Source: Flagellimonas sp. HMM57
Lineage (GTDB): Bacteria; Bacteroidota; Bacteroidia; Flavobacteriales; Flavobacteriaceae
Reading direction: 5' to 3'
NCBI RefSeq assembly: GCF_021390175.1
Contig: NZ_CP090004.1
Coordinates: 496,001-560,000, forward strand
DNA: 64,000 nucleotides
Shown here: piece after piece, positions 1-64,000 of the stretch
How positions within the stretch are numbered: position 1 is the first letter of the stretch
How the letters are laid out: each line of letters starts with the position of its first letter
Notes under the pieces: generated by a model
Database searches by the model: none
What the model was told of the DNA's origin: nothing
What the model saw: only the letters and a program-made list of their open reading frames with translations
Position numbers and translations under genes: made by a program

Positions 1-1
1 C

Positions 2-904
2 GGTATAAGAATGGTAGGGTTCCCAAGTGCGCCCAAACTTATAAGTTTGGACCAATGGGGCAATAGCAAATGGGAGAGCTTGTCATATGCATTTGCAAGC
101 TGCGGGAACATGGTCTACAAAGCGACCGATGTGCCCGACCTGTCACTGGTCTCTTCCCTTTCAGGGATGTTCCAGGATGCCAAACAATTTAACGGGGATA
201 TAGGCGATTGGGATGTAAGCAATATTGTGACTATGGATGGTATGTTCGTAAGGGCATCATCGTTCAACCAAGATATTGGTGGGTGGAACACGGAAAATGT
301 CACCGGCATGTCTTTCATGTTCGAAGGTGCTTCTTCTTTTGACCAAAATATTGGTGGGTGGAACACGGCAAAAGTCACCGACATGACTTACATGTTCATA
401 GGGGCTTCCTCGTTCAACCAAAACATTGGTATGTGGGATGTGTCGAGCGTTAAAAAGATGGCCAGTATGTTCTTTGGCGCTTCTTCCTTTAATCAGGATA
501 TTGGTCAATGGGATACGTCAGCGGTCACCGATATGTCCGGAATGTTTTTTAATGCCTCGGCATTTAATGCCAATATTAGTGACTGGGACGTTAGTAGTGT
601 AAATAGCACACGCCTTATGTTCACCGATGCTACCTCGTTCGATCAAGATTTGGGCAGTTGGGATATTGGCAGTATAACCAACATGGAGAACATGTTCGAT
701 AACAGTGGAATGTCTGAGGGGAGCATGAACGACACCTTGATCGGTTGGTCCACTTTTGTAGAAAATAATGACAAGCCAAAAGATATAAAATGTGGTATGG
801 TGGGTATTACTATCTGTGGACCTGGAGCTAATATAACAGTTGGTGAACTTCAAGTTCAAGGTTGGGAATTTCCCGGCTTGAACCTTCTATTAGATTGCCC
901 GTAA
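2..904 (+). CDS. BspA-family surface protein with 25-residue repeats (5' end outside window)
   Basis: The frame is open from the first bases of the window, so the gene very likely begins upstream and only its C-terminal part is seen. From about residue 50 (counting from the Met at base 11) there are seven 25-residue repeats of the form F-N-Q-D-I-G-x-W-D/N-T/V-x-x-V-x-x-M-x-x-M-F-x-x-A-S-S. This is the BspA/DUF285 type of leucine-rich-like repeat found in bacterial surface proteins. No secretion signal is visible because the N-terminus is missing. The C-terminal 60 residues contain three Cys and no recognisable sorting domain. The role is probably cell-surface binding; the ligand is unknown. 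A terminator follows at once. Confidence 0.85.
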
Positions 905-942
905 GCATTCCATCATACTAAGACGTTACATAAAAAGATTTG

Positions 943-976
943 AAGGCCGGTGTGGATGACCATTCCGGTCTTTTTT
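943..976 (+). terminator. Intrinsic terminator after the BspA-like gene
   Basis: An 8-bp stem (aaggccgg at 943-950 with ccggtctt at 965-972, one G-T pair) is followed by a T run. It lies about 40 bases after the stop codon of the repeat protein. Confidence 0.75.
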
Positions 977-1024
977 ATGAACTCATCTTGAGTTTATGTT
1001 TGGAACCGAGAATAAAGGCTTTGT

Positions 1025-1092
1025 GTCCTGATGAAGTCATTTTTTGATTGCATAGCCATAGCTACGGAAGTGAAAAATGGCAAAATCAGGAC
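1025..1092. repeat. Long imperfect stem-loop in intergenic DNA, possible dispersed repeat or small RNA
   Basis: Nested inverted repeats: gtcctgat (1025-1032) with atcaggac (1085-1092), then a 9-bp stem pairing 1037-1045 with 1072-1080 (two G-T pairs), then a weak tagc/gcta pair in the apical region. There is no coding frame across it and no T run after it. It lies in a 260-bp gap between a rightward and a leftward gene. Its nature is unknown; a dispersed intergenic repeat is the likeliest explanation. Confidence 0.4.
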
Positions 1093-1168
1093 GTGAAATA
1101 TTGACTTTTGCACATAAAACAATAGATTTTTAGATTGAACTCACAATAAGCAGCATACCTTGTGGCAA

Positions 1169-1483
1169 CTAGGGTTCCACTACTTCACCATCCCAATTCA
1201 TAAAACCGCCTTCAAGATTATAGGCATTTTCGATGCCAACACTGTTCATGATAGCGCACGCCTGACCACTTCTGTTCCCAGAGCGACAGTACACATAGTA
1301 GTTTTTGGACTTGTCCAGTTTTTCGATTTCGTTCAAAAAATCCTGTCCTAGGTAAATATCTATATTGGTGGAATTTGGAATATAACCTTCTTCCACTTCC
1401 TCTGGGGTTCGTACATCCAGGATAAAGGCGTTATCGTCTTTTTCCAACTGACTTGCCCATTCTTCTTGTGATAAATCTGCCAT
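1169..1483 (-). CDS. Rhodanese-like domain protein
   Basis: This is a 104-residue single-domain rhodanese (sulfurtransferase fold) without a signal peptide, so probably cytoplasmic. The N-terminal part has the L-D-V-R-T-P-E-E signature (residues 22-29). The active-site loop is C-R-S-G-N-R-S with the catalytic Cys at 66. A conserved E-G-G-F-x-x-W segment follows near residues 91-97. Such proteins move sulfane sulfur or bind sulfur-carrier partners; the substrate is not evident. It lies downstream of two thioredoxin-fold genes on the same strand but is separated from them by an intrinsic terminator, so it may be expressed apart from them. Confidence 0.93.
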   Translation of the reverse strand: MADLSQEEWASQLEKDDNAFILDVRTPEEVEEGYIPNSTNIDIYLGQDFLNEIEKLDKSKNYYVYCRSGNRSGQACAIMNSVGIENAYNLEGGFMNWDGEVVEP

Positions 1484-1504
1484 CGTAACTAATTTTAATA
1501 TTCT

Positions 1505-1539
1505 GTAAAAATAAAAATCCGAAGCATCACTTCGGATTT
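1505..1539 (-). terminator. Intrinsic terminator between the thioredoxin-like and rhodanese genes (leftward)
   Basis: A perfect 10-bp stem (aaatccgaag at 1515-1524 with cttcggattt at 1530-1539) and a 5-base loop are followed on the minus strand by a T-rich run at 1505-1514. It ends the 1562-2179 transcript about 22 bases before the rhodanese start. Confidence 0.75.
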
Positions 1540-1561
1540 AAAGACTATTTATTTTTTCAAT

Positions 1562-2179
1562 TTAAACCTTAATGGTACAACCTATTGCCTTAGTGGTTTC
1601 AACTGCTATTTTTTTACCAGAAAGCATCGCATCAATGGCATTTTCAACAAATTTTTCCTCAACTTTCGATGCATCTTGATAGTTATCGTCAATGGCACCT
1701 ATATATTTTACAATATTTCCTTTGGAAGTTTTTTCGAGCAAGTATACATGTGGCGTTCGCGTTGCGCCATACTGTGGATAGATTTTCTGTCCTTCATCCA
1801 ACAAATAAGGAAAGGTAAATCCTTTTTCTGAAGCTCTCTTTTTCATTGCTTCAAAATTATCGCCTGGTTTGGTTTCAGGATTGTTTGGGTTTATGGCTAT
1901 CACGGGAACCCCCTTAGCTTTGTATTTTGCATCAAGTTCAATAATTCGATCCTCATAAGCTACTGCATAGGGACACGTGTTACAGGTGAAAATCACCAGA
2001 AATCCTTTTGCATCCTTATAATCGGATAAAGAGACCGTATTTCCATCTATATTCTTCAATGAAAAATCGGTAGCCATATCCCCAATGGCATATCCTTTTT
2101 CTAAGGTAGCAGATTTGTCCGTAAATGCACCCAATGAAAGCAAGAGTACAAATAGACCTACAATTTTAATTGTTTTCAT
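1562..2179 (-). CDS. Secreted thioredoxin/peroxiredoxin-like family protein
   Basis: A 205-residue protein with an N-terminal signal peptide (about residues 1-20) followed by an AhpC/TSA-like thioredoxin fold. The redox motif is C-N-T-C-P, with Cys at 66 and 69, after an F-L-V-I-F-T strand. A cis-Pro loop of the R-T-P-H-V-Y type lies further on. Family members of this type are periplasmic thiol oxidoreductases. The gene follows the TlpA-like lipoprotein gene by only a few bases, so the two probably form an operon acting on periplasmic thiols. The exact substrate is not known. Confidence 0.88.
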   Translation of the reverse strand: MKTIKIVGLFVLLLSLGAFTDKSATLEKGYAIGDMATDFSLKNIDGNTVSLSDYKDAKGFLVIFTCNTCPYAVAYEDRIIELDAKYKAKGVPVIAINPNNPETKPGDNFEAMKKRASEKGFTFPYLLDEGQKIYPQYGATRTPHVYLLEKTSKGNIVKYIGAIDDNYQDASKVEEKFVENAIDAMLSGKKIAVETTKAIGCTIKV

Positions 2180-2186
2180 GATAGTT

Positions 2187-2747
2187 TTAGTTTATGAATT
2201 TATTCAGTTCTTCGTTCAATTCTTCGTAAGTAAAGCCACGCTCATAAAAACCTCGCTTTTCTTTATTGTAAATTAAAGTTGCTGGTATACCTCCACCCCA
2301 CTCTTCCGCTACTTTGGGAATCCAATCGTTTTGTTTTGGGTCATCCAAAATGACAACTTTCGATTTTAAACCATTTTTTTCAACATAAGGCTCCAATCTC
2401 GACTTCCACATGGTGGGCATATCCAAACTTACCAAAACGACCTCTACATTTTCGTCCTTCATTTCTGCATTTACTTGTTCAAAGTAGGGAAGCTCCTCAA
2501 TACAAGGCTTGCACCATGTCGCCCAAAAATTTATGATATATGTTTTGTCGTCCTCTTTATTCAATAAAGGTTCAAGGCCTTCATAGTCGTATACAGGAAA
2601 CTTTACGTCTTGATCTTTGGAATTAGCTGCGGTCCCAGTAGTTTCGTCTACTGTATCTACAATTTCTGATTCTTTTTTCTTTTCTTTTGACCCACATCCC
2701 ATCAATAGAACCAATGCTAGTGAGACAACTAAGACTGAGCGTAACAT
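2187..2747 (-). CDS. TlpA-like thioredoxin-fold lipoprotein
   Basis: The ATG at 2747 is chosen because it gives a clean lipoprotein signal (L-L-M-G-C, lipidated Cys 18); a start further upstream would put 12 extra residues before it. After a charged linker, the domain carries W-A-T-W-C-K-P-C with redox Cys at 79 and 82 and a G-G-G-I-P-A-T cis-Pro loop. TlpA/ResA-type proteins reduce disulfides in the periplasm, for example on apocytochromes. It is the first gene of a pair with the secreted thioredoxin-like gene 7 bases downstream. Confidence 0.9.
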   Translation of the reverse strand: MLRSVLVVSLALVLLMGCGSKEKKKESEIVDTVDETTGTAANSKDQDVKFPVYDYEGLEPLLNKEDDKTYIINFWATWCKPCIEELPYFEQVNAEMKDENVEVVLVSLDMPTMWKSRLEPYVEKNGLKSKVVILDDPKQNDWIPKVAEEWGGGIPATLIYNKEKRGFYERGFTYEELNEELNKFIN

Positions 2748-2796
2748 GTTGTTTAGTTTGCAACTAAAGTAATGATTGTACAAACTTTCACTTTTG

Positions 2797-2817
2797 CTTT
2801 TAACAAAAATTTATTGC
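2797..2817 (-). promoter_or_regulatory. 21-bp element repeated upstream of the DUF1800 gene
   Basis: This stretch matches 5509-5529 at 20 of 21 positions in the same orientation. On the minus strand it holds TTTTGTTAAAAG, which could be a -33 region. It lies 50-70 bases upstream of the TlpA-like start. The function is inferred only from the repetition and position. Confidence 0.4.
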
Positions 2818-2838
2818 TCTTTACTTTGGAATCTATTT

Positions 2839-4029
2839 TCATACTAAATCCAAGGCTTCAAACTTACCAGAGATGATAGCTTCAGTATCCGTTTGCAACC
2901 ACTGCTTTAAAAGCGAAGTATATATTTGTCTAAAATCAATTTCATATTTAATATCTCCGTTTCCATCCAAATCCAAAAGTGATGATGGGGCATTGTACAT
3001 CCCCGGATTTTTGAGGTTTTCGCCCATCAAAAAGACAGCATTGGCCGCACCGTGATCAGTACCATTGGCTGCATTTTGTTTTACGCGTCTTCCAAATTCC
3101 GAGAAGGTAAAGATAATAGTATCCTTGAACGTACCCGCATTTTTCAAGTCGTTGACAAATGTAGCTATGGCATTAGAATAAGTGCCCAACAATCTTTTTT
3201 GTGCGTTTACTTGATTCGCATGCGTATCGAATCCACCAAGGGAAGTATAATAAATCTGTGTTTTTAGACCGGAATTTATAAACTCGGAAACCGTTTTTAG
3301 CTGTTTTCCAAAAGCATTTTTGGGATATTCCTTTGCGCTTTTATAGACTTTGGTTTTTTCAAAAATATAGGCTGCGGAAGACTTGGCATCTATGGCGGTC
3401 TTGTAGAGATACCCAAGATTGTGTTCGCTCAAATGTTTATCCCTGGAGTTTTCGAGAACTTTTGTAAAATAGGGTTCCTTGGTAGTATTGTAGAGCAATC
3501 TTGCATTTTTTGTGGCAATACCATTGATTCTTTCGCCTTTCATCATGGTTGAAAGCATATCGTCCACTTCTATGGCGCCAACAGGGTCTTTTGCAACACC
3601 ATCAAGGTAACGCCCTACCCATCCTGTCTTTAGGATTTCGTTTGAAGCAGATGCAGTTTGCCAAATATCCGTAGACCTAAAGTGCGACCTTACCGGATTG
3701 GGATACCCCACATTGTTCATTATGGTAACATACCCGTCATCAAAAAGGTTTTTAAAGTTGGACAAAGCGGAATGAAAACCCACTTCGTCATTGACCAAAA
3801 GTAAGTCCTGTTTTTTCTGGGCAATGGAAACCCTATTTTTATAGTACACGTCATTGGTATAGGGTACAATGGTATTTAAGCCATCATTACCTCCCGACAA
3901 CTGAATAATGACCAATTTCTTATTTCCTAAATTAGCGGGCCATAGTTCGTTATGGGCCTTTAAAAAGTTTGGAACAAAGAGTACACCGCTCGCCAAACCA
4001 CTTCTCTTTATAAATGTTCTTCTCTTCAT
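2839..4029 (-). CDS. DUF1501 family protein with Tat signal
   Basis: A 396-residue protein beginning with a twin-arginine signal (M-K-R-R-T-F-I-K-R, then a hydrophobic stretch to about residue 25), so it is exported folded. The body matches DUF1501, an alkaline-phosphatase/sulfatase-like fold: I-I-Q-L-S-G-G-N-D-G-L-N near residue 42 and a late T-D-H-G-A-A-N segment where metal ligands usually sit. The family's biochemical role is not established. It sits 10 bases after the DUF1800 gene; the two families are nearly always paired. Confidence 0.92.
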   Translation of the reverse strand: MKRRTFIKRSGLASGVLFVPNFLKAHNELWPANLGNKKLVIIQLSGGNDGLNTIVPYTNDVYYKNRVSIAQKKQDLLLVNDEVGFHSALSNFKNLFDDGYVTIMNNVGYPNPVRSHFRSTDIWQTASASNEILKTGWVGRYLDGVAKDPVGAIEVDDMLSTMMKGERINGIATKNARLLYNTTKEPYFTKVLENSRDKHLSEHNLGYLYKTAIDAKSSAAYIFEKTKVYKSAKEYPKNAFGKQLKTVSEFINSGLKTQIYYTSLGGFDTHANQVNAQKRLLGTYSNAIATFVNDLKNAGTFKDTIIFTFSEFGRRVKQNAANGTDHGAANAVFLMGENLKNPGMYNAPSSLLDLDGNGDIKYEIDFRQIYTSLLKQWLQTDTEAIISGKFEALDLV

Positions 4030-4039
4030 GTTGTATGAT

Positions 4040-5416
4040 TTAGCACAGTTGAAATTCTGGTATTGACATTAACTGTATACAATATTCTGCTTTGCTCTCT
4101 TTTTCAAGGCTATCCATAAAAGGTTTGGCTTCTTCCTGTAAATTGCCCCCCAAGACAACGGTTTTAAGTTCAGCTTGCGATGTTTTTTTATGTTCGTTTT
4201 CAAAAGAGCCCCAATCGCTTTGCACATCGAGTTTTCTACCCACATTTTTCTTCTTGTTGAATTCGGTAAGACTGTCTTCAAATTCTCCTTTCACATCAAA
4301 AGAAATAATACCATCGCTCAATAATACCGATGGTAGCTTAAGGCGAACCATCATGGTATTGGAATCTATCCACTTTCTACCTCCAGGCCACCCAGCTACA
4401 TTGGGTGGATTCAATAGCTCTTGCCCCAAAAGCTTTTGTACATAGACCAGTTCCTTATTTTCCTTGAATTCATAGGGAACGATTCGCATCATACCAACCA
4501 GCACATCTGTAGGCGATTTTATTTTGTTTCCTATAATACTTTTATCATAGAACCACTTAGAGGTAAATACATGGTGCATTACTTCGGCTATGTCATAGTT
4601 AGTTCGGAAGATATCCGCCATTTTTTCGACATGGCCTTCATTTACCTCTTCACTCACAAAATAGGCATATATTTTTTTTGAAATAAAATAGGCGCATTGG
4701 GGCTGTTCCAAAATAACATCAACGATATCTTCTCCATTAAAATTCCCGGTTTTGCCCATAAAGGTTTTGCTACCAAAATCATGAATCTTTTCCTTGAATG
4801 TAAAGTCGCCTTTAAAATTATGTTTCCAACCTGTAAATGCCCTTGCGGCTTCTTTGATATCTTCTTCGGTATACTGCCCTTCACCTAAAGTAAAGAGCTC
4901 CATGAGCTCACGTGCAAAATTCTCATTTGGTTTCTTTTTTCTGTTCTGTTGGTTGTTAAGGTAATTGAGCATCGCAGCCTCTTTGGCGACGGCCACTACA
5001 AAATCACGAAAATTTCCCAAAGCATGTTGCCGTAGCGTGTTGTTAAAGGATTGGAAGTAAACAATATTACGATCACGAACTACAAAATGATTTGCCCAGA
5101 ACAAGGTCATTCGCTCCCGCAGTTGTTCGTTGGTGGTTCCCATTCGGTATATCCATTTCTTGTTGAAATCCAATAACTTTTTTCTGCTGAGTTTCTGTAA
5201 TTGCATCCTGGTATCCTTTGATATTTTCCCAGGATTATTTCTTAAAAGTGTCTTGATTTCATCGATAGGCACGTTCAAAGGTGTAATCTTACTAGAAAAT
5301 TTAAATAGGTCTTCAACTACTTGCTTATTTGTTTTTGAGGCTGCCTTTTCTGCATTTGCCAGTGTTATCCCAAAACCAGCCCTTTTATATAGATGAAATA
5401 TTTTTTCTAGTTCCAT
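4040..5416 (-). CDS. DUF1800 family protein
   Basis: A 458-residue protein of the DUF1800 family, recognised from H-L-Y-K-R-A-G-F-G at the start, F-W-A-N-H-F-V-V, N-F-A-R-E-L-M-E-L-F-T-L-G and P-P-N-V-A-G-W-P-G-G. No clear signal peptide is seen. The function is unknown; the family always travels with DUF1501, and the two may act as one exported unit. It is the first gene of the DUF1800-DUF1501 operon, transcribed divergently from the MarR regulator. Confidence 0.93.
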   Translation of the reverse strand: MELEKIFHLYKRAGFGITLANAEKAASKTNKQVVEDLFKFSSKITPLNVPIDEIKTLLRNNPGKISKDTRMQLQKLSRKKLLDFNKKWIYRMGTTNEQLRERMTLFWANHFVVRDRNIVYFQSFNNTLRQHALGNFRDFVVAVAKEAAMLNYLNNQQNRKKKPNENFARELMELFTLGEGQYTEEDIKEAARAFTGWKHNFKGDFTFKEKIHDFGSKTFMGKTGNFNGEDIVDVILEQPQCAYFISKKIYAYFVSEEVNEGHVEKMADIFRTNYDIAEVMHHVFTSKWFYDKSIIGNKIKSPTDVLVGMMRIVPYEFKENKELVYVQKLLGQELLNPPNVAGWPGGRKWIDSNTMMVRLKLPSVLLSDGIISFDVKGEFEDSLTEFNKKKNVGRKLDVQSDWGSFENEHKKTSQAELKTVVLGGNLQEEAKPFMDSLEKESKAEYCIQLMSIPEFQLC

Positions 5417-5508
5417 AAATGAAATAATTCAATGTATCTCCTATTTGTGAGACACTTAAAATAACAGATTGTTTAACCTAGAGCCTCAAAAAAATGTTAT
5501 TTATTGTT

Positions 5509-5529
5509 CTTTTAACAAAACTTTATTGC
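5509..5529 (-). promoter_or_regulatory. 21-bp element shared with the TlpA-like promoter region
   Basis: 20 of 21 bases match 2797-2817. It lies 93-113 bases upstream of the DUF1800 start and contains TTTTGTTAAAAG on the minus strand. It could be a promoter -33 region or a binding site; the evidence is repetition only. Confidence 0.4.
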
Positions 5530-5561
5530 CATGGTATTAGGAAATTTAAATTCATTTCATA

Positions 5562-5580
5562 TACATTTGTATATACAAAT
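5562..5580 (+). promoter_or_regulatory. MarR gene promoter -7 box inside a perfect 16-bp palindrome (probable operator)
   Basis: TACATTTG (5562-5569) fits the Bacteroidota -7 consensus TAnnTTTG. It overlaps a perfect palindrome, ATTTGTATATACAAAT (5565-5580), that ends 11 bases before the MarR ATG. MarR proteins bind such palindromes as dimers, so autorepression by occluding the -7 box is likely. No TTG is seen at the expected -33 distance. Confidence 0.6.
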
Positions 5581-5591
5581 ATTGTTTAGAC

Positions 5592-6038
5592 ATGAATGTC
5601 GAAGAGGTAATTAAAAGGGCAAAAAAACTAAGCTTGGAAACAAAGACCATCATCCATATTGAATTGGTCAGCAACAAAATGAAGGAAGTCATAGCCTCTG
5701 CATTAAAACCTCATGAAGTTTCGCTGCCTCAGTTTAACGTACTCCGGATTTTGAGAGGCCAAAAGGGCCAACCTGCCAATCTCTCCACACTAAATGAGCG
5801 TATGGTGACGAAAATGAGCAATACGACAAGATTGGTAGATAAATTACTCGTTAAGGGATATGTAAGCAGATGTGTGTGTGAATCCAATAGACGAAAAGTA
5901 GAGATTTTCATCACCGACAGCGGAATGGATGAACTTATTAAAATGGATAGAGCAGTTTACGATGCAGAACAGAGTATAGTCAAAAACTTGTCAAAAGAAG
6001 AATTAAATACATTAAATCAATTATTAGATAAATTTTAA
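5592..6038 (+). CDS. MarR family transcriptional regulator
   Basis: A 148-residue winged-helix regulator of the MarR type: helix 1 dimerisation region, then S-L-P-Q-F-N-V-L-R-I-L-R-G, L-N-E-R-M-V-T-K-M-S-N-T-T-R-L-V-D-K-L as recognition helices (about residues 65-85), and a wing with C-E-S-N-R-R-K-V-E-I. Proteins of this family respond to small phenolic or oxidising ligands. The gene stops one base before the nitroreductase start, so the two are co-transcribed. A palindromic operator lies in front. It probably represses its own operon. Confidence 0.93.
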   Translation: MNVEEVIKRAKKLSLETKTIIHIELVSNKMKEVIASALKPHEVSLPQFNVLRILRGQKGQPANLSTLNERMVTKMSNTTRLVDKLLVKGYVSRCVCESNRRKVEIFITDSGMDELIKMDRAVYDAEQSIVKNLSKEELNTLNQLLDKF

Positions 6039-6039
6039 A

Positions 6040-6672
6040 ATGAACAATATCTTAGAGAACAGAACTTGGCGCTACGCCACCAAAAAATTCGATAACACCA
6101 AAAAAGTTTCCGAAGAGGATTTGGAACTGTTATTGGAAGCCACTCGCTTAAGTGCATCATCGTATGGACTGCAACCCTACCACATCTTTGTAATATCCGA
6201 TCAGGAAACAAAAGAAAAGCTGAAGCCGGTTTCATGGGGACAATCCCAACTTACAGATGCTTCGCATGTGATAGTATTTGCACATACAACTGATTTTGGC
6301 GAGGAACTGGTCGACGACTATCTACATAACGTAAGCACTACCCGGAACATTCCAGCAGAAGGTTTGAAAGCCTATGGGGATTTCATGAAATCTAAATTAT
6401 TGGAACTATCTGCAGAGACCAAATCTGTATGGACGGCAAGACAATCATATATTGCTTTAGGCAACGTAATGCAGGCTGCAGCAGAACTTAAAATCGACAC
6501 CTGCCCAATGGAAGGTATTGAGAACGATGCATACAACGAGATTCTTGGCCTTACCGAAAAAAATCTGAATACAGCAGTGGTATTGACAATCGGTTACCGA
6601 TCCAATGAAGATGAAACCCAAAACTATGCAAAGGTTAGAAAATCGAAAGAAGAACTATTTACACACATATAA
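6040..6672 (+). CDS. NAD(P)H-dependent nitroreductase family oxidoreductase
   Basis: A 210-residue flavoprotein of the NfsB-like nitroreductase family, expected to bind FMN and reduce quinones or nitro compounds with NAD(P)H. The N-terminal R-T-W-R-Y-A-T-K-K-F and R-L-S-A-S-S-Y-G-L-Q-P segments (residues about 8-50) match the FMN phosphate and isoalloxazine contacts; W-T-A-R-Q-S-Y-I-A-L-G-N and C-P-M-E-G-I follow. It lies between MarR and YceI genes in one operon, which suggests a response to electrophiles or quinones. Confidence 0.92.
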   Translation: MNNILENRTWRYATKKFDNTKKVSEEDLELLLEATRLSASSYGLQPYHIFVISDQETKEKLKPVSWGQSQLTDASHVIVFAHTTDFGEELVDDYLHNVSTTRNIPAEGLKAYGDFMKSKLLELSAETKSVWTARQSYIALGNVMQAAAELKIDTCPMEGIENDAYNEILGLTEKNLNTAVVLTIGYRSNEDETQNYAKVRKSKEELFTHI

Positions 6673-6707
6673 CAATTAAGAACTAAAACAGAAATTTAAA
6701 CACAATC

Positions 6708-7283
6708 ATGAAAAAAACAATTTTAAGTTTAGCATTGACAGCGGTATTCGGATTAACTGCTAGCGCCAATCCAATCGATGGCGAGAAAAAAGAAGTAAAA
6801 ACCGGTGAAAGTACGGTAACCTGGAAGGCTTACAAAGTAACTGGTTCCCATACCGGAACTATAAATTTAAAATCTGGAGCTCTTGAATTTGATGGTGATA
6901 AGCTCACAGGTGGAGAATTTATAGTAGATATGACTTCTATAAACACAACCGATTTGGAAGGAGAATATAAGCAAAAACTGGATGGACACCTTCATTCTGA
7001 TGACTTTTTCTCGACAGCTTCCAATCCAACCTCAAAGTTGGTATTTACCAATGTGAAGTCCAATGGTAAGAATGCTTATGAAGTTATAGGGGACTTGACC
7101 ATAAAGGGAATTACAAAACCGGTAACTTTTGATGTTTCCATTTATGGAAGTAAGGCTACCGCTACGTTAAAAGTGGACAGAACAAACTATGATGTAAAAT
7201 ATGGTTCCGGGAGTTTCTTCGACAATTTAGGAGACAAAACCATTTATGATGAATTTGATTTAGTGGTCGATTTGCAGATGTAA
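6708..7283 (+). CDS. YceI family periplasmic protein
   Basis: A 191-residue protein with a signal peptide ending near residue 20 (A-S-A-N) and a YceI lipocalin-like beta barrel. Characteristic segments are T-V-T-W-K-A-Y-K-V-T-G-S-H-T-G, H-L-H-S-D-D-F-F and G-D-L-T-I-K-G-I-T-K-P-V. Related proteins bind polyisoprenoids or amphiphiles. It follows the nitroreductase gene by 35 bases and is ended by a strong terminator, so it closes the MarR operon. Confidence 0.93.
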   Translation: MKKTILSLALTAVFGLTASANPIDGEKKEVKTGESTVTWKAYKVTGSHTGTINLKSGALEFDGDKLTGGEFIVDMTSINTTDLEGEYKQKLDGHLHSDDFFSTASNPTSKLVFTNVKSNGKNAYEVIGDLTIKGITKPVTFDVSIYGSKATATLKVDRTNYDVKYGSGSFFDNLGDKTIYDEFDLVVDLQM

Positions 7284-7304
7284 TCACCACTGGTTTAGTG
7301 TTTG

Positions 7305-7340
7305 AAAATCCCGTCTTGCCGTAATGCAGGCGGGATTTTT
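7305..7340 (+). terminator. Intrinsic terminator after the YceI gene
   Basis: A 9-bp stem (aaaatcccg at 7305-7313 with cgggatttt at 7331-7339) extended by an inner cttgc/gcagg stem, then T residues. It lies only 12 bases before the trp promoter. Confidence 0.85.
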
Positions 7341-7350
7341 AAAAAACAAA

Positions 7351-7381
7351 TTTGCAAGTTTCAATTTCCTTTCTATCTTTG
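7351..7381 (+). promoter_or_regulatory. trp operon promoter
   Basis: TTTG at 7351-7354 (-33) and TATCTTTG at 7374-7381 (-7, consensus TAnnTTTG) are separated by 19 bases, the best promoter match in the window. The predicted start of transcription, a few bases after 7381, falls on or next to the leader ATG at 7387, so the trp leader transcript may have no 5' UTR. Confidence 0.8.
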
Positions 7382-7386
7382 ACCTA

Positions 7387-7443
7387 ATGAACATAAGAAC
7401 AACAAATACTTGGTGGTGGATTAATTTACGTCGAATGTCGTGA
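7387..7443 (+). CDS. trpL: trp operon leader peptide (18 residues, three consecutive Trp)
   Basis: ATG to TGA reads MNIRTTNTWWWINLRRMS. Three adjacent TGG codons at 7411-7419 are the classic sign of a tryptophan-sensing leader peptide. It is followed 24 bases later by an intrinsic terminator and then by the trp operon. The last three codons and the stop (7436-7443) form the 5' arm of the alternative antiterminator. Slow decoding of the Trp codons when charged tRNA-Trp is scarce would hold the ribosome about 17 bases before this arm. The start codon lies 5 bases after the promoter -7 box, so initiation is probably leaderless. Confidence 0.88.
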   Translation: MNIRTTNTWWWINLRRMS

Positions 7444-7496
7444 ACCTGTCCCCATTGTAATCATATAGAGGCTTGTCATCACGACAGGCCTTTTTT
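7436..7496 (+). promoter_or_regulatory. trp attenuator: terminator and competing antiterminator
   Basis: Terminator: aggcttgtc (7469-7477) pairs with gacaggcct (7483-7491) through one T-G pair, with a 5-base loop, and is followed by six T. Antiterminator: tgtcgtga (7436-7443) pairs perfectly over 8 bp with tcacgaca (7479-7486), which lies in the terminator loop and 3' arm, so both cannot form together. The 5' antiterminator arm ends on the TGA of the leader peptide. A terminating ribosome would cover it and allow termination; a ribosome stalled at the Trp codons would leave it free and let transcription continue. The pairings are seen directly; the switching is inferred from the classical trp model. 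Confidence 0.85.
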
Positions 7497-7512
7497 AGTT
7501 TTAATGCTTTTT

Positions 7513-7537
7513 ACCTTCGTTTCCACGAAGGTGGAAA
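7513..7537. repeat. Palindrome upstream of the GIY-YIG gene
   Basis: Two mutually exclusive hairpins share bases: accttcg/cgaaggt (7513-7519 and 7526-7532) and tttccac/gtggaaa (7520-7526 and 7531-7537, loop gaag). The second has the form TTTCC-2-N4-2-GGAAA, the same as the palindrome at 7860-7877 on the other side of the nuclease gene. Confidence 0.7.
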
Positions 7538-7564
7538 TCCTTAAATCAAGTCCTTTTAAATAAA

Positions 7565-7849
7565 ATGAGTTTTTATATCTACATAATTTCAAATAAAAAA
7601 CTGGGAACTATTTATATAGGATATACCAATGATTTGAAAAAACGTATGTATAGACACAAAAGAGGTATGGGAAGTAAGTTTGCCAGAAGGTATAATTTAA
7701 AAATTTTGGTTTACTATGAAAAATTCACATTTCCAATGCCTGCTATTAGAAGAGAAAAACAACTCAAAAAATGGAATAGAAATTGGAAAATCAACTTAAT
7801 TAATGACTTTAATCCTAATTGGGAAGATTTGACTTATTTCTTTGAATAA
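7565..7849 (+). CDS. GIY-YIG nuclease family protein
   Basis: A 94-residue single-domain GIY-YIG (URI-type) endonuclease. The motif pair is Y-I-I ... I-Y-I-G-Y-T-N-D-L-K-K-R (residues 6-27), then R-H-K-R-G-M-G-S-K-F-A-R-R, and a helix with the metal-binding Glu in R-R-E-K-Q-L-K-K-W. Such stand-alone genes are scattered through Flavobacteriia; the biological role is unknown. Here it lies between the trp attenuator and trpE, in the same direction, and is bracketed by two palindromes of matching form, which suggests a small mobile cassette now transcribed under tryptophan control. Confidence 0.9.
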   Translation: MSFYIYIISNKKLGTIYIGYTNDLKKRMYRHKRGMGSKFARRYNLKILVYYEKFTFPMPAIRREKQLKKWNRNWKINLINDFNPNWEDLTYFFE

Positions 7850-7858
7850 CTAAAATAA

Positions 7859-7878
7859 ATTTCCGTCTACACGGAAAT
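7859..7878. repeat. Palindrome downstream of the GIY-YIG gene
   Basis: Perfect 8-bp stem atttccgt/acggaaat with loop ctac, immediately before trpE. The core TTTCC-2-N4-2-GGAAA matches the upstream palindrome at 7520-7537. Confidence 0.7.
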
Positions 7879-7890
7879 AGAAATGAAAAG

Positions 7891-9288
7891 ATGAACTATA
7901 AACTTCAAACACACTACAAAAAAATACTTGCAGACACTATTACTCCGGTAAGTGTCTACCTAAAAATCAGGGATAAATTCCCAAATAGTATTCTTTTGGA
8001 AAGTAGTGACTACCACGCCAACGATAATAGTTTCTCCTACATCTGTTGCAACCCCATAGCTTCAATTAAGGTTGAGCACGAAATGGTTACACAAATATTT
8101 CCGGACGGTAACAAAGAAGAATTCCCTATTTCATCAGATACAGATGTAACCAAGGTCATCCATGAATTTAGTCAAAAATTTTCAGCTTCGAACAATGGCT
8201 TCAAGTTTATAAACAACGGATTGTTTGGTTATATGTCTTATGATGCCGTCCGTTATTTTGAAGATGTCGCCATTGCTAAAAAAGAAGATTCCATCAGCAT
8301 TCCGGATATTTACTATGCCGTATACAAAAACATTATAGCCATTAATCACTTTAAAAATGAAGCCTATCTTTTTGCGCACTGTTTTGAAAGTGAAAGTAAC
8401 GTAGATGAAATAGCACAGTTGTTCAATGTGAGGAACTTTGCCTCCTACAATTTCATCAAAGAAGGAGAACCAAAATCCAATCTAAAAGACGAAGAGTTTA
8501 AAGAACACGTGGCACTGGCAAAAAAACACTGCAAACGTGGAGATGTATTTCAATTGGTCTTATCGCGAAGGTTTTCCCAAGATTTTAAGGGAGACGAATT
8601 CAATGTATATAGGGCATTGCGCTCCGTAAATCCCTCCCCTTACCTATTTTATTTTGATTACGGGGATTTTAAAATATTCGGAAGTTCACCAGAGGCCCAA
8701 TTGATTGTCAAAGATGGAAAAGCGGAGATACATCCCATTGCTGGCACTTATAAAAGAACAGGAAATGATGAGCAAGATGCCGAGCTCGCCAAAAAGTTGG
8801 CACAGGACGATAAGGAAAACAGTGAGCACGTAATGCTGGTAGATTTGGCCAGAAACGACCTTAGCAGAAATGGAAATACCGTAAACGTGGAAACATATCG
8901 CGAAGTACAGTATTTCTCCCATGTCATTCACTTAGTATCTAAAGTTACGGGACAAAAGAAAAAAGATAGTACGACCATGAAAGTTGTGGCCGATACGTTC
9001 CCAGCGGGAACTTTAAGTGGCGCACCCAAACACATGGCCATGCAATTGATAGAGAAATACGAGAAGACAAGTCGAGCATACTATGGGGGCGCTATTGGTT
9101 TTATGGATTTTGAGGGCAACTTCAATCATGCTATTATGATCAGGACGTTTCTCAGTAAAAATCATCAACTACATTATCAGGCCGGAGCTGGTTTAGTAGC
9201 GGCATCAGACCCAGAAATGGAATTACAGGAAACCTATAACAAACTAGGTGCTTTGACCAAAGCGCTGGAAATAGCAGAAACTATCTAG
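7891..9288 (+). CDS. trpE: Anthranilate synthase component I
   Basis: A 465-residue chorismate-using enzyme; with TrpG it makes anthranilate, the first committed step to tryptophan. The L-L-E-S motif (residues 35-38), where tryptophan binds for feedback inhibition, is intact. Chorismate-enzyme signatures follow: F-Q-L-V-L-S-R-R-F, G-S-S-P-E-A, P-I-A-G-T-Y-K-R-T, D-L-A-R-N-D-L, F-P-A-G-T-L-S-G-A-P-K and Q-A-G-A-G-L-V-A-A-S-D-P. It is the first biosynthetic gene of the operon and is separated from trpG by 2 bases. Expression is predicted to be controlled by the attenuator upstream, in addition to feedback control of the protein. Confidence 0.97.
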   Translation: MNYKLQTHYKKILADTITPVSVYLKIRDKFPNSILLESSDYHANDNSFSYICCNPIASIKVEHEMVTQIFPDGNKEEFPISSDTDVTKVIHEFSQKFSASNNGFKFINNGLFGYMSYDAVRYFEDVAIAKKEDSISIPDIYYAVYKNIIAINHFKNEAYLFAHCFESESNVDEIAQLFNVRNFASYNFIKEGEPKSNLKDEEFKEHVALAKKHCKRGDVFQLVLSRRFSQDFKGDEFNVYRALRSVNPSPYLFYFDYGDFKIFGSSPEAQLIVKDGKAEIHPIAGTYKRTGNDEQDAELAKKLAQDDKENSEHVMLVDLARNDLSRNGNTVNVETYREVQYFSHVIHLVSKVTGQKKKDSTTMKVVADTFPAGTLSGAPKHMAMQLIEKYEKTSRAYYGGAIGFMDFEGNFNHAIMIRTFLSKNHQLHYQAGAGLVAASDPEMELQETYNKLGALTKALEIAETI

Positions 9289-9290
9289 GC

Positions 9291-9860
9291 ATGGGAAGAA
9301 AGATACTAATGATTGACAATTACGATAGTTTCACCTATAACCTGGTTCATTATTTAGAAGATTTGGATTGTGACGTAACCGTAAAACGGAACGACCAATT
9401 GACGTTGGACGAAGTAGGCAATTTTGAAGAAATCATTTTGTCACCAGGACCTGGAATTCCAGATGAAGCAGGATTGCTCAAGGACATCATTAAAAAATAT
9501 GCGTCTACAAAGCGAATTTTTGGAGTCTGTCTAGGGCAACAGGCCATAGGTGAAGTCTTTGGAGGGAAATTGGTAAATCTTGAACAAGTATATCACGGAA
9601 TCGCAACAAAAATCAATATCATTAAAAAAGATATCATTTTTGAAGGTATGTCAGACCAGATTGAGGTAGGCCGTTATCATTCTTGGGTTGTTCACCCTGA
9701 TTTACCCGATAGTTTGGAAGCTACTTCATTCGATGAAAATGGACAGGTGATGTCGCTACGGCATAAAAGTCATGACGTAACAGCAGTACAATTCCACCCT
9801 GAGTCTGTTTTAACCCCTGAAGGAAAACAAATGCTTAAAAATTGGCTTGGAAATCAGTAA
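9291..9860 (+). CDS. trpG: Anthranilate synthase component II (glutamine amidotransferase)
   Basis: A 189-residue class I glutamine amidotransferase supplying ammonia to TrpE. Signatures: D-N-Y-D-S-F-T-Y-N-L near residue 9, S-P-G-P-G-I-P at 51-57, nucleophile Cys 80 in G-V-C-L-G-Q-Q, and Q-F-H-P-E-S with the catalytic His and Glu near the end. It is not fused to TrpE or TrpD. The final codons and the stop (bases 9852-9860) are part of a heptanucleotide repeat array, so the C-terminus G-N-Q may have been set by that repeat. Confidence 0.97.
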   Translation: MGRKILMIDNYDSFTYNLVHYLEDLDCDVTVKRNDQLTLDEVGNFEEIILSPGPGIPDEAGLLKDIIKKYASTKRIFGVCLGQQAIGEVFGGKLVNLEQVYHGIATKINIIKKDIIFEGMSDQIEVGRYHSWVVHPDLPDSLEATSFDENGQVMSLRHKSHDVTAVQFHPESVLTPEGKQMLKNWLGNQ

Positions 9861-9906
9861 TCAGTAATCAGTAGTCAGTAGTCAGTAGTCAGTAGTCAGT
9901 AGTCAG
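9852..9906. repeat. Heptanucleotide tandem array, 7.9 copies
   Basis: Three units of aatcagt are followed by four of agtcagt and a partial unit. The array begins inside trpG and includes its stop codon. Each unit junction holds a TAA or TAG on the sense strand; since 7 is not a multiple of 3, all three frames are closed. Confidence 0.9.
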
Positions 9907-9956
9907 AATAGTATAAAATAAGTAAGGTATAGATCAACAAAGTCTAAAAACTTACA

Positions 9957-9991
9957 TCTCAATTCTCATATCTAATATCTCATTTCTAAAT
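9957..9991. repeat. Degenerate heptanucleotide array before trpD, five units
   Basis: Consecutive units tctcaat, tctcata, tctaata, tctcatt, tctaaat, all beginning TCT, end 4 bases before the trpD ATG. It looks like a decayed form of the perfect arrays nearby. Confidence 0.6.
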
Positions 9992-9995
9992 TAAA

Positions 9996-10988
9996 ATGAA
10001 AGAAACGCTAAATAGACTTATAAATCACGAAATCCTTTCCAAAAGCGATGCCAAGCAAATCTTGGTCAATATTGCAAAAGGGGATTATAATACCTCACAA
10101 ATTGCCGCTTTTCTCACGGTATATATGATGCGGAGTATTACCATAGAGGAATTGGAAGGTTTTAGGGATGCACTTTTAGAATTGTGCTTGGCTGTAGACT
10201 TATCGGAATACAATCCTATAGATTTATGCGGCACGGGTGGCGATGGAAAAGATACCTTCAATATTTCCACACTGGCATCATTTGTTACGGCAGGAGCTGG
10301 GATAAAAGTGACCAAGCATGGTAATTATGGGGTTTCGTCAAAATGTGGAAGCAGTAATGTTATGGAATTCCTTGGTATCAAGTTCAGCAATGAAGCGGAT
10401 TTTCTAAGAAAATCAATCGATGAAGCGGGAATCTGCGTATTGCATGCTCCATTGTTCCATCCAGCTATGAAAAATGTGGCGCCCATTCGTAGGGAACTTG
10501 CCGTAAAAACATTTTTTAATATGCTCGGCCCTATGGTGAACCCTGCATTTCCTAAAAACCAAATGGTTGGGGTCTTTAACTTGGAACTCGCCCGAATGTA
10601 CGGATACCTATATCAAAACACTGATAAAAAATTCACTGTACTCCATGCCTTGGATGGTTATGATGAAATCTCGTTGACTGGAGCCACAAAAACGATTTCC
10701 AATGGATCAGAAGCTATGTTGGCACCTGCCGATTTCGGCGTAAAGTCTATTTCACAAGAGGAAATAACAGGAGGTGACGATGTTTCAGAATCAGCACAGA
10801 TTTTCTTGAATATTCTTAATGGAAGGGGAACAGAAGCCCAAAACAATGTGGTCTGCGCCAATGCCGGAATTGCTATTTCGACCGTTGAAGGCACAACTCC
10901 AAAAGAAGGTTTTGAAAAAGCAAAAGAATCTTTGCTGAATAAAAAAGGTATGGAAGCATTGAAAAAGTTACAAGAAATCAGTAGTTAA
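9996..10988 (+). CDS. trpD: Anthranilate phosphoribosyltransferase
   Basis: A 330-residue enzyme transferring phosphoribose from PRPP to anthranilate, second step of the pathway. The PRPP-binding G-T-G-G-D-G-K-D-T-F-N-I-S-T lies at residues 79-92, followed by K-H-G-N-Y-G-V-S-S-K-C-G-S and the F-N-M-L-G-P-M-V-N-P segment. The length is typical. The start is fixed by the fold and lies directly after a degenerate heptamer array; a perfect array of another heptamer begins 3 bases after its stop. Confidence 0.97.
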   Translation: MKETLNRLINHEILSKSDAKQILVNIAKGDYNTSQIAAFLTVYMMRSITIEELEGFRDALLELCLAVDLSEYNPIDLCGTGGDGKDTFNISTLASFVTAGAGIKVTKHGNYGVSSKCGSSNVMEFLGIKFSNEADFLRKSIDEAGICVLHAPLFHPAMKNVAPIRRELAVKTFFNMLGPMVNPAFPKNQMVGVFNLELARMYGYLYQNTDKKFTVLHALDGYDEISLTGATKTISNGSEAMLAPADFGVKSISQEEITGGDDVSESAQIFLNILNGRGTEAQNNVVCANAGIAISTVEGTTPKEGFEKAKESLLNKKGMEALKKLQEISS

Positions 10989-10990
10989 AA

Positions 10991-11074
10991 GTTTAGAGTT
11001 TAGAGTTTAGAGTTTAGAGTTTAGAGTTTAGAGTTTAGAGTTTAGAGTTTAGAGTTTAGAGTTTAGAGTTTAGA
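10991..11074. repeat. Heptanucleotide tandem array, 12 perfect copies of gtttaga
   Basis: 84 bases made of 12 exact copies, starting just after the trpD stop. Each unit contains TAG on the sense strand. The perfection of the array points to recent expansion or ongoing copy-number change. Confidence 0.95.
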
Positions 11075-11114
11075 AGCATACAAATTTTATAGACAAAAAA
11101 CAATGAGAAACGAA

Positions 11115-11177
11115 CAACTGACAACTGACAACTGACAACTGACAACTGACAACTGACAACTGACAACTGACAACTGA
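11115..11177. repeat. Heptanucleotide tandem array, 9 perfect copies of caactga
   Basis: 63 bases of nine exact copies, ending 7 bases before the trpC ATG. Its unit differs in sequence from the array 40 bases upstream, but the period is the same. Each unit contains TGA on the sense strand. Confidence 0.95.
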
Positions 11178-11184
11178 CAAAAAA

Positions 11185-11970
11185 ATGAACATTCTAGATA
11201 AAATAGTAGCCGATAAACGCAAAGAAGTGGATTTAAAAAAATCCCTGATTCCCGTTTCCCAATTGGAACAATCCGTTCTCATGGATCGGGAAACGGCTTC
11301 TTTGGCCCAAGCGCTCAGAAACAGTAGCTCAGGAATTATTGCCGAACATAAAAGACGTTCGCCTTCAAAGTCTATAATCAATCAAGATTTGAATGTCCAA
11401 GACGTAGCTATGGGATATGAAAATGCTGGTGTGTGCGGAATGTCGGTATTGACCGATAACAAATATTTTGGTGGTTCTTTAGATGATTTAATATTGGCAA
11501 GAGCTGCTGTTGACATGCCATTATTACGCAAAGAATTTATCATAGACGAATACCAAATTTTGGAAGCTAAAGCCTACGGAGCAGATGTGATTTTATTGAT
11601 TGCAGCGGTACTTTCCAAAGCAGAAATTAAAAGTCTTTCCGAAGCTGCTAAAAAATTAGACCTAGAGGTGTTGTTGGAAGTACATAACGAAGAGGAACTT
11701 CACAAATCCATAATGCCGAGTTTGGACATGCTGGGCGTAAACAACCGAAACCTAAAAACTTTTGAGGTTAGTTTGGAAACCAGCAAAAATCTTTCAAAAT
11801 TGATTCCAGATGAATTTGTAAGAGTTTCGGAAAGTGGTATAAGTTCCATCGATGCAATCATGAATTTAAAACCATACGGTTATCAAGGTTTTTTAATTGG
11901 TGAGAATTTTATGAAAACAGACAATCCTGGACAACATGCAACTGAATTTATAAAAGCATTGGAATCATGA
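11185..11970 (+). CDS. trpC: Indole-3-glycerol phosphate synthase
   Basis: A 261-residue (beta/alpha)8 enzyme closing the indole ring. Conserved stretches: A-E-H-K-R-R-S-P-S-K with catalytic Lys, K-E-F-I-I-D-E-Y-Q-I with Lys and Glu, L-E-V-H-N-E-E-E-L, G-V-N-N-R-N-L and S-E-S-G-I. It is a separate protein, not fused to TrpF. Its stop overlaps the trpF start by 4 bases (ATGA), so the two are translationally coupled, in contrast to the repeat-filled spacer upstream. Confidence 0.97.
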   Translation: MNILDKIVADKRKEVDLKKSLIPVSQLEQSVLMDRETASLAQALRNSSSGIIAEHKRRSPSKSIINQDLNVQDVAMGYENAGVCGMSVLTDNKYFGGSLDDLILARAAVDMPLLRKEFIIDEYQILEAKAYGADVILLIAAVLSKAEIKSLSEAAKKLDLEVLLEVHNEEELHKSIMPSLDMLGVNNRNLKTFEVSLETSKNLSKLIPDEFVRVSESGISSIDAIMNLKPYGYQGFLIGENFMKTDNPGQHATEFIKALES

Positions 11971-12665
11971 AGTTCAAGGTTTGTGGCATGAAATACAACC
12001 CAGAAGAAGTTGCCCAATTGCAACCAGATTATTTGGGCTTTATATTCTGGTCACCTTCTTCGCGCTTTTATGATAGTGACAGCATAACTGATATACCAAA
12101 AAATATAAAAAGAGTTGGGGTTTTTGTAGATGCTTCGATTGAAGAAATACTACAAAAAACAAAAACCTATGAACTGGATGGGGTGCAATTACACGGCAAT
12201 GAGTCTCCAGAGTTCTGTAAATTGCTTCGTCATGCTCAACTCGATTCAGCATCTCACCCCAATGAAATTCAAAAACAACTTAGGAATAACAATTTAGAAA
12301 TCATCAAAGTGTTTTCCATTAAAAACGATTTCGATTTCTCGATTTTATCAGAGTATGAGGAAACCTGTGATTATTTTCTTTTCGATACCAAGGGAAAACT
12401 GCCCGGAGGCAACGGATATACGTTTGACTGGAATATTCTAACGGCATATCCATCCACCAAATCCTACTTTTTAAGCGGAGGTATTGGATTGGATGAAGCG
12501 GATTCCCTTAGGTCATTTCTAGCTAGTCCGGCATCCAAAAAATGTTATGCCATTGATGTAAACAGTAAATTTGAGTCCAGACCCGGCTTAAAAAAAATTG
12601 AAGAACTAAACGAATTCAAAGAGTTGTTATCCAATAACTTTCAACTTAAATCTGATAACTCATGA
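11967..12665 (+). CDS. trpF: Phosphoribosylanthranilate isomerase with an inserted repeat-encoded segment
   Basis: A 232-residue TIM-barrel isomerase, third step of the pathway. K-V-C-G-M lies at residues 4-8 with the catalytic Cys 6, G-V-F-V-D-A-S at 51-57, D-G-V-Q-L-H-G at 71-77, the catalytic Asp in L-F-D-T-K-G at 138-143, and S-G-G-I at 170-173. It is longer than usual (about 205-210). The excess falls at residues about 86-108, where the DNA holds a palindromic repeat read in frame as [10 protein letters not shown], in the loop before the I-I-K-V-F strand. All catalytic parts are present, so the enzyme is probably active. It overlaps trpB by 4 bases. Confidence 0.94.
12228..12256. repeat. 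Palindromic dispersed-type repeat inside trpF
   Basis: atgctcaa (12232-12239) and ttcagcat (12245-12252) form a stem with 7 of 8 pairs and a 5-base loop. The sequence resembles the short palindromes whose translation R-H-A-x-L-D-S-A-S turns up in many flavobacterial proteins. It is read in frame within trpF. Confidence 0.65.
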
Positions 12666-13843
12666 GTTACAATGCTAATGAAAAAGGCTATTACGGAGAA
12701 TTTGGGGGAGCGTTCATTCCAGAAATGCTCTATCCCAACACAGAAGAACTTCGTCAAAATTATATTCGCATTATGGAAGAGGCTTCTTTTAAGGAAGAAT
12801 TCCATCAATTGCTCAAGGATTATGTTGGACGGCCTACCCCACTCTATTTTGCAGAACGGCTTTCAAAAAAATACCGGACCAAAATTTATCTCAAAAGAGA
12901 GGATTTGTGTCATACTGGTGCACATAAGGTAAACAATACCATTGGTCAGATTTTAATGGCAAAAAAGCTGGGTAAAAATAGAATCATTGCGGAAACAGGG
13001 GCAGGGCAGCATGGTGTAGCCACTGCTACCGTTTGTGCCTTAATGGGCATTGAATGTGTAGTGTACATGGGGGAAATCGATATTGCACGCCAAGCACCGA
13101 ATGTAGCGCGGATGAAGATGCTTGGAGCAGAAGTAAGGCCCGCATTATCAGGCAGTAGAACTTTAAAAGATGCTACCAATGAAGCTATTCGAGATTGGAT
13201 AAATAATCCGGTCGACACACATTATATTATAGGTTCGGTTGTTGGACCACACCCTTATCCTGATATGGTCGCACGGTTTCAATCCGTAATTTCCGAAGAA
13301 ATCAAGTTGCAATTATTGGAAAAAGAAGGAAAAGAAAATCCGGATTACGTAGTCGCTTGTGTTGGTGGGGGCAGTAATGCAGCAGGAGCTTATTATCATT
13401 ATTTGGATACACCAGAGGTAGGAATCATAGCCGTAGAAGCAGCAGGAAAAGGAGTAGATTCGGGTGAAAGTGCCGCCACCTCAGCTTTGGGCAAAGTGGG
13501 CATTATACACGGGAGCAAAACCTTGCTCATGCAAACCACTGATGGACAAATCACAGAACCTTATTCCATTTCGGCCGGATTGGATTATCCTGGCGTAGGC
13601 CCTATGCATGCACATCTGTTTAAATCGGGACGTGGAGAATTTATCTCAATTACCGATGATGAAGCAATGACAGCAGGATTGGAAGTTTCGCAACTTGAAG
13701 GGATAATTCCGGCCATAGAAACTTCACATGCCTTTGCAATTTTTGATTATAAAAGCTTTAAAAAGGATGATATCGTTGTCTTTAATCTTTCGGGCAGGGG
13801 CGACAAGGATTTACAGACCTACATTGATTATTTTAAACTCTAG
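12662..13843 (+). CDS. trpB: Tryptophan synthase beta chain
   Basis: A 393-residue PLP enzyme joining indole and serine. The Schiff-base Lys is K89 in H-T-G-A-H-K-V-N-N; the phosphate-binding G-G-G-S-N-A-A-G lies near residue 233, and [10 protein letters not shown] near 110. N-terminal [12 protein letters not shown] is the usual TrpB1 beginning. It overlaps trpF by 4 bases. The 150-base spacer to trpA is made largely of decayed heptamer repeats. Confidence 0.98.
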
Positions 13844-13852
13844 AAATTTATT

Positions 13853-13887
13853 AGTAGTGAGTACTGAGATGTTAGATTTGAGATGGT
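13853..13887. repeat. Degenerate heptanucleotide array after trpB
   Basis: Units agtagtg, agtactg, agatgtt, agatttg, agatggt, each beginning AG, in register over 35 bases starting 9 bases after the trpB stop. Confidence 0.5.
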
Positions 13888-13929
13888 GGTCGGTATGTTT
13901 TTATCCGAAATAAAATGTAGCATTTAACC

Positions 13930-13985
13930 AAAGTCCAAAACCAAAAGTCAATACTAAACTACTCATTACAAACTACTGGATACTA
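13930..13985. repeat. Degenerate heptanucleotide array before trpA
   Basis: Eight 7-base units in register, in two groups: aaagtcc, aaaacca, aaagtca, then atactaa, actactc, attacaa, actactg, gatacta. The array ends 8 bases before the trpA ATG. The match is weaker than in the other arrays. Confidence 0.4.
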
Positions 13986-13993
13986 TTACACAA

Positions 13994-14755
13994 ATGAACC
14001 GAATAAAACAAAAACTACAAGAAGATAAAAAACTACTTTCCATATACTTCTCGGCAGGTTACCCTAATTTGGACGACACTGTAAAAATCATTCAAGATTT
14101 GGAGAAAAACGGAGTGGACATGATTGAAATCGGGTTACCCTTTAGCGACCCATTAGCAGATGGCCCCACCATACAGGAAAGTTCTACCGCAGCACTCAAA
14201 AACGGTATGCATACCGAACTACTCTTTCAGCAACTTAAAGATATTCGAAAAAGTGTCTCCATTCCATTAATCGTAATGGGTTATTTTAATCCTATGTTTC
14301 AATATGGCGTAGAGGCGTTTTGTAAAAAATGTCATGAAATTGGGATAGATGGGCTCATTATGCCAGACCTTCCTTTAGATGTCTATAAAGATGAATATGA
14401 GGCTATTTATAAAAAATATGGCTTGATCAATGTCTTTTTAATAACGCCACAAACGAGCGATGAACGTATTAAAGCTATTGATGAAGCGTCCGATGGCTTT
14501 ATTTATATGGTGAGTTCAGCCAGCACAACTGGAGCAAAGCAAGGATTTTCGGATGATACTGAACAATACTTTGAAAGAATTGCAGGAATGAACCTAAATA
14601 ACCCACAAATTGTTGGTTTTGGTATAAGTAATTCTGAAACTTTTGATCAGGCAACAAGGAAGGCCAAAGGCGCCATAATAGGTTCCGCTTTTATTAAGCA
14701 CCTGACTAAAAATGGAACTGAAAACATTGGTGGTTTTGTGAAGGGAATTCGCTAA
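13994..14755 (+). CDS. trpA: Tryptophan synthase alpha chain
   Basis: A 253-residue TIM-barrel protein cleaving indole-3-glycerol phosphate; partner of TrpB. Catalytic Glu 45 and Asp 56 lie in D-M-I-E-I-G-L-P-F-S-D-P-L-A-D-G-P-T-I-Q. G-V-D-G/G-I-D-G-L-I-M-P-D-L-P and the phosphate site G-F-G-I-S follow. It is the last gene of the operon. No clear terminator follows; the M20 peptidase gene starts 32 bases later and could be read through. Confidence 0.97.
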   Translation: MNRIKQKLQEDKKLLSIYFSAGYPNLDDTVKIIQDLEKNGVDMIEIGLPFSDPLADGPTIQESSTAALKNGMHTELLFQQLKDIRKSVSIPLIVMGYFNPMFQYGVEAFCKKCHEIGIDGLIMPDLPLDVYKDEYEAIYKKYGLINVFLITPQTSDERIKAIDEASDGFIYMVSSASTTGAKQGFSDDTEQYFERIAGMNLNNPQIVGFGISNSETFDQATRKAKGAIIGSAFIKHLTKNGTENIGGFVKGIR

Positions 14756-14787
14756 ATTAGACTTCAAAACAAACCTAACTCCCTTTC

Positions 14788-16290
14788 ATGAAGAAGTCAT
14801 TCTTTTTACTTTTTTCAATTTCCTGTTTTTCGATTTTTCCTCAAGATTCCACGGCCATTAAATCTCATGTGGCGCATGCTATAAATGAACTTAAAGATTT
14901 TGTTTCCATCCCTAACGATGCTTTAAATGCCGATGATATCGATGACAACATCCTTTGGTTAAAAAAGAAGTTTGGGGAACGTGGCTTCAATACAGCAGAA
15001 CTGGAAACAGACAACCTGCCCCTGTTTTTTGCTGCTTTACCTATGGAGGATTCCAAACCAACTATGCTTATTTATATGCATTTTGATGGACAGTCCGTAG
15101 ATGCATCCAAATGGGACCAGCCAAATCCCTATACAACTGTTTTGAAAAAGCCAATTGAAAATGGTTTTGAAGCTATATCCTTTGAAGCTCTAGATGACGA
15201 TATTAACTACGATTGGCGCCTTTTTGGTCGTTCAACTTCCGATGACAAAGGACCAATTGTCATGCTCTTAAATGCTATTGATCTGCTTAAAGAAGATGGA
15301 AAGGAAATTCCATTTAACCTTAAAGTGATTTTAGATAGTGAGGAAGAAAAAGGAAGCAAACCCTTGCCCAATGCGGTAAAACAATACGGGGAACTTTTAA
15401 AAGCTGATTTTCTGGTCATAAATGATGGTCCGGTTCATTCATCGGGTAATCCAACCGTGATTTATGGCTGCCGTGGCATTACATCCATGACCTTAACAAC
15501 CCATGGCCCAGCAAAACCACAGCACAGTGGGCACTATGGTAATTACGCACCAAACCCTGGTTTTCAGTTGACCCAATTATTGGCAACCATGAAGGATAAA
15601 GATGGTAGGGTACTTATTCCCGGGTATTACGATGGTATTACCATAGATGATACCATAATGGAAGTTCTTAAGAGTGTACCGGACAATGACGCTGCCATAT
15701 CTGAAAAACTACAGTTTAAATCAGCAGAAAAAGTTGGTGGTTTTTATCAAGAAGCACTACAATATCCTTCTTTAAACATTAGAGGTTTAAGCTCTGGATG
15801 GACAGGTAAAAAAGTACGTACCATTATTCCTGAAAGTGCAACGGCAGAACTCGACTTACGGTTGGTTCCCGAAAGTGATGGAACACGGTTGAAAAAGCTG
15901 GTCAAGGACCATATAAAAAAACAGGGATATGCTGTTTTAGATCATACTCCATCTAAAGAAGAGCGTATGGCACAGGATAATATCATTACCATAACCGAAG
16001 GAAGTGTTACGGATGCATTTCGAACAGACCTCAATAATCCTTACGGAGACTTTTTAGCCAAAACCCTTCAAGATACTTTTAAAAAAGATGTAGTCCGCAT
16101 TCGAATTATGGGTGGTACCGTACCTATTGCTCCTTTTATCAATGAATTGCAAATGCCGGCCTTTATTGTTCCAATGGTAAATTCGGATAACAACCAACAT
16201 AGTCCTAATGAGAATTTAAAAATTGGACAGTTGGCGTACGGGATAAAAGTGTTTTTCAATATTTTGAGCACTCCTTACCAACCAAATTGA
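14788..16290 (+). CDS. Secreted M20 family peptidase/deacylase
   Basis: A 500-residue zinc hydrolase with a signal peptide (about residues 1-19, ending F-P-Q). Metal-ligand motifs of M20/M25/M40 are visible: Y-M-H-F-D-G-Q (His), G-R-S-T-S-D-D-K-G-P (bridging Asp), D-S-E-E-E-K-G-S (Glu pair), and a dimerisation domain with G-L-S-S-G-W-T-G. Probably a periplasmic dipeptidase or amino-acid deacylase. It follows trpA in the same direction with a short gap, but nothing links it functionally to tryptophan synthesis. Confidence 0.9.
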   Translation: MKKSFFLLFSISCFSIFPQDSTAIKSHVAHAINELKDFVSIPNDALNADDIDDNILWLKKKFGERGFNTAELETDNLPLFFAALPMEDSKPTMLIYMHFDGQSVDASKWDQPNPYTTVLKKPIENGFEAISFEALDDDINYDWRLFGRSTSDDKGPIVMLLNAIDLLKEDGKEIPFNLKVILDSEEEKGSKPLPNAVKQYGELLKADFLVINDGPVHSSGNPTVIYGCRGITSMTLTTHGPAKPQHSGHYGNYAPNPGFQLTQLLATMKDKDGRVLIPGYYDGITIDDTIMEVLKSVPDNDAAISEKLQFKSAEKVGGFYQEALQYPSLNIRGLSSGWTGKKVRTIIPESATAELDLRLVPESDGTRLKKLVKDHIKKQGYAVLDHTPSKEERMAQDNIITITEGSVTDAFRTDLNNPYGDFLAKTLQDTFKKDVVRIRIMGGTVPIAPFINELQMPAFIVPMVNSDNNQHSPNENLKIGQLAYGIKVFFNILSTPYQPN

Positions 16291-16467
16291 ACATGAAACA
16301 TTTTCGCTCTATAAACTGCAATTAAAATCGATTAACCAGATTCAGCAGCTAATCACATTCCAAAAACTACATTTTAATCTAAAAAATCGGCTACTCAACT
16401 TACTTATAATGAAATAACTATGTAGGCAAACTATTTTTGACACAAACTAACCTACTACTTATTATCT

Positions 16468-16893
16468 ATGAAATATAAGGCCATCGTCATTGACGACTCC
16501 ACAATTCAATGTTTAGCTACAAGCGTATTAGTAAAAAATCATCCCCAATTAGAATTTGCAGGCAGTTATAGTGATCCTTATGAGGGCATAAAGACCATTT
16601 ACGACAATAAAATCGATATTGTCTTTCTAGACGTTTTAATGGAAAAAGTTGATGCCTTTGAACTAATGGACAACGTTGAGATTAATTCAGCAATAATTTT
16701 AAATTCTACATGGAGCCGTTTTGCTGTAAAAGCATTTGAATATGGTGTAAATGATTTTTTGATAAAGCCCTTACCCAAAGCAAAGTTTTACAGATCGGTT
16801 GAAAAGGTCATCCAACAGATAGAATCTAAAAAAACCTTTGAGAAAAAAATTGAAACTTATTTTTTCTCTGAAACTTTGTCCAATTTAACGTAA
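16468..16893 (+). CDS. Single-domain response regulator (receiver only)
   Basis: A 141-residue CheY-like receiver, with acidic pair D9-D10, phospho-acceptor Asp 55 in I-V-F-L-D-V, Ser80/Thr81 in the switch position and Lys 100 in L-I-K-P-L. The pattern F-A-V-K-A-F-E-Y-G-V-N-D-F-L-I-K-P resembles LytTR-type regulators, but no DNA-binding domain follows; only about 35 residues remain. No kinase gene is adjacent, so its partner is unknown. It converges on ppc with 4 bases between the stops. Confidence 0.88.
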   Translation: MKYKAIVIDDSTIQCLATSVLVKNHPQLEFAGSYSDPYEGIKTIYDNKIDIVFLDVLMEKVDAFELMDNVEINSAIILNSTWSRFAVKAFEYGVNDFLIKPLPKAKFYRSVEKVIQQIESKKTFEKKIETYFFSETLSNLT

Positions 16894-16897
16894 AAAA

Positions 16898-19456
16898 TTA
16901 GGCAGAATTCCTACTCGCATTAATATTACCATATAGAGACCGAGTCACTATTTTTTCATAGAGCTCTTTAAATTCGGAGTTCTGTGTTATATGGTACAAT
17001 GCATTTTGCTGAATCACCAATAAAGGTAAGACTATCTTCTCACGAATCTTAACGGATTCACGTGATACCGCTTCGTCTTCCATGAGGATTTTATGTCCAG
17101 AAATTTCCAAAAGTAATTTTTTGGATAATTGATACTCATCATGCAAAATAGTCCAGAAGTCACCATATTCCTTATCATGCTTCATATAGCTGGTCAGCTC
17201 AAAGTTGGTCTTTGCCAACGACATCATACTGTTGTGCATTAATGCCCTAAAAAAAGGAACATCTTTGTAAAGCTTTTTTACCTCTTTTAGTCGACCCTGT
17301 TCCTTAAGCGTGGAAATAGCAGTTCCCAATCCAAAATAACCAGGTACGTTTTGTTTTAACTGGCTCCAAGAACCCACAAAAGAAATTGCCCTTAGATCTG
17401 ATAGCTCCAACTGTTTCTTACTACCCCGTTTACCAGGTCTACTTCCAATATTTGCTTTGGTATAATACTTTAACGTACTGCGATGTTCCAAATAGGGAAT
17501 GAATTTTTCATGCTTTTTTAAAGCGTCATACTTGGCAAAACTTAATTCGGACAATTCTTCTATCAACTTGCGTTGTGAAGTAGAAATCACATGCTCTTTT
17601 CCATATAGATTATTGCTCAAACCTGCCGTAAGCAATTGTTCCGAATTGTGAATGAACTGTACCTTTGTACCATAAGTACTGGTTATGGTCTGGCCCTGAA
17701 TGGTAAGTTGTATTTCATGATTGGCAACATCTTTGGTCTGTGCTGCATAGAAACGGTGGGTTTTTCCACCGCCTCTAGCTGGTGGCCCTCCCCTACCATC
17801 AAAAAAAATGGCTTTTATATTGTTCTTTTTACAGACTTTGCTCAAAATTTCCTTGGTCTTTAAAATCGACCAATTGGCTTTAAGGTATCCACCATCTTTT
17901 GTACCATCCGAAAAACCGAGCATTATCGTGTGTGCATTTCCTCTATACTCCAAATGCTTTTGATATGTAGGATTATCGAATAACGTTTGCATCACTTCTT
18001 CCGCAGCATCCATACCTTTCATTGTTTCAAAAAGTGGTACAATGTCGAAAGTAATCTCATCTTGGTTCCAACCGCACCATCTAAACAATCCAAAAACGAA
18101 CAATACAGAAAAAATGTCCTCTGAATTACTGATAATGTAACGATTGCAACCGTCTTCCCCATTGGTATCTTGAATACCTTTTAATTGTTTGATATTAGTA
18201 ATGGTCTCTTTAACGATATCCTCCTCAAAATCGTCTGGATTCAGCGACACCTCTTTTTTAAGCAACCAATTTATTAATTCATCTTCCGACAACTCATCCA
18301 AGCCATTCTTTATAGCCCCGTGTTTTTTAAGTACAGATTCTACAACTTGGTAGTGCTTGCTATGATCCTGTCTTATATCTAATGTCGCAAAGTGCGTTTT
18401 AAAAATATGCACCTTATCCATAAATCTATTCAAATCATTGAGGTACAAGCTGTGATAATTGGTTGTTAAATCTTCCTTGATGCCATTTAGAACCGTTACT
18501 ATCTCTGAATAACTGATAGTAAAGTTTACATCGAACATGGCGCGGTACAACTTATCGCTCAAATCGTTCAAGACTACTTGAAGTCCTTTAAAAGTCATCT
18601 TTTTTCGTAGTTCTTTCAACTCATTGTAATAGCATTTCATTAAAGTGAGCCGTAGTTCGTCTGCTACCTGCTTTGTGATTTTGGCCGTTACAAAAGGGTT
18701 TCCATCTCGATCCCCTCCCGGCCAAAAACCAAGTTTCATAATATCGTAGTTTGAGAAATCCTCATTGCCAATGTTGGTCTTTATATACTGAAAAAGTTCA
18801 CCAATGGCATCATAATATTTATGCCTAAGAATGTAGATGATATTTTTTGCTTCGTCTAAAGGTGTTGGTTTTTTAAAGTTTATCAATGAGGTAAGACCCA
18901 GTTGTTGCATCGTGGTATCAATAGCATTGACCTTATTGTCATTGATCAACAACTGTAGTTCCGAAATAATGTTCAATATTGCGGGAGTGTAGAATTGTGT
19001 TGGGTGAGCTGTGAGTACTATTCGTGCGCTGAACGTAGACAACTTTTTCGCTATTTTGTCCCAGTTCTTGTCTTGCCCTACCATATCAAAATAATCTTTT
19101 ATAGAAAGGGAGTTACTATATTGCTGTAATCTTGAAAATGCTGCATCCTCCACACTATCATAGAGCACCACCTGCCTTTCGACATATTGAATTATCTTGA
19201 ACATGAAATCCAAACGCTCCCGTTCGCTTTTAAAATCAGTGTAGTTTTCAAAAAACTTTTCTAAAATATCTTGAGGGGTTTTACCAGCTTTCAGCCCTTT
19301 TTCGCACTGTTCAAGAAGCAACGGCACCAACATGGCAACATTCTGAATATTGCGATAGGGCAACGAAAGGAATAGACTGTTATAGATATTGAATTTATTG
19401 GTTATAGACTTTTTAAACTCATCCAGTCGTTTTTCTTGCAGTAAAGAGTTACTCAT
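16898..19456 (-). CDS. ppc: Phosphoenolpyruvate carboxylase
   Basis: An 852-residue enzyme making oxaloacetate from PEP and bicarbonate. L-T-A-H-P-T-Q holds the catalytic His 151; G-G-D-R-D-G-N-P is at 247-254, L-D-I-R-Q at 359-363 and G-F-S-D-G-T-K-D-G-G at 514-523. The mobile loop, normally F-H-G-R-G-G-x-x-G-R-G-G, reads F-D-G-R-G-G-P-P-A-R-G-G here, with Asp 553 in place of the second conserved His. The C-terminus is R-N-S-A rather than R-N-T-G. I believe both features are shared by flavobacterial enzymes, but cannot check this here. It is a single-gene unit. Confidence 0.96.
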   Translation of the reverse strand: MSNSLLQEKRLDEFKKSITNKFNIYNSLFLSLPYRNIQNVAMLVPLLLEQCEKGLKAGKTPQDILEKFFENYTDFKSERERLDFMFKIIQYVERQVVLYDSVEDAAFSRLQQYSNSLSIKDYFDMVGQDKNWDKIAKKLSTFSARIVLTAHPTQFYTPAILNIISELQLLINDNKVNAIDTTMQQLGLTSLINFKKPTPLDEAKNIIYILRHKYYDAIGELFQYIKTNIGNEDFSNYDIMKLGFWPGGDRDGNPFVTAKITKQVADELRLTLMKCYYNELKELRKKMTFKGLQVVLNDLSDKLYRAMFDVNFTISYSEIVTVLNGIKEDLTTNYHSLYLNDLNRFMDKVHIFKTHFATLDIRQDHSKHYQVVESVLKKHGAIKNGLDELSEDELINWLLKKEVSLNPDDFEEDIVKETITNIKQLKGIQDTNGEDGCNRYIISNSEDIFSVLFVFGLFRWCGWNQDEITFDIVPLFETMKGMDAAEEVMQTLFDNPTYQKHLEYRGNAHTIMLGFSDGTKDGGYLKANWSILKTKEILSKVCKKNNIKAIFFDGRGGPPARGGGKTHRFYAAQTKDVANHEIQLTIQGQTITSTYGTKVQFIHNSEQLLTAGLSNNLYGKEHVISTSQRKLIEELSELSFAKYDALKKHEKFIPYLEHRSTLKYYTKANIGSRPGKRGSKKQLELSDLRAISFVGSWSQLKQNVPGYFGLGTAISTLKEQGRLKEVKKLYKDVPFFRALMHNSMMSLAKTNFELTSYMKHDKEYGDFWTILHDEYQLSKKLLLEISGHKILMEDEAVSRESVKIREKIVLPLLVIQQNALYHITQNSEFKELYEKIVTRSLYGNINASRNSA

Positions 19457-19578
19457 TGGAAAGGGTTTTAATGGTTTAGCTCAAAGCATCAAAGATCGTG
19501 ATAAAACCTTAATATCCTACGCTATTTTAACTTCCTCACAATTTGAAGAAGTGTTAACCGAATCATAACAAAACATGT

Positions 19579-20268
19579 TTAGAAAAAATCCTTGTATTGC
19601 AGTACTCTATAATCAAACGTAGTAAAACTTGGATTGCTTTTTTTTAAGGCTTTATAATCTTCTAAACTCCCAACTGCACGGTTGGCTGCCCCGGATGGCG
19701 CAGTCAAGGATATCGTTTTTATGATTCGTTGGCTATTTGATTTTTCAGAAGTAATAGATAAGTCAAACCGATGTATTCGAGGTACCACTGCTGATACCAC
19801 TTCCAATGGTATTCCATTTGCCTTTAATTGCTTCCGAAAGAAATATTCCGGTCCATTTTTACTATTACCACCAGTGAACAAGAGTGTTTTTATATTCGGA
19901 TATTTTTTTAGGTATCCCAACAAATCCCGAAGCTGAACATTTTGCATTCCCAAATCAGAGGCATCTACTTTTTCCCGTTCGGCACGCGCTACAATATCAC
20001 AGATGCCTATTTTACGCTTACGCAAAAAGTTTTTTCGCTGTTCAACGGCTTCATGGGTAGTTTCAAACTTGAGTCCCAATCCAAAAATCGTATCTAAAAT
20101 TGGCCAAAGCTTACCATCTCTACTGCCGTAACAAAAATCAACATCACCTTCCTTCAACGTTTTTGTAGTGAATCTAGGTGGTGGTAAAGTACCTACAATA
20201 AGCTTTGTAGCCTCTGGAAAGAGAAAAGGCTCGTAAGGATGCGTATGGTCAAAGCGTTTTTGGTTCAA
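19579..20268 (-). CDS. Uracil-DNA glycosylase superfamily protein
   Basis: A 229-residue protein whose pattern fits the UDG superfamily: L-I-V-G-T-L-P-P near residue 24 (strand and first catalytic loop), C-Y-G-S-R-D-G-K-L-W-P-I-L near 46-58 (aromatic stacking and binding region), an I-G-I-C-D-I-V segment, and a late A-P-S-G-A-A-N-R that would be the DNA-intercalating loop. The usual F-Y/N-x-F-W spacing is altered, so the substrate cannot be named. It may be a divergent base-excision glycosylase. Confidence 0.65.
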   Translation of the reverse strand: MNQKRFDHTHPYEPFLFPEATKLIVGTLPPPRFTTKTLKEGDVDFCYGSRDGKLWPILDTIFGLGLKFETTHEAVEQRKNFLRKRKIGICDIVARAEREKVDASDLGMQNVQLRDLLGYLKKYPNIKTLLFTGGNSKNGPEYFFRKQLKANGIPLEVVSAVVPRIHRFDLSITSEKSNSQRIIKTISLTAPSGAANRAVGSLEDYKALKKSNPSFTTFDYRVLQYKDFF

Positions 20269-20323
20269 AGTCGAGACTACTATTCAATGCAATCAACCCA
20301 AACTTAACATTTATAACCTAAAC

Positions 20324-21085
20324 CTATCTAATAAATACAGGCTGATTTTCTTTTAAAGTGTGTTCTGCACTAAAAACATAATCATCACGGTCAAAACCCT
20401 TTACATCATCAAGCGTTTTTGCCTTTGTATCCAAAATATAGCGCACCATGGAGCCTCTGGCCTTTTTTGCAAAGAAACTGATCACTTTTAATTTGTCGTT
20501 TTTCCAATCTTTAAAAATTGGGGCAATCACAGGAACTTTTAACTTTTTTTCATCTATAGCACCAAAATACTCATTGCTTGCTAAATTTATGAACAGTTCG
20601 CCATCTTCAAGTTCCGAATTCAGATGCGCGGTCAATTGGTCTTTCCAGAATTCGTAGAGATTCTTTTTGCGCCCTACTTTTAGTTGTATTCCCATTTCCA
20701 ACCGGTAAGGCTGCATCAAATCCAAGGGTTTTAAAACTCCATATAGACCTGATAATATACGAAGTGTATTTTGAAGTTCTTCCAATTTTTCTTCGGGAAT
20801 GGTATAGGCATCAAGCCCCTGATAGACATCGCCATTGAATGCATATACCGCAGGTCTTGCATTATCTACGGTAAACGGGATTGAAAATTGTTGGTTTCTC
20901 TCCCAGTTAAGCTGCGCCAAATTATCAGAAATGGACATTAGCTCTGATAGTGCCTTTGGTTTTTTCTTCGCCAATATCGTATTCAGTTTTTTGGATTGTT
21001 CCAAAAATTGCGGCTGACTGAATTTAGATGTTGGCATAGCCGTTTCATAATCTAACGACTTTGCTGGAGAGATTACAATTTTCAT
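20324..21085 (-). CDS. yaaA: Peroxide stress protein YaaA (UPF0246)
   Basis: A 253-residue protein beginning [11 protein letters not shown], the usual YaaA N-terminus; this ATG at 21085 is preferred over a longer frame. Other family segments are [18 protein letters not shown] and [13 protein letters not shown]. In E. coli YaaA lowers free iron and limits oxidative DNA damage. It is a DNA-binding, HhH-like protein. A 12-bp palindrome lies about 10 bases before the start. Confidence 0.94.
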
Positions 21086-21094
21086 AAAAATTAC

Positions 21095-21106
21095 TTTTAC
21101 GTAAAA
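21095..21106. promoter_or_regulatory. 12-bp palindrome upstream of yaaA
   Basis: TTTTACGTAAAA is a perfect palindrome 9 bases before the yaaA start codon. It could be an operator, but AT-rich palindromes of this size can occur by chance. Confidence 0.3.
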
Positions 21107-21173
21107 ATAACTAGGAATTTGGTTTTTTCCACCATCCAACAAAAGGTGTTCTCAATATTTGGATTGCTAAAAA

Positions 21174-22202
21174 CTATGGCTCGTTATGCTTTGCGTAACC
21201 CCGCCATTTTTCTATGCAATCGGCCATATCTTGGGGCAACTCGGAATCAAATCGCATAAACTTTCCCGTATTTGGATGTTCAAAACCCAAAGTCTTGGCA
21301 TGCAATGCCTGTCTAGGTAAGATTTTAAATGCATTTTCTACAAACTGTTTGTATTTGGTAAAAGTCGTTCCCTTCAAAATCTTATCGCCCCCATAGCGTT
21401 CGTCGTTGAAAAGCGTGTGCCCTATATACTTCATGTGCACTCGAATCTGGTGGGTTCTTCCTGTTTCCAATTTGCAGGATACCAATGTAACATACCCCAG
21501 GCGTTCCACAACCTTATAATGCGTTATCGCTTCTTTCCCCTGGTCACCTTCCGGAAAGACCATCATTTGCAAACGGTTCTTTGGGTTTCTGGCAAGATGT
21601 CCTTCAACAGTTCCCTCATCATCGGCAACATTGCCCCAGACCAATGCCAGATATTCCCGCTCGCTGCTCTTGTCAAAAAACTGTTTTGCCAAATGGGTCA
21701 TTGCCGCTTCAGTTTTGGCTATAACCAAAAGTCCAGACGTATCCTTATCGATTCGGTGTACCAATCCGGGTCGTTCAGAGCTATTATTCGGTAGATTATC
21801 AAAATGATGGACCAGAGCATTGATCAATGTTCCCGAATAATTTCCATGTCCGGGATGTACCACCATACCAGCAGGTTTATTGACCACCAAAAGAGCTTCG
21901 TCTTCGTGCACGATATCCAACGGAATCGCTTCAGGCGTCAATAGAAATTCGTAAGGAGGATGTTCGAACATGACTTTTACATCGTCCCCAGCCTTTACTT
22001 TATAATTCTGTTTGACGATGTTATCATTCACCCAAATATGACCTTGTTTGGCGGCTTGTTGAATCTTATTTCGGGTAGCATTTTCTATAAAGTTCATCAA
22101 GAACTTATCTACTCTAAGCGGTTCTTGCCCATTAGAAGCTGTAAATCTGTGATGTTCAAAAAGTTCGTCCTGAGAAAGTGCTTGGTTTTCCGGAGTATTC
22201 AT
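21174..22202 (-). CDS. rluD: RluA-family pseudouridine synthase, RluD-like
   Basis: A 342-residue protein with an N-terminal S4 RNA-binding domain (about residues 25-85, V-D-K-F-L-x-N-F) and a pseudouridine synthase domain with H-R-I-D-K-D-T-S-G-L-L-V holding the catalytic Asp, then G-R-T-H-Q-I-R-V-H. Length and order match RluD, which modifies helix 69 of 23S rRNA; other RluA-family targets are possible. The start lies 3 bases from the stop of the PASTA gene, so they are co-transcribed. Confidence 0.9.
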   Translation of the reverse strand: MNTPENQALSQDELFEHHRFTASNGQEPLRVDKFLMNFIENATRNKIQQAAKQGHIWVNDNIVKQNYKVKAGDDVKVMFEHPPYEFLLTPEAIPLDIVHEDEALLVVNKPAGMVVHPGHGNYSGTLINALVHHFDNLPNNSSERPGLVHRIDKDTSGLLVIAKTEAAMTHLAKQFFDKSSEREYLALVWGNVADDEGTVEGHLARNPKNRLQMMVFPEGDQGKEAITHYKVVERLGYVTLVSCKLETGRTHQIRVHMKYIGHTLFNDERYGGDKILKGTTFTKYKQFVENAFKILPRQALHAKTLGFEHPNTGKFMRFDSELPQDMADCIEKWRGYAKHNEP

Positions 22203-22204
22203 GT

Positions 22205-22792
22205 CTAATTAGAATCTGCCTGTACACGTGCACTCCCCGTAATGGTCCCATTACCGCATACCAATTCTATTTTTGAGGTCTTGGGCAATTTATCGCCTGG
22301 TTTAAGATATTTACCTTTATGCTTCATACGGTAAACCATATCTTTTCCCAACTCATCTATATAGGTTACGCGCTGTACATCCAAACCTACGGCCCTAAGC
22401 ATTGAAGTAGCATTTCTTTGGGTAACTTGAATGATATCTGGAACAGTAACTTTTTTATAGCCCGATGGGTTTACGGTAAAATATATTTTTCGATTGGATT
22501 TTACCTTGTTACCGGCCGGAGGGTTCTGTTCAAGAATCGAAAATCTCGGATATTCCGGATTGTAATTGGAAGAATCCAACACCTGATAGCGCAGCCCTTC
22601 TTGTTCCACTACTTTGCGCATTTCCATAACCGACATCTTTGAAAAATCTGGAACTTCAACAAATTCTCCATGATTGGTAGAACCCTTGAGCCATTTCAAT
22701 GCCAAAAAACAGAGCACTACCACAGCAACCAACGCCAATCCCAACTGAATCAAGAAAACTTTACTCTTTAAAAAGCTTAAAAAATGTTTCAT
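22205..22792 (-). CDS. Membrane-anchored PASTA domain protein
   Basis: A 195-residue protein with a single membrane segment (about residues 14-36) followed by two periplasmic PASTA domains: V-P-D-F-S-K-M-S-V-M-E-M-R-K to about 105, and V-P-D-I-I-Q-V-T-Q-R-N-A onwards. The ATG at 22792 is chosen; a TTG 18 bases upstream is possible. PASTA domains bind peptidoglycan or muropeptides. There is no kinase or penicillin-binding domain here. Divergent to ddl, a cell-wall precursor gene, and upstream of the rluD-like gene in one operon. Confidence 0.9.
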   Translation of the reverse strand: MKHFLSFLKSKVFLIQLGLALVAVVVLCFLALKWLKGSTNHGEFVEVPDFSKMSVMEMRKVVEQEGLRYQVLDSSNYNPEYPRFSILEQNPPAGNKVKSNRKIYFTVNPSGYKKVTVPDIIQVTQRNATSMLRAVGLDVQRVTYIDELGKDMVYRMKHKGKYLKPGDKLPKTSKIELVCGNGTITGSARVQADSN

Positions 22793-22871
22793 GCTTATTT
22801 CCTTATCCAAGCAAATATAGGAAAGACAGTCCTTTTTTCTTTACTTTGACACTTTGATATTCGACAAGCTG

Positions 22872-23846
22872 ATGAAAAAAAATATCGCCATCATCATGGG
22901 TGGCTATTCAAGTGAACGTGATATTTCAATAAAGAGCGGTACCGTGGTCCATTCATATTTGGACAGAAATCTTTATAACCCTTACCGGATTCTTATCTCC
23001 AATGATGAATGGATATGTCTGGATGACAATGATGAACGATTTCCCGTTGACAGGTCAGATTTTAGTGTATTTATTTCTGGTAAAAAGATCAATTTTGATT
23101 GTGTTTTCAATGCGATTCACGGCACTCCAGGAGAGGACGGTTTAATGCAGGCGTATTTTGAATTGTTGCACATACCTCAAACGGCATGTGAGCATTACCA
23201 AGCGGCGCTCACGTTTAACAAAAGAGATCTATTGAGTACGCTCAAACCGTATGGAATCCTTTGTGCTGAATCGTATTACTTGAATCTTGGCGATACCATA
23301 GACGAGGAAAAAATCATAAAAAAAGTGGGACTTCCCTGTTTTGTAAAAGCCAATAGGGCCGGGAGTAGTTATGGCATATCCAAGGTCCACAAAAAAGAAG
23401 ATTTAAATATAGCTATTGAAAAAGCCTTTGCCGAAGACAATGAAGTTATCATAGAATCTTTTTTAGATGGAACCGAAGTATCTGTTGGAGTAATTACCTA
23501 TAATGGCGAAGTAATCGTTCTGCCCATTACAGAAATAGTCACAGAAAATGATTTTTTTGATTATGAAGCCAAATACGAAGGAAAGTCAAATGAAATTACT
23601 CCAGCTCGTATATCTGAAACCCAGAAAAATAACGTGGACAAAAGAGCAAAATACATCTACACCGCTCTAGGTTTGAAAGGCTATACACGCAGTGAATTTA
23701 TATTTATTGGGGACGAGCCTTATCTCTTGGAAGTAAATACCACACCTGGACTAACGGAAGAAAGTATTCTGCCCCAACAGGCGAAAAAGGCAGGAATACC
23801 ATTAAAAGACTTGTTTGGCAGTGCCATAGAAAACGCATTACGATAG
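22872..23846 (+). CDS. ddl: D-alanine--D-alanine ligase
   Basis: A 324-residue ATP-grasp enzyme making D-Ala-D-Ala for peptidoglycan. The start M-K-K-N-I-A-I-I-M-G-G-Y-S-S-E-R at 22872 is the usual family N-terminus. N-A-I-H-G-T-P-G-E-D-G, K-A-N-R-A-G-S-S-Y-G-I-S-K, E-S-F-L-D-G-T-E-V-S-V-G and L-E-V-N-T-T-P-G-L-T-E motifs are all present. It is followed 32 bases later by coaD. Divergent from the PASTA protein gene. Confidence 0.96.
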   Translation: MKKNIAIIMGGYSSERDISIKSGTVVHSYLDRNLYNPYRILISNDEWICLDDNDERFPVDRSDFSVFISGKKINFDCVFNAIHGTPGEDGLMQAYFELLHIPQTACEHYQAALTFNKRDLLSTLKPYGILCAESYYLNLGDTIDEEKIIKKVGLPCFVKANRAGSSYGISKVHKKEDLNIAIEKAFAEDNEVIIESFLDGTEVSVGVITYNGEVIVLPITEIVTENDFFDYEAKYEGKSNEITPARISETQKNNVDKRAKYIYTALGLKGYTRSEFIFIGDEPYLLEVNTTPGLTEESILPQQAKKAGIPLKDLFGSAIENALR

Positions 23847-23878
23847 AAAACCCTTATTTTTAGATAAATTCCAGTTTT

Positions 23879-24337
23879 ATGAGACGTGCTATTTTTCCAG
23901 GTTCTTTTGATCCACTAACACTTGGACATTCTGATATCATAAAAAGAGGGATAACGTTATTTGATGAACTGATCATTTCAATTGGCATAAATGCCGATAA
24001 AAAATATATGTTTTCCCTAGAGGAACGAACCCAATTCATAAAAGAAGCTTTCAAGGATGAACCAAAAATTAAAGTGGTTACCTATGAAGGCTTAACGGTC
24101 GACTTTTGTAAAAAGGTAAATGCTGATTTCATTTTAAGAGGACTGAGAAACCCAGCGGATTTTGAATTTGAAAAGGCCATTGCCCATACCAATAGAAAAC
24201 TTTCAGAAATTGAAACTGTTTTCTTATTGACATCTTCGGGAAAATCATACATCAGTTCTTCTATAGTGAGAGAAGTCATTAGAAATGGCGGTGATTACAC
24301 CAGTTTGGTTCCAGATACTGTTGTAGTAAAACCGTAA
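23879..24337 (+). CDS. coaD: Phosphopantetheine adenylyltransferase
   Basis: A 152-residue nucleotidyltransferase making dephospho-CoA from 4'-phosphopantetheine and ATP. G-S-F-D-P-L-T-L-G-H-S-D lies at residues 8-19 with the (T/H)xGH motif; R-G-L-R-N at about 90-94 and I-S-S-S near the end. Length and order are typical. Probably co-transcribed with ddl. Confidence 0.97.
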   Translation: MRRAIFPGSFDPLTLGHSDIIKRGITLFDELIISIGINADKKYMFSLEERTQFIKEAFKDEPKIKVVTYEGLTVDFCKKVNADFILRGLRNPADFEFEKAIAHTNRKLSEIETVFLLTSSGKSYISSSIVREVIRNGGDYTSLVPDTVVVKP

Positions 24338-24535
24338 ATTACCTACTCCAACATAACTAATTTCTTAAAAAATCCTTGATTTCTGCTTTGGTGAACACAT
24401 AGTAGATACATGCTTTCCCTCTAGAAACAACAGATTTTAGCGTATTCACAACAATAAATAATTCAAAAGAGCGAATACTTATATTTTAGTGTGAAATTTC
24501 TTATACGCCCCAACATCTTAACCTAACCCCGCGCA

Positions 24536-26362
24536 TTGAAAACAATCGAAAAGACCCATACACAATATCTTTTAAAGCAATTGCCAAAAGCTACTGTTTT
24601 AGTGGGTAAAAACCATGAGGTCATTGATTTTTCAGATTCTTGGTTGGCCATTTTCAACTTGAAAGCCAAAGATGCTGTGGGAGCTTCTATTTTTCAACTT
24701 ATTCTTGACGACAATACCGAATCTCATGAGCAATTGAAGGATTGTCTGTTAAAAAATAGAACAACTACGCTACGGCACAAAAAAGAAAATACACAGTGGC
24801 TGGAAAGTGCATTTGCCCCATGGTTTGATGAAAAGGAAAATATTCTTGGAACCATAATACAGACAACTGATATAAGTGGGGAGGTTGAAAAGGAACTGGA
24901 GCTTGAAAGAATAAAGACCATGCTCCAAGCTAAATCTGAAATAGCAAAAGTTGGTAGCTGGGAGTATACACTTGAAACAGAGAAACTTGTTTGGTGCGAT
25001 GTTACCAAAAGGATGCACCATGTTGATGAAGATTTTGAACCCTCTGTAAATGAAGGTATTGAATTTTACAAACAAGGTTACAGCAGGAATAAGATTTCCA
25101 TGTTATTTCATAATGCACTTCAAAATGGAATTGCTTTCAACGAAAGACTTATCATTCAGACCGCAACAGGAGAAGAGAGATGGGTCATGGCAGGTGGAAA
25201 ACCAATCTATGAACATGGAAAAATCACCAAATTGCTTGGAACTTTTCAGGATATTCATGATCAAGTGATTGCGGAAACAAAAATCAAAGAGAGTAAACAA
25301 CTGCTCACCACACTGATTGAAAATCTTCCGATAAATGTCTTTTTAAAAGACAAGGAATCCAGAAAAATTCTTGTAAACCGCTCAGAATGTGAATACATAG
25401 GAGCAAATGCAGATGAGATATTAGGAAAAACGGACTTTGATTTTTACGATGAGAAAGTTGCCCAGATTTCAAGGGATGAAGATCTTGAAGTAATGCGAAC
25501 CTTTAAATCCATCTTAGGCAAAGAGACTATATGCGTTAAGAAGGATGGTACTACCACAAACTTTCTAACCTCTAAAATCCCACTTATCAATTTAGAAGGA
25601 CAGGCTTATGGTATTATTGGGATGAGCATGGACATTACCCATATAAAGCAAAAGGAGGATGAGTTAAGGAATCTGATCAGTATAACTGCCGTACAAAATA
25701 AAAAACTTGTCAATTTTGCCCATATCGTTTCCCATAATCTAAGATCGCACACTGCAAATTTTTCAATGCTCTTGGATTTTTTGGTCAAGGAAAAAGATGA
25801 AAAGGAGAAAGAACGAATCATGAAGATGTTGTTACATGCTTCCGACAACTTATTGGAGACACTCGAAAACTTAAATGAAGTAGTAGAAATAAGTACTAAT
25901 ATCAACCTAGACAAAAAATCTTTAAATCTTAACGAAAGTGTCATCAAGGTCCAACAGAACCTTTCAGCGCTTTTGCACAACAATACGGTAAAGGTCATAA
26001 ACAATGTTCCCAAGGATACCAATGTAATGTGTGTTCCAGCATATTTGGAAAGTATCATTCTAAATTTACTTACCAATGCGGTCAAATACAAAGACCCCAA
26101 TAGAAAACCAAAAATTGAATTACGTGCAGAAAAACAGGATAAAGGTGTATTGTTCCGTATTTCTGATAATGGTTTGGGAATAGACTTAACAAGATATGGA
26201 GGTAAAATATTTGGTATGTACAAAACATTCCATAACAACAAAGATGCACGGGGACTAGGCCTTTATATCATAAAGAATCAAATTGAAGCCATAGGGGGGC
26301 ATATATCCTTAAAAAGTGAAGTTGGCAAGGGCACTACTTTCAATATTTTTTTCAATGAATAA
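24536..26362 (+). CDS. PAS-domain sensor histidine kinase
   Basis: A 608-residue soluble kinase starting at TTG, since an in-frame stop lies 4 codons upstream and no ATG is near. There are three PAS segments (about 15-120, 135-245, 255-370), a dimerisation helix with phospho-acceptor His 400 in H-I-V-S-H-N-L-R-S-H, and a HATPase domain with N-L-L-T-N-A-V-K-Y, D-N-G-L-G-I-D and G-L-G-L-Y-I-I-K-N. No membrane segment is seen, so it senses a cytoplasmic signal. It overlaps the next gene, a receiver protein, by 8 bases and presumably phosphorylates it. Confidence 0.92.
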   Translation: MKTIEKTHTQYLLKQLPKATVLVGKNHEVIDFSDSWLAIFNLKAKDAVGASIFQLILDDNTESHEQLKDCLLKNRTTTLRHKKENTQWLESAFAPWFDEKENILGTIIQTTDISGEVEKELELERIKTMLQAKSEIAKVGSWEYTLETEKLVWCDVTKRMHHVDEDFEPSVNEGIEFYKQGYSRNKISMLFHNALQNGIAFNERLIIQTATGEERWVMAGGKPIYEHGKITKLLGTFQDIHDQVIAETKIKESKQLLTTLIENLPINVFLKDKESRKILVNRSECEYIGANADEILGKTDFDFYDEKVAQISRDEDLEVMRTFKSILGKETICVKKDGTTTNFLTSKIPLINLEGQAYGIIGMSMDITHIKQKEDELRNLISITAVQNKKLVNFAHIVSHNLRSHTANFSMLLDFLVKEKDEKEKERIMKMLLHASDNLLETLENLNEVVEISTNINLDKKSLNLNESVIKVQQNLSALLHNNTVKVINNVPKDTNVMCVPAYLESIILNLLTNAVKYKDPNRKPKIELRAEKQDKGVLFRISDNGLGIDLTRYGGKIFGMYKTFHNNKDARGLGLYIIKNQIEAIGGHISLKSEVGKGTTFNIFFNE

Positions 26363-26768
26363 AGTTAACAGCATATACATCATAGATGATGACCCCATAA
26401 CTATTTTTGGCATTAAAAAAATGCTAAAGACAACAGCTGTATGCAATGATATTCAGGCTTTTGAGAATGGGAAAGTTGCCATAGACGATTTAAGAAAGAG
26501 AATACGGGAAGGCACACGCTTACCAGAAGTAATCTTTTTGGATATTAATATGCCCATTATGGATGGATGGGAATTCTTGGATGAATTTATCGCTTTGGAA
26601 CTAAAAGAAAAGGTTATTATCAATGTCATTACTTCTTCCATAGATCAATATGATTATCAAAAATGGAACGATTTTAGACTAAGCTGCAAACACTATCTAA
26701 ATTTTAAGAACAAGCCTATCTATAAAATCGAACCTACCGACTTGGATAGGTTCAATATGGTATCTTAA
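26355..26768 (+). CDS. Response regulator, receiver domain only
   Basis: A 137-residue receiver starting M-N-K-V-N-S-I-Y-I-I-D-D-D at 26355, inside the end of the kinase gene, so translation is coupled. Acidic triad D11-D13, phospho-acceptor Asp 63 in V-I-F-L-D-I-N-M-P, Thr in V-I-T-S-S and Lys in F-K-N-K-P are present. No output domain follows. It likely passes the signal of the PAS kinase to a protein target. Confidence 0.92.
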   Translation: MNKVNSIYIIDDDPITIFGIKKMLKTTAVCNDIQAFENGKVAIDDLRKRIREGTRLPEVIFLDINMPIMDGWEFLDEFIALELKEKVIINVITSSIDQYDYQKWNDFRLSCKHYLNFKNKPIYKIEPTDLDRFNMVS

Positions 26769-26833
26769 ACCATTTTATTACTTATTTTTACAATTCTGAA
26801 GGTTTTCTGACAGTCTAATAAAATACGTTCCAA

Positions 26834-28576
26834 ATGAAATACCTCATTATCATTTGTATTTTTCTTTTTTTCGCTTCCTGTGAAACCGCAACAGAAGATA
26901 AGATTGATTCTTACAAGACTTGTTTCGAAATATCCAATCAAACAGAGACACCTACCTACGAAGAGACAATCGCCTTTTATATAAAACTGGCTAAAGACTT
27001 TCCAGAAATAAACATACAGACCATTGGCATTACTGATAGTGGTTATCCCCTGCACATCGTCACATTTAATACCGATGGTGATTTTAATTTTGAAAATATC
27101 AGGGAAGAAAATGCGGTCATTCTTATTAACAATGGTATTCATCCTGGAGAAAGTGACGGTATAGATGCCACCATGCTCCTTTACCGTGATTTGGCATTAA
27201 AAAAAATAGAACACCCTAAACAAACAATTCTCGTAACCATACCCATTTACAATATCGGAGGAGCGTTACAAAGAAATTCAACCACTAGAGTAAACCAGAA
27301 TGGACCTTTGGAATATGGTTTTCGTGGAAATGCAAGAAACTATGATCTTAATAGGGACTTCATAAAAATGGACACGAAAAATGCCCAAACTTTTGCTAAA
27401 ATATTCCATTTGGTAAAACCAGACATTTTTATTGATAACCATGTGAGCAACGGAGCTGATTATCAATATACTCTTACCCATTTATTTACGCAACATAACA
27501 AACTAGGTGGAGAAATGGGCAAATATCTTCATAGGGAATTTATGCCCAACGTGGAAGAATCTTTACGCCAAAAAAAATGGGATATTACTCCATATGTCAA
27601 TGTGTTTAACCAACCTCCAGAAATGGGCTTTAACCAATTTATGGACCATCCCAGATATTCAACAGGCTACACAACATTATGGAATACTTTGGGCCTTATG
27701 GTAGAAACCCATATGCTAAAGCCTTACGACAAAAGGGTTGAAGGCACATATGAAGTAATGCAAAGTGTGATTTCCGTTACAGAAAAAAACCATGACGCAA
27801 TAAAATCTGTTCGGAAAAGCTCATTGGAAAAAAGCTTGGAACTTTCACAATATCACTTTAACTGGCAAGTGGACACTACACAAAACACGATACTTAATTT
27901 CAAAGGATTTGAAGCTGAATTTATTGAAAGTGAAGTTACTGGGCTTACTAGGCTGAAGTACAATAAAAACAGGCCTTTCACCAAGAAAACCGTATATCAC
28001 AATTACTTTTATCCAAAAGATACCGTTAAAGTTCCGTCTGCCTACATTATCAAAAAAGGTTGGCATAAGGTTATGGACAAGTTGAAAGCAAACAACATCC
28101 GATTCTCTGAAATTGAAGAAGACACAACACTGAATGTTAGTGCCTATGAAATCGTTGATTTTGAAACACGAAAATCACCTTATGAAGGACACTATCTGCA
28201 TTCCAACACAAAAGTCAAAAAGAGTCAAGGCAGAGTTGCCTTTAGGGCCGGTGACTTCCTAATACCCACCGATCAACCCGGTATTAGATATATTTTGGAG
28301 ACTTTAGAACCGTCAGCAGTAGATTCTTTCTTCAATTGGAATTTTTTTGATACCGTTCTACAACAAAAAGAAGGGTTTTCACCTTACGTTTTTGAGGATG
28401 TGGCACTACAAATGCTACAAAAGGATTCCACATTGCGGAATATGTTTACCACCAAAAAGAAACTGGACAAAGAATTCGCAGAAAATTGGTATGCTCAATT
28501 AGACTGGCTGTACCAAAGGTCAGAACATAAGGAGGAATCCTACCTGAACTACCCTGTGTACCGTATTGAAAAATAG
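26834..28576 (+). CDS. M14-family zinc carboxypeptidase lipoprotein
   Basis: A 580-residue protein with a lipoprotein signal (F-F-A-S-C, Cys 16) and an M14 domain. The zinc motif H-P-G-E lies at residues 103-106 and the third ligand His in I-D-N-H-V-S-N-G-A-D; substrate-binding N-Y-D-L-N-R-D-F lies between. About 230 extra residues follow the catalytic domain and are of unknown role. It probably acts on peptides at the outer or inner membrane surface. Confidence 0.9.
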   Translation: MKYLIIICIFLFFASCETATEDKIDSYKTCFEISNQTETPTYEETIAFYIKLAKDFPEINIQTIGITDSGYPLHIVTFNTDGDFNFENIREENAVILINNGIHPGESDGIDATMLLYRDLALKKIEHPKQTILVTIPIYNIGGALQRNSTTRVNQNGPLEYGFRGNARNYDLNRDFIKMDTKNAQTFAKIFHLVKPDIFIDNHVSNGADYQYTLTHLFTQHNKLGGEMGKYLHREFMPNVEESLRQKKWDITPYVNVFNQPPEMGFNQFMDHPRYSTGYTTLWNTLGLMVETHMLKPYDKRVEGTYEVMQSVISVTEKNHDAIKSVRKSSLEKSLELSQYHFNWQVDTTQNTILNFKGFEAEFIESEVTGLTRLKYNKNRPFTKKTVYHNYFYPKDTVKVPSAYIIKKGWHKVMDKLKANNIRFSEIEEDTTLNVSAYEIVDFETRKSPYEGHYLHSNTKVKKSQGRVAFRAGDFLIPTDQPGIRYILETLEPSAVDSFFNWNFFDTVLQQKEGFSPYVFEDVALQMLQKDSTLRNMFTTKKKLDKEFAENWYAQLDWLYQRSEHKEESYLNYPVYRIEK

Positions 28577-28589
28577 TTGGAAATCAGAG

Positions 28590-29198
28590 TTAAGACTTCT
28601 CCTCAGCTGGCCAGTTTTCAAATAGAATCTTAATATTAAAATAGGAATTTTTCAAAGCCTTCTTTACTTTCTTTGGACCCTTCCATTTTACTTTTAAAAT
28701 CCCCTCTTCTTTTTGCCCGGTCAATTCTCCGCTATACGTAGTGGACATTGCAAACCAATGTACTTGTTTTAATCTGTATTCACCATTTCTTCTGAAAATG
28801 TGGTAAGTAGTCCGTAAAAATTTATCGATTATCAAATCACGTACACCCGTTTCCTCTTCTACCTCCCTTATAGCTGCCTTTTCAATGGACTCTCCTTTGT
28901 CCACTTTTCCTTTTGGCAAGTCCCATTTATCATTTCTATAGATAAAAAGCACTTTGCCCTTGGGGTTGGTTACAAATCCACCACCAGCTACCACCACAGG
29001 TATTTTATGCATAAAAACATCAAGGATTTTTTCCTCATCGGGATGATAGATATAGGCTTCTTGAAGTCTACCTTTTGCTAAAGAATCAATAGCCATTACT
29101 ATTGAATCACCATCCAGTGAAAATAAATTTCCATTGGAATTATCTTGCCGCTCATTTGTTAAAATCAGTGGGGACTCATTAACAAAAACTTTATACAT
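28590..29198 (-). CDS. Nudix hydrolase domain protein
   Basis: A 202-residue protein with a C-terminal Nudix domain. The Nudix box runs G-K-V-D-K-G-E-S-I-E-K-A-A-I-R-E-V-E-E-E-T-G-V (written in part; about residues 117-139), with complete metal-binding R-E-x-x-E-E. The N-terminal 75 residues are a separate region with no match I recognise. Substrate unknown. The ATG at 29198 is taken; it is divergent from pyrE with only 7 bases between start codons. Confidence 0.9.
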   Translation of the reverse strand: MYKVFVNESPLILTNERQDNSNGNLFSLDGDSIVMAIDSLAKGRLQEAYIYHPDEEKILDVFMHKIPVVVAGGGFVTNPKGKVLFIYRNDKWDLPKGKVDKGESIEKAAIREVEEETGVRDLIIDKFLRTTYHIFRRNGEYRLKQVHWFAMSTTYSGELTGQKEEGILKVKWKGPKKVKKALKNSYFNIKILFENWPAEEKS

Positions 29199-29201
29199 TT
29201 G
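29194..29201 (+). promoter_or_regulatory. Promoter -7 box of pyrE
   Basis: TACATTTG fits TAnnTTTG and ends 4 bases before the pyrE ATG, so the transcript may begin at or beside the start codon. The box overlaps the start codon of the divergent Nudix gene. No TTG is seen at the standard -33 distance. Confidence 0.45.
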
Positions 29202-29205
29202 CGCA

Positions 29206-29844
29206 ATGGTTTTAAACAAGGATACTGCAAAAAAAACTGCCGAACTATTGCTGCAAATTAATGCAATTAAGTTGGAACCAGAAAATCCTTTTACTTGGGC
29301 TTCTGGTTGGAAATCTCCTATTTATTGTGATAATAGAGTACTGCTTTCTTATCCAGATATAAGAAACTTTGTGCGGGAGGAAATGGCAAAACAAGTTGAA
29401 ACGCTTTATGGAAGACCAGATGTTATTGCAGGTGTGGCAACGGGAGCTATTGGAGTTGGTGTACTGGTTGCAGAAGCGCTGGGCCTTCCCTTTATATATG
29501 TTAGGCCAGAGCCAAAATCCCACGGACGGCAAAATCAGATTGAAGGGTATTTGGAGGCCAATCAGAATGTGGTTGTTATAGAAGATTTGATAAGCACGGG
29601 CAAAAGTAGCCTGAATGCTGTCAAAGCTTTAAAAGAACAACAAGCCAATGTCAAGGGAATGATAGCAATATTTACGTATGGATTTCCCGTGGCCACAACA
29701 AATTTTGAAAAAGAACAGGTTTCCTTGCATACGCTCTCAGATTATGACCATCTGATCGAACAGGCTTCAGAAACAAATTATATAAAAGAATCTCAGCTAC
29801 AAACCTTGTTGCAGTGGAAATCGAATCCACAGCAATGGAAATAA
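29206..29844 (+). CDS. pyrE: Orotate phosphoribosyltransferase
   Basis: A 212-residue enzyme attaching phosphoribose to orotate in pyrimidine synthesis. The start M-V-L-N-K-D at 29206 fits the family. W-A-S-G-W-K-S-P-I-Y-C-D-N-R, G-V-A-T-G-A-I-G, the flexible loop R-P-E-P-K-S-H-G-R-Q-N-Q-I-E-G and the PRPP motif V-V-I-E-D-L-I-S-T-G-K-S are present. The SRPBCC gene follows 7 bases after it. Confidence 0.97.
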   Translation: MVLNKDTAKKTAELLLQINAIKLEPENPFTWASGWKSPIYCDNRVLLSYPDIRNFVREEMAKQVETLYGRPDVIAGVATGAIGVGVLVAEALGLPFIYVRPEPKSHGRQNQIEGYLEANQNVVVIEDLISTGKSSLNAVKALKEQQANVKGMIAIFTYGFPVATTNFEKEQVSLHTLSDYDHLIEQASETNYIKESQLQTLLQWKSNPQQWK

Positions 29845-29851
29845 TCCCAAT

Positions 29852-30247
29852 ATGCACATAGAAGTTCCAAAAAAGAAAGTATCCAAAAGCTCAAAAGAAG
29901 TTTTTGATTTTTTAACCGAAATCAAAAATTTTGAAATACTGATGCCGGATAATATAGATAAGTTTGAGGTTTTGGATGAGAAGACTTTTAAGTTTGCCCT
30001 AAAAGGAATGCCCGAAATCATTTTAAGACTTAAAGAGCAATTCCCAAACGAAAAAGTGATTCTTGGCGCCGCAAGTGACAAGTTACCGTTTACCTTGACA
30101 GGAAACATTGAATCTTTAGGTGAATCCGAAAGCGAAGTTGGGTTAAGTTTTGAAGGAGAGTTTAATGCCATGATGGCTATGATGATAAAAACACCCATCA
30201 CTAATTTTATGCAAACACTCTCATCAAATTTGGATAAAATAAGCTAG
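29852..30247 (+). CDS. SRPBCC (START/Bet v1-like) family protein
   Basis: A 131-residue single-domain protein of the SRPBCC fold: N-terminal strand H-I-E-V-P-K-K-K-V, helix with S-S-K-E-V-F-D-F-L-T, and a long C-terminal helix T-N-F-M-Q-T-L-S. Such domains hold hydrophobic ligands. It shares a transcript with pyrE, but no role in pyrimidine synthesis is established. Its end overlaps that of birA by 4 bases on the other strand. Confidence 0.8.
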   Translation: MHIEVPKKKVSKSSKEVFDFLTEIKNFEILMPDNIDKFEVLDEKTFKFALKGMPEIILRLKEQFPNEKVILGAASDKLPFTLTGNIESLGESESEVGLSFEGEFNAMMAMMIKTPITNFMQTLSSNLDKIS

Positions 30248-30987
30248 TACAATAAGGTTACTTCCTTTAAACCAAACGTTTTAAGAATACTATCTTCCAA
30301 TTCAACAATAAGTTTTCCATCTGTAGAAACCCCACGGATAAAACCCATAAATAAGGTATCCGTGGCATCTTTGAACGTGGAAGGCTTGTCTCTTCTGAAC
30401 AACAGTCTCTCATATTGTGAAATCATTTCCGCATTTTTTTTCTTTTCCAGCTCCGAAAAGTAAAACTTGAAGCGTTCCAATATGTTATCCAATAACTCGT
30501 CCAAATCAAAAAACTTCCCGCTAATCGATTTCAAAGAGGCAACCTTATCAAGATTTTCAAAGGAAGTTTGATTCACATTCAGTCCTACTCCAATGATTGA
30601 ATTTTTAATTGCTAGTCCTTTTAAAATATTTTCTATTAAAATACCGCAAATTTTAGAAGAACCTGACATAATGTCGTTGGGCCATTTTACTTTCAAATCT
30701 GGTATGGACAACCTATGTAAAACATCATAAATTGAAAGTGAGACACAAATGTTCAAAACGAACTGATTTGTAACTTGAAGAGATTTATATTTTTTCAACA
30801 CACTAAAAGTCAAGTTCTTACCGTCATCAGATTGCCAAACAGTGCCCATTTGACCTCTCCCTTTTAATTGTTTTTTGGCAACTATCGTTGTGTAATCCCC
30901 TAAATTCGTAGTGAGTGACAAACGCTTTAAATGAAGGTTTGTAGAGTCCGTGGCATCAAGTTTGATTATTTGTGTGAGTGCTCCCAA
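30244..30987 (-). CDS. birA: Biotin--[acetyl-CoA-carboxylase] ligase
   Basis: A 247-residue biotin ligase without the N-terminal repressor domain. D-A-T-D-S-T-N lies at residues 11-17, K-G-R-G-Q-M-G-T-V-W at about 41-50, K-W-P-N-D-I near 105 and G-I-L-I-E-N near 118; G-V-G-L-N-V-N follows. No ATG fits the fold; a TTG at 30987 gives the expected N-terminus. It is divergent from rsfS. Confidence 0.92.
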   Translation of the reverse strand: MGALTQIIKLDATDSTNLHLKRLSLTTNLGDYTTIVAKKQLKGRGQMGTVWQSDDGKNLTFSVLKKYKSLQVTNQFVLNICVSLSIYDVLHRLSIPDLKVKWPNDIMSGSSKICGILIENILKGLAIKNSIIGVGLNVNQTSFENLDKVASLKSISGKFFDLDELLDNILERFKFYFSELEKKKNAEMISQYERLLFRRDKPSTFKDATDTLFMGFIRGVSTDGKLIVELEDSILKTFGLKEVTLLY

Positions 30988-31041
30988 AGTGGTATGTCCA
31001 ATGATATGTTAAATTCTAGGGCTAAGAAAACAAAAAAAATA

Positions 31042-31049
31042 TAACTTTG
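31042..31049 (+). promoter_or_regulatory. Promoter -7 box of the rsfS-ftsH cluster
   Basis: TAACTTTG fits TAnnTTTG and lies 19 bases before the rsfS ATG, in the gap between divergent birA and rsfS. Confidence 0.45.
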
Positions 31050-31068
31050 TAGAATCTAAAATTTTTGA

Positions 31069-31446
31069 ATGCAGAAAACGAAAGCTAGCGCAGATGAATT
31101 GATTGCCTTAATATTACACGGGATAGAAGAAGTCAAAGGAGTTGACATAAATCTATTGGACCTTAGGGAAATTGAAAATACAGTTTGCGACTATTTTATT
31201 ATCTGCAATGGTACTTCCAATACGCATGTAAACGCAATTGTTTCCTCTATTCAGAAAACCGTTAGCAAAGCCATCAAGGACAAACCATGGCATATAGAAG
31301 GTTCTGAAAATGCAGAATGGATTTTAATGGATTACGTTAATATAGTAGTGCATGTATTTCAAAAACACATTAGGGAATTCTACGATATAGAAGGACTTTG
31401 GGGTGATGCCAAAGTTACCATGGTGGAGAGTAGTTACAATTCTTAA
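31069..31446 (+). CDS. rsfS: Ribosomal silencing factor RsfS
   Basis: A 125-residue RsfS/Iojap family protein which binds ribosomal protein L14 and blocks subunit joining when nutrients are scarce. Family segments: D-L-R-E-I-E-N-T-V-C-D-Y-F-I-I-C-N-G-T-S-N-T-H, and W-I-L-M-D-Y-V-N-I-V-V-H-V-F followed by R-E-F-Y-D-I-E-G-L-W-G-D-A. It precedes ftsH by 5 bases, a common flavobacterial arrangement. Confidence 0.95.
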   Translation: MQKTKASADELIALILHGIEEVKGVDINLLDLREIENTVCDYFIICNGTSNTHVNAIVSSIQKTVSKAIKDKPWHIEGSENAEWILMDYVNIVVHVFQKHIREFYDIEGLWGDAKVTMVESSYNS

Positions 31447-31451
31447 AAAAA

Positions 31452-33392
31452 ATGGCAAAAGAAAACAATTCCAGTACCCCAAAAAAACCTCGTTTTAGTT
31501 CCTGGTGGATTTATGGCGTAGTAATCGCTCTAATAATAGGTTTCCAATTTTTTGGAGGAAATAGTTTCTCCAGCACGGAGAAAACAACAACATCAGAACT
31601 ACAAGAATATCTGCGTAACGGAGATATTTCCGAAATTTTGATCATTACCAATACCAGACAGGCCAAAGTGTTTCTAACTGAAGAAGCACTACAAAAAGAT
31701 GTCCATAGAAATGTCGCGGATAAGCCCTTCAGTTTCTCTGCGGGTAAGATTCCTCAGTATAGTCTGGATTACGGTGATCTTCAAAATTTTGAAGATGAAA
31801 TAAAAAGTATAAAGAAAGAGAACAATCTTGATACCATTGTCGATTTCGATACGGAATCGAATGTTTTAGGGGATTTGTTGCTTTCTTTGCTCCCCTTCGC
31901 TTTGATTATAGGGATATGGATTTATTTAATGCGAAGAATGTCCGGTGGGGCCGGTGGTGGCGCCGGAGGACAGATTTTCAATATTGGAAAATCAAAAGCA
32001 AAACTCTTCGATGAAAAAACAGATACCAGAACTTCTTTCAAAGACGTAGCTGGACTTGAAGGTGCAAAAGAAGAAGTAGAGGAAATCGTTGAATTCCTTA
32101 AAAATCCAGATAAATATACCTCTTTAGGAGGAAAAATACCCAAAGGAGCATTATTGGTAGGACCTCCGGGTACGGGTAAAACACTTTTGGCAAAAGCAGT
32201 TGCTGGTGAAGCAAAAGTTCCATTTTTCTCATTGTCAGGTTCAGATTTTGTGGAAATGTTCGTAGGTGTAGGTGCTTCAAGAGTACGTGACTTATTTAAA
32301 CAAGCCAAGGATAAATCCCCAGCAATCATATTTATCGATGAAATTGACGCAATTGGTCGTGCAAGGGGAAAGAATAATTTTACCGGTTCCAACGACGAAC
32401 GCGAAAACACATTGAACCAATTATTGACCGAAATGGATGGTTTTGGCACCAACACCAACGTCATTGTACTTGCAGCTACCAACAGGGCAGATGTCTTGGA
32501 CAAAGCTTTAATGCGTGCAGGGCGTTTTGACCGCCAGATTTACGTAGACCTTCCAGATATACGGGAAAGAAAAGAAATTTTCGAGGTGCATTTGCGCCCA
32601 ATAAAAACTGCAGAGACACTTGATCTGGAATTCTTGGCAAAGCAGACGCCAGGTTTTTCTGGAGCTGATATTGCCAACGTATGTAACGAAGCAGCATTAA
32701 TAGCAGCCCGTAAAGAAAAGAAAGCGGTCAATAAACAAGATTTCTTGGATGCCGTAGACAGAATCGTAGGTGGTCTGGAGAAGAAAAACAAGATCATAAC
32801 CGTAGAAGAAAAGAAAACCATCGCTTATCATGAAGCTGGACATGCCACGGTAAGTTGGATGTTGGAACATGCAGCGCCACTGGTCAAAGTTACCATAGTC
32901 CCAAGAGGACAGTCTTTAGGAGCAGCTTGGTACCTGCCCGAAGAACGACTTATTGTTCGCCCAGAGCAAATGTTGGATGAAATGTGTGCCACAATGGGCG
33001 GTAGAGCGGCCGAGCGGGTAATTTTCAATAAAATATCGACTGGAGCACTCAGCGATTTGGAAAAAGTAACCAAACAAGCAAGGGCCATGGTTACTATTTA
33101 TGGCCTTAATGAGGAACTGGGTAATATTACGTATTATGATTCGTCCGGCAACAACGAATATGGTTTTACGAAACCGTATAGTGAGGAAACAGCCCAAAAG
33201 ATTGACGAAGAGATATCCAAGATTATTGAAGAGCAATACCAACGTGCAATAAAATTATTGGCAGATAACAAGGATAAGCTTACAGAATTGGCGGATAGAC
33301 TGTTGGAAAAAGAAGTAATCTTCAAAGACGATTTAGAAAAGATTTTTGGAAAAAGACCTTTTGAAAAAGAGGAATTGGAGCCAACAAAGTAA
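31452..33392 (+). CDS. ftsH: ATP-dependent zinc metalloprotease FtsH
   Basis: A 646-residue membrane AAA+ protease degrading misfolded membrane and regulatory proteins. Two membrane segments (about 20-36 and 140-158) flank a periplasmic domain; a glycine-rich stretch follows. Walker A G-P-P-G-T-G-K-T is at 237-244, Walker B F-I-D-E-I-D-A-I-G after it, the second region of homology near 340, and the zinc motif H-E-A-G-H at 460-464. It lies between rsfS and lipid genes; in E. coli FtsH also controls LpxC and thus lipid A supply. Confidence 0.98.
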   Translation: MAKENNSSTPKKPRFSSWWIYGVVIALIIGFQFFGGNSFSSTEKTTTSELQEYLRNGDISEILIITNTRQAKVFLTEEALQKDVHRNVADKPFSFSAGKIPQYSLDYGDLQNFEDEIKSIKKENNLDTIVDFDTESNVLGDLLLSLLPFALIIGIWIYLMRRMSGGAGGGAGGQIFNIGKSKAKLFDEKTDTRTSFKDVAGLEGAKEEVEEIVEFLKNPDKYTSLGGKIPKGALLVGPPGTGKTLLAKAVAGEAKVPFFSLSGSDFVEMFVGVGASRVRDLFKQAKDKSPAIIFIDEIDAIGRARGKNNFTGSNDERENTLNQLLTEMDGFGTNTNVIVLAATNRADVLDKALMRAGRFDRQIYVDLPDIRERKEIFEVHLRPIKTAETLDLEFLAKQTPGFSGADIANVCNEAALIAARKEKKAVNKQDFLDAVDRIVGGLEKKNKIITVEEKKTIAYHEAGHATVSWMLEHAAPLVKVTIVPRGQSLGAAWYLPEERLIVRPEQMLDEMCATMGGRAAERVIFNKISTGALSDLEKVTKQARAMVTIYGLNEELGNITYYDSSGNNEYGFTKPYSEETAQKIDEEISKIIEEQYQRAIKLLADNKDKLTELADRLLEKEVIFKDDLEKIFGKRPFEKEELEPTK

Positions 33393-33446
33393 TTCAATAC
33401 GTTTTCAGGTAACATTTCAACAGGATTAGCGTTCTTTATAGTATAG

Positions 33447-34055
33447 ATGGGAGTTTTTGATAAACTTTTTGGAGGAGGAAAAAAGGTTTCCAAGGAAACT
33501 ATGGAAACCAGAGGGGACCATATGCCCGATTTAAAAATTCCCGTAGACGAAAAATTTACCATTTATTTCAAAAAAAACGGAGGGAAGTTTATCTACTGTG
33601 AAAACGAAGTGGAAATTTCAGATGCGTTAAAAAACATCATCTCAGAAAACAATTGGCAAAACCATCTTTTTCATACACTTGACGATCGTTTAGAAAACCG
33701 TTTTTCCTCGAAAAAAATAAAGTTTACCCAAGACCGTAGCCAAAGTGATATATTGTTCACTACCTGTGAGCATCTTATTGGGCATGACGGTTCAATTTTG
33801 GTATGTTCCAACCAAATCCAAGGAAAAAAGCTCAACGAGCTCCCTTCAAATCTTATTGTTTATGCAACCACAAGTCAATTGGTCGACTCGATCAGTGAAG
33901 CCTTAAAAGTCATTAAGGAAAGGTATAAAAATAATATTCCAGATAATATCACCACCCTAAAACATTTTGAATCCACCGCAGAAAACAAAAATGATTTCTT
34001 ATCCTACGGTAGTGCTTCAAAAAATGTATATCTTTTATTGCTAGAAGACTACTGA
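33447..34055 (+). CDS. LUD domain protein (LutC/YkgG family)
   Basis: A 202-residue protein ending in a LUD domain, the fold of lactate-utilisation protein LutC: D-I-L-F-T-T-C-E-H-L-I-G-H-D-G-S-I-L-V near residues 95-113, then L-P-S-N-L-I-V-Y-A-T-T-S-Q. No LutA or LutB partners are nearby. Here it lies between ftsH and cdsA, where its role is unclear. Confidence 0.82.
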   Translation: MGVFDKLFGGGKKVSKETMETRGDHMPDLKIPVDEKFTIYFKKNGGKFIYCENEVEISDALKNIISENNWQNHLFHTLDDRLENRFSSKKIKFTQDRSQSDILFTTCEHLIGHDGSILVCSNQIQGKKLNELPSNLIVYATTSQLVDSISEALKVIKERYKNNIPDNITTLKHFESTAENKNDFLSYGSASKNVYLLLLEDY

Positions 34056-34059
34056 TTAC

Positions 34060-34863
34060 ATGAAAGAAATTCTTAGGCGCTCTATTACGGGGGTTATCTA
34101 CGTGGTACTCCTCTTGGGAACTGTATTTTTAAATTCAGACGCTTTTGACTTCCTCTTCATGATATTTGGACTTGCATGCCTTCATGAATATAAGCGTACC
34201 GTACAATTAAAGGGCTATTATATTTTTATTGCCTATTTGGGGCTTTGGTGGGCCTTCATCTACCTCATCCACGATACCACATTGATTACGATACTAATGC
34301 TTTTGACCATAACGGTTGATGTAGCCCTACTTTTCTTCTTGTTCTCAAAGAAGCCAAGAGCATTTACCATTTTACAAAAATCCATTATTGCCGTATTCTA
34401 TATTGGAGCGGGCTGTATTTTTTTGACCATGATTCCTTATAAACAAAATGACTTTGCCAAATTTTTGATTATGGGCATTTTTATTTTGATATGGGTAAAC
34501 GATACTTTCGCCTATTTAGTAGGGAGAACTTTAGGGCGTACAAAACTATATTCTGCCGTTTCTCCAAAAAAAACCATTGAAGGTTCTTTGGGAGGTCTTA
34601 TTTTTGCATTGGTAGCCGCATCCATTTTGGCAAAATATGAAACCTCACTGACCATTTACCAATGGTTTATCCTTGCTACGGTCATCGTTGTGGCAGGAGG
34701 TCTCGGAGATTTGTTGGAATCGAAATTTAAGCGTGTTGCTGGAATAAAGGATAGTGGCGCCATACTACCGGGACATGGTGGAATCTGGGATAGATTGGAC
34801 AGCCTTGTATTTGCCGCCCCCTTTGCATATTTGATACTTAATCTATTTTCTTATGTTTCATAA
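34060..34863 (+). CDS. cdsA: Phosphatidate cytidylyltransferase
   Basis: A 267-residue integral membrane enzyme making CDP-diacylglycerol. It has about seven hydrophobic segments and the C-terminal CDP-tail signature R-V-A-G-I-K-D-S-G-A-I-L-P-G-H-G-G-I-W-D-R, preceded by S-P-K-K-T-I-E-G-S-L-G-G. It overlaps psd by 11 bases, so phosphatidate activation and phosphatidylethanolamine formation are coupled. Confidence 0.96.
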   Translation: MKEILRRSITGVIYVVLLLGTVFLNSDAFDFLFMIFGLACLHEYKRTVQLKGYYIFIAYLGLWWAFIYLIHDTTLITILMLLTITVDVALLFFLFSKKPRAFTILQKSIIAVFYIGAGCIFLTMIPYKQNDFAKFLIMGIFILIWVNDTFAYLVGRTLGRTKLYSAVSPKKTIEGSLGGLIFALVAASILAKYETSLTIYQWFILATVIVVAGGLGDLLESKFKRVAGIKDSGAILPGHGGIWDRLDSLVFAAPFAYLILNLFSYVS

Positions 34864-35518
34864 AGAAGGTCAAAAAATAATCATTATCACGTTTTTTATC
34901 GTGGTCGCCATCATACTTGCTGCACACTTTTTTATTCCCATTGAATGGATACGGTTGCCGTTACAAATTGTGGCACTGGTCCTATTGATTTTAATCCTTC
35001 AATTCTTTAGAAATCCAAAAAGATACGTAACCCCAAACTTTGATGAAGTATTAGCTCCCGTAGATGGAAAAGTCGTGGTTATCGAAGAAGTCGAAGAACC
35101 AGAGTATTTTAAGGGCAAACGTAGACAAGTTTCCATATTTATGTCTCCTGTAAATGTACATGTCACACGTTATGCTGCCAGTGGCACAATAACCTATTCA
35201 AAGTACCATCCAGGTAAATATTTAGTGGCATGGCATCCAAAATCAAGTACCGAGAACGAACGTACTACAGTAGTGATACATACGCCAAAATTTGGTGAGA
35301 TCGGTTACAGACAAATAGCAGGGGCACTTGCACGCCGTATTGTCAACTACGCCGAAGAAGGGGAACAAGTTGCCCAAGGAGAGGATGCCGGTTTTATTAA
35401 ATTTGGTTCAAGGGTCGATTTGTTGCTGCCATTGGATTGTGATATCACGGTAAAACTTGGTCAAAAAGTGGTTGGGGCCAAAACCTGTATTGCTGCCATT
35501 AGAAGCAAAGATGACTGA
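34853..35518 (+). CDS. psd: Phosphatidylserine decarboxylase family protein
   Basis: A 221-residue short-type Psd, making phosphatidylethanolamine. Two N-terminal hydrophobic segments (8-30, 34-52) anchor it. L-A-P-V-D-G-K-V at 68-75, S-P-V-N-V-H-V-T-R at 98-106, and the self-cleavage site F-G-S with Gly185-Ser186, where the pyruvoyl group forms. The downstream ACBP gene starts inside its last codons. Confidence 0.94.
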   Translation: MFHKEGQKIIIITFFIVVAIILAAHFFIPIEWIRLPLQIVALVLLILILQFFRNPKRYVTPNFDEVLAPVDGKVVVIEEVEEPEYFKGKRRQVSIFMSPVNVHVTRYAASGTITYSKYHPGKYLVAWHPKSSTENERTTVVIHTPKFGEIGYRQIAGALARRIVNYAEEGEQVAQGEDAGFIKFGSRVDLLLPLDCDITVKLGQKVVGAKTCIAAIRSKDD

Positions 35519-35774
35519 TGAAACCCTACATAAAAAATTTGAGGAAGCTGTAGCTTATGTAAATAGCTATGAGGAACCCTTGCCTGCAGATTTTTTATTG
35601 AAGTTGTATGCCTATTTTAAAATTGCCAATAGAAATTTTGGAAACCCTGGTAGTAAAACCCCATTAATAAACGCTTTTAAAGCAAATGCACTCATCCAAG
35701 CACAAAATATAGGTAGAGAGGAAGCCATGCAAAACTATATTGAGTTGGCAAATACGTTAAAGAAAAAATCTTAA
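35511..35774 (+). CDS. Acyl-CoA-binding protein
   Basis: An 87-residue four-helix ACBP: K-K-F-E-E-A-V-A-Y-V near residue 6, L-L-K-L-Y-A-Y-F-K-I-A at about 30-40 and a C-terminal A-M-Q-N-Y-I-E-L-A. It binds long-chain acyl-CoA. The ATG at 35511 overlaps the end of psd by 8 bases. Its place after cdsA and psd suggests a role in supplying acyl chains for phospholipids. The usual K-Q-A-T-x-G-D motif is altered to a shorter N-R-N-F-G-N-P-G-S segment. Confidence 0.85.
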   Translation: MTDETLHKKFEEAVAYVNSYEEPLPADFLLKLYAYFKIANRNFGNPGSKTPLINAFKANALIQAQNIGREEAMQNYIELANTLKKKS

Positions 35775-35854
35775 TCCTATCAACGTGGTGCTTTGTTCAC
35801 TCATCCAGATATGAGAATCCTACCCTGTTTCTCTTCAAAAAAATAAGCTAAACC

Positions 35855-37123
35855 TCACGAAGCTATATCCGGTGCAACGTAACTCTTTTCAATATACGTA
35901 AAGTAAAGAGCTCCAACGATAGTGACCAAAAAATAAAGACCGACCAAATAACTTCCAAAAGACCAATACGCATCTAGACCAAACCAATCTCCGGTCGCAT
36001 AAATCAAGATGAGTCCCGTAACCGACCTAAAAAGTTCTATCCAGATAGCATATAGCGCTTTATCCATCAATGTGGTATATCCATAAATTCCAATAAAAAT
36101 ATAGGCCCCAAATAAGAGTAGACCATTAAATCCTATTTCAGAATAATTAAAGAACATAAACAACATTAAACTTGTATTCGCCACCAATTGAAAAATGGAA
36201 TATCCCTTTAATGCGTTTGAAACTTCTGGTCGATATTTCTCGAAATTATACACATCTTCAATGATTTTGATAGGGTATTTATGTTTAACATCCTTAGGTC
36301 TCCAACCTGTTGGCATAAACCAAATTCGACATTTATCCCAATAACTTTTAGTTCGCCATGCATCTTTCATTAATCGCCACAGATGTTGAAAGTTTATCAA
36401 AATAGGATTCCAGGTATTTGCTGGTTTTAATACGCCATATTGTGGCGGAACTTCATCCAATTCCTCTTGAAACGTACCGAACATCCTATCCCAAAAACTA
36501 AATATCTGTCCAAGGTTCTTGTCTACGTACTCAGGGTTAATGGCATGGTGTACCCTATGCTGGGAAGGTGTGATCATCACATACTCCAACCATCCTAATT
36601 TACCTATGTGCCTTGTATGGTACCAGAACTGCGCAAACAAATGGATAGGCGCCAAAATAGCAATAACCTTGTGTGGTACGCCCAATAAAGCAGCTGGAAT
36701 AAGAAGTAGGGAAAAATATCCTAACAAGTTGGAAATGGATTGGCGCAGCGCGCAGGCCAAGTTAAATTCTTCACTACTATGGTGTATGACATGTTGATTC
36801 CAAAAAAAATTGATATGATGGCTTAAACGATGGTTCCAATAGCCTGCAAAATCCAAGGTCAAGAATGCGATTACCCATACTAACCAAGTAGCCTTTATTT
36901 CAGTTAATGCCAAATGCTCCAACAAAAATGGGTATGTAACGATTATGATTCCAATACCAAGGGAATCTTTCACAACATTGGTAAGCCCCGAACTTAAACT
37001 ACTTACGGTATCCATAACATTGTGCATCTGCTTTTTCACAAAATGTCCGTACAGAACCTCAAAAAGTACTAATCCAATAAAAAACGGCGTGGCATACAAC
37101 AATGCCGTAGCATATGTTTCCAT
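35855..37123 (-). CDS. Sterol desaturase/fatty acid hydroxylase family membrane protein
   Basis: A 422-residue di-iron membrane oxygenase. Histidine motifs: H-R-L-S-H-H (about 98-103), H-V-I-H-H (112-116) and H-R-V-H-H (about 189-193), the pattern of the sterol desaturase superfamily. Several membrane segments precede and follow, and the last third (about 310-410) adds four hydrophobic segments beyond the minimal domain, as in alkylglycerol monooxygenase-like members. The substrate is probably a lipid; not further defined. Confidence 0.9.
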   Translation of the reverse strand: METYATALLYATPFFIGLVLFEVLYGHFVKKQMHNVMDTVSSLSSGLTNVVKDSLGIGIIIVTYPFLLEHLALTEIKATWLVWVIAFLTLDFAGYWNHRLSHHINFFWNQHVIHHSSEEFNLACALRQSISNLLGYFSLLLIPAALLGVPHKVIAILAPIHLFAQFWYHTRHIGKLGWLEYVMITPSQHRVHHAINPEYVDKNLGQIFSFWDRMFGTFQEELDEVPPQYGVLKPANTWNPILINFQHLWRLMKDAWRTKSYWDKCRIWFMPTGWRPKDVKHKYPIKIIEDVYNFEKYRPEVSNALKGYSIFQLVANTSLMLFMFFNYSEIGFNGLLLFGAYIFIGIYGYTTLMDKALYAIWIELFRSVTGLILIYATGDWFGLDAYWSFGSYLVGLYFLVTIVGALYFTYIEKSYVAPDIAS

Positions 37124-37174
37124 GGCTTAAAAAAATAGTTAATACGTTTATGGGGTTAAAAATCTGTTCTCAAT

Positions 37175-38014
37175 TTACTCCAAATTTTTGAATAACCTAA
37201 TATCGCCCGCTGCGGTTAAATCTGGAATGTGCTCAGAACGAGGGATACAGACCATACTTTTTGGAAATTCCCTAATAAGATTCGCCACTGCTTTTGGAAG
37301 CTCTTTTTCGCTCCTGACCATATCTAAAGGACAATTTTCGAGAAATGGATATACCTGTTCTCCAGAAAAACTGAAAATATTCATACTTACCCTAAGCTCA
37401 TTGGTTTCGTCTTTATATTTTTCAATTTCCCCTAATTTTGGCTTTTCAATGATTCCTTGTAAAAAACCATCTGAAGAAATATCCATTACGGCAAACTTCA
37501 ATATACGCTCATCGGTAAATTCGAATCCGGAACTACCATAACTGATCAAGGCATTGGGCGCATTTCTATCTGCCTTCAAATCTTTCAATGCACCAACAGA
37601 ATATAGGTTATCGCCATTACAGACCGTAAAGCAACCTTCTTTTAGTTCAGGATATTGGTCCAAGCACTGCTGAAGCGCATCTGCCGTACCCAAAGGTTTT
37701 TCTCTTCCTTCAGGAATGTATTGAATGGCAAAGTGAACACTCAAATCAAACGAGAAATAATCTGCATTCACCAAATCATGGAAAGCCTTGTTCTCCGGTG
37801 AAGTTATAAGGAATATTTTTTTGTATCCGGCATTGACAGCATTTTCTATCAAATAGTATAAAAATGGTCTATTATTTTTACCTACAGGGATAAGGCTTTT
37901 ATGATGGGCAGCAGCAATTTTTTTTGTGCTCTCATCTAGCGTTGTGCTTTCAAGACTTCTTTTCATTCGGGAAGAAGCTCCTCCTACCATAATGATCAGA
38001 CTTTCATTTTTCAT
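37175..38014 (-). CDS. Sugar nucleotidyltransferase family protein
   Basis: A 279-residue Rossmann-like nucleotidyltransferase: I-M-V-G-G-A-S-S-R-M-K at residues 8-18, K-S-L-I-P-V-G-K near 39-46, R-P-F-L-Y-Y-L-I-E, and C-N-G-D-N-L at about 132-137. The usual G-G-x-G-T-R is G-G-A-S-S-R here. It likely activates a sugar 1-phosphate to an NDP-sugar. The gene lies 2 bases after the GHMP kinase, which would make such a phosphate; the sugar is unknown. Confidence 0.85.
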   Translation of the reverse strand: MKNESLIIMVGGASSRMKRSLESTTLDESTKKIAAAHHKSLIPVGKNNRPFLYYLIENAVNAGYKKIFLITSPENKAFHDLVNADYFSFDLSVHFAIQYIPEGREKPLGTADALQQCLDQYPELKEGCFTVCNGDNLYSVGALKDLKADRNAPNALISYGSSGFEFTDERILKFAVMDISSDGFLQGIIEKPKLGEIEKYKDETNELRVSMNIFSFSGEQVYPFLENCPLDMVRSEKELPKAVANLIREFPKSMVCIPRSEHIPDLTAAGDIRLFKNLE

Positions 38015-38016
38015 GT

Positions 38017-39072
38017 TTATATGGTTATAAGTTTGACTTCATAAGCTGCTACTGCTCCAGCATCTAAAAATGCTTGCTTCACAACATTTTTACTGGTATC
38101 ATCGACTATTGCAACCATGCAGCCACCGCCACCTGAGCCAATAATCTTTGCACCAAATGCTCCGGATTTCCTCGCTGCATCCATCATTTCAATCATGTCT
38201 AAAGGTGTATTCCGTATTTGATTTTGGAGTATTGCTTGATGATTGTTCATTAGTTCACCGAGCAGTTTTAAATCAGGCTTAGTGTTTTGTAGTATTCTTT
38301 TCGCTTGTAATGTAATGTCATAGTTATGGATAGCTGCAAACCAATGTTCACGATATTTATTGGGTACAACAGTTTTACAATTTTGATAATCATCTAAAGT
38401 AGCTTTTTCCATACTAAATTTTGGATTTACATTCTTTACAGCAGCAACAGCTTTTTCCGCATATGACCTAGCATTTTTGAGAACACTTAGTGTTTTTTTC
38501 GATATGCCCGATTCCGCAACGATGAGCTTACCTAAACCTCCAACAAGTCGTTCCGTCTTTCCTATTTTCGTATCTATATGGAGTAGTCCACCTTGTGCAA
38601 TAGTAAACATATCCATCAAACCACCAGGTTGTCCAAAGAATTGCACTTCGGCTTTATAGGCCCATTTTCCTACTTGGATATCATCAATTTCACCAATATA
38701 TTCTTGGGTTTTACTCAAAAAGCGTATCCAAGCCACTACAATAGCCGAAGAACTGGATAATCCTGCATTAATTGGAATATTACCCGAAATCTCAATATCA
38801 TATCCTGAAATGAAATCAAACCCTTCTTTTTTTAGAATAGCCATTGACGACCTGTAATAGTCGTTCTTTTTAATTGCAATTAAATCATCATCCAAAGAAA
38901 TAGAAATTGTTGATTTTAAATCCAACAACTTTATATGGAACATTCTTTGTGAATTCGGTGCTGCGCTTAAATGAATAAATCGATTAATGGTCCCAGCAAT
39001 CACCGGTAGCCCTAAATAATCTTGATGGTCTCCAAAAAAACAGATACGTGCGGGAACTTTTACGTGAACCAT
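38017..39072 (-). CDS. GHMP-family sugar kinase
   Basis: A 351-residue kinase of the GHMP superfamily (galactokinase, fucokinase, heptose kinase). The N-terminal P-A-R-I-C-F-F-G-D-H-Q-D-Y-L-G (7-21) resembles galactokinase-type sugar recognition; the ATP loop is G-L-S-S-S-S-A (about 115-121), and the third motif is G-S-G-G-G-G-C near 316-322. Expected to phosphorylate C1 of a hexose. It sits between the GH109-like gene (7 bases) and the nucleotidyltransferase (2 bases), giving a release-phosphorylate-activate order. Confidence 0.87.
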   Translation of the reverse strand: MVHVKVPARICFFGDHQDYLGLPVIAGTINRFIHLSAAPNSQRMFHIKLLDLKSTISISLDDDLIAIKKNDYYRSSMAILKKEGFDFISGYDIEISGNIPINAGLSSSSAIVVAWIRFLSKTQEYIGEIDDIQVGKWAYKAEVQFFGQPGGLMDMFTIAQGGLLHIDTKIGKTERLVGGLGKLIVAESGISKKTLSVLKNARSYAEKAVAAVKNVNPKFSMEKATLDDYQNCKTVVPNKYREHWFAAIHNYDITLQAKRILQNTKPDLKLLGELMNNHQAILQNQIRNTPLDMIEMMDAARKSGAFGAKIIGSGGGGCMVAIVDDTSKNVVKQAFLDAGAVAAYEVKLITI

Positions 39073-39079
39073 ACAGCGT

Positions 39080-40468
39080 TTAACTTATGATAGCCAAAGG
39101 TGCTGTAGTTTTCCAATTTCCCCTTGTAAAATCTGGGAATTCTTGTGGTTTGCCACCATTTGCCACAGAACGCTCACTTAAAGGCGCTATGGAACTCCAA
39201 AAACAGCCTTCATAAACATTTTGATCTAGTGAAAGTCCTTTTTGTAGGCATTCCACAATACGGTACACCATGATGCCATCCATACCGCCATGCCCACTTC
39301 CCTTTGCAGCCTTATTGAGTCGAGTGTAGAGCGGATGATCATACTTTTCGTAAAGTACTTGTAGTTGTTCGCCCTGCACCCACGAATGATGGTCTTTCGT
39401 TATCCCTTCTACTCCACCCTCCAGTGCTACTCTAGTTGGATATCCTGCCAGTGTACCCTTTGTACCTTGAAGAAGGTTTAGACGTGAATAAGGTCGTGGG
39501 CTTGTCTCATCCCATTGCACCATAATGGTTCTCCCCAAGTTGGTTTTGATGATTGAAGTATTTAAATCGCCTCCTTGAAAATCGAGCTGATTCCATTTAT
39601 GATTGATGGGGTAATTTTTTTGTGCATAAGTAGCTCTACCCAATGAAGGCGTTGAAAAAGAAACCAGACTTTTAAAAGTATCCTCACTTCTTGCCAGATT
39701 CATATACTGTGCAACAGGACCTAGGCCATGGGTCGGATACAAGTTCCCGTTACGGTTTGCATAATGGTGGGTTCGCCAAGAACCTGTGCCCCGCTCCTGC
39801 TCTTCCATTTGCCAGCGCAATTCATGGACATACGCGGCTTCGCCATGCAAAATTTCGCCCACAATACCTTGTCGGCACATATTCAGAAACATGAGCTCAT
39901 CCCTACTGTAGTTTACATTTTCGAGCATCATACAATGCTTTTGGGTTCGTTCACTGGCATCAACAATAGCCCACATTTCTTCTATCGTTACGGCAATGGG
40001 CACTTCAACAAAGGCATGTGCTCCTTGGTTCATCGCTTCAATGGCCATAGGTGCATGATTTTTCCAATTTGTAGCAATAAAGACAACATCTGGTTTCACT
40101 TCTGATAACATTTGCTTCCAAACTTCTTCGTCTCCAGAGTATTGTTTGATATTTTTATGCCTATCGGGTGTGGATACTTCTCTGACCCAACCTACTTTTT
40201 GCTTGACCAAATCCTCATAGACATCACAAATAGCAACTACTTCAGTATTTGGTAATGCCGCCAAAAATTTTAAATGATCTCCTCCACGTGCGCCTACACC
40301 AATAAAAGCAGCTTTCACATTTTCTAATTTTGGAGCAGCGTATCCACCCATATATTTTGATTGAGAAGGTCGCTCGCTATTAGCTCTTAAATAACCGGGC
40401 ACTATGGAGACTGCCGCAGCTGATAGTGAAGTTTTCTTTAAGAAATTACGTCTATTTAGGTTTTTCAT
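39080..40468 (-). CDS. Gfo/Idh/MocA oxidoreductase, GH109-like glycosidase, Tat-exported
   Basis: A 462-residue protein beginning N-R-R-N-F-L-K-K (twin-arginine signal, to about residue 28); the ATG at 40468 is chosen to place it at the N-terminus. The NAD-binding A-F-I-G-V-G-A-R-G-G-D-H, V-V-A-I-C-D-V and H-A-F-V-E-V-P lie in the first 170 residues. The later M-M-L-E-N-V-N-Y and Y-P-T-H-G-L-G-P match GH109 enzymes, which use NAD to cleave alpha-N-acetylgalactosaminides. The exact substrate is an inference. First gene of a three-gene sugar operon. Confidence 0.85.
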   Translation of the reverse strand: MKNLNRRNFLKKTSLSAAAVSIVPGYLRANSERPSQSKYMGGYAAPKLENVKAAFIGVGARGGDHLKFLAALPNTEVVAICDVYEDLVKQKVGWVREVSTPDRHKNIKQYSGDEEVWKQMLSEVKPDVVFIATNWKNHAPMAIEAMNQGAHAFVEVPIAVTIEEMWAIVDASERTQKHCMMLENVNYSRDELMFLNMCRQGIVGEILHGEAAYVHELRWQMEEQERGTGSWRTHHYANRNGNLYPTHGLGPVAQYMNLARSEDTFKSLVSFSTPSLGRATYAQKNYPINHKWNQLDFQGGDLNTSIIKTNLGRTIMVQWDETSPRPYSRLNLLQGTKGTLAGYPTRVALEGGVEGITKDHHSWVQGEQLQVLYEKYDHPLYTRLNKAAKGSGHGGMDGIMVYRIVECLQKGLSLDQNVYEGCFWSSIAPLSERSVANGGKPQEFPDFTRGNWKTTAPLAIIS

Positions 40469-40508
40469 TTTGGTCTGGTCAGTTGTTTTTTTAGTCGCAA
40501 ACAATTAA

Positions 40509-42803
40509 TCATACATAATTGCTTGCATCTATTTTAACGATTAGGGATTTGCTCACTGGTGTATAACTCTTGTCTGCATACAAATCATTGGGAATCAAAA
40601 CATTGGTCTCTGGAAAATAGGCGCAAAGATTTCCGGAAGGAATATCATACGGAATAATCTTAAACTGCTCCGCTCTGCGTTTTTTGTTGGAATAATTACT
40701 GGTCAAATCCACCACTTGTTCAGCTTTTAGCTGTAAACTTGCCATATCTTTTGGGTTCATGAAGATTACCCTCCGCTCTCCGTAAATACCTCTGTATCTA
40801 TCGTTCATGCCATAAATAGTTGTGTTGAACTGATCATGGCTACGAACCGTCATTAAGATAAACTCACCTGTTTTTAAATCATGTTGAGGAAGTTTACAAA
40901 CAGAAAATTGTGCTTTTCCACTAGGTAATCTTGAAAAGTCCGCTTCTCTAACATTATTGGGCAAGTAAAATCCCGAGCCTTCAGATTTTATAGAATAATT
41001 CTGATACCCCACCAATACTTGGGAAATTTTTTCCCGTAGCAAGTCATAATCTTCGCCTAGGGTCTTCCAATCTATAGAAGTCTCAGCACCAAAATAGGCA
41101 CTGGCAATATTTGCTACAATTTCTGGTTCGCTCATTAGGTGTTCACTGGCAGGTTTTAACCTACCTTGACTTTGATGCACCTTGCCCATACTATTTTCAA
41201 CAGTCACAAAACGTTCTTTGTCCATTTCCGATCTTCCCAGCGTAGGCAAAATTAATGCGGTTTTACCTGCAGTAAGATGCGTACGATTGAGTTTTGTACT
41301 CACTGAAACCGTTAAATCACAATTCTGAAATGCTGTCGCGGTATACTCGGTATCCGAAGCTGCTGAAACAAGATTTCCTCCTAAAGCAATAAATACCTTG
41401 GCCTTGCCCTCATACATTGCCTTTATGCCCTTAACCGTATCGAAACCTTCTTTTTCTGGAGGGTCAAAATCGAAAGCTTCTTTAAGGGATTTATTCAAAG
41501 ATTTTGAAACATAATGCATAATACCCACACTACGGTCACCCTGTACATTACTATGCCCTCTGACGGGACAGGTTCCTGCTCCTTCTTTGCCAAGACTCCC
41601 TTTTAATAGCAAGAGGTTTACGCACTCCTTAATGTTCTCCACACCGTTTTTATGCTGTGTCAATCCCATGGCCCAGCAAATAATGATCTTTGATTTTTTA
41701 GCTAAAAGTGCCACAGTTTCGTCAACATAGCTAGAATCAACTCCACATAAATCCAGTAATTCGTCTTCACTGTACTGTTGTAAATCATCTAAAAGTGATT
41801 GATAGCCATTAGTCTTTTCATTTATAAATTCGTGGTCAAAAACTTTTTCACCCTTTTCTTCTAATACTACCAAGCGTTTCATAATGAGCTTGAGCAACGA
41901 AACATCTTGATTGATTTTTACCTGTAAAAAAACATCGGTCAACTGGGTACCATTCCCTAAGATTCCGTTGACCTGTTGTGGATTTTTAAAACGGCTGAGT
42001 CCACTTTCCATAAGTGGATTGATTGTAATGATCTTACCTCCATTTTCTTTGCACTTTTGTAATGCAGAGAGCATTCTGGGGTGGTTGGTGCCAGGGTTTT
42101 GCCCCATGATCATTACTACTTCTGCACTGTAAAAATCCTCTAGCAATACAGAGCCTTTTCCAATACCTAAAGTTTCTGAAAGTGCCACTCCACTGGATTC
42201 ATGGCACATATTGGAGCAATCGGGCATATTATTAGTGCCAAAAGCACGTGAAAATAGGCCATATAGAAATGCCGCTTCGTTGCTAGAACGCCCAGAAGTG
42301 TAAAAAATAGCTTCGTCTGGAGAGTTTAAGCGATGTAAATGCTGTGAAATAACCTGAAATGCATCCGACCAAGAAATTGGTTCGTAATGAACAGCACCGG
42401 GTTTTAGGATGAAAGGTTCTGTAATGCGTCCACTTTTCCCGATTTGATAATCGCTCCAAGTTGAGATTTCTTCCACGGAAAACTTCTTGAAAAAATCCCT
42501 GTCCACGCGTTCAAAAGTGGTTTCCTCCGCTATTGCTTTGGCACCATTTTCACAATACTCTCCTAGTTTTGAAGGGGTTTCCGGGTCGGGCCAAGCACAT
42601 CCAGGACAATCAAAGCCTTCTTTTTGGTTCATATGGGAAAGCGTCTTCAACGACCTGAACAACCCGGACTCTTTACTCACATGTTCCAAGGCGGCTTTTA
42701 TTCCCGGCACACCAGCAGCGTAGTCCTTAGGTTCGGTAACTTTTAGGTTTGAGAATTCAATAGTTCCCGTAACGGAGATGTTTCTTTTTTTTGGGCTTCC
42801 CAT
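40509..42803 (-). CDS. FdhF/YdeP family molybdopterin oxidoreductase
   Basis: A 764-residue molybdoenzyme related to formate dehydrogenase alpha and YdeP. D-C-P-G-C-A-W-P near residue 65 is typical of YdeP-type proteins. Y-T-S-G-R-S-S-N-E-A and N-M-C-H-E-S-S-G-V-A-L (possible Mo-ligating Cys) follow, then M-G-Q-N-P-G-T-N-H-P-R-M and a C-terminal cofactor domain with M-T-V-R-S-H-D-Q-F-N-T. No twin-arginine signal is visible. The ATG at 42803 is taken; a TTG 27 bases upstream is possible. Electron partner and substrate unknown. Confidence 0.92.
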   Translation of the reverse strand: MGSPKKRNISVTGTIEFSNLKVTEPKDYAAGVPGIKAALEHVSKESGLFRSLKTLSHMNQKEGFDCPGCAWPDPETPSKLGEYCENGAKAIAEETTFERVDRDFFKKFSVEEISTWSDYQIGKSGRITEPFILKPGAVHYEPISWSDAFQVISQHLHRLNSPDEAIFYTSGRSSNEAAFLYGLFSRAFGTNNMPDCSNMCHESSGVALSETLGIGKGSVLLEDFYSAEVVMIMGQNPGTNHPRMLSALQKCKENGGKIITINPLMESGLSRFKNPQQVNGILGNGTQLTDVFLQVKINQDVSLLKLIMKRLVVLEEKGEKVFDHEFINEKTNGYQSLLDDLQQYSEDELLDLCGVDSSYVDETVALLAKKSKIIICWAMGLTQHKNGVENIKECVNLLLLKGSLGKEGAGTCPVRGHSNVQGDRSVGIMHYVSKSLNKSLKEAFDFDPPEKEGFDTVKGIKAMYEGKAKVFIALGGNLVSAASDTEYTATAFQNCDLTVSVSTKLNRTHLTAGKTALILPTLGRSEMDKERFVTVENSMGKVHQSQGRLKPASEHLMSEPEIVANIASAYFGAETSIDWKTLGEDYDLLREKISQVLVGYQNYSIKSEGSGFYLPNNVREADFSRLPSGKAQFSVCKLPQHDLKTGEFILMTVRSHDQFNTTIYGMNDRYRGIYGERRVIFMNPKDMASLQLKAEQVVDLTSNYSNKKRRAEQFKIIPYDIPSGNLCAYFPETNVLIPNDLYADKSYTPVSKSLIVKIDASNYV

Positions 42804-42882
42804 AGTGTAGCTAAATTCTCGTGTATCCAACTACAAGTTAAGGCTTGAAACCAGAAAAATCTATAGCATTGGGAAATTTATT

Positions 42883-43767
42883 TTAATCTGCGGATTTGTA
42901 GATAAACTCAACGATTCGGTCAGCATTTATAAAACCTTGCCCGTGGGTCGCATCCCATTCTTTGGATAAATTCATTTTTTGGGTCTGTTCCAGAGAGTTA
43001 CCTTCAGACCTAGCTTTTACGATGCGTTCTCTCAATTTAGCTATAACATCTTGATAGATTTGCAAATCATTCTTTGATGCTACTGCCCCATGACCCGGTA
43101 TTATTTTGGTCTCATCGTCTATCATGCCCAAAGCCATGGTAACATTGCTTATTAATCCATCAATATCCCCTCCAGAGTTCAAATCGATGTAAGGGTAACG
43201 CCCCACAAAAAAATTATCGCCCATATGCAGTACATTATCTTCCGGAAAATAGTAGTACGAATCTCCATCCGTGTGTGCATCGTTTACATGCATGGCATAC
43301 ATTGTATTGCCATTGTCTAAATGTAAAGTCATTTTATCGTTGAACGTGATAACGGGTAAAGCAGCTCTTGGTGATGGTTCAACAACTCTACCGCCGCCAC
43401 GGTCTTGTTTTGTGGACATTCTTTTGCGAACATTTTCATGGGCAATGACCAAAGCTCCCTGATTCGCCAGATTTTCGTTACCACCAGTGTGATCACCATG
43501 CCAGTGTGTATTCAATACCCATTTTACGGGTTTATCCGTTAAAGTTTTTATATGTGCAAGTATCTTTGCGGTCAACGGGGCAAATTGGTCATCAATAACA
43601 TATGCATTTTCTTTTCCTACGACCAATCCAATATTTCCGCCCGCACCGAACAGCACATAAATATTGTCCGACAACTTTTCTGAAGTGATTTCAACTTTGC
43701 TCCAATCACGCTGACCATATGCCAAAAAGGATATGAGAACAGCTATTACTAAGACGGTTTTTTTCAT
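42883..43767 (-). CDS. Secreted metallo-beta-lactamase fold hydrolase
   Basis: A 294-residue protein with a signal peptide (about 1-18, ending A-Y-G-Q). The metal motif is H88-W-H90-G-D92-H93, followed by H-T-D-G-D near 163-167 and P-G-H-G near 223-226, giving the full ligand set of an MBL-fold dinuclear enzyme. The pattern A-Y-V-I-D-D-Q-F-A-P is common in broad MBL-fold hydrolases; a true antibiotic-hydrolysing role cannot be claimed. It lies after the PepSY gene on the same strand. Confidence 0.9.
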   Translation of the reverse strand: MKKTVLVIAVLISFLAYGQRDWSKVEITSEKLSDNIYVLFGAGGNIGLVVGKENAYVIDDQFAPLTAKILAHIKTLTDKPVKWVLNTHWHGDHTGGNENLANQGALVIAHENVRKRMSTKQDRGGGRVVEPSPRAALPVITFNDKMTLHLDNGNTMYAMHVNDAHTDGDSYYYFPEDNVLHMGDNFFVGRYPYIDLNSGGDIDGLISNVTMALGMIDDETKIIPGHGAVASKNDLQIYQDVIAKLRERIVKARSEGNSLEQTQKMNLSKEWDATHGQGFINADRIVEFIYKSAD

Positions 43768-43818
43768 TTTTTAATTTGAAGGTTACACTTTAGTAAGTTA
43801 CGGTTTTGGGACAAAACC

Positions 43819-44334
43819 TTACACGAACAGTAAAACTAGCGTAACCACAAGACCTGCGGCTGTAAAAAGAAGTCCTTTTTTGAAAATCGTCGTCTTGGGC
43901 AAAAACATCCAAAATGAAGAAACAACAAAAAACAACAAGGCCAATCCAAAGAAAATATTCAAAAAATACAATGGGTCGGCCGATTTAGCCTTGTGTAAAT
44001 GGGCCATCTTATCAAGTACATAGGGCAACTTCTTTAAGGTGTACTCTACCTGTCCTGTCTCTATATTATAGGTACCTTGCTTAAAAGTTGCGATTTTCCC
44101 ATCCGTAGTGGTAAACTTTAGACGCTTAATCTTTACTTCAGAACCCACTTGGGTCGCATTCAATCCTGCTTTAAGTTGCTTTTCATAATGGTATTCCTTT
44201 TTAAGAAAATCAGTATCCCTAAAAATAAGTACTATGCCACTAAGGGCATAGACAGCCATAATACCGGCCAGAAAAAAACCCAAATATCTATGATAGGTTC
44301 GTATTCTATTTGAAAAATCGCGTTGCTTGGACAT
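43819..44334 (-). CDS. PepSY-associated transmembrane protein
   Basis: A 171-residue membrane protein of the PepSY_TM type: N-terminal R-T-Y-H-R-Y-L-G-F-F-L-A-G followed by a membrane helix (about 15-33), a soluble loop with a PepSY-like segment, and two C-terminal helices (about 125-143 and 150-170). Family members occur near iron uptake and flavin reductase systems. No such partner is nearby here. Confidence 0.82.
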   Translation of the reverse strand: MSKQRDFSNRIRTYHRYLGFFLAGIMAVYALSGIVLIFRDTDFLKKEYHYEKQLKAGLNATQVGSEVKIKRLKFTTTDGKIATFKQGTYNIETGQVEYTLKKLPYVLDKMAHLHKAKSADPLYFLNIFFGLALLFFVVSSFWMFLPKTTIFKKGLLFTAAGLVVTLVLLFV

Positions 44335-44493
44335 TATTTAGAATGATTTTAAAAGCACGCAATTTGCAACATTTTGTTGTATTCAGGAAAAAAAATAAAA
44401 CTAAATGGACAAGATTAACACTCTACGTCCATCGCTCTTGTTTTTGGCCGGGCAAATGATGAAGAGTGATCTCAATATTGATTCTCGACCAAA

Positions 44494-47118
44494 TCAAGAT
44501 AAACTTGCCAAACTCTTTTCCAAAGTTTCAATTTTAGCTTCAGCATCGGCTACTTTCTTTTTTTCCATACTCACAACTTTTTCCGGCGCATTATTTACAA
44601 ACCGCTCATTGCTAAGTTTCTTTTGTACGGATTGCAGAAAGCCCTTGGTGTATTTAAGCTCTTCTGTAATTTTCTTAATTTCAGCGTCAATATCGATTGT
44701 TCCTCCAATGGGAATAAAATATTCGTTGCTCTTCACTCTAAAACTAAGTGCCCCGTCCAAACTTTTATCTACAATTTCCATTGAAGAGAGGTTGCCCAAT
44801 TTTGAAATAATCGCGTCCATTCTATCGTCTGTTCCCTCACTATTTAAAATATATAGTTGCAAAGCATCTTTCTGGGGAATATTCTTCTCTTTGCGAATGG
44901 TACGAATACCAGAAATCACATCTGCGGCAAAATCAAAATCTTTAATTAACGTAGCATCTACATCCCCAACTTTTGGCCAGTTTGAAACAATCAATGCTTG
45001 CTCTGGTGTTCTCTGGTCGATATGTTGCCATACTTCTTCTGTTAAAAATGGCATAAATGGATGAAGTAATTTCAGGTTTTCTTCAAACAAGTGGATTACG
45101 GCATCATACGTGGTTTTATCAATGGGTTGCTGATATGCCGGCTTAACAATTTCCAATAGCCAGGAACAGAAATCATCCCATACCAATTTGTATATCGCCA
45201 TCAGTGCATCCGAAATGCGGTATTTTGAAAAGTGGTCTTCAATCTCCGCTAGGGTCTGATTAAGCTTAGCAGAATACCAGTCAATTCCAATTTTTGCTGC
45301 TTCAGGTTGCTGTAAATCGGCAACTTCCCATCCTTTAACCAGTCTAAAGGCGTTCCATATTTTATTGGAGAAGTTTTTCCCCTGCTGACAAAGTGCCTCA
45401 TCGAACATTAAATCGTTTCCTGCCGCAGAACTCAATAAAAGTCCTACGCGAACCCCATCGGCTCCAAACTCCTCAATCAACTTTAAAGCATCCGGTGAAT
45501 TACCTAGTTGCTTGGACATTTTTCGGCGTTGTTTATCCCTGACCAACCCTGTAAAATAAACATTTTCAAAAGGTTGTTTCCCACGATATTCATATCCGGC
45601 AACAATCATTCGTGCTACCCAAAAAAAGAGAATATCCGGTGCGGTTACCAAATCGCTAGTGGGGTAATAGTAGTTTACTTCTTCGTTTTCGGGGTCTAAA
45701 ATACCTCCAAAAACACTCATAGGCCATAACCAGGATGAAAACCAAGTATCCAATACATCGGGGTCTTGGCGTAAATCGGATGCTTGGATGTCTGGATTCT
45801 TTGACCTTGCCATTTCAAGGGCTTCGTCCTTGGTTTCGGCCACTACAAAATCTTCCTTGCCATCACCATAATAGTATGCAGGTATCTGTTGTCCCCACCA
45901 TAACTGACGAGAAATGTTCCAATCTCTAATGTTTTCCATCCAGTGGCGGTAGGTATTCACAAACTTTTTAGGGTATAGTTTAACATCACCTGTTTTTAAA
46001 ACACTCTCCAGAGCTGGTTTTGCCAAATCTTCCATTTTAAGAAACCATTGGTCAGACAATCTGGGTTCAATAACCGCCTTTGTGCGTTCTGACGTGCCTA
46101 CTTTATTAAGGTGTTGTTCTGTTTTTACCAAAAATCCGTTCTCTTCAAGTTCTTTTGAGATTTCTTTACGAACTACAAAACGGTCTTTTCCTTGGTAATG
46201 GAGACCATAGGAATTAAGCGTTGCATCATCATTAAAGATATCAACAACCTCCAAATTATGTTTATCTCCTAGGTTTTTGTCATTTTCATCGTGTGCCGGG
46301 GTTACCTTTAAGCAACCCGTACCAAACTCAATATCAACATAATCATCTTCGATAATTGGAATAACCCGATTACAAATAGGAACAATGGCTTTTTTTCCTT
46401 TCAAATGACGGTATCGCTCATCGTTTGGATTGATACAAATGGCGGTATCCCCTAAAATTGTTTCAGGTCTAGTGGTCGCTATGGTCACTTTTTCGTCTGA
46501 TCCTTCAATCTGATAAGACAAATAATAGAGTGTTCCTTGCCTTTCTTCATAAATAACCTCTTCATCCGACAATGTTGTTTTGGCCTCTGGGTCCCAATTC
46601 ACCATTCGAAAACCCCTGTAAATCTTCTCTTTTTTATATAAATCGACAAAGACTTTGATGACCGAAGCTGACATATCGTCATCCATTGTAAACTTGGTTC
46701 GATCCCAGTCGCAAGAACAGCCCAATTTCTTTAGTTGCTGAAGAATTACACCACCATATTCGTTTGTCCAATCCCAGGCATGCTTTAAAAATTCTGTTCT
46801 GGACAAATCTGGTTTTGCAATACCTTCACTTTTAAGTTTGGCCACAACTTTTGCTTCAGTAGCTATTGACGCATGGTCCATACCGGGAACCCAACAGGCA
46901 TTCTTTCCCAATAGTCTGGCCCTTCGGATAAGCACATCTTGTATTGTATTGTTGAGCATATGCCCCATATGTAGCACCCCGGTAACATTTGGAGGGGGTA
47001 TTACGATGCTGTAAGGCTCTCTATCATCTGGTTTTGAGCTAAAAAAATCATGCTTCATCCAGTAAGAATACCAGTGTTCCTCTACCCTATTTGGGTCATA
47101 TTTTGATGGAATTTCCAT
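44494..47118 (-). CDS. valS: Valine--tRNA ligase
   Basis: An 874-residue class I synthetase charging tRNA-Val. The HIGH motif is [11 protein letters not shown] at 43-53, and the KMSKS motif is K-M-S-K-Q in [12 protein letters not shown]. The editing domain with T-T-R-P-E-T lies near residue 214-219. A C-terminal coiled coil (last 70 residues) contacts tRNA. Single-gene unit, divergent from the DUF1573 gene. A 219-codon open frame on the opposite strand near its end is a shadow. Confidence 0.98.
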
Positions 47119-47318
47119 TTTTCGGTATAGTTTTTGTCATTTGGCACCTCGGATTGGCGTTTCGGCAGATGCAAAGTATGTAAAATTAACGCTATGCTTT
47201 GTTCGAAAACCAATATTGAAATACGAAACAAAAATAAGTAACGTTATTACATAACAAAAGAATTTTGGATGCAGGTGTGAAAACATTTACTTTTGAAGTT
47301 CACCCAAAACTAGAAATG

Positions 47319-47702
47319 ATGAAAAAAACTGTACTCATGTTGTTTGTTGGATTTCTTTCTTTAGGAATCTATGCACAGGAAACAGCAAAAATTGAATTTA
47401 AAAGCGAAACCGTTGATTACGGTGAGATTGAAAAAGGTAGTGATGGTGTTCGAGTATTCGAGTTTACCAACACAGGAAGTGCACCATTGGTGATAAGTGA
47501 TGTAAAATCCAGCTGTGGATGTACCATTCCAAAAAAGCCAGAAGGTCCTATTTTACCAGGGAAAACAGGTGAGATTCAAGTGAAGTATGATACCAAAAGA
47601 GTTGGGCCAATTAGAAAAGCCATTACGGTAACATCCAATGCTGATACTCCTACAAAAGTTCTAAAAATAAAAGGAACCGTTAAGGGAGAAGGAGCCAAAT
47701 AA
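47319..47702 (+). CDS. DUF1573 domain protein, secreted
   Basis: A 127-residue protein with a signal peptide (about 1-20, ending I-Y-A-Q) and one DUF1573 domain, an immunoglobulin-like fold: D-Y-G-E-I-E-K-G-S-D, F-E-F-T-N-T-G-S-A-P-L-V-I and V-K-S-S-C-G-C-T-I-P-K-K-P with the conserved C-G-C. Common in Bacteroidota; function unknown. An ATG one codon earlier is equally possible. Followed by a strong two-way terminator. Confidence 0.93.
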   Translation: MKKTVLMLFVGFLSLGIYAQETAKIEFKSETVDYGEIEKGSDGVRVFEFTNTGSAPLVISDVKSSCGCTIPKKPEGPILPGKTGEIQVKYDTKRVGPIRKAITVTSNADTPTKVLKIKGTVKGEGAK

Positions 47703-47722
47703 AAAATAGTAGTTTAAAATGG

Positions 47723-47757
47723 AAAGCCTTTTCTACATATTTAGAAAAGGCTTTTTT
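47723..47757. terminator. Bidirectional intrinsic terminator
   Basis: A perfect 12-bp stem, aaagccttttct (47723-47734) with agaaaaggcttt (47743-47754), followed by T on the plus strand and preceded by A-rich sequence that gives T on the minus strand. It lies between converging DUF1573 and aspartyl protease genes. Confidence 0.85.
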
Positions 47758-47759
47758 AG

Positions 47760-49097
47760 TTAAAAGACTTTTTTAAGCACAAAGGAGAACAACAAATCTT
47801 TGTTGTAACGTTCTATCAAAACCTTAATGCGTTTTCCTTCTTTATCATTGAGCATTTTCAGTACTTCCTGTAGTTTGTACTTGTGAATTCTTTTTCCGTT
47901 GACAGCTAGGATTACATCACCTTCTTGCAATCCAGCTTCTTCAGCGGGACTGCCAGCCCTTATACTGGAAACAATGATTTCGGGCACCAAACTCAATCTT
48001 GTCTTGTTCTCGAGTAAAATTTGTACGTTACCAAAGGATGCATCATCATTTCTAACTACACCGTTTGCATCTGCAAGACTCTCAGCAATATAGCGAAGTC
48101 CGTTATGCTGTAATTCAATACCAGCTAAATTATACTGAAATGGAGTTTTAAAGTATCCGTTCTTTTTGAAGGTGACTTGATTTCTAGAGTAATCAAAAAT
48201 AATATTGAAGCGCTTTAAAATTTCGCCGCCAACACTACCATTACGATCACCAAAGTTTTTGATAAATCCAAATGATTCACGGTACGGAAAAGCAGCTTTG
48301 GCATCTTTAAGTTCAAAATCACCAATTTTAATACCATTGACTTTGGTCCGTTTTCCAAAAATGTCACCACTCAACCCTCTTCCCAGATAATCTTCATAAT
48401 GTTTTTCAGGGATATCCAACCCTTTCTCCGGTGCGTGAAAAAGCCAAAGTGCGTCACTACTTCCGGTATCTACCAATAATTTGACAGGCACATCTTCTGC
48501 ATCATTCATCAAAACTTTTCCTTCAACATAGGCCTTCCTTCGTTCTATGGAGATTGGAAGTGTCTGTGATTTTGATTTAGCTCTGTTCGTAGGATTGTAC
48601 AGACTAGGGTCGTACAGTTTAATATTTTTACTATGGTAATTGACTTCGACCACAAAATCCCTGAACAGGTCATAGCCCAAAATTCCGTGCACAGGTATAC
48701 CTAAGGACGTCGAAAAGTTGATTCCTTTATCCAGAACTACATATAGGTCCTGATTGTAATTTTTGGCTTTTCCCAACTTAAACGTGTTCCCCTTAGAACT
48801 GAGTGCTTTCATGGGCTCACCATCACCCAAACCTCTTATGGTTACTTCCGAAACGTTGTTGATGGGTACAGAATCCTTGTCCGTTAGGTTAAAAAGTATG
48901 GGTTTGCTAACGCCTGAGTCCAGCACAAACGTGAGTGCTACACCATTCACCTCTAGAGGGACAATAATAAGATTATTGATCAATTGAAACTTTACTTTCT
49001 GGAATTTTTGGCTCTTTGGCAATTTGAAGCCTTGAGCGGAAACCAAAAATGGTAATAGCATCAGAAAAAGTATAAAAAGATGTAGGTTTTTTTTCAA
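47760..49097 (-). CDS. Retropepsin-like aspartyl protease with PDZ domain
   Basis: A 445-residue exported protein. The TTG at 49097 is chosen since it yields a standard signal peptide (K-K-N-L-H-L-F then hydrophobic, ending V-S-A-Q). Two aspartyl protease half motifs follow: F-V-L-D-S-G-V-S near 56-63 and L-L-V-D-T-G-S-S near 210-217, with hydrophobic I-L-G-Y and G-G-E-I-L segments. A PDZ domain lies at the C-terminus (about 360-440) with A-G-S-P-A-E-E-A-G-L-Q-E-G-D. Likely a periplasmic protease with substrate selection by PDZ; its target is unknown. Confidence 0.9.
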   Translation of the reverse strand: MKKNLHLFILFLMLLPFLVSAQGFKLPKSQKFQKVKFQLINNLIIVPLEVNGVALTFVLDSGVSKPILFNLTDKDSVPINNVSEVTIRGLGDGEPMKALSSKGNTFKLGKAKNYNQDLYVVLDKGINFSTSLGIPVHGILGYDLFRDFVVEVNYHSKNIKLYDPSLYNPTNRAKSKSQTLPISIERRKAYVEGKVLMNDAEDVPVKLLVDTGSSDALWLFHAPEKGLDIPEKHYEDYLGRGLSGDIFGKRTKVNGIKIGDFELKDAKAAFPYRESFGFIKNFGDRNGSVGGEILKRFNIIFDYSRNQVTFKKNGYFKTPFQYNLAGIELQHNGLRYIAESLADANGVVRNDDASFGNVQILLENKTRLSLVPEIIVSSIRAGSPAEEAGLQEGDVILAVNGKRIHKYKLQEVLKMLNDKEGKRIKVLIERYNKDLLFSFVLKKVF

Positions 49098-49247
49098 TTT
49101 GCTTACTTCTAAACGTTTATACCTATTCAATATACAAAATAATAACAAACCTATACTTTAATTTAACATTCCCAGCACTACAGAAATAATGACATAATCT
49201 GTTGCTTTCAAGTATTGGTTTTATCATTTTTGCGTAAATTTTCAAGC

Positions 49248-50438
49248 ATGCCAAGTATATCTACAAAAGGGAAGCAAATGCCAGCTTCGCCAATACGAAA
49301 ACTGGTTCCTTATGCCGAAGAGGCCAAAAAAAGAGGGACCCACGTTATTCATTTGAATATTGGACAGCCAGATATAAAGACACCTAAAGTGGCTTTGGAT
49401 GCGGTAAGAAATCATACCATCGAAGTACTTGCATATAGTATGACCGAAGGTTCTGAAACCTACAGAAGCAAAATAGCAGGTTATTATGCCAAAAACGATA
49501 TCCATGTTTCTTCTTCGGATATCATCGTTACGACAGGTGGATCGGAAGCACTTTCCTTTGTCATGGGTACTATTATGGATACCGATGATGAGATTATCAT
49601 TCCAGAACCTTTTTATGCCAATTATAACGGTTTTGCAACCGCTTCGGGTGTAAATGTTGTTCCAATCGTATCTACGATTGAAAATAATTTTGCACTGCCC
49701 CCAATAGCTGATTTTGAAAAATTGATTACGTCAAAAACCAAGGCAATTTTAATTTGCAACCCAGGAAATCCTACCGGCTATCTTTACAGCAAAGCTGAAA
49801 TAAAACAATTGGCGGAGTTGGCCAAAAAACATAACCTGTTTTTGGTAGCGGATGAAGTATATCGTGAGTTTGCCTACGATGGCCGTGAGCATTATTCCAT
49901 TTTGCAAGAACCCGGATTGGAAGAACATGCAATTATTGTCGATTCCGTATCCAAAAGATATAGCATGTGCGGTGCACGTATCGGTTGTTTGGTATCTAAA
50001 AATAAAAATGTGGTAGAAACTGCCCTGAAATTTGCGCAGGCACGTCTTTCCCCTCCAACGTTTGCCCAAATGGCCAGTGAAGCTGCTCTTGAAACACCAC
50101 AAGAATATTTTGATGATGTTGTTACGGAATATGTAGAAAGAAGAAATACATTGGTTACCGAATTGCAGAAATTGGAAGGTGTTAAGGTTGCCGTTCCACA
50201 AGGGGCATTTTATTGTGTCGTTGAACTGCCCGTTTCAAATGCCGATGATTTTGCGCAGTGGCTTCTTGAAAAATTTGAATTGGATGGAAATACCGTCATG
50301 GTGGCCCCGGCAGCAGGTTTTTATGCTACGGAAGGATTGGGGAAAAATCAAATCAGAATCGCTTATGTTCTTGAAAAAGAACAACTCGTTACAGCTGTAC
50401 AATTATTGGGAGTCGCTCTGAAAACCTACAACGCTTAG
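49248..50438 (+). CDS. Class I/II PLP-dependent aminotransferase
   Basis: A 396-residue fold-type I aminotransferase, close to aspartate aminotransferase of the Ib type. S-P-I-R-K-L at the start, N-I-G-Q-P-D near residue 38, N-P-G-N-P-T-G near 180, D-E-V-Y-R-E-F near 206 and the Schiff-base Lys in D-S-V-S-K-R-Y near 244. The amino donor is not certain. Its stop overlaps the GTG start of murB by one base. Confidence 0.93.
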   Translation: MPSISTKGKQMPASPIRKLVPYAEEAKKRGTHVIHLNIGQPDIKTPKVALDAVRNHTIEVLAYSMTEGSETYRSKIAGYYAKNDIHVSSSDIIVTTGGSEALSFVMGTIMDTDDEIIIPEPFYANYNGFATASGVNVVPIVSTIENNFALPPIADFEKLITSKTKAILICNPGNPTGYLYSKAEIKQLAELAKKHNLFLVADEVYREFAYDGREHYSILQEPGLEEHAIIVDSVSKRYSMCGARIGCLVSKNKNVVETALKFAQARLSPPTFAQMASEAALETPQEYFDDVVTEYVERRNTLVTELQKLEGVKVAVPQGAFYCVVELPVSNADDFAQWLLEKFELDGNTVMVAPAAGFYATEGLGKNQIRIAYVLEKEQLVTAVQLLGVALKTYNA

Positions 50439-51454
50439 TGAATATACAGGAAAACATATCATTAAAAGAATACAACACATTTGGCATTGATGCCAAAGCA
50501 CGATTTTTCATAGAAATCAACGGACTGGCCCAACTCCAAAAAGTCCTTGAACTTGAAGCATACCCAGAAAAATTTATCATCAGTGGTGGTAGCAATATGT
50601 TACTAACCAAAGATATTGAAGCGCTAGTGCTCTACATAAATTTAAAGGGCATAACCATTACAGAAGAAAATGATGATAAGGTTATTGTAAAGGTAATGGC
50701 CGGTGAGAACTGGCACGAACTTGTACTGTGGAGTTTGGAAAATGGGTATGGAGGATTGGAAAACCTATCACTTATCCCAGGTAACACGGGTACAGCACCA
50801 ATACAGAACATTGGTGCTTATGGGGTCGAACTCAAGGATATGTTTGTACAATGTACAGCTATGGAAATAGCCAGTGGAGAATTGGTTGTATTCGACAAGG
50901 AGGCTTGTAGGTTTGGATATAGAGATTCCATCTTCAAAAATGAGGCAAAAGGAAAATATATTATTACTTCGGTAAGTTTAAAGTTGACAAAACAGAACCA
51001 CAGTTTAAACACCGGTTACGGAGCGATAGAAGCAGAATTAGAAAATCAGGGGATTATTTATCCCACCATTCGCGATGTATCTAATGCGGTGATTTCAATT
51101 CGCCAAAGTAAACTACCCGACCCAAAGGAAATTGGAAACAGTGGTAGTTTTTTTAAGAACCCCATTATTTCAAAAAGAACTTTTGAGAAATTTCAAAAAA
51201 ACCATCCTGGGGCACCATTTTACAAAGTTTCTGAAGAATCCTATAAAATACCTGCAGGCTGGCTTATTGAACAGTGCGGATTTAAAGGAAAGCGAATTGG
51301 GGAAACCGGAGTTCATGAAAAGCAGGCTTTGGTATTGGTCAACTACGGAAACGCCACTGGAAAAGAAGTTCTTACCTTAGCGGAGCAAATTCAAAAAGAA
51401 GTAAAGGATAAGTTTAGTATTAATATTCAACCAGAAGTAAATATTATAAAATAA
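50438..51454 (+). CDS. murB: UDP-N-acetylenolpyruvoylglucosamine reductase
   Basis: A 338-residue FAD enzyme of peptidoglycan precursor synthesis. The start is GTG, overlapping the previous stop (TAGTG). Y-N-T-F-G-I-D near residue 13, I-S-G-G-S-N-M-L at 47-54, G-L-E-N-L-S-L-I-P-G-N-T-G-T-A-P-I-Q-N near 106-124 and the catalytic Ser in G-N-S-G-S-F-F-K-N-P. Type I MurB. The stop codon is part of a 10-bp hairpin. Confidence 0.96.
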   Translation: MNIQENISLKEYNTFGIDAKARFFIEINGLAQLQKVLELEAYPEKFIISGGSNMLLTKDIEALVLYINLKGITITEENDDKVIVKVMAGENWHELVLWSLENGYGGLENLSLIPGNTGTAPIQNIGAYGVELKDMFVQCTAMEIASGELVVFDKEACRFGYRDSIFKNEAKGKYIITSVSLKLTKQNHSLNTGYGAIEAELENQGIIYPTIRDVSNAVISIRQSKLPDPKEIGNSGSFFKNPIISKRTFEKFQKNHPGAPFYKVSEESYKIPAGWLIEQCGFKGKRIGETGVHEKQALVLVNYGNATGKEVLTLAEQIQKEVKDKFSINIQPEVNIIK

Positions 51455-51484
51455 CCCCTGCATCATAACGATAACAGGGGTTAT
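51451..51484 (+). terminator. Hairpin at the end of murB
   Basis: A perfect 10-bp stem, ataacccctg (51451-51460) with caggggttat (51475-51484), includes the murB stop codon. No T run follows on the plus strand, so it may stabilise the 3' end rather than terminate by itself. Confidence 0.45.
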
Positions 51485-51615
51485 ACCAAACCAAACTAAC
51501 CAAAAAATTTATATTCTTAAATGAGTATTCTCTCTTAAATGTTATATTTAACGCCAGCACATAATCCTTTTTCTAACTTAGCGTTCTGTTGTATATACGG
51601 CGTAAAAGTTATTTT

Positions 51616-51644
51616 AGATTTTACCCCCCATAAAATCTTTTTTT
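51616..51644 (+). terminator. Terminator-like hairpin in the 5' region of the sigma factor gene
   Basis: agatttta (51616-51623) and taaaatct (51631-51638) form an 8-bp stem with loop cccccca, followed by a run of T to 51644. It ends 14 bases before the sigma factor ATG. It may be a second terminator behind murB, or an attenuator of the sigma/anti-sigma operon. Confidence 0.6.
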
Positions 51645-51658
51645 AAATAGCCCCATGA

Positions 51659-52225
51659 ATGAGTACTTTGATTGAAAAACATATAGTTTCATTACTTGCT
51701 GAAAAAGATGATAAAGCAATCTCTTTGCTTTATGACCACTATGGTGACACATTATATGGTGTCGCATATAAGGTCTTGAGAGATGATGATTTGGCGCAAG
51801 ATGTTCTGCAAGAAAGTTTTATTAAAATTTGGAAGAAAGCGGACACTTATGATGCATCCAAAGCAAAACTTTTTACTTGGCTGTTTCGTATTGTCAGAAA
51901 TACTGCAATAGATAAACTAAGAAGCGTAAACAATAAATCGGACAAAGAAGTCCAAATAGATGTTTCGGACGTATATAACTTAGGAGTCAACGGAATACGA
52001 CCCGAATTTATAGATGTCCAGGAAAACCTGGAAAAAATAGAACCTAAATACCAAGTTGTTTTAGAAGCTTTATTTTTTCAGGGGATGACTCAGCAAGAAG
52101 CTAGCGATGAATTGGACATTCCCTTAGGAACCATCAAATCGAGATTAAAGATCGGATTGCGGGAACTTGGAAAAATATACGGCACATCAATGACCTTGCT
52201 CCTATTGATAAATTTACTGTTATGA
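51659..52225 (+). CDS. ECF RNA polymerase sigma factor
   Basis: A 188-residue ECF sigma factor: region 2 with L-Y-D-H-Y-G-D-T-L-Y and A-Q-D-V-L-Q-E-S-F-I-K-I-W-K (about 22-60), region 4 with G-M-T-Q-Q-E-A-S-D-E-L-D-I-P-L-G-T-I-K-S-R (about 142-162). The last 12 residues, S-M-T-L-L-L-L-I-N-L-L-L, are strongly hydrophobic, which is odd for a sigma factor. It overlaps the anti-sigma gene by ATGA and is presumably held inactive by it. Confidence 0.95.
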   Translation: MSTLIEKHIVSLLAEKDDKAISLLYDHYGDTLYGVAYKVLRDDDLAQDVLQESFIKIWKKADTYDASKAKLFTWLFRIVRNTAIDKLRSVNNKSDKEVQIDVSDVYNLGVNGIRPEFIDVQENLEKIEPKYQVVLEALFFQGMTQQEASDELDIPLGTIKSRLKIGLRELGKIYGTSMTLLLLINLLL

Positions 52226-52980
52226 AAGAAAAAGTACAATTATTCTTGGAATCGGACATATTGGAAAAATACCTTTTGGGAGACGCCTCTAAAGAAGAAG
52301 CGCTAAAAGCCGAAAGATATATTACCATGTACCCAAAAGTAAGGGAGACTTACATGGAGCTTCAGAAAAATTTGGAAGCATTTGCCAAGTTGTATGCAAG
52401 AAAGACCCCTGAAGGTCTTAAGCAAATCATTCTTCACAGTGCCAAGAAAGAAAGAATTGCAAGTAGAAAACTATTCCGTTATGCAATTGCAGCTAGCGTA
52501 GCAATACTAATTTTTGCTGGGTCCGCGGTTTTCTTCTGGAATCAGAATCAAAATCTTCAACAGGAAAATACATTGGTTTCCAACAAGATGAAAAATCTTG
52601 AGGAGACCATGAGAAATCAACTGGAAGACGTAAGGAATCAGTTCATCGTACTCAACAATCCAGATACAAAAAGGTATCCGGTAAGGGGTAAAAAAGAAGC
52701 AAAAGAGCTCAAGGCAGTTGCTTATATCAATCCAGTTAAAAAGCTTTCTTATATCAATGTGAGCAATCTTCCCGAGCTTCCAGAAAACAAGTGTTTTCAA
52801 ATGTGGGCAGAGGTTAATGGTGAGTTGGTCAATCTTGGCGTAATCAAACAATTGGAGGACAAAGACAATCTTTTGGCTTTACCATATGCAGAAAAAGCGA
52901 TAGGCTACATTACAGTTGAACCAGAAGGTGGAAATACTTCTCCTACCGTACAGAATATTGTGGCCAATATCACCTATTAA
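52222..52980 (+). CDS. Anti-sigma factor, RskA-like
   Basis: A 252-residue membrane protein: N-terminal sigma-binding part (Y-L-L-G-D-A-S-K-E-E-A, residues 17-27, in an anti-sigma zinc-finger-like helix without the His/Cys set), one membrane helix (about 86-106), a coiled coil (about 108-140) and a periplasmic RskA domain with C-F-Q-M-W-A-E-V-N-G, I-T-V-E-P-E-G-G-N-T-S-P-T. Releases its sigma factor by regulated proteolysis in known cases. Coupled to the sigma gene by a 4-base overlap. Confidence 0.92.
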   Translation: MKEKVQLFLESDILEKYLLGDASKEEALKAERYITMYPKVRETYMELQKNLEAFAKLYARKTPEGLKQIILHSAKKERIASRKLFRYAIAASVAILIFAGSAVFFWNQNQNLQQENTLVSNKMKNLEETMRNQLEDVRNQFIVLNNPDTKRYPVRGKKEAKELKAVAYINPVKKLSYINVSNLPELPENKCFQMWAEVNGELVNLGVIKQLEDKDNLLALPYAEKAIGYITVEPEGGNTSPTVQNIVANITY

Positions 52981-53032
52981 CAAACACCGCTAAAGTATCC
53001 TTAAACACTTCCGTTCTTAGGCAAGTAATTTG

Positions 53033-53040
53033 TAACTTTG
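53033..53040 (+). promoter_or_regulatory. Promoter -7 box of the small Cys-rich protein gene
   Basis: TAACTTTG fits TAnnTTTG, 15 bases before the ATG at 53056. Confidence 0.4.
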
Positions 53041-53055
53041 TCCAAAATTTAGGAT

Positions 53056-53241
53056 ATGAAGTTAGTATTATTGACCATTGGTATCCTAGCAATTGCATTT
53101 GCTGGAATCGCAATAAAAATATGGTCTAAAAGAGATGGTAAGTTTGCCGGTACATGTGCCAGTCAAAACCCTTATTTAAATCAAGATGGAGAAGCTTGTG
53201 GGTTTTGCGGAAAGCTCCCTGCCGATCAAGATTGTAAATAG
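53056..53241 (+). CDS. Small membrane-anchored four-Cys protein
   Basis: A 61-residue protein with one N-terminal membrane helix (about 2-22) and a short tail carrying four Cys at 34, 48, 51 and 60, including C-G-F-C. The tail also has N-P-Y-L-N-Q-D-G-E. The Cys set could bind metal or form disulfides. I do not recognise the family's function. It has its own promoter box and lies between an anti-sigma and a second sigma gene. Confidence 0.75.
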   Translation: MKLVLLTIGILAIAFAGIAIKIWSKRDGKFAGTCASQNPYLNQDGEACGFCGKLPADQDCK

Positions 53242-53297
53242 GCCATTCTCGGATTACGCTAACCTATTTCTGAAATCCACTACCTAGAAAAAAGTTT

Positions 53298-53858
53298 TTG
53301 GATAAAACAGAGGAAGCCATTAAGGAAAATATCAAAAAGGCGAAAGGGGGAAGTCAAATTGCCTTTAGTAACCTTCTGGACACTTTTTGGAACGATGTCT
53401 ATAGCTTTCAACTTATCCGGACCAAAAATGAAAATGATGCCGAAGATATTACCATCAGAACATTTTCCAAAGCTTTTGATAAAATAGACACATACGATGC
53501 CACTTATGAGTTTAAAACTTGGCTCATTACCATATCCAAAAATCTTCATGTAGACCTTATCCGAAAAAGAAAGCGAAGTCTTTTGGATGGCATGTCCAGC
53601 CATGGGGACGATGCAAAAAAAATACTGGATGAAACTCCTTCGGTTGAAGATCAGTTGATTATTGAACAAAATCTGGCCAATCTCTTACAGGATATTAAAA
53701 AACTAAAGCCACATTATCAAAAGGTCATCAATTTGCGATATTTCAATGAGTTAAGCTATGCAGAAATCGCCAAAGAACTCAACGAACCTTTGAACAACGT
53801 TAAGGTAAAGCTATTACGGGCCAAAAAACTGCTTTCAGAGATTATCAAAAAAAAGTGA
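53298..53858 (+). CDS. ECF RNA polymerase sigma factor
   Basis: A 186-residue ECF sigma: region 2 with N-D-A-E-D-I-T-I-R-T-F-S-K-A-F and F-K-T-W-L-I-T-I-S-K-N-L (about 36-85), region 4 with N-L-R-Y-F-N-E-L-S-Y-A-E-I-A-K-E-L (about 143-160). A TTG start is used, since an in-frame stop lies 9 codons upstream without an ATG between. No anti-sigma gene adjoins; the next gene is lipA. Confidence 0.93.
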   Translation: MDKTEEAIKENIKKAKGGSQIAFSNLLDTFWNDVYSFQLIRTKNENDAEDITIRTFSKAFDKIDTYDATYEFKTWLITISKNLHVDLIRKRKRSLLDGMSSHGDDAKKILDETPSVEDQLIIEQNLANLLQDIKKLKPHYQKVINLRYFNELSYAEIAKELNEPLNNVKVKLLRAKKLLSEIIKKK

Positions 53859-53895
53859 GTTGGCCCCCAAAATCTTATTTTCCTTAAGCGTTTTG

Positions 53896-53903
53896 TATCT
53901 TTG
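53896..53903 (+). promoter_or_regulatory. Promoter -7 box of lipA
   Basis: TATCTTTG is an exact TAnnTTTG box 18 bases before the lipA ATG. No TTG lies at the usual -33 distance. Confidence 0.5.
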
Positions 53904-53921
53904 TAAACCAAAAAAAAATCT

Positions 53922-54797
53922 ATGAGTACAGCTGTTGCTGATAACGTTCTACCTCCTAAGGGAAAACCAAAATGGCTTAGGGTAAAACTCCCAACTGGAA
54001 AAAAATATACCCAGTTAAGAGGTCTTGTTGACAAGTATGACCTGCATACCATTTGCACCTCTGGCAGTTGCCCCAATATGGGCGAATGTTGGGGAGAAGG
54101 AACTGCGACATTTATGATTTTAGGAAATGTTTGTACCCGTTCCTGCGGATTTTGCGGCGTAAAGACCGGAAGACCGGAAAGCGTGGATTGGGCCGAGCCC
54201 GAGAAAGTAGCACGTTCCATAAAGATTATGGGAATAAAACATGCCGTGGTCACATCTGTGGATAGGGATGACCTTAAAGATATGGGCTCTATTATCTGGG
54301 CTGAAACCGTTAAGTCCATTCGCAGAATGAATCCAGAAACTACTTTGGAAACGTTGATTCCTGATTTTCAAGGAATCGAAAATCACTTGGACCGAATACT
54401 CGCCGTTGCCCCAGAAGTTATTTCCCATAATATGGAAACCGTAAAACGACTTACTAGAGAGGTTCGTATACAGGCAAAATACGAGAGAAGCCTTGGTGTG
54501 CTGGAATACCTCAAAAAAAATGGAGCAAATCGAACAAAATCCGGTATTATGCTAGGTTTGGGCGAATTGGAGGATGAAGTCATACAAACCATGGAAGACC
54601 TAAGAAAGGTAGATGTTGATATTGTTACCATAGGTCAATATCTACAGCCCTCCAAAAAGCACCTACCTGTAAAATCCTTTATCTTGCCAGAGCAGTTTAA
54701 AAAGTATGAGGAAATAGGATTGGAGATGGGCTTTAGACATGTAGAGAGCGGCGCATTGGTCCGGTCTTCCTACAAAGCGCACAAGCACATACACTAG
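53922..54797 (+). CDS. lipA: Lipoyl synthase
   Basis: A 291-residue radical SAM enzyme inserting sulfur into octanoyl groups. The auxiliary cluster Cys are C45, C50 and C56 in [12 protein letters not shown]; the radical SAM Cys are C71, C75 and C78 in C-T-R-S-C-G-F-C. The C-terminal R-S-S-Y supplies the Ser ligand. Complete and typical in length. gap follows 20 bases later. Confidence 0.98.
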
Positions 54798-54817
54798 GTA
54801 AAAATCCTTAGTATCAC

Positions 54818-55828
54818 ATGAAAAATGTTCGTATTGGCATAAATGGCTTCGGACGTATTGGAAGAACACTGTTCAGGTTACTCCAGGAACATCCTAACAT
54901 GAAAGTTGTTGCCATTAACGATTTAAGCGATGCCCAAACATTGGCACATCTTTTAAAATATGATAGTATTCATGGAATCTTCAATACCGATATTAGCTCC
55001 AACGACAATGAAATCAGAATAAATGAAGAGACCGTACATGTCCTCAATCATGAAACTCCGCAAGAAATAAACTGGAAAGCTTATGATGTAGATATTGTAG
55101 TCGAAGCATCTGGAAAATTTAAGAAAAAGGAATTTTTAGAGCATCATATCAAGAACGGGGCAAAAAAAGTCATATTGACCGTTCCTCCCGTGGAAGAAGA
55201 TATCAAAATGGTTGTCATAGGAGTGAACGAGGATTTGCTAGATAAAGATGATCATATTATCTCCAACGCTTCCTGTACTACCAACAATGCTGCTCCAATG
55301 ATAAAAATTATCGACGAACTTTGCGGTATAGAACAAGCTTACATTACTACAATACATTCCTATACATCTGATCAAAGTTTGCATGATAGACCTCATCGCG
55401 ATTTAAGAAGGTCTAGAGCTGCGGGACAATCGATTATACCAACAACAACAGGGGCAGCCAAGGCCTTGACCAAAATTTTCCCCCATTTATCCAATGTAAT
55501 CGGCGGATGCGGCATACGCGTGCCAGTTCCGAACGGTTCTTTAACAGATATTACCTTTAATGTTAAAAAAGAAACTTCTATTGAAGAAATAAACCATACT
55601 TTTAAGTATTATGCTGATACTCAACTGAAAAATGTGCTTTTTTATACAAAAGAGCCTATTGTTTCAATTGATATAAACAATAGTTGTTATTCTTGTACGT
55701 TTGATTCTTTAATGACCTCCGTGATTGGTAAAATGGTAAAAATCATTGGATGGTATGATAACGAAGCTGGATATAGCTCCAGAATTGTGGATTTAATAGG
55801 TATTTTTATAAAGAAAAATTACGTTTGA
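54818..55828 (+). CDS. gap: Glyceraldehyde-3-phosphate dehydrogenase
   Basis: A 336-residue type I enzyme. N-terminal R-I-G-I-N-G-F-G-R-I-G-R, A-I-N-D-L (Asp for NAD preference) and the catalytic Cys 153 in S-N-A-S-C-T-T-N-N-A. The substrate loop D-R-P-H-R-D-L-R-R-S-R-A-A and W-Y-D-N-E-A-G-Y are present. The stop TGA overlaps the TTG start of the following kinase. Confidence 0.96.
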   Translation: MKNVRIGINGFGRIGRTLFRLLQEHPNMKVVAINDLSDAQTLAHLLKYDSIHGIFNTDISSNDNEIRINEETVHVLNHETPQEINWKAYDVDIVVEASGKFKKKEFLEHHIKNGAKKVILTVPPVEEDIKMVVIGVNEDLLDKDDHIISNASCTTNNAAPMIKIIDELCGIEQAYITTIHSYTSDQSLHDRPHRDLRRSRAAGQSIIPTTTGAAKALTKIFPHLSNVIGGCGIRVPVPNGSLTDITFNVKKETSIEEINHTFKYYADTQLKNVLFYTKEPIVSIDINNSCYSCTFDSLMTSVIGKMVKIIGWYDNEAGYSSRIVDLIGIFIKKNYV

Positions 55829-58047
55829 CATATAGCTCCAAATACAAAAAAATCAGCTGCGTGAAACTGGCGATGTTGTGCATATTCCTATGCACCAAGA
55901 TTTCCTTTGGACAAAAAGATGTTAGCTCCACTTCAAAAGTACAGTCCATTTTTGATAGATTTATGCTCTACAGGCACCAAAACAAGGTGGACAAAGCTTT
56001 AGAGACTTTAGATGAAGCTGCGGAAATCGCCGAAAATAATGAGGATGCCAAACTTTTATTGGATACCTATCATCAATATGCAAGATTATTTTTGGAAGAG
56101 GGAAACCGTGAAACCACCATTTTCTATTGGGACAGGGCGAGTATTCTTCTTAAAGACCTCTCTTATCCATACGGTCAGGCCTTTCACGACTATTTAGAAG
56201 CTGGGATTCGTTTTGATGAAGGAAACAATTTTCAGGCCTTAAAACTATTGGAAGAATCCAGAAAACTGAGCAACAATAGAAATTTGGGAAATAATATCCT
56301 ATTACTTGAAGCTTACATATTCACGAATATCACCAACTACGAAGACGCCATTAAAAACCTACATGCCCTTATCGTTAACTCAGATGATAAGGAACGAGCT
56401 TATTTGGCAACTAAAGCCAACATCTATTTATCAAAAATAAGTATTGATCTAGAAGATTTGGAAGAAGGAATCATCCACGCAAAAGCCGCTCTGGAACTAG
56501 CTGAGAAACATGGATTTTCCAAAGAAACCCAAATAGCGTACCAAACGCTATCCGTTATTTACGAACAAACCGAAAACTTTGACGAATCTTTACATTATAA
56601 AAAGAGCTTGGAAAAAATAAAAGACTCCATCTTCAATATTGAGAAAGTAAAGTTAGAAGCAAAAACAGCAGATCGGATACGGTTTGAGCATCAGATGAAC
56701 GAAATCAATAAGCTTACTGCTAAGAATGAAGAATTGAGCGAATCTAAAAATCGCTCGGAGATCACGGCTATACTCACCTCTGCTTTTTTAACCATAATTT
56801 CATTATTGGCAGTGTCCCTTTTTAGAAACAATCAAATCAAACTTAAAACGAACGATCTTTTATATACCAAGAACAAAGAACTGGAGCTGGCTAGAGATTC
56901 GGCGGTATCTGCAATGGAAGCTAAAACCAATTTCCTTTCAACCGTAACCCATGAGCTGCGTACACCATTATATGCAGTTACCGGATTGACCCATTTATTG
57001 CTTGAGGAGAACCCACAAGAACACCAAAAGGAACATTTGAGGAGCTTAAAATTTTCCGGGGATTATTTGCTCAACTTTATCAATGATATTCTTCAGATAA
57101 ATAAAATTGATGCAGATAAATTGGAACCCTTGAACATTGATTTTAAACTACATAAAGTACTTGCAGACGTTGTAGATTCTCTCCAACAGAATGCACATGA
57201 AAAGGATACGACCCTAGTATTGGATTATGATCCAAACATCCCCATACAACTTCTTGGAGATCCAATTAAGATATCCCAAATATTCATGAATCTGGTGGGG
57301 AATGCCCTTAAATTTACCAAAGAAGGTAAGGTCGAGGTAATCGCCAAATTATTGAAAAAGGATACAGAAAACGTACAACTCTATTTTGAGGTAAAAGACA
57401 ATGGCATCGGTATTTCCGAAGATCAACAAAAAAATATATTTGACAGTTTCGAACAGGGCTCCGTACAGATTAATAGAGAATATGGTGGTACAGGGTTAGG
57501 ATTGACCATAGTCAAAAGCTTACTGGGACTGTTTGACAGTAAAATACATTTGGAAAGTGAACTGGGGCATGGTAGTTCCTTCTTTTTTGAACTAGAACTA
57601 AAATACGATACCAACACTTTGGACGAGGTTGCCTTTGAGCTTGATGTTGAAGAATTCCAATTCGAGGGATTACACGTACTTGTAGTGGAGGATAATAAAA
57701 TCAACCAGGTCATCACCAAAAAGATGCTGGATAAAAAGAAAATAACCTGTGATATTGCCAATAATGGCAACGAAGCAATAGACCATGCAAAGGCCAATAC
57801 CTATGATGCCATTTTAATGGATATCCATATGCCGGGCATCAGCGGTGAAGAAGCTACACGACAAATACGTAAATTTGATGAGGAGATACCAATTATTGCA
57901 TTAACGGCAATTTCTCTTGATGATAGCTTGGAAAGTTTCTACGAAGCCGGATGTAACGATGTGGTAACCAAACCTTTTAAGCCCGAAGTATTTTATCAGA
58001 AAATCGGAGAAAATATCTTCAAAAACAAAATGGAAGGAACGGTTTAA
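55825..58047 (+). CDS. Hybrid histidine kinase with TPR sensor and receiver domain
   Basis: A 740-residue hybrid kinase. The start is TTG at 55825, or GTG at 55861, which would put a signal peptide (L-A-M-L-C-I-F-L-C-T-K, ending S-F-G-Q) at the front. Periplasmic TPR-like helices fill about residues 35-310, followed by a membrane helix (about 310-330), a His-kinase domain with H in T-H-E-L-R-T-P-L-Y-A, HATPase with N-A-L-K-F, D-N-G-I-G-I and G-G-T-G-L-G-L, and a C-terminal receiver with Asp in L-M-D-I-H-M-P-G. The overlap with gap suggests co-expression with glycolysis. Confidence 0.91.
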   Translation: MTYSSKYKKISCVKLAMLCIFLCTKISFGQKDVSSTSKVQSIFDRFMLYRHQNKVDKALETLDEAAEIAENNEDAKLLLDTYHQYARLFLEEGNRETTIFYWDRASILLKDLSYPYGQAFHDYLEAGIRFDEGNNFQALKLLEESRKLSNNRNLGNNILLLEAYIFTNITNYEDAIKNLHALIVNSDDKERAYLATKANIYLSKISIDLEDLEEGIIHAKAALELAEKHGFSKETQIAYQTLSVIYEQTENFDESLHYKKSLEKIKDSIFNIEKVKLEAKTADRIRFEHQMNEINKLTAKNEELSESKNRSEITAILTSAFLTIISLLAVSLFRNNQIKLKTNDLLYTKNKELELARDSAVSAMEAKTNFLSTVTHELRTPLYAVTGLTHLLLEENPQEHQKEHLRSLKFSGDYLLNFINDILQINKIDADKLEPLNIDFKLHKVLADVVDSLQQNAHEKDTTLVLDYDPNIPIQLLGDPIKISQIFMNLVGNALKFTKEGKVEVIAKLLKKDTENVQLYFEVKDNGIGISEDQQKNIFDSFEQGSVQINREYGGTGLGLTIVKSLLGLFDSKIHLESELGHGSSFFFELELKYDTNTLDEVAFELDVEEFQFEGLHVLVVEDNKINQVITKKMLDKKKITCDIANNGNEAIDHAKANTYDAILMDIHMPGISGEEATRQIRKFDEEIPIIALTAISLDDSLESFYEAGCNDVVTKPFKPEVFYQKIGENIFKNKMEGTV

Positions 58048-59039
58048 ACAAGGCCATTTACCACTTGTTCTAAAACTAAGTGGTCATTTTCATTAAAATG
58101 GTGGGCAACTTCCAGATAAAACAACTTCGGTAACTGCCCGTCTAACCTTACATAATCTTTTTCTGTGGTCAATACAATATCAAAACCCTTTAACTTTTCA
58201 ATTTCTTGTTTGGTAAAGTAGTGATGGTCTGCGTAATCGAAGTGCTTAAATTGAATTCCTATCTGTTTTAAATGATTGACCAAGGGCATGGGAGAAGCTA
58301 TTCCCGTCACCAATGCAATGTTTTTTCCCTCTAATTCAGAAAACTCAAGACTACCGTTACAACTACTCAGGTTTGCGCCATACTTCAGGCTACTAAAAAG
58401 TATTTTTTGATGTGAAGATTGCTTAAGTTTTTCGGATATCATTTGTTTTTCCCCAATCGATAATGCTTTCGGGCATTTGGTGACAACGATGATATTGGCA
58501 CGTTTCGCTTCCCGCTTACTATCCCTTAAATCACCCGTTGGCAAGTACCAATCGTCTACAAATAAGTTGGTGTAAGCCGTCAACAAAATAGAAGACCTTG
58601 GTTTTACCCTTCTGTGCTGAAATGCATCATCCAAAAGAATAATATCCGGACTGACCAATTCTTCAAGTTTGCTGATGCCATTTCTTCTATCTGCATCTAC
58701 GGCCACGGTTACTTTAGAGAACTTTTTGTGAAGCTGAAAAGGCTCATCTCCCAAATCCTCTACTGATGATTGAGACCCTGCAAGTAAAAAACCTTTGGAC
58801 TTTCGTTTGTATCCCCTACTTAAAACAGCAACCCTATGTTCATGGAGCAAACGAACCAAATACTCAATCATAGGGGTCTTTCCAGTACCACCAACACTAA
58901 GATTACCAATACATAGTGTAGGTGTTTCGTAAGATATAGAGGTAAAAACTCCTTTATCGAATAAAAAATTTCGAACATGCACCACAATGGCATAGATCAA
59001 AGAAAATGGGAATGCTATTTTACGGAGCAATTGCAACAT
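58044..59039 (-). CDS. lpxK: Tetraacyldisaccharide 4'-kinase
   Basis: A 331-residue enzyme phosphorylating the lipid A disaccharide. N-terminal membrane helix (about 1-25), then the P-loop N-L-S-V-G-G-T-G-K-T-P (46-56), V-L-S-R-G-Y-K-R-K-S and D-D-A-F-Q-H-R. Complete. Its stop overlaps the end of the hybrid kinase gene by 4 bases on the opposite strand. Divergent from the Nif3-like gene. Confidence 0.95.
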   Translation of the reverse strand: MLQLLRKIAFPFSLIYAIVVHVRNFLFDKGVFTSISYETPTLCIGNLSVGGTGKTPMIEYLVRLLHEHRVAVLSRGYKRKSKGFLLAGSQSSVEDLGDEPFQLHKKFSKVTVAVDADRRNGISKLEELVSPDIILLDDAFQHRRVKPRSSILLTAYTNLFVDDWYLPTGDLRDSKREAKRANIIVVTKCPKALSIGEKQMISEKLKQSSHQKILFSSLKYGANLSSCNGSLEFSELEGKNIALVTGIASPMPLVNHLKQIGIQFKHFDYADHHYFTKQEIEKLKGFDIVLTTEKDYVRLDGQLPKLFYLEVAHHFNENDHLVLEQVVNGLV

Positions 59040-59093
59040 GGAACGAAAATATAATATTTTATCTTTAGCCCTACATAACTATAGATAAATAGC

Positions 59094-60191
59094 ATGATGA
59101 CCGTTAAGGAGGTTACAAACATATTGGAAGAGCTTGCACCGCTTGCCCATGCAGAGGAATTTGACAATGTAGGGCTATTGGTGGGAGATAGCAATAGTAT
59201 AGTTACAGGTATTTTGGTAACACTGGATACATTGGAAAACGTTGTTGATGAAGCTATTGAGAAAAAATGCAATTTAATAGTCAGCTTTCATCCTATTATT
59301 TTTAAAGGCCTTAAAAAACTTACGGGTGCTAATTATGTTGAGCGGATCGTGCTCAAAGCCATCACGCACAGCATAGCAATTTATAGCATGCACACGGCAT
59401 TGGACAACAGTAAGATGGGGGTAAATGCCAAAATCTGTGAAGTACTGGGTATCCAAAATCCAAAAATTTTGCTTCCAAAAAAACATACAATCAAAAAATT
59501 GACCACATATGCCACATATGCAAATGCAAACAACATAAAATTTGCTTTATTCGAAGCTGGTGCCGGAGAAATAGGCAATTACAGTAATTGTAGTTTCCTC
59601 ACCGAAGGAGTCGGTAGTTTTAAACCAGGTGAAGGTTCCAACCCTACGCAAGGAGAAATAGGCAAAATCTACTATGAAAAAGAGGAACAGATCAATGTCA
59701 TTTATTCCTTTGAAAAAGAAAAGCAAGTTTTAGATGCGTTATTCAAAACCCATCCTTATGAAGAAGTAGCCTATGAGATAGTTACATTGGAAAACACCAA
59801 CCAAGACCTTGGCATGGGTATGGTGGGGACCCTTGAAACCGAAATGGATGAAACACAGTTCTTGAATTTGGTTAAAGATAAAATGAGGACATCAATGGTT
59901 CGGCATTCGCAACTGCTAGGAAAAAAGGTTGAAAAAATCGCCGTTTTGGGAGGTAGCGGTGCTTTTGCCATAGGAGCGGCCAAAAAGGCAAAAGCAGATG
60001 TTTTCATCACCTCGGACTTAAAATATCATCAGTTTTATGAAGCCGAGGGACAACTTGTTTTAGCCGATATTGGGCACTTTGAAACTGAGCAGTTTACAAA
60101 AGATTTATTGGTTGATTATCTTATCAAAAAAATTCCTAATTTTGCAATCTCTTTATCGGAGAGCATAACAAATCCCATCAAGTATTTATAA
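59094..60191 (+). CDS. Nif3-like dinuclear metal center protein
   Basis: A 365-residue Nif3/YbgI (GTP cyclohydrolase I type 2-like) protein. N-terminal A-P-L-A-H-A-E-E-F-D-N-V-G-L-L-V-G, S-F-H-P-I-I-F-K-G-L (metal His) and M-H-T-A-L-D-N; the C-terminal half holds V-F-I-T-S-D-L-K-Y-H and D-I-G-H-F-E-T-E. The central 110-residue insert has the PII-like fold seen in longer members. Function unsettled. The coiled-coil gene starts 3 bases after it, a conserved pair. Confidence 0.93.
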   Translation: MMTVKEVTNILEELAPLAHAEEFDNVGLLVGDSNSIVTGILVTLDTLENVVDEAIEKKCNLIVSFHPIIFKGLKKLTGANYVERIVLKAITHSIAIYSMHTALDNSKMGVNAKICEVLGIQNPKILLPKKHTIKKLTTYATYANANNIKFALFEAGAGEIGNYSNCSFLTEGVGSFKPGEGSNPTQGEIGKIYYEKEEQINVIYSFEKEKQVLDALFKTHPYEEVAYEIVTLENTNQDLGMGMVGTLETEMDETQFLNLVKDKMRTSMVRHSQLLGKKVEKIAVLGGSGAFAIGAAKKAKADVFITSDLKYHQFYEAEGQLVLADIGHFETEQFTKDLLVDYLIKKIPNFAISLSESITNPIKYL

Positions 60192-60194
60192 TTT

Positions 60195-60974
60195 ATGGCG
60201 AACAAAAAAGAAAACACCGTGGAAGAAAAATTGAGAGCACTGTACGATTTGCAGTTAATCGATTCCAGGGTTGATGAAATACGTAATGTTAGAGGTGAAT
60301 TGCCTTTGGAAGTGCAGGACTTGGAAGATGATGTACTAGGTCTTAAGACACGTATGGATAAATTGAAGACAGATGTTGAGACGGTTAATTTTGAAATTGC
60401 CGCTAAGAAAAATCTCATTGAAGAATCCAAGGTGCTGATTAAAAAATATGCTGATCAGCAAAAGAACGTAAGAAATAGTCGTGAGTTCAATTCGTTGAGC
60501 AAAGAAGTTGAATTCCAAGAATTGGAAATTCAATTGGCCGAAAAGAATATCAAAGAATTCAAGGCGCAGATAGAACAGAAAAAAGAGGTAATTGCCTCGA
60601 CCAAAGAAAAACTTTCAGAGAGAGAAGGACATTTGAAGCACAAAAAGGGTGAATTGGACGCTATTCTGGCTGAAACTGAAAAAGAAGAAAAGGCACTTTT
60701 GAAAAAATCAGAAGAATTCGAAGAAAAAATCGAAGACCGATTGATTCAGGCTTATAAAAGAATACGCCATAATGTAAAAAATGGTTTAGCTGTTGTAGCT
60801 GTGGAAAGAGGTGCTTCTGGTGGTTCTTTCTTTACCATTCCGCCTCAGGTACAGGTTGAAATCGCTTCTAGAAAAAAAATCATTACCGATGAACATAGCG
60901 GCAGAATTTTAGTAGATCCATTATTGGCAGAGGAAGAACAGGTGCGCATGCAAGCAATGTTCGAAAAGATATAA
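60195..60974 (+). CDS. Coiled-coil protein of the C4-type zinc ribbon family, lacking the Cys
   Basis: A 259-residue protein with a long coiled coil (about residues 30-180) and a C-terminal domain that aligns with the C4 zinc ribbon (zf-RING_7) of similar proteins. In R-G-A-S-G-G-S-F-F-T-I-P-P-Q-V-Q and T-D-E-H-S-G-R-I-L-V-D the positions where zinc-binding Cys are expected are occupied by other residues, so no metal site is present. Function unknown; paired with the Nif3-like gene in many bacteria. Followed by a strong terminator. Confidence 0.9.
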   Translation: MANKKENTVEEKLRALYDLQLIDSRVDEIRNVRGELPLEVQDLEDDVLGLKTRMDKLKTDVETVNFEIAAKKNLIEESKVLIKKYADQQKNVRNSREFNSLSKEVEFQELEIQLAEKNIKEFKAQIEQKKEVIASTKEKLSEREGHLKHKKGELDAILAETEKEEKALLKKSEEFEEKIEDRLIQAYKRIRHNVKNGLAVVAVERGASGGSFFTIPPQVQVEIASRKKIITDEHSGRILVDPLLAEEEQVRMQAMFEKI

Positions 60975-60992
60975 ACTGGATAAATTCTTTAC

Positions 60993-61023
60993 AAAAAAGA
61001 CCATCTGCAGATGGTCTTTTTTT
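60993..61023 (+). terminator. Intrinsic terminator after the coiled-coil gene
   Basis: A near-perfect palindrome centred at 61007 (ccatctgcagatgg core, flanked by A and T runs) that can act on both strands. Confidence 0.85.
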
Positions 61024-61040
61024 ATTCCGTAATTTTAAGA

Positions 61041-61424
61041 ATGAGACTTTTAGCAATTTTCTTATTATTCCTTACATTCCAAAGCGTGTCCTCTCAAGAA
61101 CTTGCGCAATACAAATGGCAAAATAGGTTGGTCATCCTTGTTAGCTTAGATTTAGAATCAGCATCGGTGGAGAAACAAGCAAGCCTTTTCCATGATACTA
61201 AAAAAGCGATGACAGAACGGGAAATGCTATTACTACGACTATCTCCAGATTCAAAAGAACTTGAAGCTTACAATATATCATGGAACTATGAGGGAGTTTT
61301 GCTCATAGGTAAAGATGGTGGACTAAAAGCCAAATATGATTTCATGGTAACACCATCGATTCTATTTGAACTAGTGGACAGTATGCCGATGCGTAGGTCA
61401 GAAATACGGAGTAAAAATGATTAA
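61041..61424 (+). CDS. DUF4174 domain protein, secreted
   Basis: A 127-residue protein with a signal peptide (about 1-19, ending V-S-S-Q) and a DUF4174 domain: Y-K-W-Q-N-R-L-V-I-L-V, T-E-R-E-M-L-L-L-R-L, and G-K-D-G-G-L-K-A-K-Y-D near the end. A thioredoxin-like fold without active Cys is likely from family knowledge. Start at 61041 is chosen to lie outside the terminator. Confidence 0.83.
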   Translation: MRLLAIFLLFLTFQSVSSQELAQYKWQNRLVILVSLDLESASVEKQASLFHDTKKAMTEREMLLLRLSPDSKELEAYNISWNYEGVLLIGKDGGLKAKYDFMVTPSILFELVDSMPMRRSEIRSKND

Positions 61425-61487
61425 CCAATCTAGTTTGAGGAAATATTGCAGTTAATAATCAAAATCATGTAAAACTTTTGTGTTCTG

Positions 61488-61509
61488 AGACAGTTCTTAA
61501 GAGCTGTCT
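61488..61509. repeat. Short inverted repeat before the DUF2391 gene
   Basis: agacagttct (61488-61497) and agagctgtct (61500-61509) pair through 10 positions with one T-G pair. There is no T run, so it is not a clear terminator. Confidence 0.35.
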
Positions 61510-61557
61510 TGGGTCTGTCCATACTTTTTTGATCAAGGTGTATTATCTTTAAGTACT

Positions 61558-62052
61558 ATGGAAGATCAAAAGACCTTTACAAAACGAATTGGGGGCTATC
61601 TGCACAAGATGGTTCCCATTACCGATGCAAGTGGAAAATTGCTCCACTATGTTACAAAACCTTTGATGGTAGAGCTCAAACCTAGGGATATTATGCAAAT
61701 AATAATAGGCTCCACCATCTTGGCACTTCCGGTTACATATACCGAAGAAGCTTGGAAACTCGGTGAAGAACTACCATTGTTGAACGTAGGGTTACTTTCT
61801 TTGATATCATTAACCTTTATTGCTCTCTTTGTCTACTTCAATTTCTACAGGTTCAATATCAAAGGACATTTGTTCAACTATATTAAAAGAGTATTGGCAA
61901 CATATCTTATTTCCATATTGGTCGTAGCGGTACTTCTTACTATAATACAGAGATGTCCTTGGCAAGAGGATGCATTATTGGCAATAAAACGTATAGTAAT
62001 CGTCTCCTTTCCTGCTTCAATGAGCGCTACAATAAGCGATGTCATAAAATAG
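61558..62052 (+). CDS. DUF2391 family membrane protein
   Basis: A 164-residue protein with four hydrophobic segments (about 46-62, 76-95, 112-130, 142-158) and a soluble N-terminal 40 residues. It matches the DUF2391 group of integral membrane proteins by the P-R-D-I-M-Q-I-I-I-G-S-T-I-L-A-L-P-V-T-Y-T segment, given here in part. Function unknown. Single-gene unit. Confidence 0.75.
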   Translation: MEDQKTFTKRIGGYLHKMVPITDASGKLLHYVTKPLMVELKPRDIMQIIIGSTILALPVTYTEEAWKLGEELPLLNVGLLSLISLTFIALFVYFNFYRFNIKGHLFNYIKRVLATYLISILVVAVLLTIIQRCPWQEDALLAIKRIVIVSFPASMSATISDVIK

Positions 62053-62177
62053 GTCCTATCCCACTCTCAGCATTGGTTAATCGATATTAGCACAAATGTC
62101 ATTTCAATTTAGCATTTCGGCTAAGGTTTTAAGTATTTGAGTCAAGGTAAAACCCTGAATATCATCAAATTTGTATG

Positions 62178-62193
62178 GTATTCATTTGAATAC
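62178..62193. promoter_or_regulatory. Inverted repeat upstream of the YtxH cassette
   Basis: gtattca-tt-tgaatac is a perfect 7+2+7 inverted repeat, 33 bases before the YtxH-like start. It is a candidate operator; no promoter of the standard type is clear beside it. Confidence 0.45.
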
Positions 62194-62226
62194 TTAAAAG
62201 AAATATTAATCTTAAAACATTTTATT

Positions 62227-62559
62227 ATGAGCAATAGTTCAAACTTAATTATAGGGGTACTTGCAGGTACAGCGGTCGGAGCCGCCTTAGGTATTTTATA
62301 TGCACCCGATAAAGGAAAGAACACAAGAAACAAAATTTCTGAAAAAGCTTTGGCAACTAAAGATACTCTGGAACAGAATGCCATGGAGCTAAAAGATAAA
62401 TTAGCCGAAACTATAGCTGCTGAAAAAGAAACATTGGATACTAAAGTAGAGAACATTCTTTCTGATGTTAGCTACAAAACGGAAGATGTTATCACCACAT
62501 TGGAAACTAAGCTAAAGCAGCTTAAAGCAAAAAACAGAAGCTTACAAAAAACATCATAA
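62227..62559 (+). CDS. YtxH domain protein
   Basis: A 110-residue protein. The start M-S-N-S-S-N at 62227 fits the family. One N-terminal glycine-rich membrane-like helix, G-V-L-A-G-T-A-V-G-A-A-L-G-I-L-Y-A-P-D-K-G (9-29), precedes a long amphipathic helix or coiled coil. YtxH-type proteins are general-stress or envelope proteins of unclear action. It forms a cassette with the next two genes. Confidence 0.9.
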   Translation: MSNSSNLIIGVLAGTAVGAALGILYAPDKGKNTRNKISEKALATKDTLEQNAMELKDKLAETIAAEKETLDTKVENILSDVSYKTEDVITTLETKLKQLKAKNRSLQKTS

Positions 62560-62564
62560 ATTTT

Positions 62565-62903
62565 ATGGACGCCTTGAAAGAAAGCAGTCAGCATATAACA
62601 CAGACAAGTGAACTTTTTTTAAATGCTAGCAAAAAGTATTATGAGCTGAAAGTATTTCAACAGATTGCAGTTGCCACTACATCATTTAGTAAAGTTGTAC
62701 TAATTGGAAGCCTACTGGCACTTGGGTTGATTTTTCTTTCTTTTTCTGCTGCTTTTGCTTTAGGGGAATATTGGAACAGCACCAATCTTGGCTTCTTGGC
62801 CATAGGAGGTATCTATATACTCATCGCTATGGGCAGTTTCGTGCTTAGAAATCGCTTGGACGGAGTTATTATTAAAAAATTATCCAAAACATTTTTTGAT
62901 TAA
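62565..62903 (+). CDS. Phage-holin-like (DUF1469/holin superfamily III) membrane protein
   Basis: A 112-residue protein with two hydrophobic segments (about 43-66 and 73-93) between polar ends. It resembles the holin-X-type membrane proteins that are chromosomal genes in many bacteria and are not phage lysis genes. Spacing is 5 bases after the YtxH gene, and the next gene starts at once after its stop. Function unknown. Confidence 0.8.
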   Translation: MDALKESSQHITQTSELFLNASKKYYELKVFQQIAVATTSFSKVVLIGSLLALGLIFLSFSAAFALGEYWNSTNLGFLAIGGIYILIAMGSFVLRNRLDGVIIKKLSKTFFD

Positions 62904-63104
62904 ATGAAGACTTACAGAACATTGAAGGAAATCAATAACGACTTGAAAGTTTATAATCTAGAACGTCAAATAGCTTTGGAACGACTTAAAACAGTGAAAT
63001 ACGAGATTAAGTCTTCACTTCAACCCTTAAATTGGGTGCGTTATGTCTCGAAAGTCATAAGCAAATATGGATTGATGCTTTTTGTAAAGAAAATCTTGAA
63101 ATAG
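62904..63104 (+). CDS. Small conserved flavobacterial protein (DUF6327-like)
   Basis: A 66-residue basic protein with the repeated-looking helices L-K-E-I-N-N-D-L-K-V-Y-N-L-E-R-Q-I-A-L-E-R-L-K and L-M-L-F-V-K-K-I-L-K at the end. It always seems to follow the holin-like gene in this group. Function unknown. It closes the cassette and is followed by a strong terminator. Confidence 0.75.
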   Translation: MKTYRTLKEINNDLKVYNLERQIALERLKTVKYEIKSSLQPLNWVRYVSKVISKYGLMLFVKKILK

Positions 63105-63126
63105 CCAATGAAATCAAGTCTACCCA

Positions 63127-63153
63127 AAAATCCGCTCTGAGCGGATTTTTTTT
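63127..63153. terminator. Bidirectional intrinsic terminator
   Basis: Perfect 10-bp stem aaaatccgct (63127-63136) with agcggatttt (63140-63149), loop ctg and T run. It lies between the converging cassette and AraC gene. Confidence 0.85.
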
Positions 63154-64000
63154 ATGCCGATATTCTTGCTACTACGTTTTCCTTAAATTCACTTGGGCTG
63201 ATATCATATTTGTCCTTGAATATTTTTGAAAAATAACTTCTGCTACTGAAGCCAATGGTGTAAACAATTTCTGAAATACTCATTTCTGTAGTATTGATAT
63301 AATCCCTAGCTTGCTCTAACCGGGCATGTCTGATGTATTCCGTAACAGTCCTAGTATACAACAGTTTAAAACCTTCTTGTAACTTGGCTTGCGAAAGCCC
63401 TGAATCTCTGGACAACTGTTCCAAAGAGTAATTTTTTGACACGTCTTTCACAATTTTGTTAGCAATCTCGCGTACAATTTTTAATTCTCGTCTTAGTAAA
63501 GTGGTTGGAGGTTTCTTATGTTTCAATACTTTGTCGTGCCCAAGTATGTGCATGGATAAAATCTGATATACAAGTCCTTGTATTTGCATGACCCGGATCA
63601 TCCCTTTGCTCTTTACTTTTCTTAGGGCACCTATTTTATCAGCCATTTTCAAGTTATAACTTCCATAAAAAGCAAAGGTGTTTTCATGGTCCGTATCTAA
63701 AAAAACCTCATAAAGTTTTCGATTGAGTTCTTCTACATTATTGAGTCGTTTTTTTAGAAATTGTCTCCTTATTATTTGTATCACGTTAATCGCCAACTTT
63801 TCATTCTTAGGAAAATAACCGTAGTTGTATCCTCCTTCCTTACTAGTAACTATAACGGATTGAAAACGCTCTAAAGTTTTCATGTCATTTTCAGACTGAT
63901 GACCAAAGCGATGCATACAATACCCTTCTAAACAATAGGTGAAATGAATAGGGTTATATTCTGAGGCATCCATAATTAGCGTAATATCGTCAAAGAAAGT
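63152..64000 (-). CDS. AraC family transcriptional regulator (5' end outside window)
   Basis: The frame is open to the last base, and the predicted Met at 63973 lies in the middle of the N-terminal domain, so the gene extends beyond the window. The visible part has an AraC-type ligand-binding half and two C-terminal helix-turn-helix motifs (Y-S-L-E-Q-L-S-R-D-S-G-L-S-Q-A-K-L and I-S-E-I-V-Y-T-I-G-F-S-S-R-S-Y-F-S-K-I-F). Target unknown; no partner gene is seen in the window. Confidence 0.92.
   Translation of the reverse strand, partial: TFFDDITLIMDASEYNPIHFTYCLEGYCMHRFGHQSENDMKTLERFQSVIVTSKEGGYNYGYFPKNEKLAINVIQIIRRQFLKKRLNNVEELNRKLYEVFLDTDHENTFAFYGSYNLKMADKIGALRKVKSKGMIRVMQIQGLVYQILSMHILGHDKVLKHKKPPTTLLRRELKIVREIANKIVKDVSKNYSLEQLSRDSGLSQAKLQEGFKLLYTRTVTEYIRHARLEQARDYINTTEMSISEIVYTIGFSSRSYFSKIFKDKYDISPSEFKENVVARISA

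Follow-up and report, generated by a model that had tools for sequence, protein, structure and literature searches.

A Bacteroid-trp leader ahead of trpE in Flagellimonas sp. HMM57 as a probable ribosome-mediated attenuator with three predicted folds

The window analyzed here is a stretch of 64,000 nucleotides from Flagellimonas sp. HMM57 (contig NZ_CP090004.1, positions 496,001 to 560,000), and all positions below are counted from its first base. Its trp genes begin with trpE (Table 1) and continue as open reading frames to 14755; from the sequences of these frames, the genes after trpE are presumably trpD, trpC and trpF, among others. A 94-aa gene with a GIY-YIG nuclease domain (7565-7849, 61.7 bits), present in a single copy in the genome, lies between the leader element and trpE, and because of this gene 398 nt separate the terminator from trpE, where the median distance is 34. 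A related GIY-YIG gene stands behind the attenuator at 3 other loci (L267, L069 and L072), and a partial one at L037. Between trpD and trpC there are 2 perfect tandem arrays of 7-base units, AGTTTAG repeated 12.1 times (10990-11074) and ACAACTG repeated 9.6 times (11114-11180). A repeat suspected inside trpF (from 12228) was dismissed, since the genome contains no other good copy of it.

Ahead of these genes lies a short leader open reading frame with tandem Trp codons, and between its ATG and the Trp codons there is no further in-frame ATG, GTG or TTG. The first-pass annotation of this DNA had described an 18-codon leader with 3 adjacent TGG codons, which is exact base for base, followed by an intrinsic terminator and T run, which we confirm with the stem placed as in Table 1. 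Its 8-bp perfect antiterminator is equally exact: TCACGACA, the last four bases of the terminator loop plus the first four of the terminator 3' arm, is the exact complement of TGTCGTGA. Antiterminator and terminator are mutually exclusive, bases 7483-7486 being common to both.

Table 1. Features of the trp leader region in the window.
Feature	Position	Strand	Basis
-33 promoter box TTTG (TTG from -34 if +1 = 7386)	7351..7354	+	TTG recurrence in short-spacing leaders
RF01692 Bacteroid-trp match	7367..7477	+	52.2 bits, gathering score 49; model 1-131
-7 promoter box TATCTTTG, consensus TAnnTTTG	7374..7381	+	sequence; box position in PMC9723704
Predicted transcription start at 7386 or at the A of the leader ATG (7387)	7386..7386	+	box position
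Leader peptide ORF MNIRTTNTWWWINLRRMS*, 18 codons + TGA (7441-7443)	7387..7443	+	sequence
Predicted protector, outer strand 1, pairs with 7448-7459	7407..7421	+	predicted fold, z-scores
Three tandem Trp codons TGGTGGTGG, shared with protector strand 1	7411..7419	+	sequence
Predicted protector, inner strand TTTACG, pairs with 7439-7444, hiding antiterminator arm	7425..7430	+	predicted fold; moderate enrichment over shuffles
Antiterminator 5' arm TGTCGTGA, contains TGA stop	7436..7443	+	sequence, covariation
Predicted protector, outer strand 2	7448..7459	+	predicted fold
Intrinsic terminator hairpin, 7467-7477 with 7483-7493, loop 7478-7482	7467..7493	+	-15.9 kcal/mol
Antiterminator 3' arm TCACGACA	7479..7486	+	sequence, covariation
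Terminator T run	7491..7496	+	sequence
trpE, first trp gene behind attenuator	7891..9288	+	Pfam Chorismate_bind, Anth_synt_I_N

The element is a member of the catalogued family RF01692, Bacteroid-trp, and not a new kind. RF01692 is the sole Rfam match at gathering score within the 64 kb, no T-box or other Rfam cis-element reaching that score there, and a weak match to RF02596 (24.2 bits against 35.7) was taken as chance. The match scores above the family cut-off, contains a Trp-codon leader ORF ahead of trp genes, and occurs in the Bacteroidota. Rfam titles the family Bacteroidete tryptophan peptide leader RNA, and Table 1 of PMC2864571 (2010) marks it y for RNA and y for cis-regulatory, while the word tryptophan is absent from the accessible part of that paper's main text. 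Novelty of the element is therefore not supported. At E<=0.001, RF01692 was found in 178 of 249 sampled genomes of the window's own family, 52 of 201 from a second family, 20 of 247 from an additional order, and 42 of 395 sampled phylum-wide, with the caution that these samples overlap and that strict filters and partly listed misses leave divergent leaders under-sampled.

For comparison, 243 of 274 loci were kept (those dropped were duplicates, chance pattern hits, or had no leader or terminator found), and 45 of 46 later loci brought the total to 288 leaders: 153 Rfam-selected, 90 pattern-selected (among the matches listed), and 45 later Rfam-selected. The selection pattern contained CGTGA with a gap of 8-38 to the Trp codons, and our headline arm statistics use Rfam-selected loci only. 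A similarity limit of 0.78 gave 47 diverged leaders, 45 of which form alignment A1; of the two left out, L295 has a normal arm and L309 has neither CGTGA nor CGTAA. The leaders of L006, which belongs to the window genome's family, and of L175, from Cellulophaga sp. F20128, are identical. The comparison establishes the sequence elements and their position before trpE or trpB: the first trp gene within 1500 nt downstream encodes TrpE in 237 of the 288 leaders, TrpB in 48 and TrpD in 1, with none in 2, and the Trp run is WWW in 264 leaders and WW in the other 24, all having been selected for TGGTGG.

It likewise establishes the covariation of both terminator and antiterminator. Across the 45 aligned leaders, 99.4% of terminator stem cells are paired and 58 cells are changed on both sides. 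The antiterminator columns (43-51 with 149-157 in A1) are paired in 81.6% of cells, and their 28 both-side changes compare with 9.7 +- 2.3 in shuffled controls and were reached in 0 of 500 shuffles, where such shuffle counts, here and below, are inflated by related rows and are not probabilities; slid registers yield 0-10. Both stems, for which the first-pass annotation had proposed a covariation check on relatives' leaders, covary, and its antiterminator recurs with compensatory changes. In the window, a helix equally good at pairing with the loop and 3' arm appears in 1% of 200 single-letter shuffles of the stretch from last TGG to terminator, and this figure is at most 5% in 215 of 243 leaders. 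The comparison supports the antiterminator as a predicted helix. A local hairpin between arm and terminator, GUAU/AUAC, which had looked conserved by eye only, was rejected as no better than shuffles (mean z +0.33).

In the 45 aligned leaders, the middle stop-codon base sits in a G-C pair in 27, an A-U pair in 11, a G-U pair in 5 and something else in 2. Over all 288 leaders, the loop partner is C in 147, T in 5 and another base in 9 when the arm holds a TGA stop, and T in 12, C in 0 and another base in 10 when it holds a TAA stop. Where TGA in the arm is not the stop codon, the partner is C in 83, T in 1 and other in 2; where TAA in the arm is not the stop codon, it is C in 3, T in 4 and other in 1, and the C in 3 of these 8 counts against the correspondence. 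At L131, GTCGCAA stands opposite TTGCGAC. Three leaders (L092, L107 and L114) have GGCTTATC terminators, and their arm pairs GTGAGA with TCTCAC, the loop plus the end of the terminator 5' arm; the CG before the arm is lost in L092 and L107 and kept in L114. A literature search whose reach ended short of supplements and most subscription papers found no earlier description of a covarying, loop-capturing antiterminator that contains the stop codon.

The distance of this arm from the Trp codons is also established by the comparison as nearly fixed. In the 153 Rfam-selected leaders, the G of CGTGA follows the end of the last TGG by 20 nt in 113, by 21 nt in 27, and by 19, 22 or 23 nt in 5, so the arm core lies 19-23 nt past the last TGG in 145, the remaining 8 being without CGTGA. 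The same 19-23 nt is found in 87 of the 90 pattern-selected leaders, among the matches listed, despite the wide gap that the pattern allowed. In 88 of the 145, the stop codon ends together with the GTGA of the arm; 28 have it 4-5 nt farther on and 29 have it 6-14 nt earlier. Its position needs 39 changes on the TrpE tree. An antiterminator ending exactly on the leader stop codon, as first claimed, is thus what the window has and the commonest state, but it is not a rule. Judged across these sequences, the steadier quantity is the arm-to-Trp-codon distance rather than the stop position, and since the one is near-fixed and the other variable, the Trp codons appear to determine where the arm sits. 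The stop codon would then only need a position at which the terminating ribosome keeps the arm covered. If the hairpin were instead a plain terminator of the upstream YceI-like gene, which ends about 185 bases before it, and the Trp-rich ORF a chance one, no Trp regulation would be expected; conserved arm spacing, covariation and the trpE/trpB context all argue against this, a weaker terminator-like site lies closer to the YceI-like gene, at 7315-7330, and we regard this explanation as highly improbable. The element is real and conserved, and very probably a trp attenuator.

The edge of each modelled ribosome was set, by the toeprint convention, 16 nt beyond the P-site codon's first base. In the window without a ribosome, the folding model gives the antiterminator a probability of 0.00-0.02. 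With a ribosome stalled on TGG 2 or 3, this becomes 0.93-0.99 at free 3' ends from 7484 to 7490, 0.63 (TGG 2) or 0.83 (TGG 3) at 7491, and 0.07 or 0.16 at 7494, while a ribosome on the stop codon leaves the antiterminator at 0.00 and, from 7486 onward, the terminator at 0.82-1.00. On TGG 1, the antiterminator stands at 0.81-0.97 from 7484 to 7489, 0.23 at 7490 and 0.01 at 7491; a stall there would probably make a weaker switch. A terminator that is wholly free outcompetes the antiterminator even when a ribosome is stalled, and the switch would therefore be kinetic; the antiterminator helix emerges ahead of terminator completion. All three states occur at some 3' end in 45 of the 47 diverged leaders, in a test where the arm was chosen by best complement and one satisfying 3' end suffices; 1 leader lacks the free-RNA state and 1 (L275) fails. 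Trp attenuation by ribosome stalling and masking of the 5' arm by a ribosome at the stop, both part of the initial reading, draw support from comparison or modelling.

That reading also held that only two competing hairpins are needed. In its favour, antiterminator and terminator alone suffice in the folding model for the stalled and the terminating ribosome; on this reading, untranslated RNA would antiterminate. Covariation of a protector was absent in the one outer register tested (51.0% paired, 464 of 500 shuffles as high, 45 leaders), and the RNAalifold consensus of 45 leaders holds the terminator alone. However, in all 47 diverged leaders the stretch from Trp codons to terminator has a better fold than its dinucleotide shuffles (mean z -2.13), and the predicted antiterminator probability in free RNA averages 0.10 over these leaders (below 0.3 in 42, above 0.7 in 4) and rises to 0.57 when the codons between Trp run and arm are shuffled. 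Shuffling the spacer behind the arm gives 0.23, and shuffling both segments 0.49; behind a stalled ribosome the value is 0.93, or 0.74 with a shuffled spacer. One slid register of the outer stem paired better (68.4%), and we would blame the absent outer-stem covariation, as a guess, on alignment slippage at the two- or three-codon Trp run. An alignment-free test of the inner helix gave p<=0.05 in 9 of 44 diverged leaders with a median p of 0.22, a moderate enrichment. A design of two hairpins only is unlikely, and we put little weight on it; in the folding model, untranslated RNA probably has its arm concealed by a protector built from the leader codons.

Most of 7351-7381 would be promoter sequence rather than leader RNA. 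TAnnTTTG sits at -12 to -5 according to PMC9723704, and promoters with 4 or 5 nt from the -7 element to the start are deemed probable in PMC6847099. The position of the window's box relative to the ATG predicts a 5' UTR of 0-1 nt, which would put the leader AUG at +1 or +2 and make the leader peptide leaderless. The first 19 bases of the RF01692 match (7367-7385), which include the -7 box, lie upstream of the inferred transcription start. In the 268 of 288 leaders where box-to-ATG spacing could be taken, it is 4 in 10, 5 in 43, 6-13 in 47, 14-24 in 147, more than 24 in 18 and less than 4 in 3. The box chosen was the one nearest the Trp codons, and L023 has a second box 18 nt from the ATG, so spacing 4 (ten leaders) is assigned with less certainty than spacing 5 (43 leaders). 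TTG falls exactly at -34 in 37 of the 53 leaders with 4-5 nt spacing (265 of 288 leaders analyzed; excluded were 14 without a box, 6 without an ATG and 3 with spacing below 4), and 46 of the 53 have no later in-frame start ahead of the Trp codons. Among the named loci, of which part are labelled, spacing 5 occurs in Maribacter, Flagellimonas, Allomuricauda, Eudoraea, Mesonia and Salegentibacter, and spacing 4 in Euzebyella and one Flavobacterium (L160), other named Flavobacterium having 17-24. The label "spacing 3-6", carried by 53 rows, requires 17 changes on a tree built from 217 TrpE pieces, and well-supported branches force 7 of these changes.

The same attenuator could start further upstream and not be leaderless, as the prevalence of 14-24 nt spacings might suggest, and leaderless mRNAs are a small minority (5.5%) in F. 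psychrophilum according to PMC9723704. TAnnTTTG and the TTG at -34 nevertheless both fit a start at 7386, and the TTG recurs in most short-spacing leaders; we consider the upstream start unlikely, if a good deal less so than the plain terminator. No leaderless trp leader in Bacteroidota was found within the reach of our literature search.

In our judgment, this RF01692 member very probably controls the trp operon by ribosome-mediated transcription attenuation with three folds, a mechanism for which we infer the ribosome footprint, the start site, the kinetic order and the response to Trp. RNA polymerase would start at 7386 or 7387, leaving the leader AUG at the extreme 5' end. If the leader goes untranslated, its codons would fold over the arm as the protector, and the terminator would form. 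If tRNA-Trp is scarce, a ribosome would halt on TGG 2 or 3, covering the 5' strand of the protector and leaving about 8 or 5 nt between its edge and the arm. The free arm would then capture the terminator loop and the start of the 3' strand as they emerge, before the terminator is complete, and polymerase would continue towards trpE. If Trp is plentiful, the ribosome would reach the TGA and cover the arm, and the terminator would form.

We lean, though only slightly, towards regarding this as the Bacteroidota's own design of trp attenuator, in which an arm that commonly includes the stop codon captures the loop while the terminator is still incomplete and keeps a nearly constant distance to the Trp codons, combined with leaderless loading in several lineages, including that of the window, in a phylum whose mRNAs are without Shine-Dalgarno sites. 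What the sequences would add to RF01692 is a covarying antiterminator containing the stop codon and a predicted leaderless leader, so that an RNA motif known from a catalogue becomes a mechanism that can be tested. This mechanism predicts coupling between stop-codon identity and terminator-loop sequence, an arm position set by the ribosome footprint, and a leaderless leader able to time a kinetic switch although it has no Shine-Dalgarno site. Within its reach, our literature search found no experimentally tested leader-peptide attenuator in Bacteroidota.

Among known systems, Flavobacterium psychrophilum resembles the window in having Bacteroid-trp, an element described in PMC6414381, ahead of the trp operon, together with strong clues for leader-peptide attenuation ahead of amino-acid operons (PMC9723704); unlike our analysis, these accounts give no antiterminator in their accessible parts. 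The trpL attenuator of Sinorhizobium meliloti, whose transcript starts at the leader ATG according to PMC7298713, is like the window prediction by description rather than by sequence, and belongs to the alphaproteobacteria (PMC10117765) and not to the Bacteroidota. The RF01692 model stops at the terminator 5' arm without an antiterminator, which the window analysis adds; its first bases are promoter in the window, and its consensus hairpin covers the same stretch as the window protector, a likeness of extent and not pair by pair. The classical attenuator of Escherichia coli trp has tandem Trp codons, a 1:2 protector, an antiterminator and a terminator, with ribosome position setting the outcome. 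The window shares the tandem Trp codons, the antiterminator and the terminator; its protector is predicted from folding and shuffle controls, and ribosome position would set the outcome there too. In E. coli, region 2 pairs with the terminator 5' arm, whereas in the window and the alignment the antiterminator takes the terminator loop and 3' arm instead, and in the window the stop codon lies inside region 2.
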